This document shows, piece by piece, positions 1 to 64,000 of a DNA stretch of 64,000 nucleotides. The notes under the pieces were generated by a model. It had not been told where the DNA came from. It worked only from the letters and a program-made list of their open reading frames with translations, and searched no databases. Every line of letters begins with the position of its first letter. Position 1 is the stretch's first letter. This DNA comes from Candidatus Binataceae bacterium (lineage in GTDB: Bacteria; Desulfobacterota; Binatia; Binatales; Binataceae): positions 1 to 64,000 of the forward strand of contig DATGHL010000012.1 of the NCBI GenBank assembly GCA_035308025.1, read 5' to 3'. A program made the translations under genes and the position numbers.

Positions 1-470
1 TGCGATCTCTAAATCGCGGATCGCTCAGCGTCCGGTGGGCGCGAGAAAGCCGCCGGCCGAGAACGAAGGCGGAGAAGGTCAGCCCTTCGCCCTCGAAGAG
101 CTTGTGGACGTAACGCGGCGTCACGCGTTGGCGCTTCGCGACGGCGGCAGCCGTCAGATCGCAGTCGCCGAGATTAGCCGTTATATCGGCCATGATCGCC
201 TGCAGCCGCGCGGCGCGGACGCCGCGTCCCTCCGCGATCGCCAAGCAGTCTCGCGTGGCGCCTACGGTCGCCGCGATAAGATCGTGGAAGTGGATGACGA
301 CGAGCCGCTGTAGCTGCGGCGCAAGCAGGTGCTGTTCATCGGCAATCGCGCCCGCATACGTGACGAGCAGGTTCAGCGCCTCCGTGCCGTGCGGAACGAC
401 TCGGATCGGGGCATCGTCAAGCTTGCCCACGAGCGGTGCAATGGCCTTGCGCGGGACACTTCGGGCTCTG
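1..470 (-). pseudogene. AraC-family regulator C-terminal fragment, cut at both ends of view
   Basis: Read on the minus strand from about 470 down to the window edge, one frame stays open and gives an AraC/XylS-type C-terminal domain. A linker (APLVGKLDDAPIRVVPHG) is followed by a helix-turn-helix region containing LTAAAVAKRQRVTPRYVHKLF and a second half with FVLGRRLSRAHRTLSDPRF. The N-terminal effector-binding part is absent: upstream of about 480 the sequence changes to the tail of an IS21-type transposase in another frame. I infer that a former regulator gene was broken by the insertion element or by a later deletion. The gene may continue left of base 1, so its 3' end is not seen. DNA binding without the N-terminal part cannot be excluded, but no start codon or ribosome site is visible for this fragment. 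Confidence 0.6.
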
Positions 471-513
471 CCCGGTAGGCGACGGGCGTACCTATGGCAT
501 CGAGCGCACGCGG

Positions 514-1740
514 CTACAGCAGGCGCTGTCTCCATGCCGACAGCGGCTTCGATCCCGCCAGCGCTTCCGGCTTGCGCTCCAGGACGTCGAGGTAGTGTTC
601 GAGAGCGAGGACCTGCTGGTTGCGTTCATAGCTGCGTTCATGTCGTGCGATTACGCGGCCCTCGTCGCGCACTTCCACCTGACTCGGTTAGAGTCGGACC
701 TCGACCGTCCTGCCAACCGCCGCCGGCACCGAATACAGATTGGTTCGCACTCGCACACATCCGAGCCCGTCCACGCGCGGGAACGAGATCTCCGCCAGCT
801 CCAATCCGCTCTCGGCGAGCGGCAGCAGATGCGCGCGTTCCTCGATCATCAGCGCTCCCACCAGCCGGCTCTGCCCGGCGATCTGGCGCCGTTCATCTTC
901 GCGGCAGGCGGCAAGCAGTTGGGCATTGAGATCTTCGAGATCGCGCGCTTTGGGCATCGGTACCCAGTGGTTGCGCCGGAAGTAGCCGGCCTCGCTTTCG
1001 ATCCCGCCTTTTTCGTGCGCCGCATACGGCGAGCAGAACTCGCTGGCGAACCGCCAATGCGAGCGGAACGCAATGAAGCGTGCAGTCTCCTCGCGCTGGT
1101 AACCGCGCAGGATCTTCTTCACCGCCGCTTTCAAGTTGTCATAGCGCAGGAGGTGGAATACGCCCTGAAAGTATTGGAACGCGAGTTCGTTGGCGTCCAG
1201 GAAGGCCTGCTGTGTCGCCCGGCGATACGCGCGGTGGAACGCCGCTCCGCTCGCCATGCTCCGCATCGAGAACACCTGCAGCAGCGTCGGTTCGCCCGCC
1301 AACTCCGCCCACGCCTCGTACCAGTCGACCTGGCCTTCCTGCCCTGGCTGATAGCTCTGTGGAACGCATACCGTGCGCGTCGACCACCCAAGCAATTCCT
1401 TCCGTTCGCGCACGTACTGGCGGACTGTCACTTCGGCCACCTTGCACTCCGGGATCTCGGCCACGATGCGCTGCCAGATGCGGCGTGCGGTGTGGCGCTG
1501 CTTGCGCGGCGCCCTGCGGTCGGCTTCGAGGATTGCGTCGATAAACGGAATCAGCGGGCCTATCACCGGTCGCTCGCGTTCCACCGTTTTGCGCGGCGGC
1601 GGTTCCGCGCTCGCCAGCGCCTGCCGGACCATCCGCCGATGAACTCCGAGCTTGGCAGCGACCCCTTTTATGGTCCCGACTCCGAACTCGTACTCCCTTC
1701 GGATCTGCTCGAACAGCTCCACCTTCGCTCTCCTCTCCAT
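514..1740 (-). pseudogene. istA: IS21-family transposase IstA remnant with in-frame stop
   Basis: The protein from 1740 starts with an HTH region ([22 protein letters not shown]) and continues into an integrase-like core with [27 protein letters not shown] and [15 protein letters not shown], the arrangement of IS21 IstA. The frame ends at a TAA (688-690) after about 350 codons, short for IstA. Translation past that stop stays in frame and still reads as IstA ([20 protein letters not shown], then [16 protein letters not shown]) until a second stop, TAG at 514-516. I therefore see a nonsense-mutated, 3'-truncated copy. No istB ATPase partner follows, which IS21 elements need, so it should be immobile by itself. 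It has separated the AraC fragment from the damaged restriction gene. Confidence 0.8.
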
Positions 1741-1860
1741 CCCGGCCTCCTGCTCATCAAGCAGGATGCTCGGCTAGAGGGGAGTGGGCTTACGGATTCA
1801 AGCGACGGTGGAAGAGAATTCCGAAGTTCAAAGCGAGTAGTTAAGTTCCAGTCAAGTGCC
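1741..1860. mobile_element. Probable left-end region of the IS21 remnant
   Basis: These roughly 120 bases lie between the istA start (1740) and the last convincing restriction-endonuclease codons. IS21 elements normally carry their terminal repeats in such a stretch. A related pair of words, TGGAACTT and TTGAACTT on the minus strand, recurs here and could be remnants of the internal end repeats. I could not fix the terminal dinucleotide or a target-site duplication, because the other end of the element appears deleted. The endonuclease frame runs through this interval into istA antisense, so it encodes fused nonsense from about here on. Confidence 0.35.
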
Positions 1861-2393
1861 CCTCTGTCGTGCGAAGGGACCCATACGTCGAAGCCTTTCG
1901 TGTCGCCAATGCCTCCGAGAAGTGTCTGAACCTGCACGTGGGATAATTCTGGACGTATCTCGTCCAGGGTTCCGATTCGGGAATCGAGATAAGACCACCC
2001 GAGATAGCTATCGACATTAAATCTCCCCGCGTTCGCAATATACAGCACGGTTCCACCAACCTGCTCGTAAACCTGTACTTTGTACTGGCCGTCACTTGCA
2101 GTGGTCAGCGCCGCAAAGGTTTCCTCAAATTCCTCAAAAGGCACGAACAACGGCTCCGGCTGGTCGTTCCAGCAAAAGCAGATGACGCTGTTGTGCCCTT
2201 CGAGCAGTTGAAGATCGACTTTGCGCAAGCCGAAAAACGTAGTGCTTCCCGGGTGCTTCTTGGAATACCGGAAGTACAATCGCGCCTTACCTTCGGCAAT
2301 CTCAAAGAGCGACTCACTGTTCGCCAGCTTTCGGAAAACACCGAACCGTCTTCTTAAGTTCTCAAGGAAGGCGAGCTTTACCGGATTCGGCAT
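1840..2393 (-). pseudogene. Type II restriction endonuclease-like protein, 3' end lost to IS insertion
   Basis: From ATG 2393 the minus strand encodes about 180 residues of ordinary protein (MPNPVKLAFLENLRRRFGVF at the start). A conserved-looking block, GGIGDTKGFDVWVPSHDRG, sits near residues 158-176 (KGFDVWVP..DR), a pattern I associate with several restriction enzymes and related nuclease proteins. After that the frame runs into DNA that reads antisense to the istA start and ends at 1668, so the last 60 or so residues are artefactual. It begins 14 bases after the stop of a beta-class DNA methylase, the usual R-M layout. The gene is therefore best read as the restriction partner, inactivated by loss of its C-terminal half. 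Assignment to a particular enzyme family is not possible here. Base composition is visibly lower in G+C than the flanks. Confidence 0.6.
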
Positions 2394-2406
2394 AAGAGTT
2401 AGGAAT

Positions 2407-3154
2407 CAATCCTCATCCTCCCGAAGTTTGGCGAGCACCGATGGATCTAGAACCTTGTCGCTAGGATTTGTGAGGGCCAGCACCAACCGCTCAACTAACT
2501 CAACCGGGAATTGGCAAGGATGGGCGGTTTTCTCGATATGATTGTTCTTGACGTTTGGAATGATCCACACGTCGCCAGGATTTTTCCCGCCGGGATTGCA
2601 CGAAAGTTCCCCGCGTTTGGGCCTTTAAAATAGCGATTGCCTGGATATTTGGAAGGGACGCGGATCGGATCGAGGTTGAATGTGTAATCGTCTGATCGAG
2701 TAAACCAGTTTATCGTCTCATATCGGCCCGACAGGCGCTTTGAACAATGTAAGCCATGCTCGAAGTGCCACACGATGCGGTTTCGCAAGCGCAGTCCGTG
2801 ATTCTTGAAGATCGGATAAAGTGGCACGTCCAGCGGGACGATCTCGCCGCCAGAGACATGATTTCCAACCTGCCAACAGATCGAACCCTGCGGATGTAGA
2901 AGCCGCACGCATTCGGCGATCACGGCAGTCTGTTGCTGAACGTATTGATCCAATGGCGCGCGCCGCTCGTAAGATTTGCCGATATTGTAGGGCGGCGACG
3001 TTACGATCAGCTTCATGCTCGCGTCGGCTAGCGAGCGCATGAAAGTGAGATTGTCCTTGCACTCGAGGAAGACGGATTTGTCGGTCCGCAGCCGCTCGAT
3101 TGCACCGAACGGGAGAGTCGGCGCTAGACCGCTAATCTGTCGTCCACTCACCAC
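2407..3154 (-). pseudogene. Beta-class DNA methyltransferase, frameshifted and lacking its SAM motif I
   Basis: The first frame (GTG at 3154) holds the catalytic motif TSPPYNIGKSYE near residue 53, followed by the target-strand features of a DNA amino-methyltransferase that puts motif IV first and motif I last (N4-cytosine or N6-adenine type). At about 2620 the sense-strand sequence has four Gs where five would keep the frame. After a one-base shift the expected continuation appears: NPGGKNPGDVWIIPNVKNN and EKTAHPCQFPVELVERLVLA, ending KVLDPSVLAKLREDED and stop at 2407. Normally KVLDP opens motif I (DPF.G.GT), which binds S-adenosylmethionine. Here it is replaced by a short unrelated tail, so the cofactor site is lost. 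Two independent lesions indicate a dead methylase. The restriction partner follows immediately. Confidence 0.75.
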
Positions 3155-3222
3155 GCCACGCCTCCAATTCGCGCGTTTTCAGCAGAAGCCCATCAGCCGT
3201 ATCCCAGGCCACCAGCATATAC

Positions 3223-3531
3223 CTATTCACTTTCCGGTTTTGGATGGACTGGCTGGGTGCCGGTGGCCTCGTGGGCGACTGAGGAGGTCGTGTGAACCGG
3301 GTGGTGGATGATTTTAGATGCCGTGTAGACGGGATGGCGGACGACTTTGGAGGCCGCGCGAACCGGATGAGCGCGATGATGGTGGCGATAACGGTGATGG
3401 GTGCGGACGGTTTGAGTATCGGGGCTAGCAGTCGCCGCCGTTCCGGTGCTAGTTGATGCGGGAGTGTCAGCGCTGTTGGCGACAGAAGCGCAAAACATGA
3501 CGATCGTCAGAATGAGTGCGAATCGTAACAT
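3223..3531 (-). CDS. Small secreted His-rich protein with three 11-residue repeats
   Basis: Hypothetical protein of 102 residues. I chose ATG 3531 rather than an upstream start at 3573 because GGAGG lies 8 bases before it and the translation then opens with a clean signal peptide (MLRFALILTIVMFCASVANSAD; cleavage expected near ANS-AD). The mature part has a Ser/Thr/Ala-rich stretch, a cluster THHRYRHHHRAH, and three consecutive 11-residue units beginning HPV at residues 55, 66 and 77 (HPVRAASKVVR, HPVYTASKIIH, HPVHTTSSVAH). Eleven-residue periodicity suits an amphipathic helix, and the histidines could bind metal or respond to pH, but both ideas are inference. It is likely periplasmic or exported. 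It stands alone between the decayed R-M island and the enoyl-CoA hydratase genes. I do not recognise a named family. Confidence 0.65.
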   Translation of the reverse strand: MLRFALILTIVMFCASVANSADTPASTSTGTAATASPDTQTVRTHHRYRHHHRAHPVRAASKVVRHPVYTASKIIHHPVHTTSSVAHEATGTQPVHPKPESE

Positions 3532-3633
3532 TTTGAAAAACCTCCAATTGTGTACGAAAATCGTCGAGTGCATTCCTGCCCAGCGCAGTCCGCAGAGCCG
3601 CCTACTCGCGCCGTCCCCGGCAACCGCGCTTCG

Positions 3634-4449
3634 CTAGTTTATTTTGCCACGAGTTTTCATGGCATGGGCGACGCCGGGCATGACTTTCGGGAAACCCCTG
3701 CCCTCGAGCTTATCGCGGGTGTGGCTGTCGAGGCCCTGGACCATATAGTGCGAGTGCGCGTTGCGGACTGAATTGCTGAAACCCATCGCATCCTGCGCCG
3801 AGTTTGCTGCCCATTTCACCATCCGGAGCGTGAAGGGATCGTTTTCCGCGATCTCGCGCGCGAACGCCAGCGTTTCATCTTCAAGACGCTCGCGCGGAAC
3901 TACCAGATTGACGAAGCCGAGCCGGCAGGCTTCTGCGGCGTCGATGAAGCGGCTGCGGAACATCGCTTCCTTGGCTTTGCGCAGAGGGAGGTCCCAGGGC
4001 GCTGAAAAATACTGCATCAGCGCTGGGAGAAACATCGCGTCGTCGGCGGCGACGATGAGATCCATTGCCGCGGCGAACATCCAGCCGCCAGCGATGCACT
4101 TGCCTTGCACCTGCGCGATGGTCGGTTTCGAAAGATCGCGCCAGCGCAGCGTCGAATCGAGAAAGAGGTAGCGCGAGAGCGCGTATTCCCCGCGCACGCC
4201 CTTCGGAAAGGGACGGCGGCGCATGTCCTCTCTTTCCTCCTGAGTGCCGATGTCGTGGCCGGAGGAGAAGGTGTCGCCCGCGGCCGCCAGGATGATCACG
4301 CGTACGTCGTTGTCCGCGTCGGCCGCGGCGAAGGCGCGGTCCATCTCCTCGATCATCAGGCGGGACTGCGCGTTTTTATAACGGGGGCGGTTCAGCGTGA
4401 CTTTGGCGATCGCGTCATTCTGTTCGTATAGAATCGTTTCGTAGTTCAT
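3634..4449 (-). CDS. Enoyl-CoA hydratase/isomerase-fold protein lacking both canonical glutamates
   Basis: This 271-residue crotonase-superfamily protein has the CoA-binding and oxyanion signatures in order: VTLNRPRYKNAQS near residue 17, FSSGHDIG near 61, and KPTIAQVQGKCIAGG near 108. In classical hydratases one catalytic Glu sits just after the GG motif and another in a QPE motif about 20 residues on. Here those places read GGWMFAAAMD and MFLPALMQYF, with no acid. The fold and CoA binding look intact, so it may act as an isomerase, hydrolase or other crotonase-type enzyme rather than a hydratase. It is 71 bases downstream of a second, canonical-looking crotonase gene on the same strand, and both sit in a catabolic region with a MarR regulator. 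Confidence 0.85.
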   Translation of the reverse strand: MNYETILYEQNDAIAKVTLNRPRYKNAQSRLMIEEMDRAFAAADADNDVRVIILAAAGDTFSSGHDIGTQEEREDMRRRPFPKGVRGEYALSRYLFLDSTLRWRDLSKPTIAQVQGKCIAGGWMFAAAMDLIVAADDAMFLPALMQYFSAPWDLPLRKAKEAMFRSRFIDAAEACRLGFVNLVVPRERLEDETLAFAREIAENDPFTLRMVKWAANSAQDAMGFSNSVRNAHSHYMVQGLDSHTRDKLEGRGFPKVMPGVAHAMKTRGKIN

Positions 4450-4520
4450 TGGTTACTCTCTGACTAACTCACTAGTGCGGTGACTTATAAGTAACTACAG
4501 AAAATGGCGAAAGACTCTAC

Positions 4521-5333
4521 TCACTTGCCGGTGAAATTCGGCTTACGTTTCTCGATAAAAGCGCGGGGACCCTCTTTCGCATCGTCGGAGGAAAAGACGT
4601 TGCGCGCGAGCTCATTTTCGATTTTGTAACCCTCTTCGAGCGGGCGGCCCGAGGCGCGGGCAACGCCCTGCTTGATCGCGCGGACGGCGAGCGGACCGTT
4701 GGCGGCGATAGTGCGCGCCAATTGCTCGGCTTTGCCCATCACCTGGGCTGCCGGCAGAACGTGGTTGATCAATCCGATTCGGCGCGCCTCGTGCGCGTCG
4801 ATTCGTTCGCCCGTGAGCAGCAACTCCATCGCATTGCAAAACGGTATCTGGCGCGGAGTGCGGACGAGCGACCCGGCATATGGGATGAGTCCCCATTTCA
4901 CTTCCATCAGGCCGAAGCTGGCATGCTCGGCGGCGACGCGGATGTCGGTCGCGAGCATCAGCTCCATCCCGCCGGCGATGCAATAACCGTTGACCGCGGC
5001 GATGATCGGCTTGTCCATCGCGAACGGATGCAGCATCGCGATGTCACGCAGGCCGGGGTTGTTCAGCAGGGTGTGATCCCACTCATCTTCGGGCGAACGC
5101 TCGCGGGTCGTCAACGGCAGCATTCGAGCCAGGTCGGCGCCGGCCGAAAAAGCCTTGTCACCGGCGCCCGTGACGATTGTGACGCGGATCGAGTCGTCGG
5201 AAGCGACCCGTTGCCAGGCCTCGGCCAACTGCACCATCAGCTCGGGGTTGATCGCGTTGTGAACCTGCGGCCGATTGAGCGTGAGGTAGGCAATGCCGTC
5301 GCGAACCTCGAACAACAGCGCGCGCATCTGCAT
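4521..5333 (-). CDS. Enoyl-CoA hydratase/isomerase family protein
   Basis: Crotonase-superfamily protein of about 270 residues, likely hydrating an enoyl-CoA in beta-oxidation. It has YLTLNRPQVHNAIN near the N-terminus, FSAGADL, then KPIIAAVNGYCIAGGMELML, in which the Glu after GG matches the first catalytic acid, and SFGLMEVKWGLIPYAGS, in which the Glu matches the second. It therefore looks catalytically complete, unlike the neighbour downstream. ATG 5333 or ATG 5327 is the probable start: AGGAGG lies 4 and 10 bases before them, whereas the longer frame to 5387 begins with a non-conserved arginine-rich leader. The cyclase-family gene upstream ends 54 bases away, so the three genes probably form one minus-strand transcript. 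Confidence 0.88.
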   Translation of the reverse strand: MQMRALLFEVRDGIAYLTLNRPQVHNAINPELMVQLAEAWQRVASDDSIRVTIVTGAGDKAFSAGADLARMLPLTTRERSPEDEWDHTLLNNPGLRDIAMLHPFAMDKPIIAAVNGYCIAGGMELMLATDIRVAAEHASFGLMEVKWGLIPYAGSLVRTPRQIPFCNAMELLLTGERIDAHEARRIGLINHVLPAAQVMGKAEQLARTIAANGPLAVRAIKQGVARASGRPLEEGYKIENELARNVFSSDDAKEGPRAFIEKRKPNFTGK

Positions 5334-5387
5334 GAGACCTCCTGAGGGCACGCCACGGACACCTGAAGTAAGGCGACGGGCGCTCAA

Positions 5388-6326
5388 CTATAGGATCGCC
5401 AGGGCGTTGCCGGGCGAGCCGATGCCGCCGGGCAATTTCAGCGGCGTCGCAACGAAGAAGAAGGACCAACGCGCGGTGGCGCGGCAGCGGACGGTCAGGC
5501 GCTCGAAATCGAAGAACTCGCCGAGCGCGAGTCCGAGCAGCGGCAAAATCCGGCGATGGAGCGATCCGATCGCGGGGTCGCCGGGAATCGTCTCGACCGC
5601 AGGATTGTCGCAGCAGAGCGCGCCCGGATGCGCGTCCCAGAGAAAGCGCGCCATCGCCTCGTCGGCGCGCAGACCGGCGGACGACGGGTTCTCGGCGATA
5701 CGCGCCCGGCCGTCGTCATCGAGCGCCCTGTAGGCGTCGACCCAACCCGTATGAAGGCAGAGGATATCGCCGGGCGCCAGGGTGACATTCTGGGCGCGCA
5801 GAACGGCGGCGAGATCCTCGGCGGTGATCCTGACTGGCGCAAACGGATCGAGCGGCCGGCCCTGATCACGCGACCATCCCGCGACGTCGAGCAGAATGCC
5901 GCGGCCGGCGATCCCGTGCTCGGCCCAATGCTCGATGCCGAGCTCGTTCGGTCCGTCGGTCGGGTCCTGGGTGCGCCCGCCCCAGAAGCCGTGCTCGCGG
6001 CAGCGGACATGGCCGAGCGCGTCCCATTGAGTCGAAGCCTGCGGATGGAAGCCGTCGAGCCGGTCGTCCATCTCGTGGCGGTTGAGAGCGAAGATCTCAT
6101 GGCGGTAGCGCCCGCGCCCGAACATCGGCGGGCTGGGCAGATTGAGCGGTAGATCGAGCGAGATCATCTCGCCGGTCTGGATCAACGCTGCGCCGGCTTT
6201 GACCCGTTCGGGCGTAAGCAAGTTGACGCTGCCGAGCTTATCGTCGGGGCCGAATTCGCCCCACGCGTGGCGCATCCCGATGCCCGGGACTTCCGGCAGC
6301 TCGTCGTATGAACGGAGTTTTCTCAT
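5388..6326 (-). CDS. Cyclase-family (kynurenine-formamidase-like) metal-dependent hydrolase
   Basis: The product of about 312 residues belongs to the cyclase family, metal-dependent hydrolases that include kynurenine formamidase and enzymes acting on lactones or amides. Features seen are GEFGPDDKLGSVNLLTPERV, a hydrophobic strand ISLDLPLNLPSPP, the metal-site region FHPQASTQWDALGHVRCREH, and WDAHPGALCCDNPAVETIPGD. The STQWDALGH stretch corresponds to the H.GTH.D family motif but with STQWD, as in a distinct subgroup. Start ATG 6326 (MRKLRSYDEL) is preferred; the longer frame to 6413 runs into the operator region. It is divergent from the marR gene and leads the two enoyl-CoA hydratase genes, so hydrolysis of a ring-cleavage product or ester in a catabolic pathway is plausible. 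Confidence 0.82.
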   Translation of the reverse strand: MRKLRSYDELPEVPGIGMRHAWGEFGPDDKLGSVNLLTPERVKAGAALIQTGEMISLDLPLNLPSPPMFGRGRYRHEIFALNRHEMDDRLDGFHPQASTQWDALGHVRCREHGFWGGRTQDPTDGPNELGIEHWAEHGIAGRGILLDVAGWSRDQGRPLDPFAPVRITAEDLAAVLRAQNVTLAPGDILCLHTGWVDAYRALDDDGRARIAENPSSAGLRADEAMARFLWDAHPGALCCDNPAVETIPGDPAIGSLHRRILPLLGLALGEFFDFERLTVRCRATARWSFFFVATPLKLPGGIGSPGNALAIL

Positions 6327-6406
6327 GCGCCAAATCGTACGTTCAGCGCGCGAAGCCTTCAAGCCGAATCTCGCTGATTGGGAAAAGCCTTGAGCTGCGT
6401 TTACGT

Positions 6407-6441
6407 TTGACAATTAAAAATAGTTGAGCTAGATCAACTAT
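6407..6441 (+). promoter_or_regulatory. Promoter and perfect palindromic operator of the marR/cyclase intergenic region
   Basis: TTGACA at 6407-6412 is a perfect -35 box for the marR gene, with TAGATC (6430-6435) a weak -10 at 17 bases. Over it lies a perfect inverted repeat, ATAGTTGA (6420-6427), 6 bases, TCAACTAT (6434-6441). MarR dimers bind palindromes of this size, so the site likely mediates autorepression. Because the cyclase gene starts about 80 bases away in the opposite direction, the same site could control both sides. The palindrome is seen directly; its ligand is inferred. Confidence 0.7.
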
Positions 6442-6464
6442 TCGAGCAAGGAGACTTTCGTCGC

Positions 6465-7034
6465 TTGAGCACACCAAAAAACGCTGTCCGTTCGATCAGC
6501 ACGAGCGAGAAAGCCTTTCGACGCGCCGCCGCCGCCGACTTGATCGAATTTTTTTACCCGGTTCACTATGAGATCGGCACGGCGCTCGAAGATGTTGTGC
6601 GCGCCGACCGGCTCTCGCGTCAGCAGGCCGCAACTCTCTGGCTGATTCGTTCGCAGGGCGGTCCGGACGCCCGGATGCGCCGCAAGGATATCGAGCTGAA
6701 CCTGCGCCGATGGTTCGAAGTGACCAATGCAGCCGTCTCCAAGTCGCTCCGCGCCCTGATGCGTCCGCCGCTCGCGCTGATCGCGATCACGGAAGACCCG
6801 CATTCCGGTCGCGAGAAGGTAGTTGCGCTGACACCCAAGGGGCGCGCGTTTCTCGATTCAGCCGCGGCGCGGGCGACTAATCTGCTGGCTGAGCTGATTG
6901 AAAAGGCGCCGCCGGATATCCTCGATCACGCGATTACCTACTTCACGCATCTCACGGGCGCCTTCGAGAATTTTCAGCATCGGGATCGATTGCGGCTGGT
7001 CCGCTCCGATCGCGAGATCAAGGATCAATATTAG
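6465..7034 (+). CDS. MarR-family transcriptional regulator
   Basis: The 189-residue protein has the MarR layout: a helical N-terminal dimerisation part (AADLIEFFYPVHYEIG), a winged helix with RRWFEVTNAAVSKSLRALMRP as the recognition region, a wing ITEDPHSGREKVVALTPKGRAF, and a C-terminal dimer helix. The start is a TTG at 6465 with AAGGAG 11 bases upstream; no better start exists downstream before the conserved part. MarR proteins usually repress nearby genes until a phenolic or other lipophilic ligand binds. The perfect palindrome just upstream is the probable operator. The gene sits between the divergent cyclase/enoyl-CoA hydratase group and the monooxygenase genes, so control of either or both is likely. 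Confidence 0.87.
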   Translation: MSTPKNAVRSISTSEKAFRRAAAADLIEFFYPVHYEIGTALEDVVRADRLSRQQAATLWLIRSQGGPDARMRRKDIELNLRRWFEVTNAAVSKSLRALMRPPLALIAITEDPHSGREKVVALTPKGRAFLDSAAARATNLLAELIEKAPPDILDHAITYFTHLTGAFENFQHRDRLRLVRSDREIKDQY

Positions 7035-7158
7035 TGCTGGTTCCTGTCGGCGGGTGAGGTTCGATCCTGCGAAACACTTTTCTCACTCAGCTGACGATGA
7101 ATTAAGAGAAGCCGCCTGATCAATACAAACTGACCACTAACCACGGAGGAATATAATC

Positions 7159-8757
7159 GTGACTCAGCACTTTGATGCTATCGTAATCGGTGGCGGCGTG
7201 TCTGGCCTGTACGCTCTTTATAAACTCCGCCAACTCGGCGTCTCGGCACGGGTGTTCGAGGCCGGCAGCGATATCGGCGGCACCTGGTACTGGAATCGCT
7301 ACCCGGGCGCCCGTTTCGACTCTGAGAGCTATACCTACCAATATTCCTTCTCCCAGGAATTGTTAGAGGAATGGAAGTGGAGCGAGCATTTCTCGGGCCA
7401 GCCGGAAATTGAACGGTATTTGCATTTTGTCGCGGACAAATTCGATCTCAAACGCGACATTGAGTGCAACGCGCGCGTTGCGACCGTCATGTATGACGAA
7501 GCTGACAAGAGGTGGGAGATTGAGACTCACAACGGTGTGCGCGCATCTGCCCGCTACGTCATCTGCGCCACCGGGCTGCTTTCGGCGCATCAGTTTCCGG
7601 ACTATGAGGGGGTTCAAGACTTCGCCGGCCTGTCGCTGCACAGTGCACGCTGGCCAAAAGCGCCGGTCGACTTCACTGGCAAGCGAGTCGGGATCATCGG
7701 CAGCGGCCCGACGGGCGTCCAGATCATTCAGACAATTGCCCCCGACTGTGAACAGCTGACAGTTTTTCAGCGCACCGCGAATTGGTGCACCCCGCTCCGC
7801 AACCGTCCGATTACCGCGGAGGAACAACGAGCGCTCAACGAAAAGGCACATGAGATTTTCGCACTGTGCAAACGCACCTGGGCCGGCTTCATTCACGAAC
7901 CGGACCCGCGCGCCGCGATGGACGTGCCGAAAGAGGAGCGCCTAGCCCGCTATCAGGAGTTGTACGACCGCGGCGGGTTCGCATTGTGGCTGGGCAATTA
8001 CCGTGACTCCTTTATGTCACAGGACGCCGCGGATGAGGTTGCCGAGTTCCTCGCCACCAAGATCCGCGAACGCGTCACCAATCCCGAGGTAGCCGAAAAA
8101 CTAATTCCGAAGCACACGTTTGGCACGAAGCGGTGTCCCGGAGAGAAGAATTACTACGAGACGTTCAATCGCAACAATGTCAGATTGGTTGATTTGCGCG
8201 AAACGCCGATCAAGAAGATTATCCCCGCCGGAATCGAAACCGGTAACGAGTTACACGAACTCGATGTGATTATTTATGCTACGGGCTTTCATAGCGTGAC
8301 GGGTGAGCTCCTGCGTATGGATATTCGCGGTCAGCACGGTCGATCCCTGCAAGAGCATTGGTCCGACGGGCCAAGAACCAATCTCGGCGTTCAGTTCTCG
8401 GGCTTCCCAAACCTGTGGGCCATCATGGGGCCGCACAACCCAGCGGTGTTTTGCAATATCACCCGCTGCGTCGAGACCAACGTCGAGTGGATCGTCGATT
8501 GTATCCGTTATATGCGCGAGAATGGTTTCGAGACCATGACCACAACCCCCGAAGCCGAAGATGCATGGACCAAACGCTGCTATGAATCGGCCAAAGGGTT
8601 GTTAATCAATGAGATGAAGGATTCATGGTTCTTCGGTAGCACCAATCCCGAGAACGTGCGCGGCCGCTTCCTATTATTCGCTGGTGGCGTGCCACTCTAT
8701 CGTGAGATCTTCGCCGACGTTGCTGCGAAGGGCTATGAAGGCTTCGAACTGCGCTAG
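7159..8757 (+). CDS. Type I Baeyer-Villiger monooxygenase (flavin, NADPH)
   Basis: This 532-residue flavoprotein should insert oxygen next to a ketone, giving an ester or lactone. It has an FAD Rossmann motif (IGGGVSG, residues 10-16), the type I Baeyer-Villiger fingerprint FAGLSLHSARWP at 155-166 (F.G...H...WP), and an NADPH Rossmann motif (IGSGPTG, 180-186). GGTWYWNRYPGARFD after the FAD motif is typical of cyclohexanone-type enzymes. Start is GTG 7159 with GGAGG 9 bases before. Length matches cyclic-ketone monooxygenases. Its G+C looks lower than the genes around it, which hints at acquisition. It lies downstream of marR and upstream of a luciferase-like monooxygenase and an acyl-CoA dehydrogenase. 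Confidence 0.92.
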   Translation: MTQHFDAIVIGGGVSGLYALYKLRQLGVSARVFEAGSDIGGTWYWNRYPGARFDSESYTYQYSFSQELLEEWKWSEHFSGQPEIERYLHFVADKFDLKRDIECNARVATVMYDEADKRWEIETHNGVRASARYVICATGLLSAHQFPDYEGVQDFAGLSLHSARWPKAPVDFTGKRVGIIGSGPTGVQIIQTIAPDCEQLTVFQRTANWCTPLRNRPITAEEQRALNEKAHEIFALCKRTWAGFIHEPDPRAAMDVPKEERLARYQELYDRGGFALWLGNYRDSFMSQDAADEVAEFLATKIRERVTNPEVAEKLIPKHTFGTKRCPGEKNYYETFNRNNVRLVDLRETPIKKIIPAGIETGNELHELDVIIYATGFHSVTGELLRMDIRGQHGRSLQEHWSDGPRTNLGVQFSGFPNLWAIMGPHNPAVFCNITRCVETNVEWIVDCIRYMRENGFETMTTTPEAEDAWTKRCYESAKGLLINEMKDSWFFGSTNPENVRGRFLLFAGGVPLYREIFADVAAKGYEGFELR

Positions 8758-8834
8758 GTGCTGTCTCTGAGTTAAGGAACATCCGGTCAAGAACCCACCA
8801 AACCCCGCCGCTAGGGTGGTAATCGTTCCGGCGC

Positions 8835-8864
8835 AGCTAACTGAGTCTGGCGAAGCTAACTGAG
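8835..8864 (+). repeat. Direct repeat AGCTAACTGAG ahead of the luciferase-like gene
   Basis: The 11-base word AGCTAACTGAG occurs at 8835-8845 and again at 8854-8864, 19 bases apart start to start, just before the ribosome site of the gene at 8877. The second copy abuts GGAGG, so the pair might serve a regulator or simply be a duplication that copied part of the leader. Nothing else is evident in the 119 bases between the two genes. Confidence 0.45.
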
Positions 8865-8876
8865 GAGGAATCGAAA

Positions 8877-10112
8877 ATGAAGTTCATCTACTTTTTCCTG
8901 CCGACGCTGCCCGCGACGCTCGCGGAGCGCAAACAGCTCCGGCCGATCGCGATGCATCCCGATCGCTGGCAAAAAATGATCGAAGAAGTAGTTGAGCTGA
9001 GCCAGTTGGCGGAAGACGTCGGTTTCGAGGCGGTCTCATATCCTGAGCATCATCTGCACAGCGAAGGGATCGAGATGGGCAGCCTGCCGCTGCTGACGCA
9101 GCACATCCTGAACCACACCAAGCGGATTAAGGCCGGGCCGATCGGTTACGTGCTGCCGGGCTGGAATCCGCTGCGGCTAGCGCTGGAGATCGCATGGCTC
9201 GATCAATTGACGAAAGGGCGCACGATCGTCGGCTTCGCGCGCGGCTATCAGGCGCGCTGGCTCAATCAAATGGCGCAGAAGGTTCACGTCGGCGCCACCA
9301 TGAGCGACAAGAGCGAGACCGATCGCATCAATCGCGAGGTCTTCGAGGAGGTCTATCAGTTCCTCAAGCTGGCGTGGGGTGACGAGCCATTTCGCTTTAA
9401 CGGCAAGCACTATCAGTATCCGACGCCGCAGGAGGGCACTCCGTGGCCGGCGGCCGAGTGGACGCGCGAGTATGGCTTTCCGGGCGAGGTCGATGCTCAG
9501 GGTCGCATCCAGATGATCAACGTCGTGCCGAAGCCCTATCAGCGGCCCCATCCGCCGCTGTTTCAAGCGTTTTCGCTGAGCGAAGAGACGGTGCGCTGGT
9601 GCGCGCGCGAGGGGATTCGTCCGACGATCATCCTGCCGCAGCCGGAGACCGTGCGGAAGCTCGGCGAGGCCTACGTCGAGGAGGCTACCAAGGCCGGACG
9701 CGGCCCGATGAAGGTCGGCCAGAATATCGGCGTCCTGCGCGGCATCTACCTCGGCGACAGTCTCGCGCAGGCCAAGCAGATAGCGGAACCGGGGATGTGC
9801 GTACTCGGCTATCGCGAGGTCTTCCATCACTTCGGCTTTACTGAAGCCTGGCGCGAACCGGCTGATGAGGCGAAATATCCTGCTGGCAAAGTTCCGCTGC
9901 CGGCGTCGGAGGTTACTGCCGATCGCGCCGCACGCGTGAAGTCCGCCTACATGGGAACTGTGGACGACGTGCGGCGCGGGCTCGACGAGTTGGTCGAGGT
10001 GGCCAATCCCGAATACTTCGTGTGGCAGGGCGATCAGGGGTTCATGCCGAAAGATGTCGTCAAGCGACAGATCGAGCTGTTCGGCGAAAAGCTGCTGCCG
10101 CGCTACGCCTGA
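8877..10112 (+). CDS. LLM-class (luciferase-like) flavin-dependent oxidoreductase
   Basis: A 411-residue TIM-barrel monooxygenase of the bacterial luciferase superfamily, which uses reduced flavin supplied by a separate reductase. Seen are MKFIYFFLPTLP at the first strand, SYPEHHLHSEG near 54 (the E-H-H flavin-proximal motif of the class), IKAGPIGYVLPGWNPLRLALE, and IVGFARGYQARWLNQ. The start ATG 8877 has GAGGAGG 9 bases before it. The next gene, an acyl-CoA dehydrogenase, begins 15 bases after its stop, so the two are almost certainly co-transcribed. Proteins of this type are common in soil bacteria that degrade terpenoid, alkane or sulfur compounds; the actual substrate cannot be told from sequence. 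Confidence 0.9.
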   Translation: MKFIYFFLPTLPATLAERKQLRPIAMHPDRWQKMIEEVVELSQLAEDVGFEAVSYPEHHLHSEGIEMGSLPLLTQHILNHTKRIKAGPIGYVLPGWNPLRLALEIAWLDQLTKGRTIVGFARGYQARWLNQMAQKVHVGATMSDKSETDRINREVFEEVYQFLKLAWGDEPFRFNGKHYQYPTPQEGTPWPAAEWTREYGFPGEVDAQGRIQMINVVPKPYQRPHPPLFQAFSLSEETVRWCAREGIRPTIILPQPETVRKLGEAYVEEATKAGRGPMKVGQNIGVLRGIYLGDSLAQAKQIAEPGMCVLGYREVFHHFGFTEAWREPADEAKYPAGKVPLPASEVTADRAARVKSAYMGTVDDVRRGLDELVEVANPEYFVWQGDQGFMPKDVVKRQIELFGEKLLPRYA

Positions 10113-10127
10113 TATAATCGGAGCTTC

Positions 10128-11309
10128 ATGGATTTTAGATACAGCGCGGAAGACGAGGCGTTTCGTCGCGAGTTTCGTCTCTGGCTCGAGCGGAATCTCG
10201 AATACGCGACGCCGCCGCGCGGACCGCTGGCCGACGAGGAGGAGGGGAGTTGGGAAGCGACGCTGCGATGGCATCGGCGGTTGTACGAGGGCGGCTGGCT
10301 CGGGATCACGTGGCCGGCCGAATATGGCGGTCGTGGCGGAACTTTCCTGCAGGAGACCATCGTTGATCAAGAGCTTGAACAGGCGGGGAGCGGCCTGCCC
10401 TTCACGGGACCCGGTATCTGGCTGCTGGGGCCGACCCTGATCCATTGGGGCACGGCGACGCAGAAGCAGCGCCATCTGCGCAAGATTCTCGCCGGCGAGG
10501 AGATGTGGTGTCAGGGTTATTCGGAGCCCAACGCGGGATCCGACCTGGCGGCGATCCAGACCCGCGCAGTCGAGCACGATGGTTACTTCGTGGTCAACGG
10601 CTCAAAGATCTGGACCTCGCTGGCGCATCACTCCCATTGGATGTTCCTGCTCGCCCGCACGGATTCCGCAGCGCCCAAACACAAAGGAATCAGCTATCTC
10701 CTGGTTGAGATGAAAACCCCCGGCATCACGATCAGTCCGCTGATCCAGATGACCGGGGCGCGGCATTTCAACCAGGTTTTTCTCGAGGATGTGCGCGTGC
10801 CGATCGCGAATATCGTCGGCGAAAGAAACCAAGGATGGCAGGTGGCGCTGACGACGCTGGCCTTCGAGCGCTCAAGCGGCCAAGAGCGCATTATGACGAA
10901 TCGGGTGCGCGAGCTGGCGCAGCTCGCATCGCAGCTCTCGCGCAATGGCCGCGCACTGGCGGAAGACGCCTCGGTACGGCAGACCATCGGACAATTCGCT
11001 GCGGAGGCGGCGGCGATCCGCTACACCGGCTTCCGCCAACTGACGCGGCAACTGAAGGGACTGCCGCCCGGCCCCGAGGGCTCCTCAATCAAGCTGAGCG
11101 CCTCGGAGCTCGGACTGCGGATTGCAAGCTTCGCCCTGGAGATGCTCGGAGCTTACGGGCAACTCGAACGGGGCGATCAATTCGCGGCAGCGCAGGGTCT
11201 GTGGACCCATCGGATGCTCGAAGCGCGCGGCCCGATGATCTATTCAGGGGCGAACGAGATTCAGCGCAACATCCTGGGCGAGCGCGTCCTCGGCCTGCCC
11301 AAAGGTTAG
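10128..11309 (+). CDS. Acyl-CoA dehydrogenase
   Basis: A 393-residue FAD enzyme that oxidises an acyl-CoA to the enoyl-CoA. It has the N-terminal helical domain (MDFRYSAEDEAFRREFRLWL), the substrate/FAD-binding signature WCQGYSEPNAGSDLAAIQT near residue 126, VNGSKIWTSLAHHSHW, and the C-terminal YSGANEIQRNILGERVLGLP that contributes to FAD binding. GGAGC lies 6 bases before the ATG. It closes the plus-strand catabolic set after the monooxygenases and overlaps the convergent serine hydrolase gene by four bases at its 3' end. Together with the hydratases on the other side of the MarR gene it supplies the first steps of a beta-oxidation spiral. Confidence 0.92.
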   Translation: MDFRYSAEDEAFRREFRLWLERNLEYATPPRGPLADEEEGSWEATLRWHRRLYEGGWLGITWPAEYGGRGGTFLQETIVDQELEQAGSGLPFTGPGIWLLGPTLIHWGTATQKQRHLRKILAGEEMWCQGYSEPNAGSDLAAIQTRAVEHDGYFVVNGSKIWTSLAHHSHWMFLLARTDSAAPKHKGISYLLVEMKTPGITISPLIQMTGARHFNQVFLEDVRVPIANIVGERNQGWQVALTTLAFERSSGQERIMTNRVRELAQLASQLSRNGRALAEDASVRQTIGQFAAEAAAIRYTGFRQLTRQLKGLPPGPEGSSIKLSASELGLRIASFALEMLGAYGQLERGDQFAAAQGLWTHRMLEARGPMIYSGANEIQRNILGERVLGLPKG

Positions 11310-12445
11310 GTCGCGCCGAGCGCTTCCATGACGAGGTCGTGGATCAACGGGCGAAAATCGCGGATCGCCTGATTGTCGCGGCGGGGATGCACGCGGTTGG
11401 TCAGCAGGGTGATCGCAAGCTCTTTTGCCGGTTCGATCCAGATTGAAGTTCCGGTAAAGCCCAGATGACCCACCGCGGCCGGCGAGAAGCGACGGCCCGA
11501 GCTCGAATACTCGGGCGAAGGCGAATCCCAGCCGAGCGCCCAGGTCGAATCCTTGACGGTGCGGTCGCGGGTCCAGAACTCCTGCACGATTTTCGGCGGA
11601 ACGAAATCCGAGCGGCCCGCATAACAGCGGATCAGTTCGTGCGCGAGGCGGTCCACTTCCCGCACCGGCGCGAAGAGCCCGGCGTGGCCCGCGACGCCGC
11701 CCATCGCAAAGGCGTTCTCGTCCTCGACCTCGCCGACCAGCATCCGCTTGCGCACGGCACAAACCGAGGTCGGCGCGAACATCTCGGGCACCGGTTCGAG
11801 CCGCCGCGTGCGCAACAGCGAGATATCGATAAAATCGGTTGCGCGCAGTCCCAGCGGCTTGAAAATCTTCTCGCGGCAGAGCCGATTCAGCGCCATGCCG
11901 CCCACCTGCTCGATCGCCTCGCCGAGTAGCATGAAGTTCAAATCCGAATAGAGGTTGCGGCCGGCCGGCGGGTACTCGGGTTTCTCGCGATGGATTTGCT
12001 CATAGACGAATTCCTTCGCCCCGTGGCTCGCCATGAAATTGATCTTGCCCGCGCGCTCGACCTCGGCGACCTGCTGATGGAACGGACGCCACGCGGCCAG
12101 CCCCGAACAATGCGCGAGCAACTGGCGGAAGGTCACGTAGCCCTTGCCGTGCACGCCGAAATTGTGAAAGAAGCGCGTGACCCGATCGTCGAGCCGCAGC
12201 TTGCCGTCGCGCGTGAGCATCATGACGGCGATGGTCGAAGCGAGCGGCTTGGTCAGCGACGAGAGGTCGAAGACGGTCTCGAGCCGCATTGGCGAGCGCT
12301 CGGGTTCGAGCGCACGAAAGCCGAACGCCCCTTCGTAAGCGATGTCGTTGCCCTTGCGCGCGACGAGCGTCGCGCCCGGAATCGCGCCCTGTTCGATCGC
12401 GCTCGCGAAGGCTTGCTCAACCTCAGCCCAGCCCAATTGCTTCAC
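11306..12445 (-). CDS. Class C beta-lactamase-fold serine hydrolase/esterase
   Basis: A 379-residue member of the beta-lactamase/penicillin-binding-like serine hydrolase family. The nucleophile motif SLTK lies at residues 63-66 (FDLSSLTKPLAS); a YSD motif in AGRNLYSDLNFMLLGEA stands where class C enzymes have Y-x-N; and VGHLGFTGTSIWIEP provides the third motif (H-x-G in place of KTG). No clear signal peptide is present, which favours a cytoplasmic esterase, amidase or transesterase over a lactamase. It lies convergent to the acyl-CoA dehydrogenase with a four-base overlap and 51 bases downstream of an LD-carboxypeptidase, so a link to murein peptide recycling is also possible. Confidence 0.85.
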   Translation of the reverse strand: MKQLGWAEVEQAFASAIEQGAIPGATLVARKGNDIAYEGAFGFRALEPERSPMRLETVFDLSSLTKPLASTIAVMMLTRDGKLRLDDRVTRFFHNFGVHGKGYVTFRQLLAHCSGLAAWRPFHQQVAEVERAGKINFMASHGAKEFVYEQIHREKPEYPPAGRNLYSDLNFMLLGEAIEQVGGMALNRLCREKIFKPLGLRATDFIDISLLRTRRLEPVPEMFAPTSVCAVRKRMLVGEVEDENAFAMGGVAGHAGLFAPVREVDRLAHELIRCYAGRSDFVPPKIVQEFWTRDRTVKDSTWALGWDSPSPEYSSSGRRFSPAAVGHLGFTGTSIWIEPAKELAITLLTNRVHPRRDNQAIRDFRPLIHDLVMEALGAT

Positions 12446-12496
12446 CCCTAATCATTGGATCATAGCGTTGAGAGTCTAGCGCTGTCATCGCCGGAT

Positions 12497-13429
12497 TCAG
12501 GTCGTTACGGCGGCTTCAGTGAATACGAGGCATCTTGCGGTGGCGTCGAGCTGCGCGGGCAGGCCGAGGGGCAGCGCGAAATTCGCCGTGCCGTGGCCCG
12601 CCTCGATCCCGCTCAACACCGGACAATCCAGTTGCGCGGTGGCTTCGCCGATGAAGTCACGGATCAACGCGCCTTCGCGGGCGCTGCCCTCAACCGGCCG
12701 GATCGCGCCAAAGACGATGCCGGCGACGCGCCGGAGGATGCCGGCCTGCCCCAACTGCGTCAGCATCCGATCGATGCGGTAGGCTTTCTCGCCGGTGTCC
12801 TCGAGAAACAGGATGGCGCCGTCGAAGAGCGGTTCCCACGGCGTCCCGATCATCGCGACGACCACCGAGAGACATCCGCCGAGCAACGGGCCGCGCGCGC
12901 TGCCGGGGCGAAGGGCGGTCGGCGCTTCGAGCGTTAATTCGCGCGTTTCGCCCGCCAACAGCCGCAGCAGATGATCGCGTGCGGGCGCGCTCACGCCGTG
13001 CGAGAAATCCATCGCGACCATGGGGCCGTGAAATGCCACCATCCGGGCTTGAGCAACGAGAGCATTGAGCAGATAGGTCTCGTCGGAGAAGCCGAGGAAG
13101 ATTTTCGGCGTCCGCGCGAGAGCCGCAAAATCGAAAAGCGGCAGGAGCCGGCCCGAGCCGTAGCCGCCGCGCGCGGCAAAGATCGCCTTGACCTCGGGGT
13201 CGGCGAAAAAAGCGGTTAATTCCGCCGCACGCACCACGTCCTCGCCCGCCAGGATGCCGCTGCGATCAAGTGCGTGGGGGGAGATCTTCACGCGATAGCC
13301 CATCGCGGAGAGCGCGGCGACGCCGCGTTCGAGATGCGCGCGTTCGACGGCGGCCGCGGGCGCTACCACCCCGATCGTATCGCCCGGCCGCAGCGCCTGC
13401 GGTTTGATGATGTTTTCGCTCACGCCCAC
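12497..13429 (-). CDS. ldcA: Murein LD-carboxypeptidase (S66 family)
   Basis: An LD-carboxypeptidase-type serine peptidase of about 310 residues that removes the terminal D-alanine from murein tetrapeptides during recycling. Family blocks are visible in order: LRPGDTIGVVAPAAAVE, IFAARGGYGSGRLLPLFD (oxyanion region), FLGFSDETYLLNAL with the nucleophilic Ser, GPLLGGCLSVVVAMIGTPW, and GIEAGHGTANFALPLGL with the C-terminal catalytic His. The family has no signal peptide, and none is seen. The start is uncertain: GTG 13429 and GTG 13423 both fit conservation better than the longer frame to 13489, but neither has a strong ribosome site. It is divergent from an alpha/beta hydrolase gene across a region with a perfect inverted repeat. 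Confidence 0.85.
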   Translation of the reverse strand: MGVSENIIKPQALRPGDTIGVVAPAAAVERAHLERGVAALSAMGYRVKISPHALDRSGILAGEDVVRAAELTAFFADPEVKAIFAARGGYGSGRLLPLFDFAALARTPKIFLGFSDETYLLNALVAQARMVAFHGPMVAMDFSHGVSAPARDHLLRLLAGETRELTLEAPTALRPGSARGPLLGGCLSVVVAMIGTPWEPLFDGAILFLEDTGEKAYRIDRMLTQLGQAGILRRVAGIVFGAIRPVEGSAREGALIRDFIGEATAQLDCPVLSGIEAGHGTANFALPLGLPAQLDATARCLVFTEAAVTT

Positions 13430-13497
13430 GGTAGTCTGCTCGGTAGAGTATTCCGGCTCGCATCCAGCTTGTACATCCCGAAGTGTCAATCAATGGG

Positions 13498-13524
13498 CGC
13501 TTGACGAAGAATCTGCGTCAAGCG
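13498..13524. promoter_or_regulatory. Perfect inverted repeat between ldcA and a hydrolase gene
   Basis: CGCTTGACG (13498-13506) and CGTCAAGCG (13516-13524) form perfect 9-base arms around a 9-base spacer, 37 bases before the plus-strand hydrolase start and about 70 bases from the ldcA start. No T-run follows on either strand, so it is more like an operator for a dimeric regulator than a terminator. No regulator gene is adjacent. Confidence 0.5.
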
Positions 13525-13561
13525 AAGCTCCCCTCATCGTTCGGGCACGCGAGGAAGGTCT

Positions 13562-14350
13562 ATGGAGCGCGCAAAAGTAAACGGGGTCGAGCTCGCCTAC
13601 GAAATCCGCGGTGCCGGAACTCCACTGGTGATGATTCATGGCGCGCAGGGCGATCAGACGATGTTCGCCGATCTCGCCGCGGCCTTCGCGTCGAGCTTTC
13701 GCGTACTGACTTTTGATCAGCGCGGTTCCGGACTCAGCGACAAGCCGGATATGGCTTACAGCATGGCGATGTTCGCGGACGACACGGCGCTCCTGATGGA
13801 CCACGTCGGGTTTACCAGCGCGCATATCCTCGGGGTTTCGATGGGCGGGATGATCGCACAGGAGTTCGCGCTGCGGCACCCGTCAAAGGTGCGGACGCTG
13901 GTGCTCGGATGCACCACTGCGGGCGGTCCGAAAGCGGTCTGGCTTGAGCCGGCGCCAGCCTACTCAACCCAACCGATGTCCGCCGAAGAACGGGGCCGCG
14001 CGCTGGCCGAGGCGGCGTTCACGCGCGGCTACCTGAAGCAGCATCCGGAGATCATTGCGGACATGATCGAGATGCGGCGGCGGCGTCCGCTCGATCCGGT
14101 CGCGTTGGGTAATCGGATGAAAGCGGTTTTTAGCCATGACACGTATGATCGTCTGGCGCGCATCACCTGCCCGACGCTGGTGATCACCGGTCGCAACGAC
14201 GCTTTGATCTCGTGGGAAAATTCACGTCTGCTCGCCGAGCAGATCGCGGGCGCGCAGCTTGAAATCCTCGAGCCGGCGGGACACTGCTTCTGGCTCGAGC
14301 AGCCCGAACGTGCCGGCACGGCGATCCGGCGCTTTCTTGAGTCCCACTAG
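13562..14350 (+). CDS. Alpha/beta hydrolase
   Basis: A 262-residue alpha/beta-hydrolase-fold enzyme. The oxyanion loop is MIHGAQGDQ (residues 24-32), the nucleophile elbow GVSMGG puts Ser at 93, TLVITGRNDALISW carries the probable acid Asp near 217, and LEPAGHCFWLEQPE gives the catalytic His. FDQRGSGLSD is the usual strand-4 turn. Such proteins hydrolyse esters, lactones or C-C bonds; the substrate is not evident. A GAGGAAGG ribosome site precedes ATG 13562. The folC gene follows after 88 bases in the same direction, so they may share a transcript, though the functional link is unclear. Confidence 0.88.
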   Translation: MERAKVNGVELAYEIRGAGTPLVMIHGAQGDQTMFADLAAAFASSFRVLTFDQRGSGLSDKPDMAYSMAMFADDTALLMDHVGFTSAHILGVSMGGMIAQEFALRHPSKVRTLVLGCTTAGGPKAVWLEPAPAYSTQPMSAEERGRALAEAAFTRGYLKQHPEIIADMIEMRRRRPLDPVALGNRMKAVFSHDTYDRLARITCPTLVITGRNDALISWENSRLLAEQIAGAQLEILEPAGHCFWLEQPERAGTAIRRFLESH

Positions 14351-14438
14351 CTCGAGTCGACAGGGTAATCGCGCAAACTGATTCTCGGCTCAAGGGCTGG
14401 TTTTCAGAGGCCCGGTCCATCTAAACTCGACCGTCACG

Positions 14439-15749
14439 ATGGATGCGATCGCGCCGACCCTGGAATGGCTCTATACGCTCGAAGGGCGCGGAGAGATCTA
14501 CAAGCTTGAGCGGATGGATCAGGCCCTCGCCCTGATCGGGAATCCGCATCGGCGGCTGCGCGCCGTGCATATCGCGGGGACGAAGGGTAAAGGCTCGGTG
14601 GCCGCGATGATCGACGCCTGTTTGCGCGCCGCGGGCCATCGATGCGGCCTCTATACCAAACCCCATCTGATCAATTTGACTGAGCGCACGCGTATCGACG
14701 GCGCCGAGATGCCCGCGGCCTTGATGCTTTCGTATATAGATCGGCTGCGCGCCATCTACGAGAGTGCTGACCTCGCGCTGACCTTCTTCGAGTTCACCGT
14801 CGCGTTGATGTTTCTCTACTTCGCCGAAGTCGGAGTTGATGTGGCGGTGATCGAGACCGGCCTGGGGGGCCGGCTGGATTCGACCAACGTCGTGCGTCCG
14901 ATGCTCAGCGTGATCACCCCCATCGGGTTCGATCACATGGACCGCCTCGGCTACACCATAGGCGCAATCGCGGGCGAGAAAGGCGGGATCATCAAGGACG
15001 GCGTGCCGGTAGTGGTCGGCGCGCGTGATCCCGAGGCGCGCGCGGCATTGAGCGAGATCGCGGCAGAGCGGCACAGCCCGAGCTTCATGATCGATCGCGA
15101 TTTTTCCTACCGCTCGCAAGCCCCGGCTCATCGGCTCGATTATCGCGGGCACGGACTCGCGCTTGAAAATCTTGAGCTGAATCTGGCGGGCCCCTTCCAG
15201 CACGAAAATGCCGCGATCGCGCTTGCGGCGCTCGGAGTGCTGAGAACGCAAGGCTGGGCGATCCCCGACGAGGCCATCCGGCGCGGCCTGCAGGAAGTTT
15301 TCTGGCCCGGTCGTTTCGAGATAGTGGCGCACCGTCCGACGATCATCCTGGACTGCGCGCATAACGAACTCGCGATCCAGGCGCTGCTCGAAACGATCAC
15401 GGTCGAACTGGGCGCATCGGTGCGGCCGCATCTGGTCTTCGGCTGTCTCGAAGACAAGCAATGGGAGCGGATGGCGGCGATGCTTGCGCCGCGGGTCCAG
15501 AGCGCGATCCTGACGCGCGCGACGCCCAAGCGGCCGCTGGACCCGGAGGAACTGCTCCCGATCTTCTCGCGCCATACGGCAGCGCGCGTGATCCGCGATC
15601 CCGCAGCAGCGCTTGCAGCTGCGATAGCCGGGGCCGCGCCCGATGATGTAGTGTTGCTGACCGGTTCGGTCTATCTGGTGGGTGAGATCTATCCGTGGAT
15701 TCTGGCGCGAACCGGGCGGCGAGGACTGTTTCCTGAAGCCGTCAATTAA
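14439..15749 (+). CDS. folC: Bifunctional folylpolyglutamate/dihydrofolate synthase
   Basis: A 436-residue Mur-ligase-type enzyme that adds glutamate to dihydropteroate and tetrahydrofolate. The ATP P-loop is HIAGTKGKGSVAAMID at residues 44-59, followed by LYTKPHLINLTERTRIDG, the ligase core AVIETGLGGRLDSTNVV, and TPIGFDHMDRLGYTIGAIAGEKGGIIK (the family's conserved H and K region). C-terminal ligase features ILDCAHNELAIQALLETI and LVFGCLEDK are also present. Length is normal for the family. The lptD reading frame starts inside the last 68 bases if its GTG start is right, which suggests translational coupling with outer-membrane biogenesis. Confidence 0.95.
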   Translation: MDAIAPTLEWLYTLEGRGEIYKLERMDQALALIGNPHRRLRAVHIAGTKGKGSVAAMIDACLRAAGHRCGLYTKPHLINLTERTRIDGAEMPAALMLSYIDRLRAIYESADLALTFFEFTVALMFLYFAEVGVDVAVIETGLGGRLDSTNVVRPMLSVITPIGFDHMDRLGYTIGAIAGEKGGIIKDGVPVVVGARDPEARAALSEIAAERHSPSFMIDRDFSYRSQAPAHRLDYRGHGLALENLELNLAGPFQHENAAIALAALGVLRTQGWAIPDEAIRRGLQEVFWPGRFEIVAHRPTIILDCAHNELAIQALLETITVELGASVRPHLVFGCLEDKQWERMAAMLAPRVQSAILTRATPKRPLDPEELLPIFSRHTAARVIRDPAAALAAAIAGAAPDDVVLLTGSVYLVGEIYPWILARTGRRGLFPEAVN

Positions 15750-18222
15750 ATCGTGCATTGTTGGCGCACTGATTTTCGCGACCGCGACGCTTCGCGCTAC
15801 CGCCCAGCTCTTTGCCCAGCAGCAAGGATTCTCTGAATTCGTTCAAGCCACGCACGGCGGTCCGGTCGATATCACGGGCCGGACAGTAACCTACGATTAC
15901 AAGACCGACACGTTTGTGGTGACCGGCGACGCCGTCATCACGCAGAAGCATACCGTGCTGACCGCGGATCAGGTTGACTTCCTGCGGCGCGACCGCCTGA
16001 TCCATGCCAAGGGCAATGTCCACATCGTCGATCCGCTGGGCGACGTTCGGGCCTCAGAGGGAACGCTCAACATGAACGATGAGAGCACCGTGATGACGGA
16101 TGCCGTCGTTACGAGCAAGGACAAGAGCTATATTCTCAAGGGGTCGAAGGTGCAGAAACTCCTGGGCCAGCACTACAAGGTTCTCGACGGCTTCTTCACC
16201 ACCTGCGGATGCGACCCGGGCACGCCCGACTGGAGCATCACGGGCGAGCAGATGAACCTGAACATGGGCGATACCGGCACCGCGCGCAATGGCGCCTTCG
16301 ACGTCCTCGGCCATCCGGTGGTGCCGCTGCCCTACGCGATTTTTCCCGCCGACACTGATCGCCATAGCGGCTTCCTGGGACCGCGCCTCGGCGAGTCGGG
16401 GTTGCGCGGGTTTCAGCTTTTGCAGCCGTGGTACTGGGCGATCAATAAGAGCTCGGACGCCTCGGTCGCCCTCGATGTCGAGACCAGCCAGCGCGTCGGT
16501 TTGCTCGCGGAGTATCGCTTGATCACCGGTCAAGGCGATTACGCGATCCTCGACGGCGCCTTCTATGATGAAAGTCTGCGCAGCGCCTCCAATCGCGCGC
16601 ATGACATCATCGACACCCAGCTCCCCGACCCGCACATTCCCACCGACCGCTACGACTTTATCTCGATGGTTCGCCAACACATCACGCCGGACCTGGTCTT
16701 GTTCGGCGACGCCACCACCGTCAGCGACGATCTCCTGCTGCGCGAGCTTAACGTCTGGACGCTCTCGCGCACCGTGCAACCCGGCATCGCCTACCAGACG
16801 CCGTTCGTCTCGATGCGCAATGCGGACTCGGACTGGGGCGCGCTCTACAGTTATACGGATGGCTTCGCCAAACTTTACGGAAATTGGAATCAGGACCTAA
16901 TCCAGCGGCCTGAGTACGAGCTGCAAACGCTGCCCGAGTTGCTCTTGAGCGGCCGCAAAGAGCTGCTCGGGAATCTGGCCTACACCGACTACAATTTTCA
17001 GTTCGATGATTTCTGGCGGACCAACGGCCAGCGCGGCGTGCGTTTCGACATCAATCCCGATCTCACGGTGCCCTGGCGGCTCGGCAACTATCTCTACGGG
17101 TATGGCCAGCTCAATTTGCGCGAAACGCTGTATTCGGTCTCGGGCCGCACCATCGCGGTTACCCCCGTCGGCACCGGCGGCCAAATCTACAACAACGGCC
17201 TCTCGTTGGGGCCGCTCGGCGACGGTGGTTTCCGCAGCCGCGAGATGATCTATGGCAGCACGGGTATCGGTTCGGAGCTGGAGCGCATTTACAATGTGCA
17301 CGCACTCGGCATCGAGCAGATCAAGCACACCATCGAACCCTTCGCGACCTATAGCTATATTCCCAACATTGACCAGGGCGCGCTGCCGCTCTTCGATCAG
17401 ATCGATCGGATCGAACCCCGCAGCCTTTTCACCTACGGAGTGGTCTCGCGCTTCTACGCCAAGCTGACGCCCGCCCCGAGCGACGACACCAATGACAATA
17501 CAGCGTCGGCTGAAGGCGCGGCGGGCACCACACCGTCGGATGACGATAACGTTCCATCGGTTAATCCGTTTCGCGCGCGCAGCTATACCAACGGCAACTC
17601 GGTGGTCGAGATTCTGCGGCTGACCCTGGAACAGGCTTACGACACCAATCACGCGATCGCCAAGGGCGCGTCGCGCTTTGCCGACCTGGATATGATCGCT
17701 AACGTTTTCCCCACCAGCGTCTGGTCGCTGGGCGGCCAGCTCGGCTATTCACCCGAAACCAGCGGTATTCGCAATGCGAGCGTCGGTCTGAATTTCCAGC
17801 CGTGGTGGACCACTAACACTCCTCAATTGTACCTGGGCAAGGCTGAAGCCGGCTCGTTCCTGGAACTCTCTTATGACTATATTGCGCCTGGACCCAATAC
17901 TATCAGGCCCGGTCAGAGCGCAAATTTGAGTCAGTTCATCAACGCACGGGTCTACTATGATCTGTTCGATCGGCTCGGGGCCTACTTCGCGCCTTCCTAT
18001 GATTTCGTCAAACACAAATTGATTTCAGCTGAATATGGCGTTCGGGTAAAGTCGCCGTGCGATTGCTGGGCCTTCGACATGGGTATCACCAAAACGATCA
18101 ATCCCAGCGAGACGCAATATCAATTCCAGGTTACGCTCGGGGGACTCGGATCGGTCGGTCAGAGTCCGTTTGGACGCAATCCGTTCCAGACCCGCACCAG
18201 CGTGCTGCCGAATTATCAGTGA
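15682..18222 (+). CDS. lptD: LPS-assembly outer-membrane protein LptD
   Basis: A protein of about 846 residues that inserts lipopolysaccharide into the outer leaflet with LptE. After a short basic leader comes a hydrophobic signal segment (SCIVGALIFATATLRATAQ), then an LptA/OstA-like beta-jellyroll (VDITGRTVTYDYKTDTFVVT to GTLNMNDESTVM, about 60-135), a conserved cysteine region TTCGCDPGTPDWSITGE, and a long beta-barrel ending in PFQTRTSVLPNYQ. Near residues 605-620 of the barrel there is a low-complexity loop rich in D, N and T. The GTG at 15682 overlaps folC; a closer start would be a CTG near 15733, so the N-terminus is uncertain. Presence of LptD shows an LPS-bearing, diderm cell. Confidence 0.9.
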   Translation: MRSIRGFWREPGGEDCFLKPSIKSCIVGALIFATATLRATAQLFAQQQGFSEFVQATHGGPVDITGRTVTYDYKTDTFVVTGDAVITQKHTVLTADQVDFLRRDRLIHAKGNVHIVDPLGDVRASEGTLNMNDESTVMTDAVVTSKDKSYILKGSKVQKLLGQHYKVLDGFFTTCGCDPGTPDWSITGEQMNLNMGDTGTARNGAFDVLGHPVVPLPYAIFPADTDRHSGFLGPRLGESGLRGFQLLQPWYWAINKSSDASVALDVETSQRVGLLAEYRLITGQGDYAILDGAFYDESLRSASNRAHDIIDTQLPDPHIPTDRYDFISMVRQHITPDLVLFGDATTVSDDLLLRELNVWTLSRTVQPGIAYQTPFVSMRNADSDWGALYSYTDGFAKLYGNWNQDLIQRPEYELQTLPELLLSGRKELLGNLAYTDYNFQFDDFWRTNGQRGVRFDINPDLTVPWRLGNYLYGYGQLNLRETLYSVSGRTIAVTPVGTGGQIYNNGLSLGPLGDGGFRSREMIYGSTGIGSELERIYNVHALGIEQIKHTIEPFATYSYIPNIDQGALPLFDQIDRIEPRSLFTYGVVSRFYAKLTPAPSDDTNDNTASAEGAAGTTPSDDDNVPSVNPFRARSYTNGNSVVEILRLTLEQAYDTNHAIAKGASRFADLDMIANVFPTSVWSLGGQLGYSPETSGIRNASVGLNFQPWWTTNTPQLYLGKAEAGSFLELSYDYIAPGPNTIRPGQSANLSQFINARVYYDLFDRLGAYFAPSYDFVKHKLISAEYGVRVKSPCDCWAFDMGITKTINPSETQYQFQVTLGGLGSVGQSPFGRNPFQTRTSVLPNYQ

Positions 18223-18231
18223 GTATTGACG

Positions 18232-19293
18232 ATGTCTAAGGATGCCTCGCAAACCGCCGCGGCAGAGATCGAGATCGAAGGGCTGCGCCGCTTTCTCCGC
18301 GATCGCGGACTCGGCGAGGCCGCCAGCCTGCGCACTGAAAATATCTCCTTCGGCCATTCCAACGAAGTCCATCTGATTCATTTCGATGGCCGCGCCTGGG
18401 CCTTGCGACGGCCGCCGCGCGGACCGCTCCTGCCGACCGCTCACGACGTCATGCGCGAATATCGCGTGCTGCTCGCGCTGCAGGAAACTGCTGTTCCGCT
18501 GCCTCGCGTCTATGCGGGATGCGACGATCCGAGTTATATCGGCGCTCCCTTCTACCTGATGGAGCAGATGCGTGGGCGCGTTGTCCGTTCGCCCAACGTG
18601 CCGTCCTCGGAGACCAGCTTCGCCGATACCGCCGAGAAGCGTCTTGCGGTCAGCGTTGGCATGATCGACTTGCTCGTGGCCCTGCAGGCGGTCGATTGGC
18701 GCGCGGTCGGACTCGAGAAATTCGGTCGGCCTGACGGCTACCTCGAACGCCAGCTCAAGCGCTGGACCGATCAACTCGAACGCACGCTGCCGCTTACCCG
18801 TCCGCTGCCGGTGATGGAAAAGATTCGTGATTGGCTGGGCGCACATCTGCCGCCATCGCAGCCCGCGACGATCGTCCATGGCGATTTCAAGCTCGACAAT
18901 GTGATGTGGGACGACACGACTCATCCCCGGCCTATCGCGCTCCTCGATTGGGAGATGTCGACGCTTGGCGATCCGCTCGCCGACCTGGGTTGGATGCTCA
19001 CCTACTGGACCGAGCCCACCGACAGCGAGGCGCGACGTGGCGTGGTCTCGAGCATGGAGCCCGAGCCCGGTTATCTGTCGCGCCGCGCGATGGTCGAGCT
19101 CTACGAGCAAAAGTCCGGGCGCGCGATGAATAATATCGCCTTCTACCAGGCTTTCGCGCTCTTCAAGCTCGCGATCATTCTGGAGGGCAGCTACGCGCGC
19201 CATCTGAGCGGCCAGGCCGACGATCCGATCTTCGCGACGTACGACGTCCGTGTCCCCGCTATCGCCGAGACCGCCTGGGAACTCTGCCGCTAA
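18232..19293 (+). CDS. APH/ACAD10-like phosphotransferase
   Basis: About 353 residues with an aminoglycoside-phosphotransferase-type kinase fold. ISFGHSNEVHLIHFDGRAWALRRPP holds the N-lobe, HGDFKLDNVMWDD is the catalytic loop, and LLDWEMSTLGDPLADLGWML is the DFG-like metal-binding segment. This subtype is close to the kinase domain of ACAD10/FadE36-type proteins that phosphorylate hydroxyacyl-CoA before dehydration, so a role in hydroxy-fatty-acid breakdown fits better than drug resistance. ATG 18232 is chosen; TTG 18226 two codons earlier is possible. It follows lptD by 9 bases, so it is very likely in the same operon, although no functional tie is obvious. Confidence 0.85.
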   Translation: MSKDASQTAAAEIEIEGLRRFLRDRGLGEAASLRTENISFGHSNEVHLIHFDGRAWALRRPPRGPLLPTAHDVMREYRVLLALQETAVPLPRVYAGCDDPSYIGAPFYLMEQMRGRVVRSPNVPSSETSFADTAEKRLAVSVGMIDLLVALQAVDWRAVGLEKFGRPDGYLERQLKRWTDQLERTLPLTRPLPVMEKIRDWLGAHLPPSQPATIVHGDFKLDNVMWDDTTHPRPIALLDWEMSTLGDPLADLGWMLTYWTEPTDSEARRGVVSSMEPEPGYLSRRAMVELYEQKSGRAMNNIAFYQAFALFKLAIILEGSYARHLSGQADDPIFATYDVRVPAIAETAWELCR

Positions 19294-19332
19294 AACGCTG
19301 ACGATCCGCGCCATCGAGCGCGCCGCACGGCG

Positions 19333-20553
19333 CTAATCCGTCGAATGCAGCTCCGAGCCCTTGCGCTCCTTGCCGATCGCGATCATGGTCGCGTCGCCGA
19401 TCAGCACCGTCGTCGCGACGATCGCGAGCGCGGCCTCATAGCCCAGGTGCTGAGCGATCAAGGCTTCGCCATACGCCGCGCCCGATGCGAAAAGCACGCC
19501 GAGCTGATACGCCATCCCCGAAAATGTCCCGCGCGCCTCCGCCGGTGACATCTCGCTCAGATGCGCCGGTATGACACCGAAGACCCCCTGCACCATGAAC
19601 TGCATCAGAAAGGCGCCGGCCGTCAGCCAGATCAGCGCATGCGGGAAGACCCAGAGCGGGACGCTCGCGACACCGGCGAGCGCCGCCATGATCATCGCGC
19701 GCCGCCGTCCATAATGATCCGAGAACCATCCGACCGTGAGGCCGCCCAGGATCGCGCCGAGGTTGTAGATGATCGCGATCGTCGCCACTGTGCGCGGCCC
19801 GAGCCCGCGCCCCTTTTCGAGGAAGGTCGGATAAAGGTCCTGGGTGCCGTGCGAGATCAGGCTCATCATGGTCATCAGCGCGACCAGATAAACGAAGCGG
19901 GGCAGGTTCCGTCGGAGCGCGTTGCGAATTGCCGCCGACTCGGGTCGCGCCCGTTCCCACGCCTTTGATTCCGGCACCTTCGCGCGGATGTAAAGCGTCA
20001 GCAGCGCCGGCGCGCCGCCTAGAAAAAATAACGGACGCCAGCCTAGATGCGGGAAGACCAGAAAATAGGCCGCCGCCGCCAGCAGATAGCCGACCGCGTA
20101 ACCCTCCTGCAAGAGGCCCGAGAGCAGGCCGCGCCAGCGCGGCGGCGCCGCCTCCATCGCCATCGAGGCCCCCACCCCCCACTCCCCGCCCATCCCGATG
20201 CCGTAGAGTGCGCGGAGGAAAAGGAACCAGCCGTAGCTCGGCGCGAGTCCGCTCGCAACTTCGATCAGCGAGTAAAAAATCACGTTGATCATCAACGGCA
20301 TGCGCCGGCCGTAGCGATCCGCCAGCCAGCCGAAGCCGAGCGCGCCAAGCGGGCGTAGCCCCAGCGTCGCCGTGATCGTGAACGCCAGGTCTGCGATCGA
20401 TTTGTGAAACTCCTTGGCGACCGCCGGCAACACGAACACCAGCACGAAGAAATCGAACGCGTCGAGCGTCCAGCCGAGGAAGCTCGCGACCAGTGCGTGC
20501 GTTGCCTCGGCGCGCGTCAGTCCGGTCTGCGGATGGGGTTGCGGCTTGCCCAT
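19333..20553 (-). CDS. Major facilitator superfamily transporter (SHS/MHS type)
   Basis: A 12-helix transporter of about 406 residues, likely a proton symporter for an organic acid. Near the N-terminus is FLGWTLDAFDFFVLVFVLP, as in sialate/lactate-type carriers. The loop 2-3 signature GWLADRYGRRMPLM and its repeat WFSDHYGRRRAMIM in the second half are typical of the superfamily, and IGMGGEWGVGASMAMEA marks the fifth helix region. ATG 20553 (MGKPQP) is preferred to upstream in-frame starts, which add an unconserved leader. It lies convergent to the kinase gene and immediately downstream of a SnoaL-like gene on the same strand. Confidence 0.88.
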   Translation of the reverse strand: MGKPQPHPQTGLTRAEATHALVASFLGWTLDAFDFFVLVFVLPAVAKEFHKSIADLAFTITATLGLRPLGALGFGWLADRYGRRMPLMINVIFYSLIEVASGLAPSYGWFLFLRALYGIGMGGEWGVGASMAMEAAPPRWRGLLSGLLQEGYAVGYLLAAAAYFLVFPHLGWRPLFFLGGAPALLTLYIRAKVPESKAWERARPESAAIRNALRRNLPRFVYLVALMTMMSLISHGTQDLYPTFLEKGRGLGPRTVATIAIIYNLGAILGGLTVGWFSDHYGRRRAMIMAALAGVASVPLWVFPHALIWLTAGAFLMQFMVQGVFGVIPAHLSEMSPAEARGTFSGMAYQLGVLFASGAAYGEALIAQHLGYEAALAIVATTVLIGDATMIAIGKERKGSELHSTD

Positions 20554-20635
20554 GAGCCGCATCTTGTATTCGATCCACGCCACGCCGTGAAGGCGTGACG
20601 CGGCCAACCGAGATCGCGTGATCGCTTCGGCTGCG

Positions 20636-21016
20636 CTATTGAAACAGCGGCGCCGCAGCCTTCGCGTAGGTCGATTTCGCGATCAGCTTGCCGTCTTTGA
20701 AGTACATCAGATCGAGGCCGCGCCAGGCCGTCGCGCGCCCCTTGATCGAGAGTGTGCAACGCCAGCTGGCCATCACCTTGCCGGTTTCCGCGTCAACGAA
20801 AAGATCCTCGTCGATAAATTTCATCTCGCCGTAGGCGCCGGTAAACTGCGGGACGAAGGCGGCGCGAATCGCCTCGAGGCCAACGTTGCGGCGGCCGTTG
20901 AATTCGTCATAGATCGCGCCGTCGGCGAAGCACCCCATCACGGCGTCGAGGTCGTTGCGGTTGAACGCATCGACGAATCGTTGGGCCAGATCAATCAATT
21001 CCTCGCGCGCCATCAT
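20636..21016 (-). CDS. SnoaL/NTF2-like fold protein
   Basis: A small protein of about 126 residues with the cone-shaped NTF2-like fold: a helix AREELIDLAQRFVDAFNRND, then DAVMGCFADGAIYDEFNGRRNV and GLEAIRAAFVPQFTGAYG, with later strands WRCTLSIKGRATAWRGLDLMYFKDGKL. Members act as isomerases, dehydratases, hydroxylases or as non-enzymatic binders, so the activity cannot be named. Three in-frame ATGs cluster at the start; GGAG lies 7 bases before the one at 21016, which I use. It begins 20 bases beyond the gyrA stop on the same strand. Confidence 0.8.
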   Translation of the reverse strand: MMAREELIDLAQRFVDAFNRNDLDAVMGCFADGAIYDEFNGRRNVGLEAIRAAFVPQFTGAYGEMKFIDEDLFVDAETGKVMASWRCTLSIKGRATAWRGLDLMYFKDGKLIAKSTYAKAAAPLFQ

Positions 21017-21034
21017 AAGCATACTCCGTCAGGA

Positions 21035-23569
21035 TTATTCCTCGTCGGCGTCATTCGCATCGTCGTCGCCGTTGGTCTCGTCTTCCTCCGGCTCGGCAAG
21101 GCGTGAGATCGCGCGGACCTTCTCGCCGAGCTCGAGTTTTACCAGATGCACGCCCTGGGCGTTGCGCCCGGTAATCCGCACCTGCTTGACGCCCAGCCGG
21201 ATCACCTTGCCCTGATCGGTAATCACCACCACCTGATCGTCGCTGCCCACCTGCAGCACACCGACGACTTTGCCGGTCTTTTCCGTGACATCCATCGTGA
21301 TGACGCCCTTGCCGCCGCGATGAGTCAGACGGTATTCCGACGCCGGAGTGCGCTTGCCGAAGCCGTTTTCAGAGGCGGTGAGCAGCGTTTCGTTGTCGCG
21401 CGCGACTGCGATTGAGACGACCTCGTCCTGCACGAGAGTAGTGGTCTTGCCGTCTTTGACTGCGGAGGATTCGAGTTCCATCCCGGCGACGCCGTAAGTG
21501 CCGCGGCCCATCGGGCGCGCCTCCTCCTCCTTGAAGCGAATCGCCTGCCCGGCGCGGGTCGAGAGCACGATCTGCTGATTGCCGTCAGTAACCCGCACGC
21601 CGATCAGCTCGTCGGCTTCCTCAAGATTGATCGCGATGATCCCGTTGGTGCGGATATTGCCGAACTGATCGAGCTCGGTCTTCTTGACCATCCCCCGCCG
21701 CGTCGCAAAAAAGGCATATTTGCCTGAAGTATCCTTGGGCACGGCGAGGAAGGCTGAGAGGTTTTCGTCGTTGGCGAGGCTCAGCAGGTTCGCGATTGAG
21801 CGGCCGCGCGCGGCGCGTCCGCCTTCGGGCAGTTCGTAAGCCTTTTTCTCGTAAACCTTGCCCGCGCTAGTGAAAAACAGCAGCCGGTCATGCGTCCCGA
21901 CCGCCACCAGATGCTCGACGAAATCTTCCTCGCTGGTGGTCGCGCCGATCTTGCCGCGGCCGCCGCGCCGTTGGGTGCGATAGAGCGAGAGCGGCGTGCG
22001 CTTGATATAACCGCCGTGCGTGACGGTGACCAGCACGTCCTCCTCGACGATCAGATCCTCGATCGAGAAATCGCCTTCCGCTTCAATGATCTGCGTGCGG
22101 CGCTCGTCGGCAAACTCCTTGCGGATGTCGGTGAGCTCGGCGGCGATGAGCTTCAGCAGCTCGCGCTCATCGGCGAGGATCGTTTTGAGCCGCGCGATCG
22201 TCTCAGTCGTCTCCTTGTGCTCGGCCTCAATCTTCTCGCGTTCGAGCGAGGTCAGCCGCCGCAGCGTGAGATCGAGAATCGCCTGGGCCTGCGCCTGACT
22301 CAGCTTGAACTGCGTCATCAGGCCGTTGCGCGCGGCCTCGGCGTCCTTGGCGGCGCGGATCAGCTTGATCACGGCGTCGAGATTACGCAGCGCGATCAGC
22401 AGCCCCTCGAGAATATGGAGCCGCGCCTCGGCCTGACGCAGCTCGAATTGAGTGCGCCGCGTCAGCACCTGGCGGCGATGGCTCAAGAACTCGACCAGGA
22501 GATCGCGCAGACTTAGCTCGCGTGGGCGCCCCTCGTGGATCGCCAGCATGATGAGCCCGTAGCTCTCCTGCATCTGGGTCAGCTTGTAGAGCTGATTCAG
22601 CACGATCCGCGGCTCGGCGTCGCGCTTGAGTTCGATCACGATCCGCATGCCGTCGCGATCGGACTCGTCGCGCAGATCGCTGATCCCTTCGAGCCGCTTG
22701 TCGTTGACCAGATCAGCGATCCGCTCGATCAGCTTGGTCTTGTTAACCTGGTAAGGAATCTCGCGAACGATGATTGACGCGCGGCCGCTGCGCTTGTCGG
22801 TTTCGATCGCGGCCAGCGCGCGGATCGTGAGGATGCCGCGCTTGTTGAGATAAGCCTGCCGAATCACCTCGCGGCCGAGCAATTGTCCGCCGGTGGGAAA
22901 GTCGGGACCGGGGATGATTTTGAGAATCTCTTCGAGCGTCAGCTCGGGCCGCTCGATCAACTTGAGCAGCGCGTCGCAGACTTCGCCAAGATTATGCGGC
23001 GGGATATTCGTCGCCATCCCGACCGCGATCCCGTCCGAGCCGTTGATCAGCAGATTCGGAATCTGCGACGGCAGGACTTCCGGCTCCTGATCGGAGCCGT
23101 CGAAGTTGTCAACGAAATCGACCGTCTCCTTGTCGATATCGGCGAGCAGGCGCTCGGCCAGGCGGGTCAGTCGGCACTCGGTGTAGCGGTAGGCCGCAGG
23201 TGGATCGCCGTCGATCGAGCCGAAGTTGCCCTGCCCGTCGATCAGCGGATAACGCACGCTGAAGGGCTGCGCGAGTCGCACCAAGGCGTCATAAACCGCG
23301 CCGTCGCCGTGCGGATGATATTTCTTCAACACTTCGCCGACGACGCCGGCGCATTTCGAGTAGCGCCGCGTCGAGAGCAGCCCCTCGCGGAACATCGCAT
23401 AGAGAATCCGGCGATGGACCGGCTTGAGGCCGTCGCGCAGGTCGGGCAGCGCGCGCCCGATATTCACCGACATCGCGTAGTCCAGATAGGACTGGCGCAT
23501 GTCGGCTTCGATCGTCAGCCGCGCCGGTTCGTTGCGGATTGGTTCGTTGCCGTTGGTCGATTCAGGCAT
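21035..23569 (-). CDS. gyrA: DNA gyrase subunit A
   Basis: An 844-residue type IIA topoisomerase subunit that cuts and rejoins DNA. The N-terminal [20 protein letters not shown], the helix-turn-helix [20 protein letters not shown] and the catalytic tyrosine in [10 protein letters not shown] are clear. A coiled-coil tower follows, and the C-terminal domain carries the GyrA box RRGGRGKIG (about residue 533) and repeated beta-pinwheel blades. It ends in an acidic tail ([15 protein letters not shown]). The position equivalent to E. coli Ser83 is Gly (HPHGDG), within the quinolone-resistance region. It is separated from gyrB by the GIY-YIG insertion and a small hypothetical gene. Confidence 0.97.
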
Positions 23570-23635
23570 TGATATTTTTGATCACTTCTTATTTAGAGAA
23601 TTTTCTCATGACGCTATATCTCGCCAGCCACTTTG

Positions 23636-23695
23636 TTTGTCATCCTGAGCCGGCGAGCAACGCGAGCCGTGTCGAAGGACCTCCGCGAAGCGATT
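23636..23695 (+). repeat. Left arm of a perfect 60-bp inverted repeat
   Basis: These 60 bases are the exact reverse complement of 23985-24044; the match stops at both edges. It opens with TTTGTCATCCTGAGC, a motif I associate with abundant dispersed repeats (TCATCCTGAGC...GAAGGACCT) in soil bacteria. Its inner edge meets the stop codon of the GIY-YIG gene (23696-23698). No similar copy was noticed elsewhere in the window. Confidence 0.9.
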
Positions 23696-23980
23696 CTAAC
23701 TCGCGTCTTTGCTCAGGTCAGACCATTTCGGATTGGACGATTCGATCAAATTGATCTTCTTCTCCCTACGCCACCCTTTGAGTTGCTTCTCACGAGCGAT
23801 AGCATCGCGCACGTCGTGGAACGGTTCGAAGTAGACCAAACGCGCGAGATGATACTTTTGAGTGAAGCCCCTCACGACGCCTTCCTGATGTTCGGCAACT
23901 CGCCGCGCGAGATTGTTGGTGATGCCGATATATAGAACGTGTGTCCGATTTGTCATGATGTAAACGTAGTAATTGGCCAT
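23696..23980 (-). CDS. GIY-YIG nuclease, single-domain, within inverted repeats
   Basis: A 94-residue GIY-YIG endonuclease of the short UPF0213/YhbQ-like kind. The signature strands are YYVYIMTNRTHVLYIGITNNL (Y-V-Y ... Y-I-G), followed by the conserved Arg and His in LARRVAEHQEG, LVYFEPFHDVRDAIAREKQLK containing the catalytic Glu, and GWRREKKINLIE. The start ATG (23980) is four bases inside the right inverted-repeat arm, and the stop touches the left arm, so the gene fills the interval between two perfect 60-bp arms. No Shine-Dalgarno sequence can lie outside the arm. This tight packing between gyrA and gyrB looks like an inserted unit, with the nuclease probably acting in its spread or repair. 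Confidence 0.9.
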   Translation of the reverse strand: MANYYVYIMTNRTHVLYIGITNNLARRVAEHQEGVVRGFTQKYHLARLVYFEPFHDVRDAIAREKQLKGWRREKKINLIESSNPKWSDLSKDAS

Positions 23981-23984
23981 CGGA

Positions 23985-24044
23985 AATCGCTTCGCGGAGG
24001 TCCTTCGACACGGCTCGCGTTGCTCGCCGGCTCAGGATGACAAA
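23985..24044 (+). repeat. Right arm of the perfect 60-bp inverted repeat
   Basis: Exact reverse complement of 23636-23695. The arm ends GGCTCAGGATGACAAA and begins four bases upstream of the nuclease start codon, so it would form the 5' leader of that mRNA. A transcript covering both arms could fold into a very long hairpin with the gene in the loop. Confidence 0.9.
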
Positions 24045-24051
24045 TCAGGTT

Positions 24052-24354
24052 TTACGAGTATCTAGCGTTCGTCTGCCCCGCCAGTCTCAGCGTCGTCAGC
24101 GCGATTCGTTCCGCGAGCCACGCAAGACCCCGGTTAACGGAAGACTCTGAGAACTGTCCATCTGCGTCTTTCACGAGCCCGCGGTCTTCGAGCTCTTCCA
24201 ATGAAATTATGTCAGGTCCGCAGGAGATGAAGATGTCCTGCGGAATACGGCGGACGAACCCACCGCTCAAATTTCCGACGCTCGAGTTAAAATACCGCTG
24301 ATCTGCTTCCAACAGTGCTTTTGCGCTTGGTTCTGACCTTTTCTCTGGTTCCAC
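24052..24354 (-). CDS. Small hypothetical protein downstream of gyrB
   Basis: A 100-residue protein of balanced composition starting at GTG 24354, 14 bases after the gyrB stop and preceded by GGGGAG. It contains a mixed segment GFVRRIPQDIFISCGPDIISL, then LEELEDRGLVKDADGQFSES and a helical C-terminus NRGLAWLAERIALTTLRLAG. No motif or family is recognised. It is not antisense to a known gene and stays open for its full length, which supports it being real, but the right inverted-repeat arm lies just beyond its stop, so it might also be a remnant of what the insertion disturbed. Confidence 0.5.
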   Translation of the reverse strand: MEPEKRSEPSAKALLEADQRYFNSSVGNLSGGFVRRIPQDIFISCGPDIISLEELEDRGLVKDADGQFSESSVNRGLAWLAERIALTTLRLAGQTNARYS

Positions 24355-24368
24355 CCTTGCACTCCCCT

Positions 24369-27086
<2,718 letters not shown>

Positions 27087-28310
27087 TCAGTTGGCGTCGT
27101 GCAGGTATTTCAGGAAATCGTCCGGACCGATGTAGCCGACGCGGCGTTGGCGAACTTGTCCGGCGCCGTCGAGAAAGAGCGTCGTGGGGACGCCCTGCAC
27201 ATTGAACTGTTTCATTAGCGCCCGATTCTGCGCGTTCGCCACTGTGAGATTCGCCCGCAGGAGCACAAAGCCAGCGGAGCGCTTAATCACCACGTGATCA
27301 GTAAAGGTGGTGCGTTCCATCTCCCGACAGGGTACGCACCAGTCGGCGCTGAAATCGATCACGACCGGTGCGTGGCGGGCCTTCGCTCCGGCCAGCAACG
27401 CGGCATCGTACGGACGGAACGCCAACTGCTGCGCCGGCGCGTTGGGTCGAATCAGCAGATAGATCAGCGCGGCTGTCGCGGCGACTCCCAAGGCCGATCT
27501 CACGATTAGAAAGGGCCGCCAGCTCCGGCCTTTTGAGGAGATGAAACCGAGAAAGATTCCGGCGGCGGCGGCATAAAACGGCAGGATTCGCGTCATCAAC
27601 CGGTTCGGCGTCAGCGGATCAAGGAAGTATAGCGCCAAGCCGACCAGGACGAAGCCGAACAGTTGCTCGATCCAGGCGAGCCACTCGCCCGAGCGCGGCA
27701 GCTTACGGATGTTGCCGGCGGCCACCGCGAGCGCAACGTACGGCAGTCCCATCCCGATAGCGAGCGTGAAGAACAGCGCGAAGCCAAAGAGTGCGCTGCC
27801 GCTGCGCTCGACCATCAGGAGCAGGCCCAGGACGATTGGCCCGATACAGGGCGCGGCGACGACGCCCATCCCGAGGCCCATGATCAATGAGCCGACATAG
27901 CCCGGGCGGGCAACTCCCACGTGACGCATCATCCATTGGGGAGGTTGCAGCGTGAACAGGCCGAAGCTCGACGCCGCCAGCGCGAGCAGCATCGCGGCCA
28001 GCGCGCCCAGCACGTAGGGATTCTGCAGCGCTGCGCCGAACAGGCCGCCGCTCAAGGCCGCCGCTACGCCAACAGCCGAGAAGGTCAGTGCGATGCCCAG
28101 AACGTAGAGCAGCGCCAGCCGGACGACCCGGCTAGTTTCACTGCCCCCGACACCGAAGTACGCAACCGTGACGCCGAGCAGTGGATAGACGCACGGCGTC
28201 AGGTTCAGCAGGAGGCCGCCGAGCAGGACGAGCAGAAAACCGGCCAGGTTACCGTGGCTCGCGAAGATATTCGCGAACGAACCACCTTGGGCAAAGGAAC
28301 CGGCGCCCAT
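27087..28310 (-). CDS. DsbD-like thiol:disulfide interchange protein (CcdA core plus thioredoxin)
   Basis: A 407-residue inner-membrane protein that passes electrons from cytoplasmic thioredoxin to the periplasm. The membrane core has the two cysteine motifs LNLTPCVYPLL (near 37) and GVVAAPCIGPIV (near 152) within eight or so helices, and a C-terminal thioredoxin domain with VIDFSADWCVPCREME (near 322) and cis-Pro GVPTTLFLDG. The N-terminal periplasmic DsbD-alpha domain that normally hands electrons to partners is missing, so the C-terminal domain must act directly or via another protein. The gene follows ribBA after 40 bases, in the same direction; AAAGG stands 7 bases before the ATG. Confidence 0.9.
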   Translation of the reverse strand: MGAGSFAQGGSFANIFASHGNLAGFLLVLLGGLLLNLTPCVYPLLGVTVAYFGVGGSETSRVVRLALLYVLGIALTFSAVGVAAALSGGLFGAALQNPYVLGALAAMLLALAASSFGLFTLQPPQWMMRHVGVARPGYVGSLIMGLGMGVVAAPCIGPIVLGLLLMVERSGSALFGFALFFTLAIGMGLPYVALAVAAGNIRKLPRSGEWLAWIEQLFGFVLVGLALYFLDPLTPNRLMTRILPFYAAAAGIFLGFISSKGRSWRPFLIVRSALGVAATAALIYLLIRPNAPAQQLAFRPYDAALLAGAKARHAPVVIDFSADWCVPCREMERTTFTDHVVIKRSAGFVLLRANLTVANAQNRALMKQFNVQGVPTTLFLDGAGQVRQRRVGYIGPDDFLKYLHDAN

Positions 28311-28350
28311 CGTCAGCCTTTCAATTATCAGACTTTCGGGCTATGGCCGC

Positions 28351-29529
28351 TCAGGCATCGATTGGCGGTTCGCCACCGTTGGAGAGGGGCGCATGATCGA
28401 CAATCTCGAGTCCGTAGCCGGGCAGATTGGCGAGGCGGGGCGGCCTGTCCGTCAGCAGGATCATCTGCCGCACGCCGACGTCGCGCAGGATTTGCGCACC
28501 GATACCGTAGTCGCGGAAATCGGACTCCGGAGTATTCAGATGGGTGCTCGCGCGACCCGGCCCGCGCCGCGCGCCGCCATTGATGTCGCCCGCGATCGCC
28601 TCCGAGTCGCGCTTGAGATAGAGTATAACGCCGGCACCCGCCGTCGCGATCTGCTCCATCGCCGCGCGAAGCAGGCTGCGCGTGTTGCGCTTGGTGTAGC
28701 CGAAGACATCGCCCGGCAAATATTCGCGGTGGGCGCGCACCAGCACCGGCTTTTCCGGCGTGATCTTACCCATCGTCAGTACCAGATGTTCGCTTTGGTC
28801 GACCAGATTGCGATAGACGCAGGCCGTGAATTCGCCGGACGCCGTCGGCAGCCGCGCCTCGGCGACCCGCTCGATCATGGTCTCGTTGCGCAGGCGGTAT
28901 TCGATAATGTCGGCGACGGTGACGATTTTGAGGCCGTGAATGCGCGCGAATTCGACCAGATCGTCGCGTCGCGCCATCGTGCCGTCCTCTTTGAGAATTT
29001 CGCAGATCACGCCGGCCGGTTTCAAACCCGCCAGCCGCGCGAGGTCAACCGCACCCTCGGTCTGGCCGGTACGCACCAGCACGCCGCCGTCGCGCGCGCG
29101 CAAGGGATAGACGTAGCCAGGCGTGATGAACTCGGCGCCGGTCGCGTCCTCGCGTACCGCCTGCTGAATCGTAGTCGCGCGGTCCTGCGCCGAAATTCCC
29201 GAGCCGGCCACGCGCCGCGCCGTGATTGGCACAGTAAACGCGGTCCCCAGCGGCGCCTGATTGTCGCCGACCATCATGTTGAGGCCGAGCTGTCCGACCC
29301 GCTCCATCGACAGTGGCAGGCAGATCAGGCCACGCGCATATTTGGCCATGAAGTTGATTGCCTCGGCCGTGGCCTTTTCCGCGGCCATGCAGATGTCGCC
29401 TTCGTTCTCCCGATCCTCGTCGTCCATCAGGATGAACATGCGGCCGCGGCGGGTCTCTTCAAGGGCCTCCTCGATCGTGATGAACGGGGCGGTTGGCACA
29501 TGCTCGCGCGGAGAAATTTCACCGAACAT
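28351..29529 (-). CDS. RibBA-like protein with altered metal ligands in both domains
   Basis: A 392-residue homologue of riboflavin-synthesis RibBA. The N-half matches 3,4-dihydroxy-2-butanone-4-phosphate synthase, with MDDEDRENEGDICMAAE (about 35-51) and GLICLPLSMER. However, the metal-binding His of RAGHTEA is Gln156 (LVRTGQTEGAVDL), and the motif usually TTGIS reads GSGIS. The C-half has the GTP cyclohydrolase II outline (GDVFG at 273-277, DYGIGAQILRDVGV and LPGYGLEIV near the end), but the three zinc cysteines of ECLTGDVFGSLRCDCG are Tyr270, Arg281 and Thr283. I conclude it is a divergent paralogue or a protein with a different chemistry. The true ribBA may lie elsewhere. AAGGAT precedes the ATG by about 6 bases, and TACAAT upstream is a candidate -10. 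Confidence 0.8.
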   Translation of the reverse strand: MFGEISPREHVPTAPFITIEEALEETRRGRMFILMDDEDRENEGDICMAAEKATAEAINFMAKYARGLICLPLSMERVGQLGLNMMVGDNQAPLGTAFTVPITARRVAGSGISAQDRATTIQQAVREDATGAEFITPGYVYPLRARDGGVLVRTGQTEGAVDLARLAGLKPAGVICEILKEDGTMARRDDLVEFARIHGLKIVTVADIIEYRLRNETMIERVAEARLPTASGEFTACVYRNLVDQSEHLVLTMGKITPEKPVLVRAHREYLPGDVFGYTKRNTRSLLRAAMEQIATAGAGVILYLKRDSEAIAGDINGGARRGPGRASTHLNTPESDFRDYGIGAQILRDVGVRQMILLTDRPPRLANLPGYGLEIVDHAPLSNGGEPPIDA

Positions 29530-29690
29530 TATGATCCTTGTTGCGATCCAGGAGGGCCGTTATGCCGCCCTGCTCTGATGGGTCAGATTCCTCTAAAAGC
29601 TAATCGATTGTAGCCCAGCCGCGGCCCGCGCGAGAACCCCTGCGCCGCGCCTTAGCGAGCGCGCAAAATGTCGATTAGGCGGATTGCAAA

Positions 29691-30518
29691 TCAGTTTTTG
29701 GCCCCGGGCCAGAAGGCCGCACCGCCCAGACCTTCGAGCGCCAACCCATAGCCGAGATTTTCGAGCATCAGTTTTTTTAACTGCTGCGCAAGGGCGACGC
29801 GCGCATAGCGCGTCGTCAGCGACGGACGCGCGACGATCTGCCGGGCCAGCTCCCAGGCGCGCGGCAAGAGCTGCGCCGGCGTCACCACCTCGCTGACGAC
29901 CCCCAGGCGCAGCGCCTCGGTGGCGGCGATCTTCTGGCCGGTGAGCAAAAAATAACGGCCCCGGTTCGGACCCAGGATCAAGGGCCAGACGATATGCACC
30001 CCGTCGCCGGGCACGATACCGTTAGGGAAATGCGGCGCGTCCTGAAAGACCGCGTGGTCCGCCGCGATCACGATATCGCACATCACCGCCAGCTCGGCGT
30101 GGATCAGCGCCGGCCCGTTGACTGCGGCGATCATCGGCGTCTCGATATTCAGCAGGTTGGTCAGGAGGTATTTCGCGTCGGAGTAGATGTGATCCCAGGT
30201 CGTCGAGGGAATCCCGGCGGGTGGCGGCGCGGGCTTCTCGGCCCCTACGTTATCTTCATCGACTTGCAGTCCCGCCGGGCCGCCGCCGGTATCCATCGCG
30301 GCGCAGAAGGCCTCGCCGGCGCCGGTCATAATCACGCAACGATTCTCATAGTCGCGCGCGACGTCGTAAAAGGCGTAGGACATCTCCTCGTGGACTTCGG
30401 CGCTCCACTTGAGTTCATCGCCGGTCGTATGGAAGGTCATCTGCAGGATGCCTTCGCGCCGTTCCATCGCGACGTGCTTATAACGCATCGCGTAGTCCGC
30501 GAGCTTGATCGAAGCCAT
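29691..30518 (-). CDS. Enoyl-CoA hydratase/isomerase family protein
   Basis: A crotonase-fold protein of 275 residues. It has ILQMTFHTTGDELKWS at the first strand, VIMTGAGEAFCAAMDTGG for CoA/oxyanion binding, and MIAAVNGPALIHAELAVMCDI, which keeps the first catalytic Glu. The second acid position reads FQDAPHFPNGIVPG, without the usual Glu. The enzyme may therefore be an isomerase or hydrolase. The frame is open to 30677, but ATG 30518 with GGAG 8 bases before is the clear start and leaves a divergent promoter region with the exporter gene at 30676. It ends 161 bases before the ribBA start. Confidence 0.86.
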   Translation of the reverse strand: MASIKLADYAMRYKHVAMERREGILQMTFHTTGDELKWSAEVHEEMSYAFYDVARDYENRCVIMTGAGEAFCAAMDTGGGPAGLQVDEDNVGAEKPAPPPAGIPSTTWDHIYSDAKYLLTNLLNIETPMIAAVNGPALIHAELAVMCDIVIAADHAVFQDAPHFPNGIVPGDGVHIVWPLILGPNRGRYFLLTGQKIAATEALRLGVVSEVVTPAQLLPRAWELARQIVARPSLTTRYARVALAQQLKKLMLENLGYGLALEGLGGAAFWPGAKN

Positions 30519-30675
30519 ATGCAAGTCTCCGTGTCTGCTTGACGACAAATCAATTGCGCTCTGGCTAGTAGTTGCGCGGAGCGGCGCTTGCGCGCAAGCG
30601 CCCGTGATCGCGGCTGGTGCCGGCGAAGATCGCTCGCGCCTGCGCGGGCCGTGCGATAAACTGTCAGCAGCCCGC

Positions 30676-32007
30676 ATGTCTGATCAGTTCCCCGAGCAAC
30701 CGCCTGCCGAGACTTCACTGCCCGACGCCGAGCGCGCCGCGATCGCGTCGCCGCGCGGCTGGCTGGTGGCCTTTCGCGCGATGCGCCATCGGAACTTCCG
30801 GCTCTTCTTCGGCGGCCAATTAATCTCGCTGATCGGCACCTGGATGCAGACCGTCGCGCAGTCGTGGCTGGTGCTCAAGCTCAGCAACTCCGCGATGATG
30901 CTCGGCCTCGTTTCGTTCGCGAGCTTCGTGCCGATCCTGCTGGTCGCGCTGTTTGCCGGCGTGATTATCGATCATGTCGATCGGCGCCGCCTGATCATCG
31001 TGACCCAGGTTCTTTTGATGTTGAGCGCCCTCGCACTCGCGATCCTGACCTGGACCGGCGCGGTTCGCGTCGAGCATGTCATCATCCTCGCCGCCTTCAA
31101 CGGCTTCGTCAGCGCTTTCGATATGCCCGCCCGCCAGGCCTTCGTGGTCGAGATGGTCGGCAAGGAAGACCTGCCGAACGCGATCGCCCTTAACTCAATG
31201 ATTTTCAATGGCGCGCGGGCGATCGGGCCTGCGGTCGCCGGGCTGCTGATCGCGATAACCGGCACCGCGATGTGCTTTTTTCTGAACGGCATCAGCTACC
31301 TTGCCGCCATCTGGAGCCTGTTCGCGATGCATCTCGCGATCGGGAAGAGCGCGCCGAGCTTTGGCGGCAAGATGCTGAAAAGCCTCAAAGAAGGGCTCGT
31401 CTATGTCTGGGAGCATCAACCGACGCGCATTCTGCTCGCCGTCGTCGCGATCAACAGCGGCTTCGGCATCACCTATTCAGTGCTGATTCCGGTCTTTGCG
31501 CGCGACATCCTCAAAGTCGGCGCGCATGGGTACGGGTTCCTGATGGCGGCGCAGGGGATCGGCGCGGTGCTCGGCGCGGTCTACCTCGCCTCGCGCCCCG
31601 AACGCGGTCCGGCGCTGCGCCATACGTTGACTGCGGGTCTATTCTGCACCGCGATCGCGACCATCGCTTTCGGGCTTTCGCGTAACATGGCGCTTTCGCT
31701 GCTGGCCCAACTGATAGTTGGCGCGGGCATCATCAATTACATGGCGGGCACCAACACGATGCTGCAACTGTTCGTCTCCGACCGCCTGCGCGGCCGCGTG
31801 ATGAGCATCTACACGCTCTCGTTCATCGGGCTGGCGCCGCTCGGCGCACTCGAAGTGGGTTTCGTCGGCGAGCACGTCAGTCCCGAGGTCGCGGTCATCG
31901 TCTGCGGCGTGATTTCACTGGGATGCGGGTTGTTGCTGCTGACCGGTCTGCCGGCGATCGCCGCGGCGCAGGCGGCGCTCAGCGTCGCGCTGCCGGCCGC
32001 CGACTAG
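30676..32007 (+). CDS. MFS exporter (EntS/DHA3-like)
   Basis: A 443-residue, 12-helix major facilitator of the drug/siderophore exporter type. After a short cytoplasmic start come FRAMRHRNFRLFFGGQLISLIG, GTWMQTVAQSWLVLKLS (helix 1-2), and the loop motif GVIIDHVDRRRLII. MPARQAFVVEMVGKEDLPNAIALNS is the diagnostic helix 4-5 segment of the EntS-like group. The second half has SDRLRGRVMSIYTLSFIGLAPLGA. I use ATG 30676 because the upstream part of the frame overlaps the divergent hydratase leader and is not conserved. Substrate is unknown; efflux of a metabolite or siderophore is typical. Confidence 0.87.
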   Translation: MSDQFPEQPPAETSLPDAERAAIASPRGWLVAFRAMRHRNFRLFFGGQLISLIGTWMQTVAQSWLVLKLSNSAMMLGLVSFASFVPILLVALFAGVIIDHVDRRRLIIVTQVLLMLSALALAILTWTGAVRVEHVIILAAFNGFVSAFDMPARQAFVVEMVGKEDLPNAIALNSMIFNGARAIGPAVAGLLIAITGTAMCFFLNGISYLAAIWSLFAMHLAIGKSAPSFGGKMLKSLKEGLVYVWEHQPTRILLAVVAINSGFGITYSVLIPVFARDILKVGAHGYGFLMAAQGIGAVLGAVYLASRPERGPALRHTLTAGLFCTAIATIAFGLSRNMALSLLAQLIVGAGIINYMAGTNTMLQLFVSDRLRGRVMSIYTLSFIGLAPLGALEVGFVGEHVSPEVAVIVCGVISLGCGLLLLTGLPAIAAAQAALSVALPAAD

Positions 32008-32095
32008 TTTCAGTCCAACTAAATTTTAACCCACGGCGCGCGCGGAGCCTTGAAGTCGTCGCGCACGGCCGTGAACCACTCGCTATAATGGCGCG

Positions 32096-33520
<1,425 letters not shown>

Positions 33521-33599
33521 TTGCCAGCACTTGCATTCGATAGGGCGCGGAGCGAAACTCCCGATCGCAGGCCTATCGCCTGACAAAAGGAGCCGTGCG

Positions 33600-33815
33600 A
33601 TGCCCGATAAAACCTACAAAATTGTGGAAGTCGTCGGCGTTTCGAACGAGAGCATGTCCGATGCGGTGAAACATGCCGTGAACAAGGCGCGGCAGACGCT
33701 GCGCAACCTCGATTGGTTCGAGGTCAAGGCGGTACGCGGTTCGGTTCACGCTGGCGAACTGCAATATCAGGTCGAGGTCCGCATCGGCTTTCGCCTCGAG
33801 GGCGATCCCGTCTGA
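33600..33815 (+). CDS. Dodecin family flavin-binding protein
   Basis: A 71-residue dodecin, which assembles as a hollow dodecamer that stores or buffers FMN/FAD or lumichrome. The sequence follows the family: KIVEVVGVSNESMSDAVKHA, then LRNLDWFEVKAVRGSV with the Trp that sandwiches the flavin, and ELQYQVEVRIGFRLE with the conserved Gln. AAAAGGAG lies 8 bases before ATG 33600; an earlier in-frame start at 33531 would add an unconserved leader. It sits after selA and before a zinc-ribbon envelope protein. A flavin buffer suits the many flavoenzymes in this window. Confidence 0.92.
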   Translation: MPDKTYKIVEVVGVSNESMSDAVKHAVNKARQTLRNLDWFEVKAVRGSVHAGELQYQVEVRIGFRLEGDPV

Positions 33816-33936
33816 AGCGCGGCGTCGCGCAGTCGAGATGCGTTGCGGCGCGGCGCGGCTGACTTGGTTTTCGGTCGCGGCCCCACATATCATCGATCGC
33901 TGGCAAATCGACGATATGGGCGGAGGCCGATGAACG

Positions 33937-35436
33937 ATGAAGAGTTGCCCGCGCTGCGGCAAGTCATATCCTGATAGCGAGACCTTTTGCGAGGCCGACG
34001 GCACCGCACTGACCATCGGTCCAGCCGGCGGCGGGCGCGCTACCACCGTGATGACCGGCGCTGAAGCCGTCGGTAGCGAAGGTGTCGAATGTCCGGTCTG
34101 CGGTGGTAAGGCGCAACCCGGCGAGGTGATCTGCAATTTCTGCGGCACCCGTCTGGCCCCCGATCCGAGCGGGTCGGAATCTATATCGCCCTCGCGCGCC
34201 GGCGCTCAGACTCGCGCAAATCCCGAGGCTTTCGTCCCGGCTAGCGAACGCATACGTTCACAGCCGCTGCCCCCGGCGAACGAAGATGAGGAAGTCTCCA
34301 CCGGTCGCAGCATCCTGAGCCTGCTGGGCTTCACGCTGGCCGCAGTGGCGGCCTTGGGCGCCGGTGTCTGGCTCGCTATCTATCTGAGCGGACGGCATCA
34401 GGCGCCGCCGATTGCACAGAGTTCGCCCGCGCCCGCCGCGATCAGCTCGCCGTCGGTGACGCTTGCCAGGAACATCGCGATCCAGATTACCGGCGACATG
34501 GCCGGCGTAATGCAGCGCGATGCCAAGAGCATGGCCAAGGTCTTTGAGGACAACCGCGCAGGGCTCGACAGCGTCTATGCGGACGCGCGGACGTCGAGTC
34601 CGACGCTGAGCGACGGCATGATCATGCGCCTTCACGTCACAGCTGACGGCACGGTGAGCGATGGCTCGGTGCTGATCTCGACCGCGCCCAATCCGAGCCT
34701 GGACGCCGCCGCGGTCAAGGCCGCCGGCGGATGGAAATTCGCGCCCGCGAGCGGCACCGGCGTCGACGCTACCTATCCGCTAATCTTCGCCGGCAGCGAC
34801 GCGGACGCCGCGGCAATCGAGTCGGACCTTAGCGCCAAGTTCGCCAGCCTTGCCCCCAATACGACGCCTGAGTATGCGCTTTCACCCGCGATCGCCCCCA
34901 GCCCGGCCGAAGCCGCAGCGACGCCGGCCGCAGCGCCGTCACCACCGGAAGCGGCTTCGATTCCTCCCCCAGTGGTGGCGCCGGCGCCCCGTCCCGTGCA
35001 TCACAAACCCGTCGTGCACAAGCCGCCGCCGCTTATCGAGCGGGTCAACGACACGCTGCGCGCCGATCGCAAGCTGCGCCGCGTCCAGGCTTACACCAGC
35101 GGCGGCAACGTCACGATTTTCGGCAAGGTCTTTAACGACGATGATCGCTCGCTCGCCGAACAGACCGTGCGCGGAATCAGCGGCGTCACCTCGGTGACCA
35201 ATAATCTCACGACCGACACGGCCGACTGGGCGCGCAACGCGACCATCATCAATCAGCAGTTGCAGGCCGCCGGACTCACCGGCGTCACCGTCAAGGTCAT
35301 CGGCAGCCGCGCCTATCTGAGTGGCCAGGTTAAGACCGATCTCGAGAAGGACCGCGCAGTAACGATCACCCAATCCGCCGCGCCGGTCGTCGTCGGCACC
35401 AATCTTATCCGCGTCGTGCCGCCAGGACTTTTTTGA
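33937..35436 (+). CDS. Zinc-ribbon, single-span membrane protein with TonB/AgmX-like and BON domains
   Basis: A 499-residue multi-domain protein. Two zinc ribbons open it (SCPRCGKSYPDSETFCEADG at 3-22 and CPVCGGKAQ...ICNFCGTRL near 52-72). A membrane helix follows near 128-150 (SLLGFTLAAVAALGAGVWLA). Outside the membrane, residues about 205-290 resemble the AgmX/TonB C-terminal fold (LHVTADGTVSDGSVLI, PSLDAAAVKAAGGWKF). A Pro/Ala linker and then two BON-like repeats (LRRVQAYTSGGNVTIFGKV; VTVKVIGSRAYLSGQVKT) finish it. The ribbons are expected in the cytoplasm and the BON domains in the periplasm. Its role is unknown; a sensor or envelope tether is possible. It lies on its own between dodecin and the SCP2 gene. 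Confidence 0.8.
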   Translation: MKSCPRCGKSYPDSETFCEADGTALTIGPAGGGRATTVMTGAEAVGSEGVECPVCGGKAQPGEVICNFCGTRLAPDPSGSESISPSRAGAQTRANPEAFVPASERIRSQPLPPANEDEEVSTGRSILSLLGFTLAAVAALGAGVWLAIYLSGRHQAPPIAQSSPAPAAISSPSVTLARNIAIQITGDMAGVMQRDAKSMAKVFEDNRAGLDSVYADARTSSPTLSDGMIMRLHVTADGTVSDGSVLISTAPNPSLDAAAVKAAGGWKFAPASGTGVDATYPLIFAGSDADAAAIESDLSAKFASLAPNTTPEYALSPAIAPSPAEAAATPAAAPSPPEAASIPPPVVAPAPRPVHHKPVVHKPPPLIERVNDTLRADRKLRRVQAYTSGGNVTIFGKVFNDDDRSLAEQTVRGISGVTSVTNNLTTDTADWARNATIINQQLQAAGLTGVTVKVIGSRAYLSGQVKTDLEKDRAVTITQSAAPVVVGTNLIRVVPPGLF

Positions 35437-35466
35437 CCTTGATCAATTCCAGTCTTGATTTAGCTA

Positions 35467-35496
35467 TTGACAATTTTCAGCAGCCCCGCTTATATG
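35467..35496 (+). promoter_or_regulatory. Promoter ahead of the SCP2-domain gene
   Basis: TTGACA (35467-35472), a perfect -35, is followed after 18 bases by TATATG (35491-35496), or after 17 bases by TTATAT. The surrounding 110 bases are clearly A/T-richer than the genes. Transcription should start near 35503, about 45 bases before the SCP2 start codon. Confidence 0.6.
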
Positions 35497-35548
35497 AATT
35501 AAAGGCTGCTTATTCATCCGTCTTCCCCGAAAGGTCAGTCAAACCAAC

Positions 35549-35878
35549 ATGGCAGATACGCCGACTTCGTGTCAGGAAGTGTTCGATAACATGGCTGGCC
35601 GTCTCAACAAGGACGCCGCCAAGGGATTGAACGCGGTCTATCAGTTCGACCTTTCCGGCGATGGTGGCGGCAAATGGACGGTGTTAATCAACAACGAGCA
35701 GTGCCAAGTGCAATCCGGCGCCCACGCTTCCCCCAACATCACGCTTTCGATGGCCGCCAATGATTACCTTGACATGGTCAACGGCAAGCTGAACGGTCAG
35801 ATGGCGTTCATGACCGGTAAACTGAAAATCGCCGGCGATATGGGCTTGGCGCTGAAACTTCAGAGCCTCTTCACCTAA
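35549..35878 (+). CDS. SCP2 sterol-binding domain protein
   Basis: A 109-residue single-domain SCP2/sterol-carrier-like lipid-binding protein. It reads ADTPTSCQEVFDNMAGRLNK, then KGLNAVYQFDLSGDGGGKWTVLI (first strands), SPNITLSMAANDYLDMVNGK (the conserved helix entry) and LNGQMAFMTGKLKIAGDMGL, the family signature, near the C-terminus. Such proteins bind acyl-CoA, fatty acids or sterol-like lipids in a tunnel. Given the acyl-CoA and ring-oxidation genes in the window, it may present hydrophobic substrates to them, though that is inference. It has its own promoter just upstream and no same-strand partner. Confidence 0.88.
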   Translation: MADTPTSCQEVFDNMAGRLNKDAAKGLNAVYQFDLSGDGGGKWTVLINNEQCQVQSGAHASPNITLSMAANDYLDMVNGKLNGQMAFMTGKLKIAGDMGLALKLQSLFT

Positions 35879-36202
35879 CTGTAGAAACCAACCACCGCTT
35901 TGGCATTATTCTCCCTTCCCGATAACCAATCCGAGAACAACTTCTTTAGAGGAACCGTAGCAACTGGATCGTACCGGAACTGAACCGGTGCGTGATCACG
36001 ATCAAATTCAACACGAGACCAGCACGATGTCCTCAGACGGCGTATGTCCCACCGCTGCACAATCGCAATAGCAATAACTTTCTGATGCTTTGTGGCCCGG
36101 ACGCATTCGATTAACACAATTGCCCGACGAAACTTTTGCTGTAACTGAATTTCCAGACACTAAAGTTCTGAAGACTGGCGCAAGCGAAACTACAGGAGAC
36201 TA
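35879..36202. other. Intergenic region, low G+C, without a clear gene
   Basis: About 320 bases of unusually A/T-rich sequence for this chromosome. An 80-codon minus-strand frame (GTG 36117 to 35875) reads like protein in its second half (APVQFRYDPVATVPLKKLF) and may be a remnant, but it has no ribosome site or known motif, so I do not call it a gene. No terminator or RNA was recognised. Confidence 0.45.
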
Positions 36203-36490
36203 ATGACCCAGCACGAAGCTGCCGGCCCCGGCCGGCCAGCGGACGGCCAGGAAGCCGCCGCCGAACGCGAGAACGATTCGGTCGCCAACAAGCTCAGTAA
36301 AGAGCTGAGTAACTGGCGGCAACGCCGGACCAACGGACGCTCCAACGGAGCGCGACGAGCGGAGCCCTCCAACAGCGATTTCCAGTCGGACGTCGCCCGC
36401 ACTATCAAGGTGCGCGGCCACGAGACGCTGGTCGTGCGTAAGTCCAAGGGTATGCCCAAGCCGGCGACGACGCAGGATTCCAACCGCTGA
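36203..36490 (+). CDS. Small hydrophilic hypothetical protein
   Basis: A 95-residue, highly charged and low-hydrophobicity protein. It is rich in Glu, Arg, Asn and Ser (KLSKELSNWRQRRTNGRSNG), likely disordered, and ends with a short ordered-looking piece IKVRGHETLVVRKSKGMPKP. ATG 36203 has AGGAG 6 bases before it, which supports expression. No family is recognised. It is transcribed away from the SCP2 region towards a convergent LolC-like gene 47 bases downstream. It might be a nucleic-acid-associated or stress protein, but that is only a guess from charge. Confidence 0.55.
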   Translation: MTQHEAAGPGRPADGQEAAAERENDSVANKLSKELSNWRQRRTNGRSNGARRAEPSNSDFQSDVARTIKVRGHETLVVRKSKGMPKPATTQDSNR

Positions 36491-36537
36491 GCCCTCGTCA
36501 AACGGCGCCACCGGCTGACGCCGGCGTCGCGCATAAT

Positions 36538-37761
36538 TCAGGAACGGAAGATCGCGACCGGCAACTCGCGCGACGCCTGACGCGCCGGATAAAGCGCCGC
36601 TACCCAGCACAGCGCCATCGACGCCACCGCTACCACCGCGAAGCTCAAGGGATGAGCGTCGATCGGCAGCGTCGCGATGCCATAAATTTTCTTTTCGATA
36701 TGGATGAAGTGGTAGCGCGCCAGCAGAAAGCATCCGAGCGCACCGAAGATGAGGCCCGCGCCCGTCCCGATTGAGCCGACGATCAGCCCCTTGAGCACGA
36801 AGATGCGATGGATGCCGCGCGGCGTGGCGCCCATCGCCATCAGCACGGCGATATCCTTGCGCTTCTCCATCACCACCATGATCAGCGTAGCGACCAGGTT
36901 GAACGCGGCCACCCCGATCAGCATCAGCAGCACCAGCGCGTAAACCCGTTTGAGCAGTTCAAAGCCGGCCGCCGCCGTCTGGTTGTATTCCGTCCAGTTG
37001 CTGACTCGGTAGCCCTTGCCGAGGCTGGATCTCAGCGCGAGCGTGACCGATGCGGTGTCGTCGAGCCGGTTGAGCCGGATTTCGACGCCGTCGGCGCGGC
37101 CGGCGCGTCCGAAGAATTTTTGCGCACGTCCAAGTTCCATGAACATCAGGTTGTTGTCGACCAGCCCCACCCCGGTGGCGAAGATCGCGCCGACCGTGAA
37201 ATGCCCGGTGCGGCTGCTCAGCTCACCCGTCGCCGCCATGATCGGCACGATCAAGTTGAGCGGATCGCCCCCCGCCACCTTGAGCTTCTCCGCCAGGGTC
37301 GCGCCGATTGCGACCGTCCCGTCGTTCGCGCTCGCGTCGCGGGCGAGGCTGGCTAGCGAACCCTGCTGCATATAATCGCGAAAGCGCGCGACGATGACCG
37401 GATTATCCGGCTCGACGCCCCGCACATAGACGCCGCTCAGGCCGTGCGCCGACGACGCCATGCCCTGCGCCACGATGAAGGGATCAGCGCCGGCGACGCC
37501 TTTGATGCTCGCGGCGCGCGCCTGAATCTCGGGGTAATTCGCCATCGCGCCCGCGTCACTCTGGATCTCGACCTGCGGCGTGAGGCTCAGGATGCGCTGC
37601 CGGAGGCTCACCTCGAATCCGCGCATCACCGCCAGCACGATGATCAGCGCGGCGACCCCCAGCATCACGCCCACTGCGGTAAAAACCGTCGTGACCGAGA
37701 TAAAGGCGTCGCGCCGCCGCGCTTTCAGGTAGCGCAGCGCGATTTGCAATTCATAATTCAA
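36538..37761 (-). CDS. Lipoprotein-releasing ABC permease (LolC/LolE-like)
   Basis: A 407-residue permease with four helices: one near the N-terminus (FISVTTVFTAVGVMLGVAALIIVLAVM) and three at the C-terminus, with a large periplasmic domain between. The opening LQIALRYLKARRRDAFISVTT and VMRGFEVSLRQRILSLTPQV are characteristic of LolC/E, which lift outer-membrane lipoproteins to LolA. Later there are FELLKRVYALVLLMLIGVAAFNLVATLIMVV and EKRKDIAVLMAMGATPRGIHRIFVLKG, the coupling segment to the ATPase. The ATPase lolD, usually adjacent, is not in the window on either side. It follows a CoA-transferase gene by 27 bases on the same strand. Confidence 0.9.
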   Translation of the reverse strand: MNYELQIALRYLKARRRDAFISVTTVFTAVGVMLGVAALIIVLAVMRGFEVSLRQRILSLTPQVEIQSDAGAMANYPEIQARAASIKGVAGADPFIVAQGMASSAHGLSGVYVRGVEPDNPVIVARFRDYMQQGSLASLARDASANDGTVAIGATLAEKLKVAGGDPLNLIVPIMAATGELSSRTGHFTVGAIFATGVGLVDNNLMFMELGRAQKFFGRAGRADGVEIRLNRLDDTASVTLALRSSLGKGYRVSNWTEYNQTAAAGFELLKRVYALVLLMLIGVAAFNLVATLIMVVMEKRKDIAVLMAMGATPRGIHRIFVLKGLIVGSIGTGAGLIFGALGCFLLARYHFIHIEKKIYGIATLPIDAHPLSFAVVAVASMALCWVAALYPARQASRELPVAIFRS

Positions 37762-37788
37762 GGGTGATCAGGAATCCGCCGCGGGGAG

Positions 37789-39006
37789 TCAGAACACCAC
37801 TTTATCCTGTTTGAGTTGGGCGATCTCCGCCGCGCTCATCCCGAGCATCCCACCCAGAACTTCGTCGTTATGCTGTCCCAGCGTCGGCGCCGGAAAGCGC
37901 AGCCCGCCTGGCGTGCTGCTCAGCCGATGCTCGAGTCCCTCGTAGGGCGAGGGTCCCATGTGCGGATGGTCAAGCCAATGCCAGAAATCGAAGGCGGCGA
38001 GGTTTTCGTCGCGATGGAGGTCCATACAATTCTGCACCGGATAGGCGGCGACGCCCGCAGCTTGCAGCGCGACGGTCAGTTCTTCGGCGCTGCGCTCGCG
38101 CACCCGGTCCCCGACCAACTCGTCCACTGCGGCGCGACCTTTGAGCCGTGCGTCGAGCGTAGCCAGCCGCGGCGGCGCGGGCGTGTCGCCGAGCACTCGC
38201 AGCAGCGCCGACCATTCCTCATCGGTAGCGACCGCGATCGCGATCCAGCGCTCGTGGCCGTCCTCGTCGGCGCAGCGATAAGCGCCATGCGACGCGTAGC
38301 GCGCGGATTCATTGGCGCACGGGCCCAGCACATTGCCGGTCGCAAAGTAATCCGTCAGCGCCGGCGCGAGAAAGTGCAGGGCCGCTTCGGATTGCGCCAT
38401 ATCGATATATTGACCTTGACCCGTGCGCCGCTTGTAGTCGAGTGCGGCCATCAGCGCGCAGGCCGCGAAGCGTGGCGCGATGAAATCCGTGTAGGCGCCG
38501 TATGGCGGACACAACTCTGTCTCGGAATAGCCGGCGATATGGTAAAACCCCGACAGCGCCGCCATCAGGTTGCCGAAGCCGGGGTAGTCGCGATGCGGTC
38601 CCGTCTGACCCTGCATGCAGGTCGAGAGCATGATCAGATCGGGTTTGATCGCACTCAGCCGTGCATAGTCGAGCTCCCAGTTGCGCAATGTCTTCGGCGT
38701 AAAACTCTCCGTCACGACGTCGGCCCACGGCAGCATCCGGAGAAAAATCTCGCGCGCCCGCGGCTGACTCATGTCGAGCGTAACGCCCTTTTTCGAGGTG
38801 TTGAAGCTGGCGAAGAACTGGCTATTGTCGATGCCCGGTTGGGCGTCCTTCCACGGCGGTGCCTGCCGCAACCCGTCCAATCGCGTCTGCGACTCGATCC
38901 GAATGACATCAGCGCCGTTGTCAGCGAGATACTTGACCGTCACTGGACCGACGCCGTACCAGGTGAAATCCAGGACATGGATGCCTTCAAAAGCGTAACG
39001 CTTCAT
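37789..39006 (-). CDS. Family III (CaiB/BaiF) CoA transferase, Glu at nucleophile position
   Basis: A 405-residue type III CoA transferase, which moves CoA between carboxylic acids through an enzyme-bound anhydride/thioester. It has HVLDFTWYGVGPVTVKYLADNGADVIRIES at the start, and SLDMSQP-like features (KKGVTLDMSQPRAREIFLRM). The nucleophile region GQGQYIDMAQSEAALHFL aligns with the Frc/YfdW segment in which the catalytic Asp occurs; here it is Glu. It lies 21 bases downstream of a second CoA transferase, both minus strand, suggesting a heteromeric enzyme. Substrates are not evident. Confidence 0.87.
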   Translation of the reverse strand: MKRYAFEGIHVLDFTWYGVGPVTVKYLADNGADVIRIESQTRLDGLRQAPPWKDAQPGIDNSQFFASFNTSKKGVTLDMSQPRAREIFLRMLPWADVVTESFTPKTLRNWELDYARLSAIKPDLIMLSTCMQGQTGPHRDYPGFGNLMAALSGFYHIAGYSETELCPPYGAYTDFIAPRFAACALMAALDYKRRTGQGQYIDMAQSEAALHFLAPALTDYFATGNVLGPCANESARYASHGAYRCADEDGHERWIAIAVATDEEWSALLRVLGDTPAPPRLATLDARLKGRAAVDELVGDRVRERSAEELTVALQAAGVAAYPVQNCMDLHRDENLAAFDFWHWLDHPHMGPSPYEGLEHRLSSTPGGLRFPAPTLGQHNDEVLGGMLGMSAAEIAQLKQDKVVF

Positions 39007-39027
39007 CCGCTTAACTCCCGGCGTCGC

Positions 39028-40290
39028 TCAGACGACGCCCGCGGCCCGCAGTTCGCCCAGCCGCGCAGGCGTGAGGCCGAGCAGCCCGCCATAAACGTCG
39101 TGATTATGTTCGCCGATTCGCGGCGCCGCACTCGCCGGTCCTATCGGAGTCTTGCTCAACTTCGCGAACGCTCCAGGAAGCGTGAGCCTGCGCTTGAGCG
39201 GCGCCGATTCGAGCTCGACAAAATATTCGCGCGCCTTGAGCTGCGGGTCGGCCGCAATATCGGCTACGGTCCTCACCGGTGCCGCCAGGATACGCCGCTT
39301 GAGAATGTTTGCCCAGATTTCGGCCTTGGTCTTGGTCAAAAGAAACCGCTCGACCGCCGCCTCGGCCATGTCGAGCTCTTTGAGCGCCTCGGCCCCAGCC
39401 GTCATGAAGCTCCCCGGCGTCAGCACTTTCAGGCCGCCTTCCTCGATTAGCCAGTCGGGCGCAGCGCCTTCTTCCTTCATCCAGCCAATCAGCGCGTTGG
39501 TCGAGGGCAGATAAGCGCCCCCCGCGATAAGCCCCGAGACAAACCCATCGTTGCACTTGAAGACGGTCTTGCGCCGCCCGCCGATCGCGCCGGTGAAGAC
39601 GCCGCTGCGCCGCAAATAATCGCCGTGCAGCATCGGCATCGCCTGTTCATTCATCAGCGTCCAGACGATACAGGCCTGCATGTCAACGATGGCGTGCTGG
39701 CCCCGCCCTTCGAGCTCGCGCGGATAATGCGCGATCATCGACGCGACCGCGGCCTCGGCGCCGGCATGAAGTCCCGCCTGCGGCTGCGACATCTGGAGCG
39801 GCGGACGGCCCTCCTCGCCCATCAGGAACATCATTCCACCTGACGCCCAGCTAACAATATCCGCTACTTTGTAGTCCTTGGCCGGACCCTTGTCGCCGAA
39901 CGGCGTAATCGACGTATGGATGATGCGCGGGTTCAGGCCTTCGAGCGCCTCATAGCCGAGCCCGAGCGCGTCCAGGTAGCCCAGCGGAAAGGACTCAACC
40001 AGAAAGTCTGATTGTTTGACCAATTCAGCGAGCAGGCCGCGACCCTCGATGGACTCGAGATTCAGCGTAATCGAGCGCTTGCCGGCGTGATACGCGATCG
40101 CGTAGAGGCTGCGATCAGGACCAGCCACGTTTTCGAGAAAAGGCGGGATGCTGCGCGTCGAGCAGCCCGCCGGCGGCTCGACCTTGATCACGTCGGCGCC
40201 CATGTCGGCAAAAATTTTGCCGCACAGCGCGCCCTTCTCGTCAGCCAGATCGAGCATCCGAAAGCCCTTCATCAACTCCGAGCCCATCAA
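39028..40290 (-). CDS. Family III (CaiB/BaiF) CoA transferase, Ala at nucleophile position
   Basis: A 420-residue homologue of the preceding gene product. FRMLDLADEKGALCGKIFADMGADVIKVEPP, KRSITLNLESIEGRGLLAELVKQSDFLVESFPLGYLDALG and ARVAL-like C-terminal segments match the family. In the nucleophile segment GRGQHAIVDMQACIVWTL the residue aligned to the catalytic Asp (MQD in Frc) is Ala, so this chain should not form the covalent intermediate alone. In two-subunit CoA transferases such as succinyl-CoA:benzylsuccinate transferase one chain is catalytic and the other structural. The pair here, with Glu in the partner, could follow that pattern. Confidence 0.85.
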   Translation of the reverse strand: MMGSELMKGFRMLDLADEKGALCGKIFADMGADVIKVEPPAGCSTRSIPPFLENVAGPDRSLYAIAYHAGKRSITLNLESIEGRGLLAELVKQSDFLVESFPLGYLDALGLGYEALEGLNPRIIHTSITPFGDKGPAKDYKVADIVSWASGGMMFLMGEEGRPPLQMSQPQAGLHAGAEAAVASMIAHYPRELEGRGQHAIVDMQACIVWTLMNEQAMPMLHGDYLRRSGVFTGAIGGRRKTVFKCNDGFVSGLIAGGAYLPSTNALIGWMKEEGAAPDWLIEEGGLKVLTPGSFMTAGAEALKELDMAEAAVERFLLTKTKAEIWANILKRRILAAPVRTVADIAADPQLKAREYFVELESAPLKRRLTLPGAFAKLSKTPIGPASAAPRIGEHNHDVYGGLLGLTPARLGELRAAGVV

Positions 40291-40341
40291 ATGCCTCCTC
40301 GCGCGTTGACGAAATTCGTGAACTTCCCGCCGGCCAACGCA

Positions 40342-41166
40342 CTACGCCTCGGCCGGCGGCAGCGTGGCCGCGCGCGCGGCGCCGATCGCAGTCGCATAGT
40401 CGGCGTGCTCAGGAATGATGAAGCCGCCGCCAAAGACAAAATTCAGCCGCTTCGCCCGCTGCATGAAGCGAAAAATCCGCGTGAGCTTGCCGGTCAAGAC
40501 GATATCGTGCTGACCCGACGCTCGCGCCGACGCAATACTCAGCACCGAAACGACCTCGACGATCATGTTCATGATCGCCAGCGCCTTGTCGTCGGCGGTC
40601 GCATCAGAACCGAACTTGCCGAAATTCGCCGCCGTGGTGCCCGGCGGCAGGTCGCCGATCGCGCCGCCCGCAATATCGCGCACGGTCAGATCGACCCGCG
40701 AAAGATCGCCGCGCTCGGCCATCGCCTCGAGCGTCTCGAGCGACGAAACGCCCAGCATATGGCGCGCGAGACCGCGCAGTGTGCCGCCGCCCAATCCGGT
40801 GCCGCTGACGTGCGCAATTTTGTCGCCGTTTACGGACACAATCGCGGTGCCGGTGCCGAGTGAAACGACCAGCGCATTCTCCTTGCCCGCCAGCGACGTT
40901 CCGCCGATCCCGATCGCGCGAAACTCATTGACCTTGATCACCGGCAGTCCAAACAGATTGTTGCCGAGCGCGCGCGAGCCCGCGCCGGTCGCCGCCACCT
41001 GGGTCAGCCGGCCGAGCGGAATTCCGCAGCTCTCGATCAACTTGCCGAGCGCGCCTGCCGCGGCCGCCACCGGGTCATTCGCCTCGATCGTGACCACGTG
41101 GATATTGCCGTTGTCGAGGATTACCGCGTCCGTGGTCGATCCGCCGATGTCGATGCCAACTATCAT
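40342..41166 (-). CDS. coaW: Type II pantothenate kinase-like protein
   Basis: A 274-residue ASKHA-fold kinase of the PanK-II family, which phosphorylates pantothenate at the start of CoA synthesis. Phosphate-1 GIDIGGSTTDAVI (4-16), VAATGAGSRALGNNLFGLPVIKVNEFRAIGIGG, phosphate-2 ALVVSLGTGTAIVSV, HVSGTGLGGGTLRGLARHMLG, and the adenosine motif HDIVLTGKLTRI follow the family order. Unlike PanK-I it is not expected to be strongly inhibited by CoA. It is the first gene of a minus-strand set followed by the two CoA transferases, so local CoA supply and CoA transfer seem linked. It diverges from rarA with 135 bases between the start codons. Confidence 0.88.
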   Translation of the reverse strand: MIVGIDIGGSTTDAVILDNGNIHVVTIEANDPVAAAAGALGKLIESCGIPLGRLTQVAATGAGSRALGNNLFGLPVIKVNEFRAIGIGGTSLAGKENALVVSLGTGTAIVSVNGDKIAHVSGTGLGGGTLRGLARHMLGVSSLETLEAMAERGDLSRVDLTVRDIAGGAIGDLPPGTTAANFGKFGSDATADDKALAIMNMIVEVVSVLSIASARASGQHDIVLTGKLTRIFRFMQRAKRLNFVFGGGFIIPEHADYATAIGAARAATLPPAEA

Positions 41167-41301
41167 GATGCAACTATCCTGCTGACTGCCCGGCTGAGCC
41201 GCTCTGGATGGCAGAAACTAGAACATCGCCGATCATTAACGCAATCGCGCGCCGCCCGCCCAGCATTCTTTGCCTGTGCAGCCCTATGCTAGCCTCATCC
41301 G

Positions 41302-42657
41302 ATGGCGCGACGCACTGAAGAGAGCAGCGGACCGGGACTCTTCAAGCCGCGTCGCCAAGTCAGCCAGCCCCTGGCCGATCGGATGCGCCCGCGCACGCTT
41401 GAAGAAGTCGTCGGCCAGGAGCATCTGCTTGGTGCGGGCAAGCTGCTCAGTCAGATCGCCGCCGCCGGTGCGCGTCATTCGCTGATCTTGTGGGGTCCGC
41501 CCGGTACCGGCAAAACCACGATCGCGAACTTGCTCGCGCAAACCTCGGGAGCGATCTTCAAGACCATGAGCGCGGTGACGGCCGGCGTCGCCGACTTGCG
41601 CGAGGCGGTCCGCGACGCCCGTCGCGCGCTCGACTTTGACGGCCGGCGCACCGTGCTGTTTGTCGACGAAATTCACCGCTGGAACCGCGCCCAGCAGGAC
41701 GCGATCCTGCCCCACGTCGAGAGCGGGCTGATCACCTTGATCGGTGCGACCACGGAGAATCCGTCCTTCGAGGTCATCGCGCCGCTGCTTTCGCGCGCCC
41801 GCGTCGTGGTGCTCGAGCCGCTTGCCGAGGACGCGATCGCGACTCTCCTCAAGCGCGCGATGAGCGATCGGGAGCGCGGACTCGGTGCGGCCGGCTTGAG
41901 TATTGGGGAAGTCGGGCTGGCGGAAATCCTCCGGTTTGCCGGCGGCGACGCCCGCCGCGCGCTCGGGACGCTCGAAGTCGCCGCCGAACTCGCCGGCCAG
42001 AGCGGCCGCGACGCCATCACCGCCGATGACGTCCGCGAAGCCGCGCAGCATAAGGCCCTGCTTTACGATCGCGCAGGGGACGAGCACTACAACGTCATCT
42101 CAGCCTTCATCAAAAGTATGCGCGGCAGCGATCCCGACGCGGCGCTCTACTGGATGACCCGCATGGTCGAGGCGGGCGAGGAGCCACTGTTCATCGCGCG
42201 CCGGATGGTGATCTTCGCCGCGGAGGACGTCGGCAACGCCGATCCGCGCGCGCTCCAAATTGCGTTGGCGGTCAAGGACGCCGTGGACTTCGTGGGACTG
42301 CCAGAAGGGATCATTCCGCTCGCGCAGGGCGTCACTTATCTCGCCGGCGCACCGAAATCCAACGCCGCGTATCGCGGGATGACCGCGGCGCGCGAAGACG
42401 CCCGCTCATTCGGTGCGCTCCCCGTCCCGCTCCATCTGCGCAACGCGCCGACCCCGCTGATGCGCGGTCTGGGCTATGGCGCCGAGTATCAGTATCCGCA
42501 TGATTATGCGGACGCGATCGCAAATCAGTCGTACTTGCCAGAGAAACTCGAAGGCAAAATCTACTACACACCGACGGATCGCGGCGAGGAACTGCGCCTG
42601 CGCGAATATCTCGAAACCGTGCATCAGCGCCGGAGAAAGTCTCGTGAGACGAAATAG
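41302..42657 (+). CDS. rarA: Replication-associated recombination ATPase RarA (MgsA)
   Basis: A 451-residue AAA+ ATPase acting at stalled replication forks. It has [23 protein letters not shown], Walker [15 protein letters not shown] (near 63), Walker [22 protein letters not shown], sensor 1 [12 protein letters not shown], and sensor 2 [16 protein letters not shown]. The C-terminal tetramerisation part includes [27 protein letters not shown] and [15 protein letters not shown], diagnostic of RarA rather than the DnaX clamp loader. Length is normal. It lies alone on the plus strand, divergent from coaW and convergent with the HU gene across a hairpin terminator. Confidence 0.95.
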
Positions 42658-42659
42658 AA

Positions 42660-42684
42660 GAGGCCGAAGCTCGGCTTCGGCCTC
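42660..42684 (-). terminator. Hairpin terminator downstream of the HU gene
   Basis: GAGGCCGAAGC and GCTTCGGCCTC form a perfect 11-base-pair stem with a TCG loop. On the minus strand the stem is followed by TTCTATTTC, so it best terminates the HU transcript; in the plus direction (rarA) the bases after it are GCAAAAAG, with no T-run, so termination there would be weaker. Confidence 0.75.
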
Positions 42685-42710
42685 GCAAAAAGATTTCTCC
42701 GGCGGATCGC

Positions 42711-42992
42711 TTAACGCGCGCCAAGCACCGCGTCTTTCAGCGCCTTCGCCGCAGTGAAACGCAGCCGCGTCCGGGCCGGAATCTTGATCGCTGCGCCGGT
42801 GGCCGGATTGCGCCCCATCCGCGCCTTGCTCTTGCGCTTGCGAAAAATCCCGAGCCCGGCGAGACGGAGCGAGCCCTCTTTTTTGAGCTCTTTCACCACC
42901 AGGGCGGAAAGCTCATCCAGCGCGGACTTCGCCTGCTTCTTGTTGATCCCAACCTTGTCGGCCAGATACGTGGCTACCTGCGACTGCGTCAT
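42711..42992 (-). CDS. HU/IHF-family DNA-binding protein
   Basis: A 93-residue histone-like protein that bends DNA as a dimer. MTQSQVATYLADKVGINKKQ, then SALVVKELKKEGSLRLAGLG and the DNA-gripping arm GRNPATGAAIKIPARTRLRF, with the Pro that intercalates DNA, are all present. Two adjacent ATGs (42995 and 42992) follow GGAGGAGG; the second has better spacing. An in-frame extension to 43061 is not conserved. A near-palindrome, GGCCCAAATTGGACC (43008-43022), lies just upstream of the ribosome site and may be a control site. A good hairpin terminator follows the gene. Confidence 0.93.
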   Translation of the reverse strand: MTQSQVATYLADKVGINKKQAKSALDELSALVVKELKKEGSLRLAGLGIFRKRKSKARMGRNPATGAAIKIPARTRLRFTAAKALKDAVLGAR

Positions 42993-43191
42993 CATCCTCC
43001 TCCTTACGGCCCAAATTGGACCTACCTTTTTGAGCGTGAACAAGCTCCAAGCTTTATGCAAGTGGGGTGGACGCCAAAATCCGCTTTTTTCCTAGAAACC
43101 ATGCCGATTTTTGCACAAGGCAATCAGTTTTCCACTGCCCCATCGGCAGTTCCGCACCCGCTCGCGCGTTTCAACCAAGCTTTACGGGGCT

Positions 43192-43926
43192 TTAATAGCG
43201 GACTTCGACCAGGAAAAGCCCCCGGGCCGGCGCGGCGCCCGGCGCCTGCGCGCGATCGCGCGAACTCAGAATCGACGCCGCCGCGCCCGGCGGGAGTTTA
43301 CCGCGGCCGATTTCCACCATCAGCGCGACCATCGTGCGCACCATGTGGCGCAGAAACGCCGTCGCCTCGACCCGATAGATCAGCCGCCCGTCCGCCTCGG
43401 CGCGCCACGCGCTCGCATAGATGCGGCGCGTCGTCGTCCGTTCGTCCGATCCCAGGGTGCGAAACGCGGCGAAATCGTGCTCGCCGATCAGCGCCGCCGC
43501 CGCAATATTCATCGCCGCGAGATCGAGCGGCTCGCGCACCAGCCATCCGTGCCGATAGTCGAAAGCCGATCGCGTCTCGCGATTCAGCACGTGGTATTCA
43601 TAGGTTCGGGCAACCGCTGACCGTCGCGGATCGAAATCTTCGCTCGTTGCGGCGGCCTCGCGGATTGCGATATCCAGCGGCAGCAGCGCATTGAGCGCGC
43701 GGCGCAAGTTCTCGGGCTTAATTTCGCGCGGCGCGTCGAATGCTGCGACCTGACCCGAGGCGTGGACCCCGGCGTCGGTGCGCCCCGCGCCGTAAACCCG
43801 AATCGGCGCGCCGAACAGCTCCGCCAGCGCCGCCTCCAGCCGCGCCTGAATCGAATCCTGCCCGGCCTGCAACTGCCAGCCGGCGTAGTTCGCGCCGTCG
43901 TACTCGAGGGTAAGCCGGAACCGCAT
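43192..43926 (-). CDS. truA: tRNA pseudouridine(38-40) synthase TruA
   Basis: A 244-residue pseudouridine synthase modifying the anticodon stem-loop. LTLEYDGANYAGWQLQAGQDSIQARLEAAL opens it; the catalytic Asp is in GAGRTDAGVHASGQVAAFD; DPRRSAVARTYEYHVLN and FLRHMVRTMVALMVEIGRGKLP complete the family blocks. It is the last gene of the long minus-strand run, 33 bases after the usg-like gene. This gene order (leuB, an asd homologue, truA) is reminiscent of the Pseudomonas leuB-asd-usg-truA region and E. coli usg-truA. Confidence 0.95.
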   Translation of the reverse strand: MRFRLTLEYDGANYAGWQLQAGQDSIQARLEAALAELFGAPIRVYGAGRTDAGVHASGQVAAFDAPREIKPENLRRALNALLPLDIAIREAAATSEDFDPRRSAVARTYEYHVLNRETRSAFDYRHGWLVREPLDLAAMNIAAAALIGEHDFAAFRTLGSDERTTTRRIYASAWRAEADGRLIYRVEATAFLRHMVRTMVALMVEIGRGKLPPGAAASILSSRDRAQAPGAAPARGLFLVEVRY

Positions 43927-43959
43927 ACGGAATCGCGGGAATACGCTACCCCGCGCGTT

Positions 43960-44928
43960 TCAGAGACTGACGGTTTCGGCGATCCAGATCGCGCTCAGCG
44001 CCGCCAGCCGCGCCGCGTCGAAGACGCACCAAATCGCCACGCCCGCCGGTGTGACCGTCAGCTTTGCGATCACCGCTTCCTGCGCAGCCGCATCGACAAA
44101 GCTCGAGGCCTCACCGCTCTCGACCAGGATTATGCCCGGCGCGGCGCGGAGCTGCGCCGCCCATTGCGAAGTCTCCGCAGCGAGCGGGAGAAATAGCGCC
44201 ACCGCGGCGCCGAGAAAGGCCGGAACCTCGGCGATCTGAATGTTGAGGCCGGGGCCGCCGTCCAGCAACGTCGCGACTTGCGCGGCGATGGCTGCGGCGA
44301 GCGCATCGGCCGCGGGCGGGATGAAAACGTTGAAAGCGGTTTGACTCTCTTCTTCGCCCAGTTGGAGCCGCGCGTTCAGCAACTCCGCCGACTGGTTGAA
44401 AAGGCGGCTAAGTCCTTCGCGGCCGCGGCTGCTGGCAGCGAACAGAACCGTCGCAGCAGCGAAGCCGGAAGGAATTTCGAGTGCCTTGAGGATCGTCGCG
44501 ATGACCTGCGCGCTCGGATGCGGTATGCCTATCACACCCGGCTTTTTCATGCCGGTGATCCGCTCGCGCGGAGTAAGGCCCGGCGCAGCTAGCGCCAGCG
44601 CATTGAGCGGCTGCTGCGAGGCCGCGCTCAGATCGATCAGGATCGGTCCCGGCCGCGCTGCGATGATCTCCGCCGCGCGTTCCGCCGGAATTGCCAGAAA
44701 CACGATGTCGAACTCCGCAAGCTCATTGATCGCCGCGAGCTCCGCCACCGGCAGCGTCTCGCGTCCTGATTCGACCCCTTCCGCGTCGGCGCTGCCCGCA
44801 GCGCCAAAGAGCTTCAACTCGGCGTGAGTGACGTCGCGCTGGCCGATCAACTCTGCGATTTGAACTCCGACCGTGCCGCGCGCGCCGACCAGCGCGATTC
44901 GCGAGCGGGAGCCGCTACGCTCCGCCAT
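43960..44928 (-). CDS. usg: Usg-like, catalytically degenerate aspartate-semialdehyde dehydrogenase homologue
   Basis: A 322-residue protein with the aspartate-semialdehyde dehydrogenase fold: a Rossmann start IALVGARGTVGVQIAELIGQ (11-30), IVFLAIPAERAAEII, LIDLSAASQQPLNALALAAPG, and NQSAELLNARLQLGEEESQTAFNVFIPP. True enzymes have the nucleophilic Cys in PNCST after the GVIG/VIAN strand; here the place reads GVIGIPHPSAQVIATI (131-146), with no Cys. E. coli Usg, next to truA, shows the same loss. The ATG overlaps the leuB stop as TGATG, indicating translational coupling. A structural or truA-operon role is likely, and a separate real asd is needed elsewhere. Confidence 0.82.
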   Translation of the reverse strand: MAERSGSRSRIALVGARGTVGVQIAELIGQRDVTHAELKLFGAAGSADAEGVESGRETLPVAELAAINELAEFDIVFLAIPAERAAEIIAARPGPILIDLSAASQQPLNALALAAPGLTPRERITGMKKPGVIGIPHPSAQVIATILKALEIPSGFAAATVLFAASSRGREGLSRLFNQSAELLNARLQLGEEESQTAFNVFIPPAADALAAAIAAQVATLLDGGPGLNIQIAEVPAFLGAAVALFLPLAAETSQWAAQLRAAPGIILVESGEASSFVDAAAQEAVIAKLTVTPAGVAIWCVFDAARLAALSAIWIAETVSL

Positions 44929-46037
44929 CAGTCGCCCGGCAGCAGGTTCTCGAGCCGCTCGCGCACCAGCCGCCCCATCGCCATACAGCCCGTCGCCCGT
45001 GCGCCGCTGCCGCCCAGATCGCGCGTCCGATGGCCCGCGTGTATGACCCCCTCGACCGCCTGAACAATCAACTCCGCTTCGGAGCGAAGCCCCAGCGAAT
45101 GCTCGAGCAGCATCGCCGCCGAAAGAATCGCCGCCAGCGGATTTGCCTCGTCGCGCCCAGCGATGTCTGGTGCGCTGCCGTGAATCGGCTCGTAGAGCCC
45201 GACGCGAAAGCCTGCGCTGTTAAGCTCCTCGCCCAGCGACGCCGACGGCAACAGGCCCATCGAACCTGCCAGCACGGACGCTTCGTCCGTCAGGATGTCA
45301 CCGAACATGTTGTCGGCCACGATCACATCGAAGTCGCGCGGCCGGCGAATCAGATGCATCGCCATCGAATCGACCAGTTGATTCTCGAACGCAATGTCTT
45401 CGAACTCCGCACTCAGCTCGGTGGCGATCTCCCGCCACAAGCGCGACGACGCCATCACATTGGCCTTGTCCACCGAGGTCAGCCGCTTGCGCCGTTCGCG
45501 CGCTAACTCGAAGCCGAAGCGCAGCACCCGGGCAATCTCGGCTTCGCTATAAAAGCAGGTGTCCACCGCCTCACGCCCGGCCTCGCCCGTGCGCCGTTCG
45601 CTCGGTTTGCCATAGTAGATGCCGCCGGTCAGCTCGCGAATCACCACGAGGTCAACGCCATTGAGCAGTTCCGGTCTGAGCGGCGAAGCCCCGATCAGCT
45701 CTTTGACGGTCTTTACCGGGCGCACATTGGCAAAGAGCCCGAGTTCCTTGCGCAGCGCCAGCAGGCCGCGTTCCGGACGATCGGCAGCCTGCGGATTGTC
45801 CCATTTGGGACCACCCACCGCGCCCATCAGGATCGCGTCGGAATCCTTCGCTAGCTTGAGCGTTTGCTCGGGCAGCGAGCTGCCCGCGGAATCGATCGCG
45901 TGCCCGCCCAGCAGTGCGTCCTTGAATTCGAGCTTGACCGCGGCGTCGCGCGTCGCGACGCGCAGCACCTGCAACGCCTCGCCCACGACCTCAGGACCGA
46001 TCCCGTCACCCCTGAGAACAAGAATTTTATAAGCCAT
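44928..46037 (-). CDS. leuB: 3-isopropylmalate dehydrogenase
   Basis: A 369-residue NAD-dependent decarboxylating dehydrogenase of leucine synthesis. The N-terminal [69 protein letters not shown] with the Tyr and Arg substrate contacts, [15 protein letters not shown], and [29 protein letters not shown] with metal Asp residues are all clear, as is [35 protein letters not shown]. It follows leuA by 127 bases and is overlapped by the usg-like start. leuC and leuD, needed between LeuA and LeuB in the pathway, are not in the window. Confidence 0.97.
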
Positions 46038-46164
46038 TGACGAATTTCGAGCGTCGGCCGCTAAATGCAGCGAAGCGGAACCTCAGCCGCGGAAAAATCT
46101 GCCATCCGCGATCGCTAGCACTTAACCACTCGATGCTTCAACCCGCCCGCCGGTGTCGCCAACG

Positions 46165-47733
46165 TCAAGGCCCGACGCGCGGAGTCTGGGCGCCCGCGCG
46201 GCCGCGCGCCTCGAGCCGATTGAGCGCATTCACGAGCGCCAGCGCACTCGCCATCACGATATCGCTGTGGGCGCCCTGACCCGCCACCGTCATTCCATCC
46301 TCGCGAATCAGGCACGAGACTTCGCCGAGCGCGTCAGTGCCGCCGGTGATCGATTTCACGGCGTAGCGCTCGAGCGTCGGATTGATGCGGGCGATTTTGT
46401 AAATCGCCTTGTAGCAGGCATCCACCATACCGTCGCCAGTCGCCTCGGCGCCGCGCTCCTCGCCGCTGACACGGAGCCTCACCGCCGCGCGCGGCTCACT
46501 GGTGCTTGACGAGCTCACCTGCAGATCGACCAGCTCGAAAGTCTCAGCCGTGCGCCGCTCCTCGTTGGCCATCGCCAGGATGTCGTCGTCGTAAACAATT
46601 TTCTTTTTGTCGCACAGCGCCTTGAAGGCCGCGAAAGCCTTCTCTACGTCGAGCGCCGCGGTATCGACCCCCAGCTCCTGCAGCCGGTTGATAAAGGCGT
46701 GACGCCCCGAATGCTTGCCCAGCACCAGCTTGTTCGACGGTATCCCGATGTCCTCGGGCTTCATGATCTCGTAGGTCAGCTTGTTCTTGAGCACGCCATC
46801 CTGATGGATTCCGGCCTCGTGGGCAAAGGCATTGTCGCCCACGATCGGCTTGTTCGGCGGCACCGCCTGCCCGATGATCTGCGCGAGCAGACGCGAGGTC
46901 GGATAGATCTGGCGGGTCTCGATCCCGCAGCGCACGCCCATCAGATCCCGGCGCGTCTTGAGCGCCATCACCACCTCTTCCATCGAGGTGTTGCCGGCGC
47001 GCTCGCCGATCCCGTTGACCGTGCATTCGACCTGGCGCACGCCGTGGCTGATCGCCGCGAGCGAATTGGCCACCGCCAGCCCGAGGTCGTTATGACAGTG
47101 CGCGCTCCAGATAACCTTGTCCGCGCCCTCGACGTGCGCGCGCATGTAATCGAACATCTCGCCGTATTCGGTCGGGATCGCATGGCCGGTGGTATCCGGC
47201 AGATTGACGATCCGCGCGCCGGCGCGAATCACTTCGGTGCAAATCTTGGCCATGAAATCCCAGTCGCTGCGCGAGGCGTCTTCGCACGAAAACTCGACGT
47301 GGTCCACATGCTCCCTGGCGCGTTTCACTGCCCAGGTCGCGGCGTCGAGCACGTCCTCGCGCGTCATGTTGAGCTTGTATTTCATGTGGATATCTGACGT
47401 CGCGATAAAAATATGGACGCCCGGGCGCTTCGCCTTCTCGACCGCCCGCAAGGCCGCATCGACGTCCTCTTCGCGCGTGCGCGCGAGACTCAGGATAGTC
47501 GGATTGGTCAACGCCTCGGCGATCCGCCGGACCGCTTCAAAATCGCCCGGCGACGACGCCGCGAAGCCGGCTTCGATAATGTCGACGTTGAGCCGCTCGA
47601 GTTGGCGCGCGATCGCGATCTTCTCCTCGACATTCATCGTGCAGCCCGGCGATTGTTCGCCGTCGCGCAGCGTGGTGTCGAAAATCCTGACCTGATTCGG
47701 GTCGAAGCCGTTAATCGAATCCGCGAAAGCCAT
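46165..47733 (-). CDS. leuA: 2-isopropylmalate synthase
   Basis: A 522-residue enzyme that condenses acetyl-CoA with 2-ketoisovalerate, the first leucine-specific step. The catalytic TIM barrel begins [20 protein letters not shown], contains the metal site around [21 protein letters not shown], and [39 protein letters not shown] and [18 protein letters not shown] form the subdomain; the C-terminal leucine-binding regulatory domain includes [39 protein letters not shown]-like blocks. ATG 47733 is used, with GGAG 10 bases before; the longer frame to 47838 overlaps the attenuator. A leucine-rich leader peptide and terminator lie upstream. Confidence 0.96.
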
Positions 47734-47845
47734 CGTTATTTTTCTCCGTCTGCTCGCCCCCGTCCTGCAGTTGCCCGCCACGTTGGGTCGAAGTTCCTCT
47801 GCCCGCAGCTTCGGGTCGGCGAGGCGCTGGGGCAGCAAATGAAAA

Positions 47846-47884
47846 ACGCCTCAGGCGGCTCGGTCGGCCCGGCGCCTGGGGCGT
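47846..47884 (-). terminator. Attenuator terminator upstream of leuA
   Basis: On the minus strand ACGCCCCAGGCG (47884-47873) can pair with CGCCTGAGGCGT (47857-47846) across a 15-base loop with one mismatch, followed by TTTTTC. It lies between the leader-peptide stop (47918) and the leuA start, the usual place for an attenuator terminator. Confidence 0.65.
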
Positions 47885-47917
47885 TCGTTCTACAGTTTCA
47901 AGCCTTTCAGTCTTTGG

Positions 47918-48001
47918 TTAGGCTTGCACCTCGACGCCCGCGGCGTGGGCCCCCGTAAGGGCCAGAATAAGCAGCAGTCCGAGATGCGAGCGTGTGACCA
48001 T
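47918..48001 (-). CDS. leuL: Leucine-rich leader peptide of the leuA attenuator
   Basis: A 27-codon frame from ATG 48001 to TAA 47918 encodes MVTRSHLGLLLILALTG and a short tail. Six of nine successive codons (LGLLLILAL) specify leucine, as in the leader peptides that sense leucyl-tRNA charging. A hairpin terminator follows, and a promoter precedes at once. It could instead be read as a tiny secreted peptide, because it looks like a signal sequence, but position and context favour attenuation. No clear ribosome site exists; the transcript may start within a few bases of the ATG, so translation could be nearly leaderless. Confidence 0.6.
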   Translation of the reverse strand: MVTRSHLGLLLILALTGAHAAGVEVQA

Positions 48002-48009
48002 CGTCAGTG

Positions 48010-48039
48010 AATCTAACCGCCCCCGCCTGTCGCAGTCAA
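48010..48039 (-). promoter_or_regulatory. Probable leuA leader promoter
   Basis: TTGACT (48039-48034) and TAGATT (48015-48010) are separated by 18 bases on the minus strand, in the 61 bases between the pssA stop and the leader ATG. Initiation about 7 bases on would fall almost at the leader start codon. This gives leuA a promoter of its own inside the longer ilv-pss run. Confidence 0.5.
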
Positions 48040-48062
48040 GCACCACCCTAGCCGTGATCGAC

Positions 48063-48938
48063 TCACGACACCGACTTGCCACTTGGGGCACCGCCTGCCG
48101 GAGGGTCACCCGGTTTCGCGTTCGACGGGTCTGGGGCGAGTTCGATGCGTTCGCCGCGGAGCCACATGAACGGGCCCGACAGCACATAGGCCGTGGCCAG
48201 GACGAAGGTCGTGAACTGCGGCATCGCAATCAACATCGCGGCGATCAGCAACACGAGCAGCATCAGTTCCAATGGTGCGCGGCGGCGGATGTCGATCCCC
48301 TTGAAGCTCGGATAGGGCACCCGCGAGACCATCAGGCCCGCCAAGGCGAGCGTCACCGGCGCAATCACCGCGCACAAAGTTCGCGGAGAATTCAGCTCGA
48401 AATAGCTGTAGGCGAGCACGACCCCGGCGATCATTCCGGCGGCGCCCGGCACCGGCAAGCCGACGAAGCGCCGCTTATCGATGCTGCCGGTCTGCACGTT
48501 GAAGCGCGCCAGCCGCAGCGCGCCGGCGATCACATAGAGTCCACTGATTACGGCGCCCACGCCGCCGAGCGGACGCATCGCCCAGGCATAGGTAAGGATC
48601 GCCGGCGCAGCGCCAAAGGCGACCACGTCCGACAGGCTGTCCAGTTCGATCCCGAACTGGCTGGACGAGCGGGAGAGCCGCGCCACACGCCCGTCGAGTC
48701 CGTCGCAGATGAAGGCCAGCGCAATCATCACTGCGGCCACCTCGAAATGCGCGTCGATCGAGGAAATCATCGAGTAGAAGCCGGCCAGCAGCCCGAGCGA
48801 GGTGATCGTCGCCGGCACCACGAAGACTCCGCGCCGCGGCGGAGTCACTGCCGGCCGGGGCTTTTCCAGCAGCCGGCCCGAAATCAGTTGCAGCCGCGCG
48901 ACATGCTCGTCGCCCGGCGCCGCGCCGTCAGTTGCCAT
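48063..48938 (-). CDS. pssA: CDP-diacylglycerol--serine O-phosphatidyltransferase
   Basis: An integral membrane enzyme of about 291 residues that makes phosphatidylserine. The CDP-alcohol phosphotransferase motif D-G-x2-A-R-x8-G-x3-D-x3-D is met exactly by DGRVARLSRSSSQFGIELDS followed by LSD. Several helices follow (GAVISGLYVIAGALRLARF and C-terminal pairs). The Pro-rich, Gly-rich tail is probably cytoplasmic. ATG 48938 overlaps the end of psd by 11 bases, so the two consecutive steps of phosphatidylethanolamine synthesis are translationally coupled. A TTG start at 48947 is possible. Confidence 0.94.
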   Translation of the reverse strand: MATDGAAPGDEHVARLQLISGRLLEKPRPAVTPPRRGVFVVPATITSLGLLAGFYSMISSIDAHFEVAAVMIALAFICDGLDGRVARLSRSSSQFGIELDSLSDVVAFGAAPAILTYAWAMRPLGGVGAVISGLYVIAGALRLARFNVQTGSIDKRRFVGLPVPGAAGMIAGVVLAYSYFELNSPRTLCAVIAPVTLALAGLMVSRVPYPSFKGIDIRRRAPLELMLLVLLIAAMLIAMPQFTTFVLATAYVLSGPFMWLRGERIELAPDPSNAKPGDPPAGGAPSGKSVS

Positions 48939-49599
48939 TTTGTCCAAGCTCCCCGATCACGCTCTCACCGGCGCGCACCCGCTCGCCGACTTTGACCGCC
49001 ACCCGGTAGTCGAGCGGAAAGTAATGGTCAACGCGGCTGCCGAACATGATCAAGCCGACCCGCTGTCCGCGCTCAACCCGTTCGTCGCGCCGCACCCGGC
49101 AGACGATCCGGCGGGCGAGATAGCCTGCAATCTGCACGATCGCGTGGCGCCGTCCGCCGCGGTCGGCAAAGAGGATTACATTACGCTCGTTGTGCTCGTT
49201 GGCGTCGTCGCGAAAGGCCGCGCGGAACTCTCCCGCCGTATGCTCGATCCCGACGATCGCGCCGCTCACCGGCGCGCGATTGACGTGGACGTTAAGCGGC
49301 GACATAAACACTGCGACGCGGCGTGATCTCGAGGCTTCCCCGACAGTGCCTGGAATCGTGGCATCACTGATGTCGCAGACCTTGCCGTCAGCCGCGGAGA
49401 TCACGGCATCCGCATCCGCGACCGCCCGCCGCTCCGGATCGCGGAAAAAGGCCCCGACGGCGCCGGCAAGCGCCAGCACGAGCACTCCCAGCCATCCCCA
49501 TCCGAGGATCAGTGCGCCGATTCCCACAATCGCTATACCGAGCGTGATCGTGGCGCCTTCGGGCGCAATATGCAGAATCGATGCGGTCCGCGCGATCAC
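48928..49599 (-). CDS. psd: Phosphatidylserine decarboxylase, short (Psd-A) type
   Basis: A 223-residue proenzyme that self-cleaves to form a pyruvoyl group and turns phosphatidylserine into phosphatidylethanolamine. The cleavage site is Gly-Ser in VGLIMFGSRVDHYFPLDY, near the C-terminus. VFMSPLNVHVNRAPVSGAI, with the conserved histidine region, and GEFRAAFRDDANEHNERN are further family blocks. A hydrophobic N-terminal segment (ITLGIAIVGIGALILGWGWL) anchors it in the membrane. It precedes pssA with an overlap and follows ilvC by 38 bases. This pairing with branched-chain genes is known from deltaproteobacterial genomes. Confidence 0.94.
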   Translation of the reverse strand: MIARTASILHIAPEGATITLGIAIVGIGALILGWGWLGVLVLALAGAVGAFFRDPERRAVADADAVISAADGKVCDISDATIPGTVGEASRSRRVAVFMSPLNVHVNRAPVSGAIVGIEHTAGEFRAAFRDDANEHNERNVILFADRGGRRHAIVQIAGYLARRIVCRVRRDERVERGQRVGLIMFGSRVDHYFPLDYRVAVKVGERVRAGESVIGELGQNGN

Positions 49600-49637
49600 C
49601 TACACACTCGGTCGCGCCACGTTCAATCGCGCCACGC

Positions 49638-50654
49638 TCAGTTGCGGGCGCGATCAACCAGGCGCTCGCTGCCCAACCACGGCATAAATGAACGCAGTTG
49701 CCGCCCGACCTCTTCCGCCGGATGCTTTTCGCCTTCGGCGCGCAGGCGCTTGAAATTCTTGAGTCCCTGCCGGTACTCGCCGATCCATTCGTTCGCAAAT
49801 TTGCCCGACTGGATATCCGCCAGAATCTGTTTCATGGCGGCGCGCGTGGTCTCGCCGATGATCTTGTTGCCGCGCGTCATGTCGCCATATTCCGCGGTAT
49901 TGCTGATCGAGTAGCGCATGTTCGAGATGCCGCCCTCGTAAATCAGATCGACGATTAGCTTGACCTCGTGCAGGCACTCGAAGTAGGCCATCTCGGGCGC
50001 ATAGCCTGCCTCGACCAAGGTCTCGTAGCCGGCGCGGATCAGCTCGGTCAGCCCTCCGCAGAGCACCGATTGTTCGCCGAACAGATCGGTCTCGGTCTCT
50101 TCGCGGAAGCTGGTCTCGATTATCGCCGCGCGGCCGCCGCCGATCGCGCAGCCGTAAGCCAAGCCAATCTTGTGCGTGTCGCCCGAGGGATCCTGCTCGA
50201 CCGCCAGCAGGCAGGGCACGCCGCGACCCTTGACGAACTCCGAGCGCACCAGATGGCCGGGGCCCTTCGGCGCGATCATGAAAACATTCACGTCTTTGGC
50301 CGGCTGGATGAACTTGAAGTGGATATTGAAGCCGTGGCCGAAGGCGAGATACTTGCCCTTGCTCAGATGCGGCTCGATCTCGGCCTTGAAGATGTCGGAG
50401 GCCATTTCGTCCGGCGTCAGCATCATGATGATGTCGGCTTCGCGCGCGGCCGCGGCCGTCTCGAGCACGCGCAATCCCTGCTTTTCGGCCTTGGCCACCG
50501 AGGGGCTGTCCGCCCGCAGACCCACCCGCACGTCCATCCCGCTGTCGCGCAGGTTGAGCGCGTGCGCGTGGCCCTGACTGCCGAAACCCATAATCGCGAT
50601 CTTGTGCGTCCGGAGGGCGCTCAGATCGGCGTCACGATCGTAAAAAACCTTCAT
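49638..50654 (-). CDS. ilvC: Ketol-acid reductoisomerase, class I
   Basis: A 338-residue NADPH-dependent enzyme of valine, isoleucine and leucine synthesis. The Rossmann motif [19 protein letters not shown] (22-40) is followed by RADSPSV, in which the Arg and Ser residues suit [30 protein letters not shown] and [29 protein letters not shown] carry metal ligands, and [35 protein letters not shown] is the C-terminal knot domain. The length is the short class I type. It follows ilvN by 11 bases. Confidence 0.97.
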
Positions 50655-50665
50655 CAGTGTTTCCC

Positions 50666-51187
50666 CTAACCCGCATTGCGCAGGTTGCGATTATTGTTTT
50701 CGGCCTGGACCGAGCGTGCGAGCGCAATCTTGCCGGTGCGCACGATCTCTTTGATTCCGAGCGGACGCATCAACTCGATGAACGCACGGATTTTGCTGCT
50801 GTCGCCTGTGATCTCGATCGTCTGCGCGCGCGGTCCGATATCCACCACATGCGCCCGAAACGCCTGCACGATCGCATTGAGCTCCGAGCGCATCCGCTCT
50901 TCGACGGTGACCTTCACCAGCATCAGTTCGCGGTCGAGCGTGTCGACCTCGTGGAAATCGGTCACCTTGATCACCGAAACCAGTTTGTTGAGCTGCTTGT
51001 TGACCTGCTCGAGCACCTGGTCGTCGCCCGAACTGACCACCACGATACGTGATTGAGTCGGATCCAGCGGATCTTCGTTGACCGTCAGCGATTCGATATT
51101 GAAGCCGCGGCTCGAGAACAGCCCGGCCACCCGCGCCAACACGCCGAACTCGTTTTCAACCAGCACCGATATTGTATGACTTGGCAT
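50666..51187 (-). CDS. ilvN: Acetolactate synthase small (regulatory) subunit
   Basis: A 173-residue regulatory subunit that binds valine and activates the catalytic subunit. The N-terminal ACT domain reads [33 protein letters not shown], followed by [21 protein letters not shown] and a C-terminal ACT-like domain ending [13 protein letters not shown]. The usual partner ilvB (large subunit) should lie upstream, but the region upstream holds DUF465 and tsaB instead. The catalytic subunit must be encoded elsewhere. It leads ilvC in what is probably a single transcript. Confidence 0.95.
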
Positions 51188-51261
51188 TCTTGACGTTGGT
51201 TACGCCGACCGCAAAAGGCGGAAAACTGCTGGACGGACGCGGCACCTGCGCCCGCCGCGAC

Positions 51262-51495
51262 CTAGTTCGCGTGCTCGTGCTGATGCCGATTAATCAACTC
51301 CATCATGCGGTCTTTCGAGGCCAGCTTGAGCTTCTGCAGCCGCTTCATTTCGAGCTCTTCGGCATTTGTCAGGTGAAGCTTGTGACGATACGGATCGAGC
51401 TGGCGCTTGAACTCCTGATGCTCGACGTAGAGTGCGCGCAACTCGGCGTCATGCTCGGCGTAGCGCTGGATCAATTCCTCTTCGCGACGTTCCAT
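51262..51495 (-). CDS. DUF465 (YdcH-like) small coiled-coil protein
   Basis: A 77-residue, almost entirely helical and highly charged protein: REEELIQRYAEHDAELRALY, EHQEFKRQLDPYRHKLHLTN, and AEELEMKRLQKLKLASKDRMMELI. It matches the DUF465/YdcH group, short coiled-coil proteins of unknown role that often lie beside housekeeping genes. Its start overlaps the 3' end of tsaB by 47 bases in another frame, so translational coupling is likely. No membrane segment or enzyme motif is present. Confidence 0.85.
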   Translation of the reverse strand: MERREEELIQRYAEHDAELRALYVEHQEFKRQLDPYRHKLHLTNAEELEMKRLQKLKLASKDRMMELINRHQHEHAN

Positions 51496-52294
51496 TGGCT
51501 TCTACCTCCGGCTTCACTTCACTGTTACCACTCGCGCCGTTGTTGCTCGCCGGCGACGACTTGACCTGCGCATCCGCGGCGCGAACGTAAAGCGGTTCGA
51601 GTGTGGCGGCATGATCAATCTCGTGCGACGCAACCCGCCCGGCGCCAAGCACGGCCACCAAGCTTCCCCGCAAAGACAATTCTGCGGCTCCAGTCACGAC
51701 CTCGATACGGTACCCGCGCGCTTGCGCGGCCGTCCGCACCTCCTCACCCATCGCCTCCCCGACAACTATCACATCACCGGAAAGTCTCGCGGCAAGCTCG
51801 TCAACCGAAACCGCCAAATCTCCCGTCACCCTTTCTAGCGCATCACCGGAGGAGCGGTAAAGCGCGGTGTAGAGTTCCCCACGCCGCGCGTCAATTATCG
51901 GGCAGACCGTCATACCGGCGCGGGCCTCGCGCGCGGCGCAGAGTGCGATCGCTTCCAGCGACGATACGCCCACAATCGCCATACCCAAGGCGCTCACCAA
52001 CCCCTTGGCGTAGCTCAATCCGACGCGCAGGCCAGTGAAAGAGCCGGGCCCGATACCGACCGCGATCGCGGCCAAGTCGCGCAGCTTGAATCCGGCCCCG
52101 TCGAGCACTTCGTTAACTGCATCGGGTAATCCCGCGCAATGCGAGATCAATGGGCGCGATAAAACGGCCTGAATCCGGCCGCGCGCCACCACCCCGAGAC
52201 TTGCGACCGGTCCGCCGGTTTCGAGCCCGAGCACCGGCCCGACCGCTACACCGGCCTCGAGCAGCCGCTCAACCGATAAGGCGGGAAATGTCAT
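51449..52294 (-). CDS. tsaB: tRNA threonylcarbamoyladenosine synthesis protein TsaB
   Basis: A 281-residue ASKHA-fold protein that supports TsaD in t6A37 synthesis. VGPVLGLETGGPVASLGVV starts the fold; VGIGPGSFTGLRVGLSYAKGL is the diagnostic TsaB segment; GVSSLEAIALCAA and VCPIIDARRGELYTALYR follow. The C-terminal 40 or so residues, rich in Ser, Asn and Gly, exceed the usual length of about 230 and overlap DUF465, so they may be tolerated rather than functional. Its start overlaps the rseP stop by 26 bases. Confidence 0.92.
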   Translation of the reverse strand: MTFPALSVERLLEAGVAVGPVLGLETGGPVASLGVVARGRIQAVLSRPLISHCAGLPDAVNEVLDGAGFKLRDLAAIAVGIGPGSFTGLRVGLSYAKGLVSALGMAIVGVSSLEAIALCAAREARAGMTVCPIIDARRGELYTALYRSSGDALERVTGDLAVSVDELAARLSGDVIVVGEAMGEEVRTAAQARGYRIEVVTGAAELSLRGSLVAVLGAGRVASHEIDHAATLEPLYVRAADAQVKSSPASNNGASGNSEVKPEVEANGTSRRGIDPALRRA

Positions 52295-53672
52295 TCAGGA
52301 TTACGAACGCCATGAGGATCGCCAGCAAAAACAGCCCCACCTGCATCGCGATCTCGCGATGGCGCAGCTTGAGCGGCTCGCCGCGAATCCCCTCGATCGC
52401 GAAAAACAGCAGATGGCCGCCGTCGAGCAGCGGCACAGGCAGCAGGTTGATGATCCCCAATTCAAGGCTCAGCGTGACCATGAAGAGCGCTACTTCGGCA
52501 AAGCCCTGATGGGCTTCGCGGCCGGCGATCTGTGCGATCATGATCGGTCCGCCGAGCGCCTGCCGCACCGGCGTTTTGCCGGCGACAATCTTGCCGATGC
52601 CGATCACCAAAGTTTCGGCCATCCGCGCCGATTCGGCCACGCCGGCTGGGATTGCTTTCAGCAGAGAGAGTTTCTTGACTGTGGCGGCGCCGCTCGGCTT
52701 GACGCCGATAATCCAGGTGGGCTCGTGATCGCCATAGATCGTTTCTTCCGGCAGCAGTTCAGGCCGCACCGTAACATGGATCGCGCCGGCCGCGTCTTGT
52801 CCGCGCTGCACTGCAAGATCAAGCGGACGGCCGCTACTGTCTTTGACCGCGCGCGACATCGCGTCCCAGGAATCGATCGCGACTCCGTCGATCGCGGTCA
52901 CGTGATCGCCCTCGCGCAGGCCGGCCGCATAACCCGGCATCCCGTGATCGAGCGCGCCCAGCACCGGCAGCAGCGTCGGTACGCCAAACATCAGGACGAT
53001 CGTCATCAGGAGCGGGGCGAACAGGATATTCGAGGCCGGGCCCGCGAGCACGATCGCGAAGCGCCGGTGCAGCGGTTGGCTCGGGAAGGCTCGCGCGTTG
53101 AACTCCTTCACGAGCCCGACCGGCTTGATCTCGGCCAGTCTTGCCGTCGCCCGCTCGACCGACCCGGCCTGCTCGAGCGCTGCGCATCTGGCGATTTCGC
53201 CGAGCAAGATGGCCTCGTCGGGCTTGAGCTTACGGCCCAGCATCGTCGTGTCGAAGTCGTGGGGCCGCGCCTCGATCTCGCGCGCCATCGCGATCAGCGT
53301 CGCGTCCCCAGCCTTGTTGCCAGGCCCGGGCGGATTGGCAACCGCGTTCGTCCCGGCATGTACAAGCCCTCCGCGGGTCTTTGCCGCCGCCAGCAGATCG
53401 AGTTTAAGCTCCCCAAGATAGCTGGTGATCGTCTCGGCGCTGGGCTCTTCAGCAATCTCGTCCCCGAGCATCCGGACGTAGCCGCCTAATGGCGTCGCGC
53501 CGAAAGCATAGTCGGTCTCACCGCGCCGAATCCCAAACAGCCGCGGCGGATAGCCGATCGAAAAGCGGAGCACGCGCACGCCGACCCGCTTGGCCATCAC
53601 GAAATGGCCGGCCTCGTGCACGACGATCAGAATGGCGAAAATAACAACCGCAGCAACGATAGATATGATCAT
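52269..53672 (-). CDS. rseP: Site-2 protease RseP with an unusual ~120-residue insertion
   Basis: A 467-residue membrane zinc protease, likely cutting anti-sigma factors. The zinc motif HEAGH is at residues 19-23; GYPPRLFGIRRGETDYAFGATPLGGYVRML follows. A PDZ domain lies in the middle (GYAAGLREGDHVTAIDGVAIDSWDAMSRAV), and the third-ligand motif is LLPVPLLDGGHLLFF. Between GGYVRMLGDE and the strand FAIVLAGPASNILF there are about 125 residues (72-197), where family members usually have a few dozen. The insert is hydrophilic with a helical second half (LKPDEAILLGEIARCAALEQ). ATG 53672 is taken as start because it gives a proper first helix. Confidence 0.9.
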   Translation of the reverse strand: MIISIVAAVVIFAILIVVHEAGHFVMAKRVGVRVLRFSIGYPPRLFGIRRGETDYAFGATPLGGYVRMLGDEIAEEPSAETITSYLGELKLDLLAAAKTRGGLVHAGTNAVANPPGPGNKAGDATLIAMAREIEARPHDFDTTMLGRKLKPDEAILLGEIARCAALEQAGSVERATARLAEIKPVGLVKEFNARAFPSQPLHRRFAIVLAGPASNILFAPLLMTIVLMFGVPTLLPVLGALDHGMPGYAAGLREGDHVTAIDGVAIDSWDAMSRAVKDSSGRPLDLAVQRGQDAAGAIHVTVRPELLPEETIYGDHEPTWIIGVKPSGAATVKKLSLLKAIPAGVAESARMAETLVIGIGKIVAGKTPVRQALGGPIMIAQIAGREAHQGFAEVALFMVTLSLELGIINLLPVPLLDGGHLLFFAIEGIRGEPLKLRHREIAMQVGLFLLAILMAFVILNDISRLIG

Positions 53673-53707
53673 TCGGACAACGACCCGGCGCGCAGCTTCG
53701 GAGCGGA

Positions 53708-54484
53708 TTAGTAAAAATAATAGTAGGTGAAAACCGCCGGGAAGACTAGGCTGCACGTGCGATCGAGCAAGCCGCCGTGTCCCGGAAAAATCCAGCCGGA
53801 ATCCTTGACTCCCGCGATTCGCTTGACCGCAGAGTTGGCCAGGTCGCCTACCTGCGCGAGCGCCGCCACGACCACCGCCAGCGCAATCATCTGCCGATTG
53901 CCCAGATTCGGGGTCAGCATCGGACGCAGCACCAACCCGGCAATCACGCTGGCAGCCAACCCGCCGACCGCGCCTTCGAGCGTCTTCTTCGGGCTGACCT
54001 TGGGCAACAGCTTGATTCGCCCGAGCGATCGGCCGGCGAAATAAGCTCCCGAATCGCTCGCCACGACGATCAGGAACATCAGGATGACGATCGCGACGCC
54101 GTGCGGACCGTTACGGAGAAATGCCAGATAGGGGAAAAGCACGCCGACGCCAAGCGTGCCGAGCACCCGCGTCCAAACATTTGCGTGACAAGGACCTTCT
54201 ATCCCGACCCGCAGCGTCAGTGCACACAGCGCGACGATTACCGCCAACGGTGCGAGCCATGGACCCGGGCCGCAGGTCAGCAGGGTTATCGCGGGGAGGG
54301 CGCCGCACAGCAGAATCAGCCAGAGCTGCCCGCGACGTGGTTCGTTCATCACGACGACCTCGAACAGGCCCCACGCTGTGGCGATTCCGATAAAAATCGT
54401 GAACGCGCCGACGGGCGCAAAAATCACTCCCGCCAGTAGCAGAGGCAGGGCGATGGCCGCGGTGATTAACCTGGTTCGCAGCAC
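53708..54484 (-). CDS. cdsA: Phosphatidate cytidylyltransferase
   Basis: A 258-residue polytopic membrane enzyme making CDP-diacylglycerol from phosphatidate and CTP. It is mostly hydrophobic helices and ends in the CdsA signature SAVKRIAGVKDSGWIFPGHG followed by GLLDRTCSLVF. The consensus has D-R-x-D; here the last Asp is Cys (codon TGC), an unusual change at a likely metal-binding position. Earlier blocks SDSGAYFAGRSLGRIKLLPKVSPKKTLEGAVGG are normal. It supplies the substrate of pssA farther along the same run. The dxr gene that often follows cdsA is absent. Confidence 0.9.
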   Translation of the reverse strand: MLRTRLITAAIALPLLLAGVIFAPVGAFTIFIGIATAWGLFEVVVMNEPRRGQLWLILLCGALPAITLLTCGPGPWLAPLAVIVALCALTLRVGIEGPCHANVWTRVLGTLGVGVLFPYLAFLRNGPHGVAIVILMFLIVVASDSGAYFAGRSLGRIKLLPKVSPKKTLEGAVGGLAASVIAGLVLRPMLTPNLGNRQMIALAVVVAALAQVGDLANSAVKRIAGVKDSGWIFPGHGGLLDRTCSLVFPAVFTYYYFY

Positions 54485-54493
54485 CGGGCCGGC

Positions 54494-55306
54494 TTAGACG
54501 CCTCGCAGTGCGAGGACCTCGCGCGCCCGCGTGCGATCACCGGTGCAGCTAATCATGCGCGGCGCCTCCAACTCGATCAGCTCGAACCCGAGGCCGCGGT
54601 AGAGCTCAATAATTCGTGCAGTAGCGTGATTCGACGCCGCGACCGGCCCCGGATGACGCGCGAGCCATTCAGCGAGTCGCACTTGATCCTTCCAGGTGAA
54701 GTCCTCTCTCGAATATTTCGTGAAGCCGGCGTCGTAAGGCGGATCGGCATAGACGAAATCGCCCGGCTCCAGAGCGAGCCTCGCGAAGTCGCCGCAACTG
54801 AACTTCCACTCGGCAAAGACTGTGCGGTAGGGTGAAAAATCGGTCAGATAGCGAATCGTCTTGTATTTGCCGAAAGGTACATTGAAACTCCCGGCGCTAT
54901 TGAACCGGCACAAACCGTTGTAGCCGGTACGATTCAGATAGTAAAAAAGTTCCGCCGCTTCCGCGCTCTCAGGCGCGCCGGTTTTCGCCAGTTGATTAAA
55001 ACGGTCGCGATTCGCGTAATAGACACGCTCGTCGTTACGCTGCGGAAGAGCAGCTTGCAGCCCTTTCGCGAGCCAGCGATAGAAATTCACCGCGTGGGGA
55101 TTGATATCGTTGAGTAGCGCGCGCGCCAGTCGCAGTCCGAGCGCAACTGCCAGGCCCCCACAGAAAGGTTCGACCAGCCGGCGACCAGCGTGTACGGGCC
55201 AGCGTTCTCGCAGACCGGGTACCAGCCAGCGCTTGCCGCCGGCCCACTTGAGTGGCGGCTTGAGCGTTTCAAGCTCCAGCCCCGCGGTTTCCGCTGCCCT
55301 GCCCAC
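54494..55306 (-). CDS. dam: DNA adenine methylase (D12 class) within the uppS-cdsA operon
   Basis: A Dam-type N6-adenine methyltransferase of about 270 residues. Motif I region is LKPPLKWAGGKRWLVPGLRERW, continued by LVEPFCGGLAVALGLRLARALLNDIN for cofactor binding; target-recognition residues occur in FYYLNRTGYNGLCRFNSAG with FNVPFGKY; the catalytic motif IV is FVYADPPYDAGFTKYS. The start is unsure: GTG 55306 lies just after uppS, whereas the frame extends to 55399 inside uppS. No restriction gene is adjacent, so it seems an orphan methylase, possibly regulatory or in mismatch repair. It separates uppS from cdsA, which are normally neighbours. Confidence 0.88.
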   Translation of the reverse strand: MGRAAETAGLELETLKPPLKWAGGKRWLVPGLRERWPVHAGRRLVEPFCGGLAVALGLRLARALLNDINPHAVNFYRWLAKGLQAALPQRNDERVYYANRDRFNQLAKTGAPESAEAAELFYYLNRTGYNGLCRFNSAGSFNVPFGKYKTIRYLTDFSPYRTVFAEWKFSCGDFARLALEPGDFVYADPPYDAGFTKYSREDFTWKDQVRLAEWLARHPGPVAASNHATARIIELYRGLGFELIELEAPRMISCTGDRTRAREVLALRGV

Positions 55307-55322
55307 CCCCGAGTGGCGGCCT

Positions 55323-56186
55323 TCAGCCGGTCGAGAGCGCGCGCGGCGAGCCCTCTGCGCCACCCGCCGCCGCCGAACTATCAACCGCCCCGCCGCCAAC
55401 TGCTTTCAGAACATCTGTCCTGACACCGGTCCGAACATCTACAGTACCGAAGCGGCGTTCGCGCGCCTGATAGTCCGCGAGCGCCTTCAGCAGGTCGGTC
55501 TCGCGGAAATCCGGCCACAGCGTCTCGGTGAAGTAGAGTTCGGTATAAGCGAGCTGATAGAGGAAAAAATTCGAGATGCGCTGCTCGCCCGAGGTCCGAA
55601 TCAACAGATCGGGATCGGGAATGCCGGCCGTCATCAATTCGTTGCCGAGAAGTTCTTCATTGACCTGCTGCGGGGTGATCCGTCCGGCGGCGACGCCCTC
55701 AGCGATGCGGCGCGCAGCCGCGGCGAGATCCTGGCGGCCGCCGTAGGAGAGCGCGAGCGCCAGCGTCATCTTCCGGTTGCCGGCCGTCAGCGCAACCATC
55801 TCGTCGAGCGCGCGGCGGACCGCGGCGGGCAGCCGCGCCGTCTCGCCGACCGTAATCAGGCGGACCCCACGCTTCATCAGGCGCTTGCTCTCGGTCAGTA
55901 GGAACCGATGAAACAGGCGCATCAGAAAACCCACCTCCGGCACCGGCCGCTGCCAATTTTCGTGGGAAAAAACGAAGAGCGTCAGATAGGGGATGCCGAG
56001 TTCGCGCGCAGCCTCGACGACTGCGCGCGCGGCGTCTTTGCCGCGCCGATGGCCCTCGCAGCGATTCAGTCCGCGCCGCGTCGCCCAGCGGCCGTTACCG
56101 TCCATCACGACGGCGACATGGCGCGGCAGCCGCGCCGGGTCTAGCGAGAGCTGGGGAAATTCGCTGAGAGGAAGTGAAGAAGCCAC
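55323..56186 (-). CDS. uppS: Undecaprenyl diphosphate synthase
   Basis: A 287-residue cis-prenyltransferase that makes the lipid carrier of cell-wall synthesis. HVAVVMDGNGRWATRRGLNRCEGHRRG contains the catalytic Asp and the diphosphate-binding Arg/His residues; YLTLFVFSHENWQRPVPEV, LSYGGRQDLAAAARRIA, and DLLIRTSGEQRISNFFLYQLAYTELYF complete the family blocks. The last 30 or so residues, after FGTVDVRTG, are Ala/Gly/Ser-rich and not conserved. It lies 42 bases downstream of frr, in the common tsf-pyrH-frr-uppS order. Confidence 0.95.
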   Translation of the reverse strand: MASSLPLSEFPQLSLDPARLPRHVAVVMDGNGRWATRRGLNRCEGHRRGKDAARAVVEAARELGIPYLTLFVFSHENWQRPVPEVGFLMRLFHRFLLTESKRLMKRGVRLITVGETARLPAAVRRALDEMVALTAGNRKMTLALALSYGGRQDLAAAARRIAEGVAAGRITPQQVNEELLGNELMTAGIPDPDLLIRTSGEQRISNFFLYQLAYTELYFTETLWPDFRETDLLKALADYQARERRFGTVDVRTGVRTDVLKAVGGGAVDSSAAAGGAEGSPRALSTG

Positions 56187-56227
56187 GTCCGTTTAAGAAT
56201 GCCTGAGGATCAGCAATGACGCGACCC

Positions 56228-56785
56228 TCAGACCTCCATGATTTCGGCTTCCTTCGCCGCCAGCACCTGGTCGAGCTTTTCGATATGCGCGGTCGTGAGC
56301 TGCTGGACTTTGGCCTCGGCGCTGCGCAAGTCGTCGTCGCCGATCTGCTTGTCCTTGTTCATCTGCTTGAGCATATCGTTGGCGTCGCGCCGATGGTTGC
56401 GCACACTCACGCGGAATTCCTCACCGATTTTGCGCACGTGCTTGACCAACTCGCGGCGCCGCTCCTCGTTAAGTTCGGGAATCGGAATCCGAATGAGCTT
56501 GCCGTCATTCATCGGGTTCAGGCCGAGGTCTGAGGTTTGAATCGCCTTTTCGATCTCTCCGATCGAGCCGCGATCATACGGCGTGATCACCAGCAGGCGC
56601 GGTTCCGGCGCCGCCAAGCCGGCCAACTGCCGCAGCGGTGTTTTCGCCCCGTAGTAGTTGACGTGCAACCCCTCGAGCAGCGCGGTCGAAGCTCGGCCGG
56701 TGCGCACCCGGCTTAGCTCATGGCGAAAAGCGCTGACCGCCGCCGCCATCTCCGAACCCGCCAACTCGACTACTTCGTCGCTCAC
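56228..56785 (-). CDS. frr: Ribosome recycling factor
   Basis: A 185-residue tRNA-mimic that splits post-termination ribosomes together with EF-G. The long helices appear as AAAVSAFRHELSRVRTGRAST, GRASTALLEGLHVNYYGAKTPLRQLA, and RIPIPELNEERRRELVKHVRKIGEEFRVSVRNHRRDAND; QTSDLGLNPMNDGKLI marks the second domain. The length is exactly standard. Its gene stands 78 bases after pyrH in the same direction. Confidence 0.96.
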   Translation of the reverse strand: MSDEVVELAGSEMAAAVSAFRHELSRVRTGRASTALLEGLHVNYYGAKTPLRQLAGLAAPEPRLLVITPYDRGSIGEIEKAIQTSDLGLNPMNDGKLIRIPIPELNEERRRELVKHVRKIGEEFRVSVRNHRRDANDMLKQMNKDKQIGDDDLRSAEAKVQQLTTAHIEKLDQVLAAKEAEIMEV

Positions 56786-56863
56786 TGGCTCACGCGGCTC
56801 ATCCGGCTTGCTCGCGCCGACGCGCCGCTCCTCCGCAATCAGTTTCTTTTCTGATCTGCCTGC

Positions 56864-57643
56864 TCACTTACCCGGCTGGGATGTCTCCGCCGGCGCGTCT
56901 ACCGCACGAGTATCCGGTCCTACCCAGGTGCCGATCGGTTCGCCATTCACCGCCCTTCTTATATTCCCGGATTTGCGCAAATTAAAGACGATGATTGGGA
57001 GCTGATGGTCCATACAGAGCGTCAGTGCCGTCGCATCCATCACCTTGAGATTGCGGTCGAGCACTTCGCGATAGCTCAGCCGGTCGAAAAGCACGGCGCC
57101 GTCCTCAATCTGCGGATCGCGATCATAGACGCCGTCGATATGATGACTCGCCTTGAAAATCACCTCGGCGCTGATCTCCATCGCGCGCAGGCTGGCGGCG
57201 GTATCGGTGGTAAAGTACGGATTGCCGGTGCCGGCTGCGAAGATCACCGCGCGGCCGCGCTCGAGATGCCGGATCGCACGCCGCCGGATATAAGGCTCAC
57301 AGACGGCGTGGATCGCGATCGCGGAGAGGACTCGCGTCGTCACCCCGCACTGTTCTAAAGCATTCTGCAGCGCCAGCGCGTTGATCACGGTTGCCAGCAT
57401 CCCCATCTGATCGGCCGTCGAACGGTCCATCCCGCGCGCCTCGTAGGAGCTGCCGCGCAGAATATTGCCTCCACCGATGACCATCGCGAGCTCGACGCCC
57501 AGTGCCGCGATTTCCTTGATTTCCAGCGCGATCCGGCCGAGCGCGTCAAGATCGATACCCATACCTTGTTCGGGCGCGAGCGCCTCTCCCGAGAGTTTGA
57601 GCAGGACGCGCCGATAACGGGGTTTGCCGGTTCGCTCGGTCAT
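56864..57643 (-). CDS. pyrH: Uridylate kinase
   Basis: A 259-residue amino-acid-kinase-fold enzyme that phosphorylates UMP to [24 protein letters not shown] (9-29), [48 protein letters not shown], and [43 protein letters not shown] match the bacterial family, including the Asp that contacts UMP. The C-terminal 20 residues after [10 protein letters not shown] are an extra tail. It lies 54 bases after tsf. Confidence 0.96.
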
Positions 57644-57697
57644 TACACTGAAGTACGTTATCGCGCTGTTCTCGGATTCGCGCCGGAAGGCCAGGCG

Positions 57698-58315
57698 CTA
57701 TTCCGCAGAGGCGGGCTTGCTGCCGAGGTTCTCGCCGAGCTGAAAGCGGGCGAAGCGGCGAATTTCGATCTTCTCGCCGAGCTTACCGACATACTCGCCC
57801 AGCAGATCGCTGATGGTGCGATTCGGATCGCGCACCCAGGCCTGCTCGTTGAGCACCGCATCCTTGTAGAACTTTTCGATTTTGCCCTCTACTATCTTGG
57901 CGATCACCTGCGGCGGCTTGTCGGCCGCCTGCGAGGCGTAGATCTGCCGTTCCTGCTCGAGCACGGCCGGCTCGAGCTCCTCGCGCCGCACGCAGCGCGG
58001 ATTTTGCGCCGCAATCTGCATTCCGATCTCTTTGACCAGGGTCTGAAATTCCGGCGTTTTGGCGACAAAATCGCTCTCGCAGTTGATCTCGACCAGCACG
58101 CCGAGCTTGCCGCCCGCATGAATATAGGTGCCGACTGAGCCTTCCGAGGCGACACGTCCGGCGCGCTTCGCGGCTTGAGCGATCCCCTTTTCGCGCAGCC
58201 AAACCACGGCCTGCTCGAGCTCGCCCTTGCTCTCGGCCAGCGCCTTCTTGCAATCCATGATGCCGGCGCCGGTCTTGTCGCGCAGCTCTCTGACCAGATT
58301 CGCGTTTACGTCCAT
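57698..58315 (-). CDS. tsf: Elongation factor Ts, short form
   Basis: A 205-residue nucleotide-exchange factor for EF-Tu. VNANLVRELRDKTGAGIMDCKKALAESKGELEQAVVWLREKG holds the N-terminal domain, and the core EF-Tu-contact motif reads VEINCESDFVAKTPEFQTLV with the conserved Asp-Phe. It lacks the second half of the core found in E. coli (about 280 residues), as in other short EF-Ts. ATG 58315 is chosen over the upstream frame. It follows rpsB by 88 bases, the universal order. Confidence 0.95.
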   Translation of the reverse strand: MDVNANLVRELRDKTGAGIMDCKKALAESKGELEQAVVWLREKGIAQAAKRAGRVASEGSVGTYIHAGGKLGVLVEINCESDFVAKTPEFQTLVKEIGMQIAAQNPRCVRREELEPAVLEQERQIYASQAADKPPQVIAKIVEGKIEKFYKDAVLNEQAWVRDPNRTISDLLGEYVGKLGEKIEIRRFARFQLGENLGSKPASAE

Positions 58316-58403
58316 TAGCTTTCCTGAAATTAGCCGCACACTGAGGCGCTTAAGTCGTTCCTGTTGTGTCCTGAATCAGCCCGAGTCTGAATTGTCACGA
58401 GCC

Positions 58404-59180
58404 CTAAGCTGGTGGGGGCGGCGCCTCGGACGTGCTGCCGTTGTTGTGATCATTGAGCGGCAGCGTTTCGTCGCGGCCGCGCGCGCGTTCCTCCGCGAGC
58501 GCCTTACCCTCGATCACTGCGTCGGCCACGGCTGCGGTGAACAGTTTGATCGCGCGAATCGCGTCGTCGTTGCCGGGAATCCGGTAGGCGATCTGATCAG
58601 GATCGCAATTCGTATCGACAACCGCGACCACCGGGATCCCCAGCCGGTTGGCCTCGGCCACGGCGATCTCTTCCTTCTTGGTATCGATCACCCAGAGGGC
58701 GTCGGGCAGCTTGCGCATGTTCTTGATGCCGGACAGCGTGGTCATTAGTTTGCCGTGCATCTTTTCGTTATCGCTCATCTCTTTCTTGGTCAGCGCCTGG
58801 ATCATTTCGGGATCGGCCATAACTTCCTCGAGCTTCTTGAGCCGATCAATCGAGGCGCGAATCGTCTGAAAATTGGTCAGCATACCGCCGAGCCAGCGGC
58901 TGTTGACGTGATACATGCCGCAGCGCTCGGCTTCTTCGCGCACGATGTCCTGCGCCTGCTTTTTGGTCCCGACCATCAGCAGCGTGCCGCCGTCGGCCGC
59001 GAGGTCGCGCACAAACTCATAGACGCTGCGGAACATCTTGACCGTCTGCTGCAGATCGATGATGTAAATCCCGTTGCGCGCGCCGAAAATGTAGGGCTTC
59101 ATCTTGGGATTCCAGCGACTGGTCTGATGGCCGAAATGTACGCCGGCCTCGAGCAGCTGCTTCATGCTGATTTCCGTCAT
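58404..59180 (-). CDS. rpsB: Ribosomal protein S2
   Basis: A 258-residue small-subunit protein. [46 protein letters not shown], and [23 protein letters not shown], then [53 protein letters not shown] are all standard. The last 30 residues form a Gly/Pro- and Asn-rich tail. It starts 95 bases after the rho stop, so rho and rpsB may be co-transcribed. Confidence 0.97.
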
Positions 59181-59274
59181 AGGCGCTGTCTAAACCTCTC
59201 TCCCGCCTTCGCGGCGGCACTCTGTCTCAATACCGGCGGGCTACTTGCCCATCCCAAATTTTACTCAATCGGCG

Positions 59275-60837
59275 CTACGCGTTCATCGACTCCAAAAACT
59301 CTTCGTTGGTCTTGGTCCCCTGCATCTTGTCGAGCAGGAACTCCATCGATTCAACCGCGTTGAGCTGCGACAGCAGCTTGCGCAGAATCCAGACGCGGTT
59401 CAAAGTGCTGCGCGGCAGCAGCAACTCTTCCTTGCGGGTGGACGAACGCTGAATATCGATCGTCGGGAAGATGCGCTTCTCGAGCAGGCGGCGATCCAAC
59501 GCGATCTGTTGATTACCGGTGCCCTTGAATTCCTCGAAGATGACCTCGTCCATGCGGCTGCCGGTATCAACCAGCGCCGTCGCGATGATCGTGAGACTGC
59601 CACCGTCCTCGGTGTTGCGCGCCGCGCCGAAAAACTTCTTGGGCTTGTGCAGCGCGTTGGAGTCGACGCCGCCCGAGAGAATCTTGCCGGAGGGCGGCAC
59701 GACCGTGTTGTAGGCCCGCGCCAGGCGTGTGATCGAATCCAGCAGGATGACGACGTCGCGACCATGCTCGACCAGTCGCCGCGCGCGCTCGATCACCATC
59801 TCGGCGACTTGCACGTGGCGGGTCGGCGGCTCGTCAAAAGTCGAACTGACCACCTCGCCCTGCACCGAACGCAGCATGTCGGTGACTTCTTCGGGTCGCT
59901 CATCCACCAGCAGAACGATAAGGATAATTTCCGGATGGTTATGCGCGATCGCTTTCGCGATCGCCTGCAGCATCATGGTCTTGCCGGTAAACGGCGCCGC
60001 CACGATTAAGCCGCGCTGCCCTTTGCCGATCGGCGCCACCAGATCGATGATCCGCGTGGTGTAATCCTCGTGATTGTATTCGAGCTTGATCCGCTCCTCA
60101 GGATAGAGCGGGGTCAGATTGTCGAACAGAATCTTGTCGCGCGCCTTCTCAGGCTCTTCATAGTTGATCGACTCAACCTTGAGCAGCGCGAAGTAGCGCT
60201 CGCCCTCTTTGGGCGGACGAATCAACCCCGAGGTAATATCCCCGGTGCGCAGATTGAACCGTCGGATCTGACTCGGCGAGATATAAATGTCGTCGGGGCC
60301 CGGCAGATAATTGTAGTCCGGTGCGCGCAGAAAGCCGAAGCCGTCGGGCAGGATTTCCAGCACGCCTTCGCCGAGAATCGAACCATTGCGCTGCGCCTGC
60401 GCCTGCAGGATGGCGAAAATCATCTCCTGCTTGCGCATGTTGGCCGCGCCTTCGATATTGTAATCGCGCGCGATGCCGGCCAGTTCCGTGATCTTCGCGC
60501 CCTTGAGCGCCTTGAGATTCAGCGTCCCGCTTTCGCTGATGATGCTGACTGGGGCTCGCCGATCGCCGCCGCTCGCGACCGCTGGCGCCGATGCCGCCAA
60601 AGGCGCCGATTGAGGCTCGCCGCTCGACGCCGCGCCATTCGTCCCGCCCGCGGTCTCCGCCTCACCGTTGCCGCCATTGGCGGCTGCGCCGCCGTTCGGG
60701 GCCGCTCCGCGATGCGGCTCGCGATGGGAATGTTGTCCGCCGCGCGGCCGTACAAACGCCGCCTGCGGCGGGGTCTGCGCGCCTTCCTCAGGCGACTCTT
60801 CGATGTCGTTTCGTTCCGGTCCCCGACCTCTTGCCAT
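59275..60837 (-). CDS. rho: Transcription termination factor Rho
   Basis: A 520-residue RNA-dependent hexameric helicase. The first ~110 residues are a low-complexity, Gly/Ala/Asn- and Arg-rich extension, then the N-terminal helical domain ([20 protein letters not shown]), the RNA-binding cold-shock-like part ([30 protein letters not shown]), and the ATPase: P-loop [20 protein letters not shown], Walker [19 protein letters not shown], and the Q- and R-loops LPSGK-type [16 protein letters not shown]. The extension resembles those that promote condensation in other bacteria, an inference. It heads the minus-strand run. Confidence 0.97.
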
Positions 60838-61226
60838 ATTACTTACCCCGCAACTCCGTCTACTCCTCTAACTTCCTGGGTCTCGCGACTTTTCCCGGCC
60901 GATTGAAGCTCTATTTCCGGCAACGTCGCTTCCGGCAGCATCGGCCGGCGTCGCATGCATCGCGCGCCTTGGTGATAGCTTCGTCCGTTACCTGGCTGCT
61001 CCGCCCGCCTTTGCTTTTGCCACCGTCCGGATTTTGGGGGCGACGCCTTACGCTTCGAATCGCGTTACGTCGGGGAGCGGGCGGGCCGGCTGCCAGGGGA
61101 CGACCGAATCCCGGAGGCACGATTGAACAGCCTCACAGCAGGAGTAGAACATCGAGACTATCGCAGCCCCGCAAATGTGTCAACCAATCTGATGATGGGT
61201 CAATCAACCGGTTGCGCACTCTTTGT
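60838..61226. other. Intergenic region upstream of rho, no gene seen
   Basis: About 390 bases between the rho start and the 3' end of the acetyltransferase gene, both minus strand. It should contain the rho promoter and leader, and perhaps the end of the upstream transcript. I see no convincing small gene, hairpin with T-run, or known riboswitch. Long leaders are common for autoregulated rho genes. Confidence 0.4.
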
Positions 61227-61895
61227 TTACCGCCGCGCGTCCCGCGCAAGCCGCGCCTCCAATTCGGCTCTCACCGCGGGCCATTCGTTGGCGATAATCG
61301 AGTAGTAGGCCGAGTTTCTTGTGGTCGCGTCGCGGGCGGGCATGTCGCCGCGCAAAATCCCGTCGAACTTCGCGCCGATCCGCTCGATTGCGTTGCGCGA
61401 GCGCTGATTGCGCTCGTCGGTCTTGAGGCTCACGCGATGAACCTGCCATTCCTCGAAAGCGTGCGTCAGCAGCAGCAGTTTCGCTTCGGTATTGCATCGC
61501 GTGCGCTGCGTCGAAGGCGCAATCCAGGTGGCGCCGATCTCGATGGCATCGGGCGCTTGGCGTTGGGCGAACGGCGAGTGTTCGGGCCAGCTCCAGAAGA
61601 AAGGGAAATAGCTGGTCGACCCGATGATCGAATGGTCGAAGCGGATCGCGAAGGGATAGCGTTCGCCGCGCTCCCGTTGCGCCAGAGCGGTGGCCACGTA
61701 GATTCGCACCTCGGACGGCGTTAACGGCACGAAGCTGTGCGGATAATCCGCGGCCTTGCCCGCAAACTCGGCGGCGACTTTTTCCAGCGCCTCGCAATGG
61801 GCCGGCGTCAGCGGCTCAAGGGCGACCGCCTCGCCGGCCAACGAAATCTCCGTATCCGCGATCAGCGCCTTCCGCTCCTGATGCGCGTCGATCAT
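61227..61895 (-). CDS. GNAT-family acetyltransferase (RimJ/RimL-like)
   Basis: A protein of about 222 residues related to the RimJ/RimL subgroup of N-acetyltransferases. The pattern follows LTPAHCEALEKVAAE, then IIGSTSYFPFF on the substrate strand, IEIGATWIAPSTQRTRCNTEAKLLLLTHAFE (the acetyl-CoA-binding V-A loop region, here with Q-R-T) and VHRVSLKTDERNQRSRNAIERIGAKFDGIL. Start ATG 61895 follows the GFA-gene stop by 8 bases, so both are one transcript; an extension to 62078 overlaps that gene. Substrate unknown; amine or N-terminal acetylation is usual. Confidence 0.85.
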   Translation of the reverse strand: MIDAHQERKALIADTEISLAGEAVALEPLTPAHCEALEKVAAEFAGKAADYPHSFVPLTPSEVRIYVATALAQRERGERYPFAIRFDHSIIGSTSYFPFFWSWPEHSPFAQRQAPDAIEIGATWIAPSTQRTRCNTEAKLLLLTHAFEEWQVHRVSLKTDERNQRSRNAIERIGAKFDGILRGDMPARDATTRNSAYYSIIANEWPAVRAELEARLARDARR

Positions 61896-61902
61896 CGATC
61901 TC

Positions 61903-62328
61903 TCATGCAGGCGTGCGCACCGGCGTCCAGCGGCTGGCGCGGCGCGCGCGCCGTGTGACAGCGTTCTCGCTTGAATAGTCCATCGGCTGCACGACCCCGA
62001 GTTCACCGTCGCTCTCGAGCGTGCGCAGGTTCGCGATCGCGTAATGGCGGCCGGCTTCCTCCATTTGTGCGCCGACATAGACCCCGCAGCGCCCGCACAT
62101 CAGGAAGTCCGCGGTGGCAGTATCGAACCGATAGCGGAGCAGCATCGTGCGATCGCTAACGCTGAAATCCATCTCACCTTGCGGATCCGAAGTTGTCAGC
62201 AGGCCGTGCTTGCGGCAGAACCCGCAGCCGCAGGTCCGCACCGGCAATTGCGCCACCGCTAGCTGCGACCGCAGGGTCCAGCGCAGATTACCACAATAGC
62301 AACCCCCGCGATGTTCTTGCAGTTCCAT
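61903..62328 (-). CDS. GFA/CENP-V-fold zinc protein
   Basis: A 141-residue member of the glutathione-dependent formaldehyde-activating (GFA)/CENP-V fold. Zinc ligands are visible as HRGGCYCGNLRW, RTCGCGFCRKHG, and FLMCGRCGVYVG, i.e. C.C, C.C..C and C..C. Family members bind zinc and small thiol adducts but most are not proven enzymes. ATG 62328 (MELQEHR) is preferred; the upstream frame to 62379 is unconserved. It is followed at once by the acetyltransferase. Confidence 0.87.
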   Translation of the reverse strand: MELQEHRGGCYCGNLRWTLRSQLAVAQLPVRTCGCGFCRKHGLLTTSDPQGEMDFSVSDRTMLLRYRFDTATADFLMCGRCGVYVGAQMEEAGRHYAIANLRTLESDGELGVVQPMDYSSENAVTRRARRASRWTPVRTPA

Positions 62329-62411
62329 CCCTGTGATCCCGGGCGCGCCGGGGCGCGGCTGATGACTACGCCCCGGCATCGTCCAACCGCTACTACGCCT
62401 TTGCGAAAAGC

Positions 62412-63767
62412 TCAGCGCATGATCTGCTGAAGCCCACCCGGACTCCCGTACTTGACCCCGTCGAAATACTCTTTCGGCACGTTAATATCGATATACGGCT
62501 TGCGCTTCCAGGGATTGCCGAATCCGCACCAGACCGTCTCGTGCGAGTTCTGGAAATCCATCGCGGACGACGAAATGCCCTCCCACATATGACCCATCCC
62601 CGGCACGTCGCCGGCTCCGTTGTAATACGAAATCGATTTCCAGAGCTTGTGATTCGAGTCGAACAGATCAACCCAGTCGCCCAACCAGTGCTCCTTGTCG
62701 GCATACATGATCCGGCTCGAATAACAGTAGCCCGACGCTTCGCTCGAAATCCGGTGGACATCGTCGATCGCCATGTCCCGCACTTCCCATTTGCCCCACG
62801 AGGGTTTGGGGAATCCAAGCGGCATCAGGTAACCGCCCGGGAAGATCGCGCCGTCCTGGTTAAAGTGCGCTAGCGTTAAAATCTTGCGATCGCCCAGAAA
62901 ATCGCCGGTGTAGATCGAGGTGCTACCATTAAAGCCGTTGCCCTTGGCGTCGTCGTAAGTCCAGTCAAAGCCGAACACCGGCGAACAACGCGCCGTACTC
63001 GCCAAGCGCAGCGATCGGCGCAACGCCGGCACGAATACGTACGTGTCCGGAAATGGCTGCTTCTCCTGATCGATGTAAAATAGATTTAACGACGCGGTAT
63101 AGCGCGCCTGTTCCGGCGACTCCTCCATGAGCCATTCCGTGTACCATACCCCGGGCAGGTAATCGAGGCTCGACGCGGGAATCCCTGGGTCGCTGATATA
63201 GTCACTCGTGCTCACCCGGTAGACCACATCCAGCGTAGTCGCATTGACATTGCCATAGCGATCAATCGCCCAGACCGAGCCGTAGTTATTCGGCCCATTG
63301 ACATACATCTGCGGTCCCGCCGGCCAGTTGATATTCGCGAGCACCTTCCAGCCCTTGTACGGCTCCGACGGATTCGGGAACGGCGTCCCACCATGGTAGT
63401 TGTGTAGTACGTAATGGCCATTAGGAAGCAACTCGACCGTGGTTTGTGGCGAATACTTCTCGGTCCGCTCGATCCAACTCTTCAATAGGAAATCATGGAC
63501 TGTCGGCCCCACCTCTAGCACGGCTTCCGGCGGTATCTTCCAGAAGTACTTCCCGGCGAACATCTCCTGCATGCCCAGCGGCAAAAAATTCCGGTACTGC
63601 TGCCAGTTCTGAATGGTGACCTTCGTGCCGATCGCGAGTTCGCCCTGATTCTGCGAATCCTTGAGCCACTGATCCATCTCGCTACGATCGGTCGCCTGCG
63701 ACCACCCTCTCGACGGCAGTAATGCAATCAGCATCGCCGCCGCCATCACGCGCGCGAACCTCTGCAT
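62412..63767 (-). CDS. DUF1329 exported protein
   Basis: A 451-residue DUF1329 protein. A signal peptide opens it (MQRFARVMAAAMLIALLPSR, cleaved near GWSQA). The body is rich in aromatic residues, as in beta-rich periplasmic/outer-membrane proteins, with YVLHNYHGGTPFPNPSEPYKG, RSLRLASTARCSPVFGFDWTYDD and KPYIDINVPKEYFDG typical of the group. DUF1329 proteins resemble lipoprotein-localisation factors and often accompany RND transporters and hydrophobic-compound degradation genes. AAGGAG lies 8 bases before the ATG. A strong promoter and a 9-base inverted repeat stand upstream. Confidence 0.88.
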   Translation of the reverse strand: MQRFARVMAAAMLIALLPSRGWSQATDRSEMDQWLKDSQNQGELAIGTKVTIQNWQQYRNFLPLGMQEMFAGKYFWKIPPEAVLEVGPTVHDFLLKSWIERTEKYSPQTTVELLPNGHYVLHNYHGGTPFPNPSEPYKGWKVLANINWPAGPQMYVNGPNNYGSVWAIDRYGNVNATTLDVVYRVSTSDYISDPGIPASSLDYLPGVWYTEWLMEESPEQARYTASLNLFYIDQEKQPFPDTYVFVPALRRSLRLASTARCSPVFGFDWTYDDAKGNGFNGSTSIYTGDFLGDRKILTLAHFNQDGAIFPGGYLMPLGFPKPSWGKWEVRDMAIDDVHRISSEASGYCYSSRIMYADKEHWLGDWVDLFDSNHKLWKSISYYNGAGDVPGMGHMWEGISSSAMDFQNSHETVWCGFGNPWKRKPYIDINVPKEYFDGVKYGSPGGLQQIMR

Positions 63768-63791
63768 GGCGTTTCTCCTTTGCCCTTAACA

Positions 63792-63825
63792 AGCTCCGTA
63801 AAACGAAGCCAGGCAGTACGGAGCT
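63792..63825. promoter_or_regulatory. Inverted repeat in the leader of the DUF1329 gene
   Basis: AGCTCCGTA (63792-63800) and TACGGAGCT (63817-63825) are perfect 9-base arms around 16 bases, 25 bases before the start codon and downstream of the promoter. It could be an operator or an RNA hairpin in the mRNA leader. Confidence 0.5.
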
Positions 63826-63896
63826 CAGAGCAGTTGCGAGTTGACGGTCCCCACGACCTCAAGAAGCCAGCCCCTCTGGCTCGGCCGTTAGCCGAG

Positions 63897-63925
63897 CTTA
63901 TGCGCCGAATAAGAGTTGCTGTCAA
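63897..63925 (-). promoter_or_regulatory. Promoter of the DUF1329 gene
   Basis: On the minus strand TTGACA (63925-63920), a perfect -35, is followed after 17 bases by CATAAG (63902-63897), four of six for the -10. The start of transcription should lie near 63890, giving a leader of about 120 bases that contains the inverted repeat. The remaining bases to 64000 show no gene. Confidence 0.65.
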
Positions 63926-64000
63926 TAATGAGACGTCAGGGTAAAGCTGGGAGCCCTCTGCTTCAGAAGCTAACTCGGAATTACTCCCCTGCCGCGACCC

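Follow-up and report, generated by a model that had tools for sequence, protein, structure and literature searches.

How leuA is controlled in the Binataceae is a question raised by the DNA that separates this gene from its upstream neighbour, pssA, in one genome of the family (phylum Binatota), that of an uncultured soil bacterium. The window analyzed is a 64,000-nucleotide stretch on contig C12 of a 3.6-Mb assembly, and the closest named relatives of its leuA come from Candidatus Binataceae and from bins labelled Deltaproteobacteria or Proteobacteria. After the stop codon of pssA, about 24 nt upstream of the -35 box, the minus strand carries in order a -35 box, a -10 box, a short leader open reading frame (ORF) with its TAA, a G+C-rich hairpin, TTTTT and leuA. 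An initial annotation had listed the same set from the sequence, namely a promoter TTGACT-N18-TAGATT, a 27-codon ORF with the run LGLLLILAL, a stop, a stem with a T-run and then leuA, and all of these elements are in place (Table 1). We consider it very likely that together they form a ribosome-mediated transcription attenuator of leuA that senses charged leucyl-tRNA, with a leader translated without a Shine-Dalgarno sequence from a near-leaderless start. Downstream of leuA follow leuB and an asd-like gene, both probably under the same attenuator. The asd-like gene (window positions 43960-44928) scores 73 bits against 284, far under every aspartate-semialdehyde dehydrogenase cut-off, and may be a divergent paralogue.

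Table 1. Positions of the leader, its RNA segments and the neighbouring genes in the window, with one trpE locus.
Feature	Position	Strand	Basis or remark
pssA, upstream neighbour, same direction	48063..48947	-	TIGR00473 above cut-off
-35 box TTGACT	48034..48039	-	sequence read and simple promoter scan; TTGAC in 73/74 leaders
-10 box TAGATT, spacer 18 nt	48010..48015	-	sequence read, promoter scan, relatives
Predicted transcription start, at or 0-3 nt before leader ATG	48001..48004	-	usual -10 to +1 distance; spacing conserved
Leader peptide ORF, 27 codons + TAA, MVTRSHLGLLLILALTGAHAAGVEVQA	47918..48001	-	sequence; kept in 39/39 Binataceae leuA genes
Control codons CTC GGA CTG CTG CTT ATT CTG GCC CTT	47957..47983	-	leader codon alignment
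Segment 1, GGCCCU, within last Leu codons	47958..47963	-	swap test, helix tests, masked folding
Segment 2, GGGGCCCACGCC, pairs with segment 1 or segment 3	47942..47953	-	covariation, swaps, masked folding
GGGCGUC, can lengthen the antiterminator via GAACGCCC at the terminator base	47933..47939	-	weak co-evolution signal
Segment 3, AACGCCCCAGGCGCCGGGCC, terminator 5' arm and upper part	47866..47885	-	covariation
Segment 4, CGCCUGAGGCGUU, terminator 3' arm	47845..47857	-	covariation
Terminator T-run TTTTT	47842..47846	-	sequence
leuA Shine-Dalgarno GGAG	47744..47747	-	sequence; leuA ATG at 47733
leuA, 2-isopropylmalate synthase, regulated gene	46165..47733	-	NF002086 and TIGR00973 above cut-off
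trpE locus L231	G000:C3, upstream of trpE 8544-9932		Trp-rich leader

In the mechanism proposed here, RNA polymerase would begin transcription at the leader ATG or no more than about four bases away from it, and such a start implies that the leader is translated without a Shine-Dalgarno sequence. When leucine is short, the ribosome would stall in CTG CTG CTT ATT CTG and cover segment 1, leaving segment 2, which lies inside the leader ORF, free to pair with segment 3, the terminator's upper 5' arm, so that leuA would be transcribed. When leucine is plentiful, the ribosome would reach the stop codon, segments 1 and 2 would pair (1:2), segments 3 and 4 would form the terminator (3:4) and transcription would stop.

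The leader is rich both in leucine and in an uncommon leucine codon. Leucine accounts for 27% of leader residues, whereas its codons are 10.9% of all those in nine window genes, and CTT makes up 26% of the leucine codons in leaders versus 7% in nine window genes. Two CTT codons are conserved, at 47971-47969 in 27 of 34 aligned leaders and at 47959-47957 in 31 of the 34. In the Binataceae the peptide has a hydrophobic core and an AxA-like motif, which would suit a small secreted or membrane peptide (signal-peptide-like, its cleavage motif being AHA-A) that works as a protein, with the terminator marking only where its gene ends. We regard this reading as highly improbable, since outside the Binataceae (e.g., MWSSVKNTFLAELLLRSPSVGSAVV) the signal-peptide-like shape is lost while the leucine run is kept, since third codon positions are conserved at RNA segments 1 and 2 (entropy of about 0.5 bit, versus 1.3 in codons 2-8), and since leader codons covary with downstream non-coding sequence, as described below. 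A further role in trans for the terminated RNA or the leader peptide, as reported for Sinorhizobium rnTrpL/peTrpL, is very unlikely: the layout, a small RNA that is leaderless, terminated and carries an ORF, is indeed that of S. meliloti trpL (PMC7298713), but the peptide outside the leucine run is poorly conserved between families.

The start of the leader was predicted from its promoter, which a simple scan called where 0.1 would be expected in shuffled sequence. Of the window's 1,492 ATGs, counted on the two strands together, a promoter score of at least 13 at a distance of 5-11 nt upstream is found at one only, the leader ATG, with 13.8; at a lower bar, 2 of 51 ordinary window ORFs have such geometry. 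Eight bases separate the -10 box from the leader ATG (48001). Transcription usually begins 6-8 nt after the -10 box, which gives the leader a predicted 5' untranslated region of about 0-4 nt. The initial annotation had placed the transcription start near the leader ATG and supposed that leader translation may begin without a ribosome-binding site, and relatives agree with both points. Among 74 leaders (39 from Binataceae and 35 from other families, the latter chosen for a visible leader), 58 have a gap of 5-11 nt between the end of the best promoter's -10 box and the start codon downstream of it, against 8.4% in shuffled sequence, and in several of the exceptions (L022, L031, L113, L120) the distance is right for an ATG or GTG start further upstream. 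GGAGG or AGGAG occurs in the 18 nt upstream of the start in none of the 74 leaders, and a duplex measure finds a strong Shine-Dalgarno at 93% of leuA starts; it scores whichever start is best around the expected position, which biases it toward finding one. The 20 nt before the window leader reach -5.5 kcal against the anti-Shine-Dalgarno, but lie almost wholly upstream of the predicted transcription start; a 16S rRNA from which the anti-Shine-Dalgarno could be read was not found in this assembly. The near-leaderless spacing is, on these comparisons, conserved and not an accident of one genome, and translation of the leader ORF seems to begin right at the 5' end of an RNA whose start is predicted.

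The attenuator could also be real and its leader not leaderless, with transcripts starting further upstream (for example, by read-through from ilvC-psd-pssA), the leader translated by another route and the promoter spacing incidental. The orientation of pssA, the same as that of leuA, and the short distance from its end to the -35 box speak for such read-through. This is unlikely, however, as the promoter is among the best conserved parts of the element (TTGAC in 73 of 74 leaders), its distance to the start codon is held across families, no Shine-Dalgarno lies upstream of the leader, and similar geometry recurs in 16 of 31 trpE leaders.

The leader RNA of the window folds far better than dinucleotide shuffles (z = -4.3). 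A simple terminator scan called none at the locus, because its loop limit is eight bases and the loop here is longer; the arms at 47885-47873 and 47857-47845 pair at 12 of 13 positions. Helices were examined in an RNA alignment of 36 Binataceae leaders by shuffle, swap and Fisher tests that take no account of relatedness. In that alignment the terminator helix 3:4 has 96.5% of cells paired and six pairs changed on both sides, a result that 0 of 500 shuffles reach. In the antiterminator helix 2:3 the leader codons GGG GCC CAC GCC pair with the terminator's upper arm, and because this helix overlaps the 5' arm of 3:4 the two are mutually exclusive. Helix 2:3 is 93.9% paired, and its covariation score is matched by 0 of 500 shuffles and stands far above every slid version. 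Double changes in 2:3 convert A-U to U-A or G-C and C-G to G-C, so that CAC/GUG is replaced by CUC/GAG, CAG/CUG or CGU/GCG. The initial annotation had read the locus as leucine attenuation and had proposed comparing leader and hairpins across relatives, with a lack of covariation speaking against it; compensatory changes were found, stem and antiterminator covary, and leucine codons and promoter are kept in relatives.

Pairing of segments 1 and 2 is also supported, by a different kind of evidence. With the helix held in a fixed register no pair is changed on both sides, and that test was dropped in favor of register-shift and swap tests. The own-species fit of the two segments beats the between-species fit, with 7 of 2000 swaps as good, and the register shifts in step, GGC going with A and GCC with G (Fisher p = 1.4e-4). 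Control pairings showed no co-evolution, as expected: 908 of 2000 swaps were as good for segment 1 with segment 3, and 1442 of 2000 for segment 1 with the terminator base. A pairing of GGGCGUC with GAACGCCC had been considered as the main antiterminator; its signal is weak (199 of 2000 swaps as good) and it is kept as a possible extension. In other families, whose sequences were left unaligned, the 3' part of the leader on average fits its own downstream hairpin best, with 0 of 5000 reassignments as good.

Whether the position of a ribosome could switch these helices was examined by masked folding. The mask for the ribosome footprint was assumed to cover 15 nt upstream of the P site and 12 nt from the A site. 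With the ribosome at CUU11 of the window leader and the RNA extended as far as segment 3, helix 2:3 has 9.0 pairs and helix 1:2 has 0.1; with the mask at CUG13, 2:3 again has about nine pairs and 1:2 almost none. At the stop codon the values are 0.02 pairs of 2:3 and 5.8 of 1:2, a clean switch in the window sequence that follows the logic of a classical attenuator. All 36 aligned sequences form 2:3 under the stall mask. The stop-codon mask gives clean 1:2 without 2:3 in 13 of the 36, which makes the off-state less uniform than the on-state, and part of it must therefore depend on kinetics or on protection of neighbouring bases by the ribosome at the stop codon. In most cases the complete terminator has greater stability than the alternative fold, stalled states included, and antitermination must thus be co-transcriptional.

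A Leu-rich leader precedes leuA in 39 of 39 Binataceae leuA genes examined, from genomes with a usable leuA, and is also found in ten other families of the class (f4, f5, f8, f9, f10, f11, f95, f96, f97 and f98). Three families, f2, f7 and f12, are without it, and in these the frame of pssA continues to a terminator-like hairpin; family f6, for which the evidence is poor, stands outside both lists. The hairpin of f2, f7 and f12 lends something to the idea that the leuA hairpin is an unregulated terminator serving simply to insulate leuA from pssA, yet a Leu-rich ORF and a covarying alternative pairing would have no role in a plain insulator, and we give this idea hardly any credence beside attenuation. 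At ten loci of those three families (L116, L122-L124, L128, L157, L158, L172, L176 and L177) a conserved hairpin, CTCCCG..CGGGAGTTTTT, was noted just before leuA.

Non-Binataceae leaders such as L120, L126, L127 and L173 often show, by eye, two hairpins, of which the second is the terminator; its 5' arm is complementary to the 3' arm of the first, and such pairing would add a layer to the switch outside the Binataceae. Among 48 leuA relatives from other phyla essentially no Leu leaders were seen, with six weak candidates. In one of these relatives, a Gemmataceae leuA (L094), a short ORF, MNDLLRLPLLLPPS, lies about 146 bases before the leuA match and is possibly an independent Leu leader.

Leucine may not be the only amino acid sensed in this fashion. 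A Trp-rich leader ORF (e.g., MDRVNGIDWAGWRWCVNALACAPGS) stands before 31 of 31 Binataceae trpE genes examined; the promoter is 5-11 nt before its start in 16 of the 31, a strong Shine-Dalgarno is present in 3 of the 31, and a terminator-like hairpin follows at all four trpE loci read out. No leaders were seen before the main ilvB and hisG. Upstream of a second ilvB-like gene (L218, G009:C51) there is an ORF, MFPACDNVLSESRDLGLILVVVVVLTEAVAP, that is possibly an Ile/Leu/Val leader. Taken across the Binatia, these leaders might reflect a habit of leaderless attenuation, in which Leu, Trp and perhaps ilv leaders would all begin at the RNA 5' end, coupling of RNA polymerase with the ribosome would exist from the first base, and leuA would respond to two inputs, leucyl-tRNA and the state of the initiation machinery (70S leaderless initiation). 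We offer this wider reading tentatively and with more doubt than confidence. If it were true, read-through RNA from pssA, without a Shine-Dalgarno for the leader, would be terminated by default.

Rfam gave no match in the window at gathering score, T-box included, and no leucine leader at E values up to 5; a search of the literature on Binatota and attenuation found no paper on such an attenuator. The element appears to be an undescribed amino-acid attenuator family in an uncultured phylum, class-wide in the sense that most of the class conserves it. Its leader and promoter geometry across some ten families is a natural data set for the translation of leaders that lack a Shine-Dalgarno, and leucine and tryptophan regulation would be expected in these organisms, which metagenomes alone represent here.

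The enterobacterial leu attenuator (leuL) has a promoter, a leader ORF with Leu codons, alternative 1:2, 2:3 and 3:4 hairpins, a terminator and then leuA. The Binataceae element has the same order and likewise places uncommon leucine codons in its control run, CTT here and CUA among those of leuL (PMC1183508). Unlike leuL, its leader is predicted to have a near-zero 5' untranslated region and no Shine-Dalgarno, and its segment 2 is part of the leader ORF, with a pairing partner in the terminator's upper arm and loop.

Both leucine attenuation and leaderless leaders of attenuators have precedents in other bacteria. The initial annotation called the near-leaderless leader unusual; it is uncommon, but it is not new. 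The attenuator RNA of S. meliloti trpL (rnTrpL) starts at the leader ATG (PMC7298713), although trpL senses Trp, has a 14-amino acid leader and belongs to a different phylum. Streptomyces leuL1 (before leuA) and leuL2 (before leuS) are short Leu-rich leaders that are transcribed leaderless, and leuL1 is without a typical terminator (PMC8079986). The Binataceae leader resembles leuL1 in being short, Leu-rich, placed before leuA and, as predicted, leaderless. For the actinobacterial leuA LEU element a pseudoknot has been proposed, in which the Leu codon run pairs with the leuA Shine-Dalgarno (PMC1262725); the Binataceae element differs from this and from leuL1 in having an intrinsic terminator and a covarying antiterminator. 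In C. glutamicum the leuA leader has four consecutive Leu codons, and the ilvBNC leader forms without a ribosome binding site, according to the title of Morbach et al. 2000 (cited in PMC4046766, as is the leuA leader). These leader peptides, too, precede branched-chain genes, a likeness by description only and from another phylum.
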